The position numbers and the translations under genes were made by a program. DNA of 10,714 nucleotides. Source: an uncultured Tabrizicola sp. (GTDB lineage: Bacteria > Pseudomonadota > Alphaproteobacteria > Rhodobacterales > Rhodobacteraceae). Shown here in pieces: positions 1 to 10,714 of this stretch (its first letter is position 1; each line of letters opens with the position of its first letter). The notes beneath the pieces were generated by a model. The model did no database searches. It saw nothing but the letters and a program-made list of their open reading frames with translations, and was not told the origin of the DNA. Location of the stretch: NCBI GenBank assembly GCA_937858255.1, contig CALLZQ010000818.1, positions 1 through 10,714 of the forward strand, read 5' to 3'.

Positions 1-386
1 AGCCGGGTGAGCCGCTGATAGGCGGCAAGGTCAGTGGGCAGGGCCACCCACTCAACCGGGCTGTCGCGCAGCACCAGACGGCAGCCGATGATCAGCTTGG
101 GAAGATGTCGCGTGTCAGGACGGGCAATGGGGGTTGGCGTGCCAATCTCTTGCCGCGAACAACTGTCAACGCGGTGTTGCGAGCGGATCGCCACCGCGTC
201 TTCCGCCTCGCGCTGCAAGACCTTCAGTGCAGAAAAGGCCCTAACCACCCCAGCCAATGAATTGCGGTCGGTGATGGCGATGGCAGCAAGCCCCAGTTCG
301 GCGGCGCGGGTGACCAACTCTTCGGGGTGAGATGCTCCGGTGAGAAAGGTGAAATTGCTGGTCACGCAGAGTTCGGCATAGCTCAT
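1..386 (-). CDS. dnaE2: Error-prone DNA polymerase DnaE2 (ImuC), N-terminal part, cut by window edge
   Basis: Catalytic subunit of the SOS-induced translesion synthesis complex, a C-family polymerase alpha homologue that works with ImuA and ImuB. Only the first 128 codons are in the window; the rest lies beyond base 1. The protein opens with MSYAELCVTSNFTFL, followed by GASHPEELV and AIAITDRNSLAGVVRA, the characteristic start of the PHP domain in DnaE2 proteins. A segment of roughly 45 residues then leads to KLIIGCRLVL, the next PHP strand; a linker of this kind before that strand is plausible for the family. The ATG at 386-384 overlaps the imuB stop as ATGA (4 nt), so translation is probably coupled to imuB and the gene is the last of the imuA-imuB-dnaE2 cassette. 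The call is firm for the family; nothing can be said about the polymerase active site. Confidence 0.93.
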   Translation of the reverse strand, partial: MSYAELCVTSNFTFLTGASHPEELVTRAAELGLAAIAITDRNSLAGVVRAFSALKVLQREAEDAVAIRSQHRVDSCSRQEIGTPTPIARPDTRHLPKLIIGCRLVLRDSPVEWVALPTDLAAYQRLTR

Positions 387-1837
387 GCGAACTCTCCCTG
401 CACGAACCAGCCAGGGTTTTGCGGCGTGTAGAACACCCACAGCCGCCCCCCCGGCCGCGTCCCCCCCCGCCAGTAATCGCGCAGCCCGCTTTGCCAGGCA
501 TCATCCACCAGCCACCATTCCGGCGTGATCCGCTCCGGCCCCGTCACCCGCCCCGTTGTCAGCGTCATACGCCGCCAGCGGAACCGCTCTGGCGGGCGCG
601 GCCCGCTGGCGGCGATGGGTTCGGGCGGGAACAGGATAATGGGACGGGGGCGCAGGCGCACCCAACCCTTTTCAGGCTTGGAATAGGCCACCGGGGCAAT
701 GATGAAACTGCGTTCAGGGATATGGCTGTCAGCGGGCAGGAACCGCTGCACATTCTCCAGCCCGATCCGCGTGCCGATGCGCGAGATCAGATCGTCGAGC
801 CGCCCCGGATCATGGTCCCTGATATGGGCGACCTGCTCGGGCGGCAAAGGTTCGACCTGCACCGCCTCCAGTCGTAGCTGGTCAATGCCAAAGCCTGCAT
901 CCAACTCGGAAACGCCGCGCTGAAACAGCGGCAGAATGCGGGCCGGATCACGCAGGGGGCGGGCAAGGCGCAGTTCAACATCCTGCGCGTCCCCGTCGAC
1001 CCGCCGCAGGGTCAGGCACAGCACCCGCGCACCGGACTGCTGGTCGCGCAGCTTGTCGCAAAGCCGCTCCAACAGTCGCCTCGCCCCGGCCATCACGTCC
1101 GCTTCCAGCCCGATAGGTTCTGGCAGCGTCATGCGGACACCGAAATGGGGCGGGTCGGCCTCGGGGCTGGTTTGCTCAGGCTGCTGGCCAAACGCCTGAT
1201 CCAAACGCAAGAGCAGCTTCGCTCCAAACCGGCGCGCCAGCGGGGCGCGGGGGCTGTTCGCCAACTGGCCAACGGTTCGCAACCCCATCCGTTGCAGGGC
1301 TGTCACCGTTTCACCGCCAAGCCGCAGCGCCGCCACCGGCAGATCCTCCAACGCCGCCCCTTCGCCAAAATGCGCCCGCGCCCACGCCGCGCCACGGGTC
1401 TCTCCCTGCCCGATCTGCACCGCGAGACCCGCACGAGCGAGACGCGCGCGCATCGCCGCCAGCATCGCCTCTTCCCCGCCAAACAGATGCGCCGAGCCGG
1501 TGATATTCAGCACCAGCCCATCGTGCCCCTCAAACCCCACCCAAGGGCACCAGCGCGTGGCCCACCGGCGCAAACTGCCCAGAAACCGCGCATCCTCCGC
1601 CAGATCCGCAGAACGGGTCAAAAGATCTGGGCAAAAGGCTCGCGCATCCGAAAGCGTCATCCCGCGATAAAGGCCGCGTGCCTCAGCGGCGCTGTTCAGA
1701 CAATAAATCCGGTTGGCGTTGTTCTGCGCCAGCGTCAGAGCAAACGGCCCGTCCACCTGGCGCGCGCGCAGAACCCGGTCACTCGCCAGCCGGGGAAACC
1801 ACAATGACACGACGCGCCGCTGCATCCCATCGAACAT
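383..1837 (-). CDS. imuB: ImuB, inactive Y-family polymerase-like protein of the SOS mutasome
   Basis: A 484-residue protein related to Y-family polymerases that acts as the adaptor of the ImuA-ImuB-DnaE2 complex and tethers it to the sliding clamp. It begins with the ImuB signature RRVVSLWFPRLASDR (7-21), where an active polymerase would carry catalytic acidic residues. The pseudo-catalytic segment LVLNITGSAHLFGGEE spans 108-123. A helix-hairpin-helix region follows (about 163-206), then a little-finger-like region. RPIILF (398-403) is a plausible beta-clamp-binding motif. The tail (about 435-484) has the conserved ImuB C-terminal pattern PEWWLVDD, RDYW and GRLWVFY. The start at 1837 is chosen because AGGG lies 7 nt upstream; the ATG at 1825 is an alternative. 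The first 59 nt overlap the end of imuA, and the stop overlaps the dnaE2 start. A LexA-type box sits 14 nt upstream of the start, inside imuA. Confidence 0.95.
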   Translation of the reverse strand: MFDGMQRRVVSLWFPRLASDRVLRARQVDGPFALTLAQNNANRIYCLNSAAEARGLYRGMTLSDARAFCPDLLTRSADLAEDARFLGSLRRWATRWCPWVGFEGHDGLVLNITGSAHLFGGEEAMLAAMRARLARAGLAVQIGQGETRGAAWARAHFGEGAALEDLPVAALRLGGETVTALQRMGLRTVGQLANSPRAPLARRFGAKLLLRLDQAFGQQPEQTSPEADPPHFGVRMTLPEPIGLEADVMAGARRLLERLCDKLRDQQSGARVLCLTLRRVDGDAQDVELRLARPLRDPARILPLFQRGVSELDAGFGIDQLRLEAVQVEPLPPEQVAHIRDHDPGRLDDLISRIGTRIGLENVQRFLPADSHIPERSFIIAPVAYSKPEKGWVRLRPRPIILFPPEPIAASGPRPPERFRWRRMTLTTGRVTGPERITPEWWLVDDAWQSGLRDYWRGGTRPGGRLWVFYTPQNPGWFVQGEFA

Positions 1838-2330
1838 GCCAAGACCCTAATGTTCCTGATTTGTTCTTGATAAGATCCCATTGCTGCAGAGTCGAGTCAT
1901 CCGCATCGAACACAGGCGCACAATGCCACCGCGTCTCGACTGCATTGCTACCCATGCCATCGGGGATCAGACACACGCCCGTCGTCCCGCCCGCCTTGGC
2001 CGCCAGTTGCAACCGCCGCCCCGCCGTCAGGCTGATCGGACGGGTGATCTGCGCCACCACCAAGGGCGCAACCCCATCACGCAAGGCTTCTTCAGCGACA
2101 GCCAAGGTATCCGTCTGGTCTTCGGTCTGCGCCAGAATCAACCGATCAGGCTCAACCCCCTCAAACCCCGCAGGGTTGAGCCGTTCAGGCAGCCACTGCT
2201 CTCGCAACCAGATCACATCGCCACCGATCTGGGCAGCCGTGCGCAGCGCAAAACTGACCGCAGCGGGGCCGCATGCCTCATGCACGCGAGCGGCCCGGAG
2301 CGGATAGACTGTGTTCAAGGTGGGTGACAT
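1779..2330 (-). CDS. imuA: ImuA, RecA/SulA-like protein of the SOS mutasome
   Basis: First gene of the cassette. ImuA is a RecA-related protein lacking an obvious Walker A motif that partners ImuB and DnaE2 in damage-induced mutagenesis. The 183-residue product has the family's opening pattern (RVHEACGPAAVSFAL, 15-29), a central segment GGDVIWLREQWLPERLNPAGF, and LILAQTEDQTDTLAVAEEALRDG, which matches the ImuA core in which the locus is tied to a RecA-like fold. The end, SWHVRWDAAARRVIVV, is also family-typical. It is on the short side for ImuA, but the N-terminus looks complete for the short-N-terminus form. The start at 2330 has no Shine-Dalgarno sequence; a good sigma70-like promoter lies immediately upstream and would give a nearly leaderless transcript. 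It overlaps imuB by 59 nt. Confidence 0.87.
   Translation of the reverse strand: MSPTLNTVYPLRAARVHEACGPAAVSFALRTAAQIGGDVIWLREQWLPERLNPAGFEGVEPDRLILAQTEDQTDTLAVAEEALRDGVAPLVVAQITRPISLTAGRRLQLAAKAGGTTGVCLIPDGMGSNAVETRWHCAPVFDADDSTLQQWDLIKNKSGTLGSWHVRWDAAARRVIVVSPAGE
1852..1866. promoter_or_regulatory. Exact LexA-type box (GTTC-N7-GTTC) just upstream of imuB
   Basis: The plus strand reads GTTCCTGATTTGTTC, an exact match to the alphaproteobacterial LexA operator GTTC-N7-GTTC (minus strand: GAAC-N7-GAAC). It lies within the last codons of imuA, 14 nt before the imuB ATG. The position next to a classic SOS gene argues for function; its location inside the upstream coding sequence is unusual, and no convincing -35/-10 pair was seen next to it. 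It could let imuB-dnaE2 be controlled by LexA separately from imuA, or act as a downstream operator. Confidence 0.6.
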
Positions 2331-2336
2331 GGTGCG

Positions 2337-2365
2337 ATATAAACAAGGAGGCAGAAAAAGTTCAA
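2337..2365 (-). promoter_or_regulatory. Predicted sigma70-like promoter of imuA
   Basis: On the minus strand TTGAAC (2365-2360) is followed after exactly 17 nt by TTATAT (2342-2337). Transcription would begin near 2330, at or next to the imuA ATG, so the message would be leaderless or almost so; no Shine-Dalgarno sequence is seen in the gap. The -35 box contains GAAC, and 7 nt further upstream is TCAC, so TCAC-N7-GAAC resembles a degenerate LexA operator with only one intact half. Confidence 0.45.
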
Positions 2366-2453
2366 ATCTTGTGACATACGGCCCAAACCAGACCTTCGCC
2401 TAACTTCAAAATGCTGCAGCGCTACTCTCGAAAGCTGTCATCGGCTGGCGCTA
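2366..2453. other. AT-richer spacer with no recognisable feature
   Basis: This stretch upstream of the imuA promoter has visibly lower GC than the flanking genes. I found no open frame, tRNA or strong hairpin in it. It marks the left side of the remnant-bearing patch that runs to about 3831. Confidence 0.4.
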
Positions 2454-2657
2454 TCAAGGATGCCAACGTTCGCCGACTGCCGCCTGCTAGTCTTCACGGC
2501 GGGCATCCCATTCGTACCCTTCTGCAATGGATATAAGGCTATCCGACAACCGGGGGCGGGAATTGCCATATCTAGCGGCCAAGTCCCGATAACGCTTCGC
2601 AAGTCGGCGCTCTTGCTCTCCGCCATCGTAGGGGCTGCGTGTGGTTACACTTCGTGC
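2454..2657 (-). pseudogene. 3' remnant of a small alpha-helical protein gene
   Basis: On the minus strand the frame ending at TAG (2489-2487) reads RSPYDGGEQERRLAKRYRDL, then AARYGNSRPRLSDSLISIAE, then GYEWDARRED and stop. The spaced pattern (RYRxLA, PRLxxxL, IAxxYExDARRED) resembles the C-terminal half of small hypothetical proteins that I associate with mobile regions of alphaproteobacteria; this recollection is not a search result. No in-frame ATG or GTG was found upstream before the frame runs into the integrase scrap on the other strand, so it has probably lost its 5' end. Reading past the TAG gives QAAVGERWHP and then tandem TGA TAG, which looks like the natural end, so the TAG may be a nonsense mutation. 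Function unknown. Confidence 0.4.
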
Positions 2658-2987
2658 ATTTCGGTCTCCATAGAGCGCATTCCGGCATCGCGCGAATGGA
2701 TAGAGGCGTTTTGTTCGCAGGCCGATCCCTACAACGCCGCGATGGCGCGTTTCATGTTCGAGACGGCGGCGCGTATTGATCAGGCAATTTCAATTGAACC
2801 GGACGATCTGAGGCCCGAAACCTTTGAGGTTCGCATCAAGGCCCAGAAAGGCCACGCCGAGAGCTGGATTGCAGTTTCACCCGAAATGATGGCTGAGCTT
2901 GAGGCGTTGCAGCCGCAAGCGACCCAAAAACCTGAAAACCGGGCAACTCCTTTCGCCCCGCATTTTCGGCCATGGTACCTGTATTCA
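2658..2987 (+). pseudogene. Fragment of a phage-type integrase (tyrosine recombinase) with a frameshift
   Basis: Site-specific tyrosine recombinases cut and rejoin DNA to move phages and islands. In the frame starting at 2658 the product reads IERIPASREWIEAFCSQADP, then ARFMFETAARIDQAISIEPD, DLRPETFEVRIKAQKGHAES and WIAVSPEMMAELEAL. This is the start of the catalytic domain: the first catalytic arginine falls in TAARID and the beta-strand lysine in KAQKGH. At the A5 run near 2927-2931 the similarity moves to the +1 frame, which continues NLKTGQLLSPRIFGHG, the stretch that precedes the HxxR box in such enzymes. Dropping one A restores the frame. The N-terminal core-binding domain and everything after RIFGHG (HxxR, final tyrosine) are missing, so it cannot be active. 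It runs straight into the TPR/hydrolase frame. Confidence 0.7.
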
Positions 2988-3831
2988 CGCACAGGATTTT
3001 GCCGCCGCGCTCGGCTATGCAGAAGACGCGCTCTGTCACCTGCCGGGGAGCGTTCCGCTTGCGATCAAGCGGGCAGCGATCTTGCGGCAACTGGGTCGGC
3101 TGACAGAAAGCCAAGATACCCTGCGCACATTGATGGACACCCACCCGAAGGATTTGGCAATCCTGCATGAGTTGTCGATCACGCTGAGGTTCTGTGACGC
3201 ATTTGCAGAAAGCCTCGCGATCAGTGCGCGGATGGCAGAGCTTGATCCGTCGCATCGCCCTGCCCTTCTCTGGGGGCGGTTTGACAACCCGCGCCTTGTG
3301 ATCGTCGTCGGGCGTGCGAACAGCGGTCTCGCGTCCGCTGCGCTGACACGATTGACCAGCCGTTTTCACCAGCGCGGCTATTCCGTCTGCTTCTTCCCGT
3401 ATGATCCATCCCACCCAAACGACGCATTGGCGCGTTCGCTGGCGGCATTTCTGGATCTGCGCTACGGTCAACCCACGCTGCTGCTTGCCCATTCCAAGGG
3501 GGCAATCATCTCGACGATGGCCGCCGGGCATGAGGCCGTTTCGGCCATCATCGGTCTTGGATATCCCTTTCGCCAACCCCGACAACCCGACGAACCTGAG
3601 CGCACGTCGCATCTTTGCGCCGTCACAAAGCCGTTGCTGGTCATTCAGGGCACAGATGATTGCTACGGGAACGCAGAGGCGGCGCGGCGTTATCCGCTCT
3701 CGGCATCGACACGGATCGTTTCGGTTGAGTCAGACCACAGCTACAACCGGATCACAGAGAGCGATTACGCAAGATGTGCGGCAGAGATTGAAGAGATCTT
3801 GGCTGACGACGTGAGCCCGGTGGCCGCCTGA
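2899..3831 (+). CDS. TPR-alpha/beta hydrolase protein, N-terminus replaced by integrase scrap
   Basis: The 310-codon frame has three parts. Residues 1-27 are integrase sequence in its shifted frame. Residues about 30-118 are helical TPR-like repeats (DFAAALGYAEDALCHLPG, LGRLTESQDTLRTLMDTHPKD, and a third ending MAELDP). Residues 131-303 are an alpha/beta hydrolase domain: strand PRLVIVVGR, nucleophile elbow LLLAHSKGA with Ser199, LLVIQGTDD with Asp253 or Asp254, and SDHSYN with His280. The whole triad is present, and the fold resembles KANL3/Tex30 or dienelactone-hydrolase-like proteins; the substrate is unknown. No ATG or GTG starts the TPR part; the only upstream start is a TTG at 2899 inside the integrase remnant, and the first ATG (2899-frame residue 79) would cut a TPR. 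The native 5' end therefore appears lost. GC is lower than in the sulfonate genes. Expression is doubtful. Confidence 0.55.
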   Translation: MRRCSRKRPKNLKTGQLLSPRIFGHGTCIHAQDFAAALGYAEDALCHLPGSVPLAIKRAAILRQLGRLTESQDTLRTLMDTHPKDLAILHELSITLRFCDAFAESLAISARMAELDPSHRPALLWGRFDNPRLVIVVGRANSGLASAALTRLTSRFHQRGYSVCFFPYDPSHPNDALARSLAAFLDLRYGQPTLLLAHSKGAIISTMAAGHEAVSAIIGLGYPFRQPRQPDEPERTSHLCAVTKPLLVIQGTDDCYGNAEAARRYPLSASTRIVSVESDHSYNRITESDYARCAAEIEEILADDVSPVAA

Positions 3832-3875
3832 CCGTATTTCTCCGGGCAAGCCCTTGTGGCCGACCCAAATGAATG

Positions 3876-3899
3876 CGGGCGGACCGATTGGCCCGCCCG
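3876..3899. terminator. Hairpin between convergent hydrolase and helicase genes
   Basis: CGGGCGG (3876-3882) pairs with CCGCCCG (3893-3899); the intervening bases can add CC/GG pairs around a GATT loop after one mismatch. It lies 14 nt past the helicase stop and about 45 nt past the hydrolase stop. Only a short T-rich stretch follows on either strand (TTCT on the plus strand), so it is a weak intrinsic terminator candidate that could serve both genes. Confidence 0.45.
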
Positions 3900-3912
3900 T
3901 TCTAGTGTCGCC

Positions 3913-6333
3913 TCAACGCTTGCCGCCCTTGGGCGGGACGAAGCGCTTTGACGTATCGCGGGCGTCGCCCTTGGGCTTCGGTGCGCCGAACTTCGCGGCG
4001 CCGCCCTTTGCGGCAAAGGGTTTGTCCCCAGCCGCGCGGCGCGGTCCTTTGCTACCGCCAGCCTCTGCGCCGGATTTCCCAGCATAGGGGCGCGCGCCTT
4101 CACCTGAATGGCTTTTGAAACCGCCCGAACGCCCGGCGGGTTTGCCAGCATATTTGCCGCCCTCCCGCTTGGCAAAGGGGCGGGCATCATCGCCCTTGGG
4201 GGCATAGGTACGCCGATCCTCGCCCGCCTCTTCCGCACGCGGACGCGGGGCGGAACCCTCGGCGCGGTGGCTCTTGTAGCCAGCCGCGCGGGCGGGCTTG
4301 TCCGGGCTGCCACCATGGCTTTTGAACCCGGCGGATTTATAGGCCGGGCGTTCGGCCCGGTCATCGGGCGTCCAGCGCGGCTTGCGCGGGGCATCGCCGT
4401 CTTCGCGGCGGGCATAGGGCTTGCGGTCCCCCTCTTCACGGCGAGCGTAGGGCTTGCGGTCGCTGTCGTCACGGCGCGCATAGGGCTTGCGGTCGCCCTC
4501 TTCCCGCGGGGCGTAGGGCTTGCGATCCCCCTCTTCGCGGCGGACGTAAGGTTTGCGTTCACTGTCATCGCGACGCGCCGCCGCACGCGGCGCGCGTTCT
4601 TCACGGGGCGCGCGCTCTTCGCGCGGTGCGGATGCGGTGGTCTCACCACCCTCTGCCTCATCCTCGACAAAGCGCGGTGGCTTTTTCGCATAGGCCGGGC
4701 GCGGGCGATCCTCGCGCGCCGGGCGTGCCGGACGGGCGGGGCGTTCCAGATCCGGCTCGCCCTCCATCCGGGTCATCACCAGATCGCGGTCCAACTCTAC
4801 CGTCGCGCCAAAGCGGTCGGCCAGCGCCGCCGCGATCTGCACATAGGTCTCATCCTGCTTGACCCGGATCGCACCGATCCCATCCTTGGCAATCGCCCCG
4901 GCATCGCAGATCTTGGGCAGCAGCCAGCGCGCTTCGGCCCGGCCAGAGTGGCCCACCGAAACCGAGAACCACACCGAAGGGCCGAACTCGCCCCGCTCAC
5001 GCGGGGGCAGCGGCGCCGGCGGCGGCAGGCTGTCGGACAGAACCTCGGGCGCGGAACGGTTAGCACGCCACTGGCGGAAAAAGGCCGCCGCCACGGTCTC
5101 GGCGCCGAACCGGTCGAGCAGCGTCGCCGCCATCGCGCCATCCTCGCCCACACCCTCGGCAAGCGAGGGGTGATCGAGCAGCCGCTCATCATCCTTTTCC
5201 TGCACCTCTTCGGCGCTGGGGGCCTTGCCCCATTCCGGCGTGACCTTAGCGCCTTGCAGCAGACGGCTTGCCTTTTTGAACTCCGTCGGCACCACGATCA
5301 GCGCGGAAACGCCCTTGTTCCCGGCCCGGCCGGTGCGGCCCGAACGGTGCAGCAGCGTTTCCGAATTCGAGGGCAGATCGGCATGAACCACCAGTTCCAG
5401 CCCCGGCAGGTCGATCCCGCGCGCCGCCACATCGGTGGCAATACAGACCCGCGCCCGCCCGTCACGCAGCGCTTGCAGCGCGTGCATCCGTTCGGTCTGG
5501 CTCAGTTCCCCCGACAGGGCGACGACCTGAAAACCCCGGTTCACCATTCGGGCAAACAGGTGATTCACATTCGCCCGGGTTTTGCAAAAGACGATGGCTG
5601 TCCGCGCCTCATAAAACCGCAGCAGGTTGAAGATCGCATGTTCCTTGTCGCGTTGCGCGACCGAGAGGGCACGGTATTCGATATCGACATGCTGCCGCGC
5701 CTCGCCCTTGGCGACGATCCGCATGGCATCGCGCTGAAAGCTGGCGGCCAGCTTTTCGATCTCTTTCGGCACGGTGGCCGAGAACATCAGCGTGCGGCGA
5801 TCCTCGGGGGCCGAGGACAGGATGAATTCCAGATCCTCGGCAAAGCCGAGGTCCAGCATCTCATCCGCCTCATCCAGCACCACGGCGCGGCAGGCCGACA
5901 GGTCGAGCGAGCCGCGCTCGATATGGTCGCGCAGACGCCCGGGCGTGCCGACGACGATATGCGCCCCACGCTCCAGCGCGCGGCGTTCGGTTCGGTAGTC
6001 CATGCCGCCCACGCAAGAGGCCAGATGCGCCCCGGCAGGGCCGTACAGCCAGTCGAACTCGCGCTTGACCTGCAAGGCCAGTTCGCGCGTCGGCGCCACG
6101 ACCAGCGCAATGGGCTTGTCGGAGTAAAGCAGTTGCGTCTGGTTCCCCAGCACCTCGGGTGCGATGGCAAGGCCAAAGGCCACGGTCTTGCCCGAGCCGG
6201 TCTGGGCGGAAACCAAGAGATCGCGCCCCTCCAGCCCCTCGGCCAGAACCGCCGATTGTACCGAGGTCAGCGTCTCATAGCCCTTGTCAGCCAGGGCCTG
6301 CGCCAAGGGCGCGGCCAGATTCATATCCGTCAT
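3913..6333 (-). CDS. deaD: DEAD-box ATP-dependent RNA helicase, DeaD/CsdA-like
   Basis: An 806-residue cytoplasmic RNA-unwinding ATPase, probably for ribosome assembly or cold-stress RNA remodelling. All core motifs are present: Q-motif region GYETLTSVQ (18-26), I AQTGSGKT (43-50), Ia PTRELALQ (81-88), Ib TPGRL (130-134), II DEAD (154-157), III SAT (185-187), IV IVFCKTR (247-253), V ATDVAARGID (299-308), VI HRSGRTGR (329-336). Residues about 454-525 (VWFSVSVGH, ARWLLPKICDAGAI, IGAIRV) match the DbpA/CsdA RNA-binding RRM-like domain. The remaining 280 residues are a disordered Arg/Lys-rich tail with tandem repeats (593-647) and three G[FY]KSH motifs (669-673, 685-689, 738-742). The start at 6333 is preferred over the open-frame extension to 6450 because MTDMNLAAPLAQALADKGY is the normal family start and GGGAAAG lies just upstream. 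It is divergent from hpsN. Confidence 0.93.
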   Translation of the reverse strand: MTDMNLAAPLAQALADKGYETLTSVQSAVLAEGLEGRDLLVSAQTGSGKTVAFGLAIAPEVLGNQTQLLYSDKPIALVVAPTRELALQVKREFDWLYGPAGAHLASCVGGMDYRTERRALERGAHIVVGTPGRLRDHIERGSLDLSACRAVVLDEADEMLDLGFAEDLEFILSSAPEDRRTLMFSATVPKEIEKLAASFQRDAMRIVAKGEARQHVDIEYRALSVAQRDKEHAIFNLLRFYEARTAIVFCKTRANVNHLFARMVNRGFQVVALSGELSQTERMHALQALRDGRARVCIATDVAARGIDLPGLELVVHADLPSNSETLLHRSGRTGRAGNKGVSALIVVPTEFKKASRLLQGAKVTPEWGKAPSAEEVQEKDDERLLDHPSLAEGVGEDGAMAATLLDRFGAETVAAAFFRQWRANRSAPEVLSDSLPPPAPLPPRERGEFGPSVWFSVSVGHSGRAEARWLLPKICDAGAIAKDGIGAIRVKQDETYVQIAAALADRFGATVELDRDLVMTRMEGEPDLERPARPARPAREDRPRPAYAKKPPRFVEDEAEGGETTASAPREERAPREERAPRAAARRDDSERKPYVRREEGDRKPYAPREEGDRKPYARRDDSDRKPYARREEGDRKPYARREDGDAPRKPRWTPDDRAERPAYKSAGFKSHGGSPDKPARAAGYKSHRAEGSAPRPRAEEAGEDRRTYAPKGDDARPFAKREGGKYAGKPAGRSGGFKSHSGEGARPYAGKSGAEAGGSKGPRRAAGDKPFAAKGGAAKFGAPKPKGDARDTSKRFVPPKGGKR
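4393..4557 (-). repeat. Five 33-bp tandem repeats encoding RKPY-type 11-mers in the helicase tail
   Basis: Five consecutive units of 11 codons encode RKPYVRREEGD, RKPYAPREEGD, RKPYARRDDSD, RKPYARREEGD and RKPYARREDGD (helicase residues 593-647). RKPY and the final D are invariant, and units alternate basic and acidic clusters. A preceding RRDDSE looks like the end of a partial sixth unit. The DNA of the units is also similar, so copy number could vary by slippage. Confidence 0.9.
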
Positions 6334-6592
6334 GATGTCTTTCCCAAAGGGGGTGACTTTTGCACCCGTGAAGCCTGACGGCACCACCCATCCCCTTGGC
6401 CGGGCCTCCTCGCCCGGGCTGCGGATACACGCGCCGTAGCGGCGGGCCATAGCGCAAAGCGGCCCCGCTGTACAGGGGAAACGGGTTCACGCGGCGCGCC
6501 GGGTGCATTCCGATTTCCTGAAGGCCCGGCATTTCGATTGCCTGCACCGGGGGCATCGGCGGAAAACGGGGCAGCCCGCGACCGGAGGTCAG
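6334..6592. promoter_or_regulatory. Divergent intergenic region between helicase and hpsN
   Basis: This 259-nt gap must hold the promoters of both the helicase (minus) and hpsN (plus), but I could not assign a clear -35/-10 pair for either. Structures seen: a 6-bp GC hairpin CCGGGC/GCCCGG (6400-6405 and 6412-6417) that would fall in the helicase leader, the palindrome CTGTACAG (6468-6475), and a near-perfect direct repeat at 6506-6544 closer to hpsN. The hpsN start at 6593 has GGAGG at 6584-6588. Confidence 0.4.
6506..6544 (+). repeat. Imperfect 15-bp direct repeat upstream of hpsN, candidate operator
   Basis: CATTCCGATTTCCTG (6506-6520) recurs as CATTTCGATTGCCTG (6530-6544), 13 of 15 bases identical and 24 bp apart. 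The second copy lies in a partial palindrome, GGCA-N7-TGCC (6528-6542). The pair is 48-87 nt before the hpsN start, a usual place for a regulator site. No regulator is assigned. Confidence 0.4.
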
Positions 6593-7879
6593 ATGTCCGC
6601 GCCCATGACGATCAATGCACCTGCCTATCTCAAGCGCGCCGCGCCACAGCCGCCGGGCGCTGATCATGCGCTGACCGAAACCGTGGCCCGGCTGCTGGCC
6701 GAGGTCGAAACCGGGGGCGAAGAGGTTGCCCGCCGGATGGCGCGGGAACTGGATCGCTGGGAAGGGCCGGTCGAGATCGGCCCCGAGGCAATGGCCGAGG
6801 CCGCCGCCCGGGTGCCGCAACAACTAAAGGACGATATCGCCTGGGCACAGGAAAACATTGCCCGTTTCGCACAGGCCCAGCGCGACAGCATCCGCGAAAC
6901 CGAGGTCGAGCTGCGCCCCGGCTTGGTGGCAGGGCAGCGGTTGATTCCGGTGGCGGCGGCGGGCTGTTATGTGCCGGGCGGGCGCTATAGCCATATCGCC
7001 AGCGCGATGATGACGGTGACGACCGCCAAGGTGGCGGGGGTCGCCCATGTCGCCGCCGTGACCCCGCCGAGGGCCGATGCGCCGGCGGGGGCGCCCGATG
7101 CGATCCTTTACACCCTTGGCCCTTGCGGTGCGGACCGGGTGCTGGCGCTGGGGGGAATTCAGGGCGTGGCGGCAATGGCCTTTGGCCTGTTCGGTCTGCC
7201 GCCTGCCGATATCCTTGTGGGTCCGGGCAACCAATATGTCGCCGAAGCAAAGCGGCTGCTCTATGGCCGGGTCGGCATCGACATGGTGGCCGGGCCGACC
7301 GATTCGCTGGTGCTGGCCGATGGCACTGCCGACCCACTGGTCGTCGCCTGGGATCTGATCGGGCAGGCCGAGCATGGGGCGAATTCGCCGGTCTGGCTGG
7401 TGACCGACAGCCCCGCTCTGGCCGCCGAGGTGGCCCGGCTGGCGCCGCTCTGCGCCGCCGAACTGCCCGAACCAAACCGCAGCGCGGCCCTCGCCGCCTG
7501 GCAGGGGCTGGGCGAGATCATCCTTTGCACCGGGCGTGAGGAGATGGCCCACGAGGCCGACCGCATCGCGCCCGAGCATCTGCATGTGCAGGCCGCTGAT
7601 CTGGAGTGGTGGAAGGCGCGGCTGAGGGCCTATGGCTCGCTGTTTCTGGGGGCGGAGTCGACGGTGGCCTTTGGCGACAAGGCGGCGGGGACCAATCATG
7701 TGCTGCCGACCAGCGGGGCTGCGCGCTATACCGGCGGGCTGTCGGTCCACAAGTTTCTCAAGACCGTGACCTGGCAACGGGTGGCGCCCGAGGGTCTGGC
7801 CCAGCTTGCCGCCGTTACCGCCAGCATCAGCCGGTTCGAGGGGATGGAGGGCCGCACGGACCGCCGATATCCGGCTTGA
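6593..7879 (+). CDS. hpsN: HpsN-like sulfonate alcohol dehydrogenase (histidinol dehydrogenase superfamily), 3' frameshifted
   Basis: A 428-residue member of the HisD superfamily, which oxidises a primary alcohol to a carboxylate in two NAD-dependent steps. HpsN uses 2,3-dihydroxypropane-1-sulfonate to give sulfolactate. Seen: ITINAPAYLKRAA-like start, VPGGRYSHIAS, ALGGIQGVAAMAFG, VGPGNQYVAEAK, Zn-site GQAEHG (Gln258, His261), catalytic IAPEHL (Glu328, His329), and FGDKAAGTNHVLPT with Asp362. GDK in place of HisD's GDY, the YLKRA start, and adjacent cuyA favour HpsN or a relative over histidine biosynthesis. The ATG at 6593 is chosen for GGAGG 4 nt upstream; the frame is open back to 6503. 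The protein ends EGMEGRTDRRYPA, lacking the fourth zinc ligand, a His in EG(L/M)xxH. The +1 frame downstream reads ARTADIRLEKFVPRG to a TGA at 7899, which matches the expected tail, so a 2-nt loss near 7853 is likely. Confidence 0.82.
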   Translation: MSAPMTINAPAYLKRAAPQPPGADHALTETVARLLAEVETGGEEVARRMARELDRWEGPVEIGPEAMAEAAARVPQQLKDDIAWAQENIARFAQAQRDSIRETEVELRPGLVAGQRLIPVAAAGCYVPGGRYSHIASAMMTVTTAKVAGVAHVAAVTPPRADAPAGAPDAILYTLGPCGADRVLALGGIQGVAAMAFGLFGLPPADILVGPGNQYVAEAKRLLYGRVGIDMVAGPTDSLVLADGTADPLVVAWDLIGQAEHGANSPVWLVTDSPALAAEVARLAPLCAAELPEPNRSAALAAWQGLGEIILCTGREEMAHEADRIAPEHLHVQAADLEWWKARLRAYGSLFLGAESTVAFGDKAAGTNHVLPTSGAARYTGGLSVHKFLKTVTWQRVAPEGLAQLAAVTASISRFEGMEGRTDRRYPA

Positions 7880-7921
7880 GAAATTCGTGCCCCGGGGGTG
7901 AGATAGCGGTCTGTCGCCCGC

Positions 7922-7950
7922 TTGGGGGACACCTCTTCCCTCGGGATACT
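7922..7950 (+). promoter_or_regulatory. Weak candidate promoter of cuyA
   Basis: TTGGGG (7922-7927) and GATACT (7945-7950) are separated by 17 nt and would start a transcript near 7957, about 37 nt before the cuyA ATG. The match to sigma70 boxes is modest (3/6 and 4/6). Together with the 114-nt gap after hpsN it suggests cuyA may be expressed on its own as well as by read-through. Confidence 0.25.
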
Positions 7951-7993
7951 TTGAACAGATGAAGGGGCCACGCGCCCGAAGTCAGGAGCAGAC

Positions 7994-8995
7994 ATGCAGC
8001 TTTCCCGTTTTCCCCGTATCCGGCTGGGCCATCTGCCGACACCGCTTGAACCCCTGCCGCGCCTGTCGGCGCTGCTGGGAGGGCCAGAGATCTGGATCAA
8101 GCGGGACGATTGCACCGGCCTTTCGACCGGGGGGAACAAGACGCGCAAACTGGAATTCCTGATGGCCGAGGCGCTGGAGCAGGGTGCCGACATGGTCCTG
8201 ACCCAAGGCGCGACGCAATCGAACCATGCGCGGCAGACGGCGGCGGCGGCGGCAAAGCTGGGCTTGGATTGCCACATCATTCTCGAAGACCGCACCGGCT
8301 ATAACGAGCCGAATTACCGTGAAAACGGCAATGTCCTTCTGGATGTGCTGCATGGCGCCAGCATCGAATATCGCGGGCCGGGCCTTGATATGAATGCCGA
8401 ACTGATGGCGGTGGCCGAGGGGTTCCGGGCCAAGGGGCGGCGGCCCTATGCCATTCCGGGGGGTGGGTCGAACCCGACCGGGGCGCTGGGTTATGTCAAT
8501 TGCGCGCTGGAACTGATCGGACAGATGGTCGAGCGGGGGCTGGCCTTTGACCATATGGTGACGGCGACCGGCTCGGCAGGCACCCATGCCGGGCTGATCG
8601 TCGGGCTAAAGGCGCTGAACGCCCAATTGCCCCTGCTGGGCATCGGGGTGCGGGCGCCCAAGGACAAGCAGGAAGAAAACGTCTTCCGTCTGGCGCAGGC
8701 GACCGAGGCAAAGCTGGGTGTGAGCGGCGCGGTGCGGCGTGAGGATGTGGTGGCGAATTGCGACTACATCGGGCAGGGCTACGGAATTCCGGCAGACAGC
8801 ACGCTTGAGGCGATCTCGCTCTTTGCCCGGCAAGAGGCGATCCTGTTGGACCCGGTCTATTCCGGCAAGGGGGCGGCAGGGCTGATCGACCTGATCCGCA
8901 AGGGCCATTTCACCAAGGGGCAGCGGGTCTTGTTCCTGCATACCGGCGGGGCGATCGGGCTGACCGGTTATACCCATGTCCTGCCGAAACCCTGA
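7994..8995 (+). CDS. cuyA: L-cysteate sulfo-lyase CuyA-like (PLP, D-cysteine desulfhydrase/ACC deaminase family)
   Basis: A 333-residue cytoplasmic PLP enzyme. CuyA cleaves cysteate to pyruvate, ammonium and sulfite. Seen: start MQLSRFPR and LPTPLEPL, the substrate/PLP segment [20 protein letters not shown] with the PLP lysine Lys49, [15 protein letters not shown] (70-84), [15 protein letters not shown] (154-168), the phosphate-binding loop [11 protein letters not shown] (191-201), [15 protein letters not shown], and [12 protein letters not shown] with [10 protein letters not shown] near the end. The closeness to CuyA rather than DcyD is judged by memory of the CuyA opening and of [18 protein letters not shown]; DcyD or ACC deaminase activity is the main alternative. 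AGGAG is 5 nt before the ATG. The racemase start follows the stop after 9 nt, so the two genes are co-transcribed. The hpsN-like gene upstream supports a sulfonate role. Confidence 0.85.
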
Positions 8996-9004
8996 GGGCC
9001 TTTG

Positions 9005-9673
9005 ATGCGGCGGGTGGGTATTCTCGGCGGCATGGGGCCAGAGGCGACGATCCTCTTGATGCAAAAGGTGCTGGCCGCCGTGCCGGCGCGGGATGACGCC
9101 GACCATGTGCCGCTGATCGTCCATCAAAACCCGGGCGTTCCCAGCCGGGTCGCCCGGCTGATCGAGGGGCGCGGCGAGGATCCGGCGCCGGTGCTGGCGG
9201 CCATGGCACGGGATCTGGCAGCGGCGGGGGCCGAAGCTCTGGCCATGCCCTGCAACACGGCCCATGCCTATGCGGGGGAGATCGCGGCGGCCACGCCCCT
9301 GCCCTTTCTCGACATGCGTACGGCTACAGTGCGTGAGCTGGGGAGCGGGCGGCGGATCGGGATGCTCGCCTCACCCGCGGTGCGGCTGACCGGGGCCTTT
9401 GACCGCGCCTTTGCCGAGGCGGGTTTGACTATGATCTGGCCCGGGGATGAGGCGCCGGTGCTGGCGCTGATCCGGCAGGTTAAGGCCGGGATCAACGCGG
9501 ATGAAGGACGCGCGCGGCTGGCCGCGCTGGCCGCACCCCTGGCAGCAGAATGCGACCATCTGCTGGTGGCCTGCACCGAACTGTCACTGTTGACCGAGGG
9601 GCTGCCTGACGGGACATGGACCGACAGCCTTGATTGCCTTGTCGGCGAAATCGTCGCCTTTGCGCGGGGCTAG
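9005..9673 (+). CDS. Aspartate/glutamate racemase family protein, possible cysteate racemase
   Basis: A 222-residue cofactor-independent racemase. The two catalytic cysteines of the family are both present: MPCNTAH with Cys83 and VACTELSLL with Cys190 (numbered from the ATG at 9005). The start VGILGGMGPEAT is the typical nucleotide-like first strand and turn. The ATG at 9005 is taken instead of a TTG 3 nt before it; GAGGG precedes it. It lies 9 nt after cuyA, so it is almost certainly in the same transcript, and that context suggests it interconverts D- and L-cysteate, or a related sulfonated amino acid. That substrate is inference: aspartate or glutamate racemisation, or hydantoin-racemase-like activity, cannot be excluded. 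Its TAG shares CTAG with the convergent lysR stop. Confidence 0.8.
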   Translation: MRRVGILGGMGPEATILLMQKVLAAVPARDDADHVPLIVHQNPGVPSRVARLIEGRGEDPAPVLAAMARDLAAAGAEALAMPCNTAHAYAGEIAAATPLPFLDMRTATVRELGSGRRIGMLASPAVRLTGAFDRAFAEAGLTMIWPGDEAPVLALIRQVKAGINADEGRARLAALAAPLAAECDHLLVACTELSLLTEGLPDGTWTDSLDCLVGEIVAFARG

Positions 9674-10628
9674 TCCTCGGCCATGACCTCTATCGCGCCG
9701 ACCAGCGCCGGGGCAATCGCCTGAAACCTTGGCACCAGCCGTGCCCGGGCGATGGTGCGGCAATCGCGCGCCATGGTCTCGGGCAATTCGCCCAACTCCC
9801 CCTCCCGCGCGATCAGCGAAACGTGCCGGGTCTCACCGGCAAAGGGCAGCGGCAGCACATCAAGTTGCGGCAGGAACCGTTCCGCATCCATCAGGTTCAG
9901 CGGCGTGGTCAGAGTCCAGCCGCGCATCTGCACCACCATGGCAAGGACTGAGCGCGTCGCCTCCAGCGCAAAGCGCCGTTCGGGGGCCAGGCGGACGCGG
10001 CGCAGGTGACGCGCCACCTTTTGCCCCAGTGGCAAGGTTTCGGAATATTGCACGAAAGGCAGCCGGTCCAAGGCCGGGCGCACCTCTTCACCGATCACCC
10101 CGCGCGCCGCCACCAACACGAAGGATTCCTTGAGAATCGGGTGGATCTGATAGCCCGGCCCCTCGGGCAGCAGATATCGGCCTCCCGCGCCTCGACCCGC
10201 TGGACCACATGGTCTGACCGGCCCGAGACCGCATGGACGAAGCAGCGCGGCATCCGCAATTGCACCGCCGACACCAGCACCGGGGTCAGCGAGGCGTCGA
10301 GATCGTCGATGATCGCCAGATTCAGTTGCGGCAAGGCCGAGAGGCTGAGTTCGGCCAGATCGGTCTGCGCCTCGGACACCGCAGATAGGATCCGGTGCGC
10401 ATGGCGGCTGAGCGCCTGCCCGGCGGGGGTCAACGTCACCGGCTTGGCCTTGCGGTCGAAAAGCCGCGCGCCGACGGCGGTCTCCAGCGCCGTGATATGC
10501 TGTGACACGCCCGAGGCTGAGCCGCCAATCCGCTGGGCGGCGCCGATGACGGAACCTGTCTCTTCCAGCGCGACAAAGACGCGCAGGCCACGCAGGGTCA
10601 GTTCGGGGGTCTTGGCCTCGTCGCTCAT
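9670..10628 (-). pseudogene. LysR-family transcriptional regulator broken by a 1-nt frameshift
   Basis: LysR regulators bind DNA through an N-terminal winged HTH and sense a small molecule through a periplasmic-binding-protein-like domain. Residues 13-72 hold the HTH (LRGLRVFVALEETGSVIGAA, then SGVSQHITALETAVGARLFDR and LTPAGQALSRHA). Effector-domain sequence follows (LNLAIIDDLDASLTPVLV) until ADI at 10176, after which the frame reads unrelated residues to a stop at 10095. The other frame picks up at once with LLPEGPGYQIHPILKESF, VLVAARGVIG and continues to TAG at 9672-9670. Adding one base between 10173 and 10174 (ATC CTG CTG) rejoins them into about 319 residues, normal LysR length. The start overlaps the upstream pip stop as ATGA, so it is in an operon with pip, and pip-linked or sulfonate-linked control are both possible. 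Whether the break is real or a read error is open. Confidence 0.85.
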
Positions 10629-10714
10629 TCCGGGCGCAGGGCGTTCATGGCATGGACCAGACCCTCGGAGATCCCGGGTTCGGACAGGGCATGGCCGGCC
10701 AGCGGCACCATCCG
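10625..10714 (-). CDS. pip: Proline iminopeptidase, C-terminal end only
   Basis: Only the last 29 codons are inside the window; the rest lies beyond base 10714. They read RMVPLAGHALSEPGISEGLV, then HAMNALRPE and stop. AGHALSEPGI is the C-terminal catalytic histidine motif of prolyl aminopeptidases (alpha/beta hydrolase family S33), which release N-terminal proline from peptides. The TGA overlaps the lysR ATG by 4 nt, so lysR is the next gene of the same transcript. The short stretch limits certainty, but the motif is distinctive. Confidence 0.7.
   Translation of the reverse strand, partial: RMVPLAGHALSEPGISEGLVHAMNALRPE

Follow-up and report, generated by a model that had tools for sequence, protein, structure and literature searches.

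The 10,714-nt stretch of DNA analysed here (the window) carries an hpsN-like gene on the forward strand (ATG at 6593, stop at 7877–7879) whose frame, as written, ends early in EGMEGRTDRRYPA. The question is whether this end belongs to a working enzyme, to a gene recently broken in the organism, or to an error in the sequence. The initial annotation had left the choice between an inactive enzyme and a wrong base call, and we revisited it using homologues of the gene, its neighbors, and a sample of the rest of the assembly.

An hpsN gene with a frame break

The identity of the gene rests on its ORF, its Pfam match, and its solved relatives. The ORF spans 6503/6593..7879, and its product gives a nearly full-length match to the Histidinol_dh domain (PF00815; E 2.8e-118; residues 24–420 on profile positions 8–402 of 411). 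The best solved relatives are 8wwe ("(R)-DHPS dehydrogenase," 534 bits) and 8v35 ("Sulfopropanediol 3-dehydrogenase," 457 bits), while HisD chains reach at most 221 bits; by bit score, histidinol dehydrogenases are thus more distant from the product than sulfopropanediol dehydrogenases are. However, the NCBIfam hisD model TIGR00069 also passes its cut-off (393 versus 243.8), which counts against assigning the product to HpsN over HisD. These matches suggest that the gene is hpsN-like, putatively encoding the sulfopropanediol/(R)-DHPS 3-dehydrogenase HpsN of the HisD superfamily, an enzyme that takes part in the breakdown of a common sulfur compound and would oxidize (R)-DHPS with NAD. The sequence for the solved chain 8wwe stops just short of the C-terminal GMEGH segment.

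In E. coli K-12 HisD (NC_000913.3), we take Gln259, His262, Asp360, and His419 to be the zinc ligands, and Glu326, His327, and His367 to be among the catalytic residues. The first three ligands are matched in the window (Q, H, D), as are the three catalytic residues. The position of the fourth ligand, His419, is occupied by Arg in the frame as written, directly after residue 420. Relatives consistently differ at this point: among the best 80 of 284 loci encoding a relative, found by a search of genome contigs, a His follows the position of window residue 420 in all 80, within the motif HAR (75 loci), HAL (4), or HAK (1). A genus search of 16 genomes returned matches in 13 including the window's own, hence 12 others (in three of the 16, nothing matched at E ≤ 1e-150); these 12 also have the His and are repeats of 12 among the best 80 of 284 loci. 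Both HisD-family paralogues in the same assembly (42% and 41% identity) keep it as well. The suggestion that the zinc-binding His had been lost is therefore upheld, and close homologues that share this short ending, which would have spoken against it, were sought and were absent from the best 80 of 284 relatives. The C-terminal 300 residues could be extracted for 77 of these 80 loci, and all 77 were distinct.

The missing C-terminus lies in the adjoining frame. Whereas the closest relatives' HpsN ends in EGMEGHARTADIRLEKFVR, the window ORF ends in SRFEGMEGRTDRRYPA followed by its stop; the +1 frame at 7854..7901 (forward strand) translates to ARTADIRLEKFVPRG and terminates in a TGA at 7899–7901. 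The first 12 residues of this displaced tail are identical to those of two close relatives, L021 and L016, far beyond chance. The initial annotation had read an early end of the hpsN frame and a +1 frame running from 7854 to the TGA at 7899, and had seen in the latter the expected HpsN tail; translation confirms the former, and the match to L021 and L016 the latter. The frameshift that it proposed is also evident in a DNA alignment (31 loci given, 28 rows aligned, of which 17 are distinct, with 11 loci occurring twice), where an internal gap is found in the window row only and leaves the window 2 nt shorter than its relatives. The break, at which the His codon is lost, falls at 7849..7856 on the forward strand, its exact column being uncertain by a few bases.

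A 2-nt loss near the 3' end of hpsN would thus have removed the codon for the fourth zinc ligand, which presumably acts across a dimer, and would replace the last ~14 residues of HpsN with an 8-residue out-of-frame end; the body and its three remaining ligands are untouched. The product as written is expected to bind the catalytic zinc weakly if at all and to have little or no activity. Since this product lacks one of the features that define the family, the gene should be annotated as a frameshifted or broken hpsN, rather than as an enzyme variant or as a competent HpsN. Either the gene broke recently or the sequence is in error; in neither case is this a new kind of enzyme.

Age of the break and selection on the gene

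The displaced tail has diverged from its closest relatives only synonymously. Over 12 codons, comparison of the window with L021 gives seven synonymous and no nonsynonymous changes, and comparison with L016 gives five and none; nonsynonymous differences from the window number one in L017, two in L018, and one in L019. Ratios of pN/pS, all calculated between the window and relatives and thus lacking a baseline among the relatives themselves, are ~0.22 for the hpsN body against L016 and L021 and 0.22–0.32 against nine relatives, similar to those of part of the neighboring DEAD-box helicase gene (0.21–0.28 against five relatives). The corresponding values for the genes downstream are 0.10–0.18 for cuyA, 0.14–0.41 for cuyB, and 0.19–0.34 and 0.33–0.43 for the N-terminal and C-terminal parts of a lysR-type gene. 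With no nonsynonymous differences between the tail and its nearest relatives and with an apparently constrained body, the break would be either very recent or an artefact.

Branch lengths and private changes bear on the same point. In a tree, the window groups with L016, and its end branch (0.23) is shorter than that of its sister (0.35), arguing against a long relaxed history. Private amino-acid changes in the window versus L021 number 38 to 6 with L020 as outgroup and 24 to 15 with L082, and those in the window versus L016 number 27 to 21 (outgroup L020). The 38-to-6 excess could be due to outgroup choice alone, since L020 is perhaps not a true outgroup to the window and L021. On balance, these comparisons suggest that hpsN has not been under relaxed selection for long.

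Neighboring genes and a second break

Two intact genes follow hpsN on the forward strand: cuyA (7994..8995), putatively encoding D-cysteate sulfo-lyase (NCBIfam NF052482, 543 bits versus a cut-off of 450), and cuyB (9002..9673), putatively encoding cysteate racemase (NF052483, 258 bits versus 190). Among the best 80 of 284 loci, cuyA lies within 500 nt after hpsN in 20, all of which also have a cuyB match. Beyond them, on the reverse strand at 9670..10628, is the lysR-type regulator gene, which is split into two frames at ~10173. Single-ORF relatives, among the matches listed, match it in two different frames that meet at this point, and when the DNA is aligned with that of 11 relatives, the window lacks 16 nt at this site. 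One half carries HTH_1 and the other LysR_substrate (below cut-off), and the two parts share one frame in 14/14 loci where both were found. This second break, absent from the initial annotation, bears on the choice that it left between an inactive enzyme and a wrong base call.

A codon-usage frame scan of the assembly covered the window and 28 readable contigs (181 kb) of 60 sampled; it excluded the other 32, which read as N, and included 20 kb of one 30.3-kb contig among the 28. A break must be flanked by 200 nt or more on either side for the scan to detect it; those near gene ends, such as that of hpsN, escape it. Frameshift-like switches numbered 13 in 191.8 kb of the assembly (three of them in the window) and 23 in 400 kb for G008, a relative; the crude rates are thus similar. 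Nine of the 10 switches outside the window can apparently be put down to ordinary junctions of different or intact genes. Seven of the 10 have different Pfam families on their two sides; for the L107 switch and the second L125 pair, a full-length homologue of one side was found in 4/4 genomes, in the latter case with stop codons inside the matched stretch in two, and the L120 pair had only weak homologue matches, in 2/4 genomes. The scan, combined with Pfam and homologue checks, thus yielded no confirmed lysR-type frame break in the 181 kb of the 28 other contigs. Within this sample, and for breaks away from gene ends, a generally error-ridden assembly can be set aside, given the crude switch rate like that of G008 and the nine ordinary candidates out of 10.

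The three switches in the window fall in lysR, at the point where an imuB-like gene meets its upstream ORF, and in the stretch 2460–3831. The region 383–2330 on the reverse strand holds a Y-family polymerase-like gene (PF00817, PF11799), which we take to be imuB-like, together with the upstream ORF (1779–2330), which overlaps that gene by ~59 nt and has no Pfam match. In 2460–3831 (forward strand), an integrase-like fragment (PF00589, below cut-off) passes into an ORF in a different frame that has TPR and alpha/beta-hydrolase matches (PF14559, PF20408); near relatives gave no match to this stretch among the matches listed, and it is perhaps a strain-specific insertion or a decayed stretch.

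Other copies of the gene were also sought. A DNA search of the assembly with 7700–8000 found no second version of hpsN, although many contigs shorter than 3 kb are masked and were perhaps not searchable. A duplicate or intact second copy was rejected because this search, in the contigs that it could reach, gave only the window itself and a 69-nt, 78% match in a paralogue's contig. A plasmid-borne close copy was likewise rejected, the nearest being three Leisingera plasmid records with ~73% identity over 63–66% of the query.

Recent decay or sequence error

On the reading toward which we lean, the gene is an ordinary hpsN from a Pseudotabrizicola-like member of the Rhodobacteraceae, and the 2-nt loss close to the 3' end of the gene is very recent. 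The two breaks in one sulfonate locus (hpsN and lysR) may reflect genuine recent decay in the sampled strain, to which we assign a probability of about 0.55, a figure of judgement rather than computation; the hpsN break would then lie in the organism rather than in the assembly alone. By eye, neither the 16-nt lysR indel nor the 2-nt hpsN indel is a homopolymer slip, and since the sampled contigs hold no confirmed lysR-type break, recent decay accounts for two such indels in one cluster somewhat better than scattered errors do. Against decay, the locus still has intact cuyA and cuyB genes, its decay being incomplete; in addition, the crude switch rate of the assembly is like that of G008, and the scan would have missed hpsN-type breaks in other contigs. 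A more specific version, in which the strain sheds DHPS oxidation and LysR control while keeping cysteate use through cuyB and cuyA, would take two recent, independent lesions flanking two intact genes, and we regard it as doubtful.

Alternatively, the organism's hpsN (and lysR) may be intact, with small indel errors introduced into the assembly or consensus by low coverage or merged strain variants. This is a serious rival, if one that we hold at somewhat less than even odds. An intact gene would be expected to have just such a conserved displaced tail and normally constrained body, the source assembly is a fragmented draft (875 contigs, 82.95% complete, 3.27% contaminated), and two breaks in one contig fit a locally poor consensus; the kind of indel, the other sampled contigs, and the search for a second version, within its reach among masked contigs, speak against it. 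That the short-tailed HpsN is instead a working variant, binding zinc otherwise or dispensing with the C-terminal His, seems very improbable: the deposited 8wwe chain ends before this segment, so that at least one chain is without it (through construct, disorder, or record-keeping), but none of the best 80 of 284 relatives lacks the His, and the new end is simply what the conserved tail encodes in its other frame, showing nothing that suggests adaptation. Least credible of all is programmed ribosomal frameshifting that joins the two hpsN frames. The +1 frame is indeed open and conserved, yet shifting by +1 would bring back the tail and not the His, because the His codon is gone; moreover, the break is absent from all relatives examined, and inspection by eye reveals no obvious slippery sequence. 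Should the break be real, as recent decay would have it, the locus shows one strain in the course of losing a sulfonate-use pathway; should it be an artefact, the lesson is that annotating this genome would wrongly call HpsN truncated. Either way, the finding is an ordinary one, and knowledge of the enzyme is unchanged.

Among known systems, the HpsN enzymes of PDB 8wwe and 8v35 are the closest to the window product, which is alike over its body (534 and 457 bits, respectively). The 8v35 tail, EAHARTADDR, is the counterpart of the window's displaced tail; unlike 8v35, the window frame as written has neither the His nor the remaining tail. L-Histidinol dehydrogenase, HisD (E. coli K-12; PDB 1k75), belongs to the same superfamily (PF00815), and three of its four zinc-ligand positions are kept in the window. 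Unlike the HpsN relatives, it scores far lower against the window (206 bits), and its His419 position is Arg there. Recent frameshift pseudogenes are well known from draft bacterial genomes, and the window resembles them in having a small indel near the 3' end of a gene and a displaced frame that is still conserved; the sole difference is that the lesion in the window sits at a catalytic ligand.
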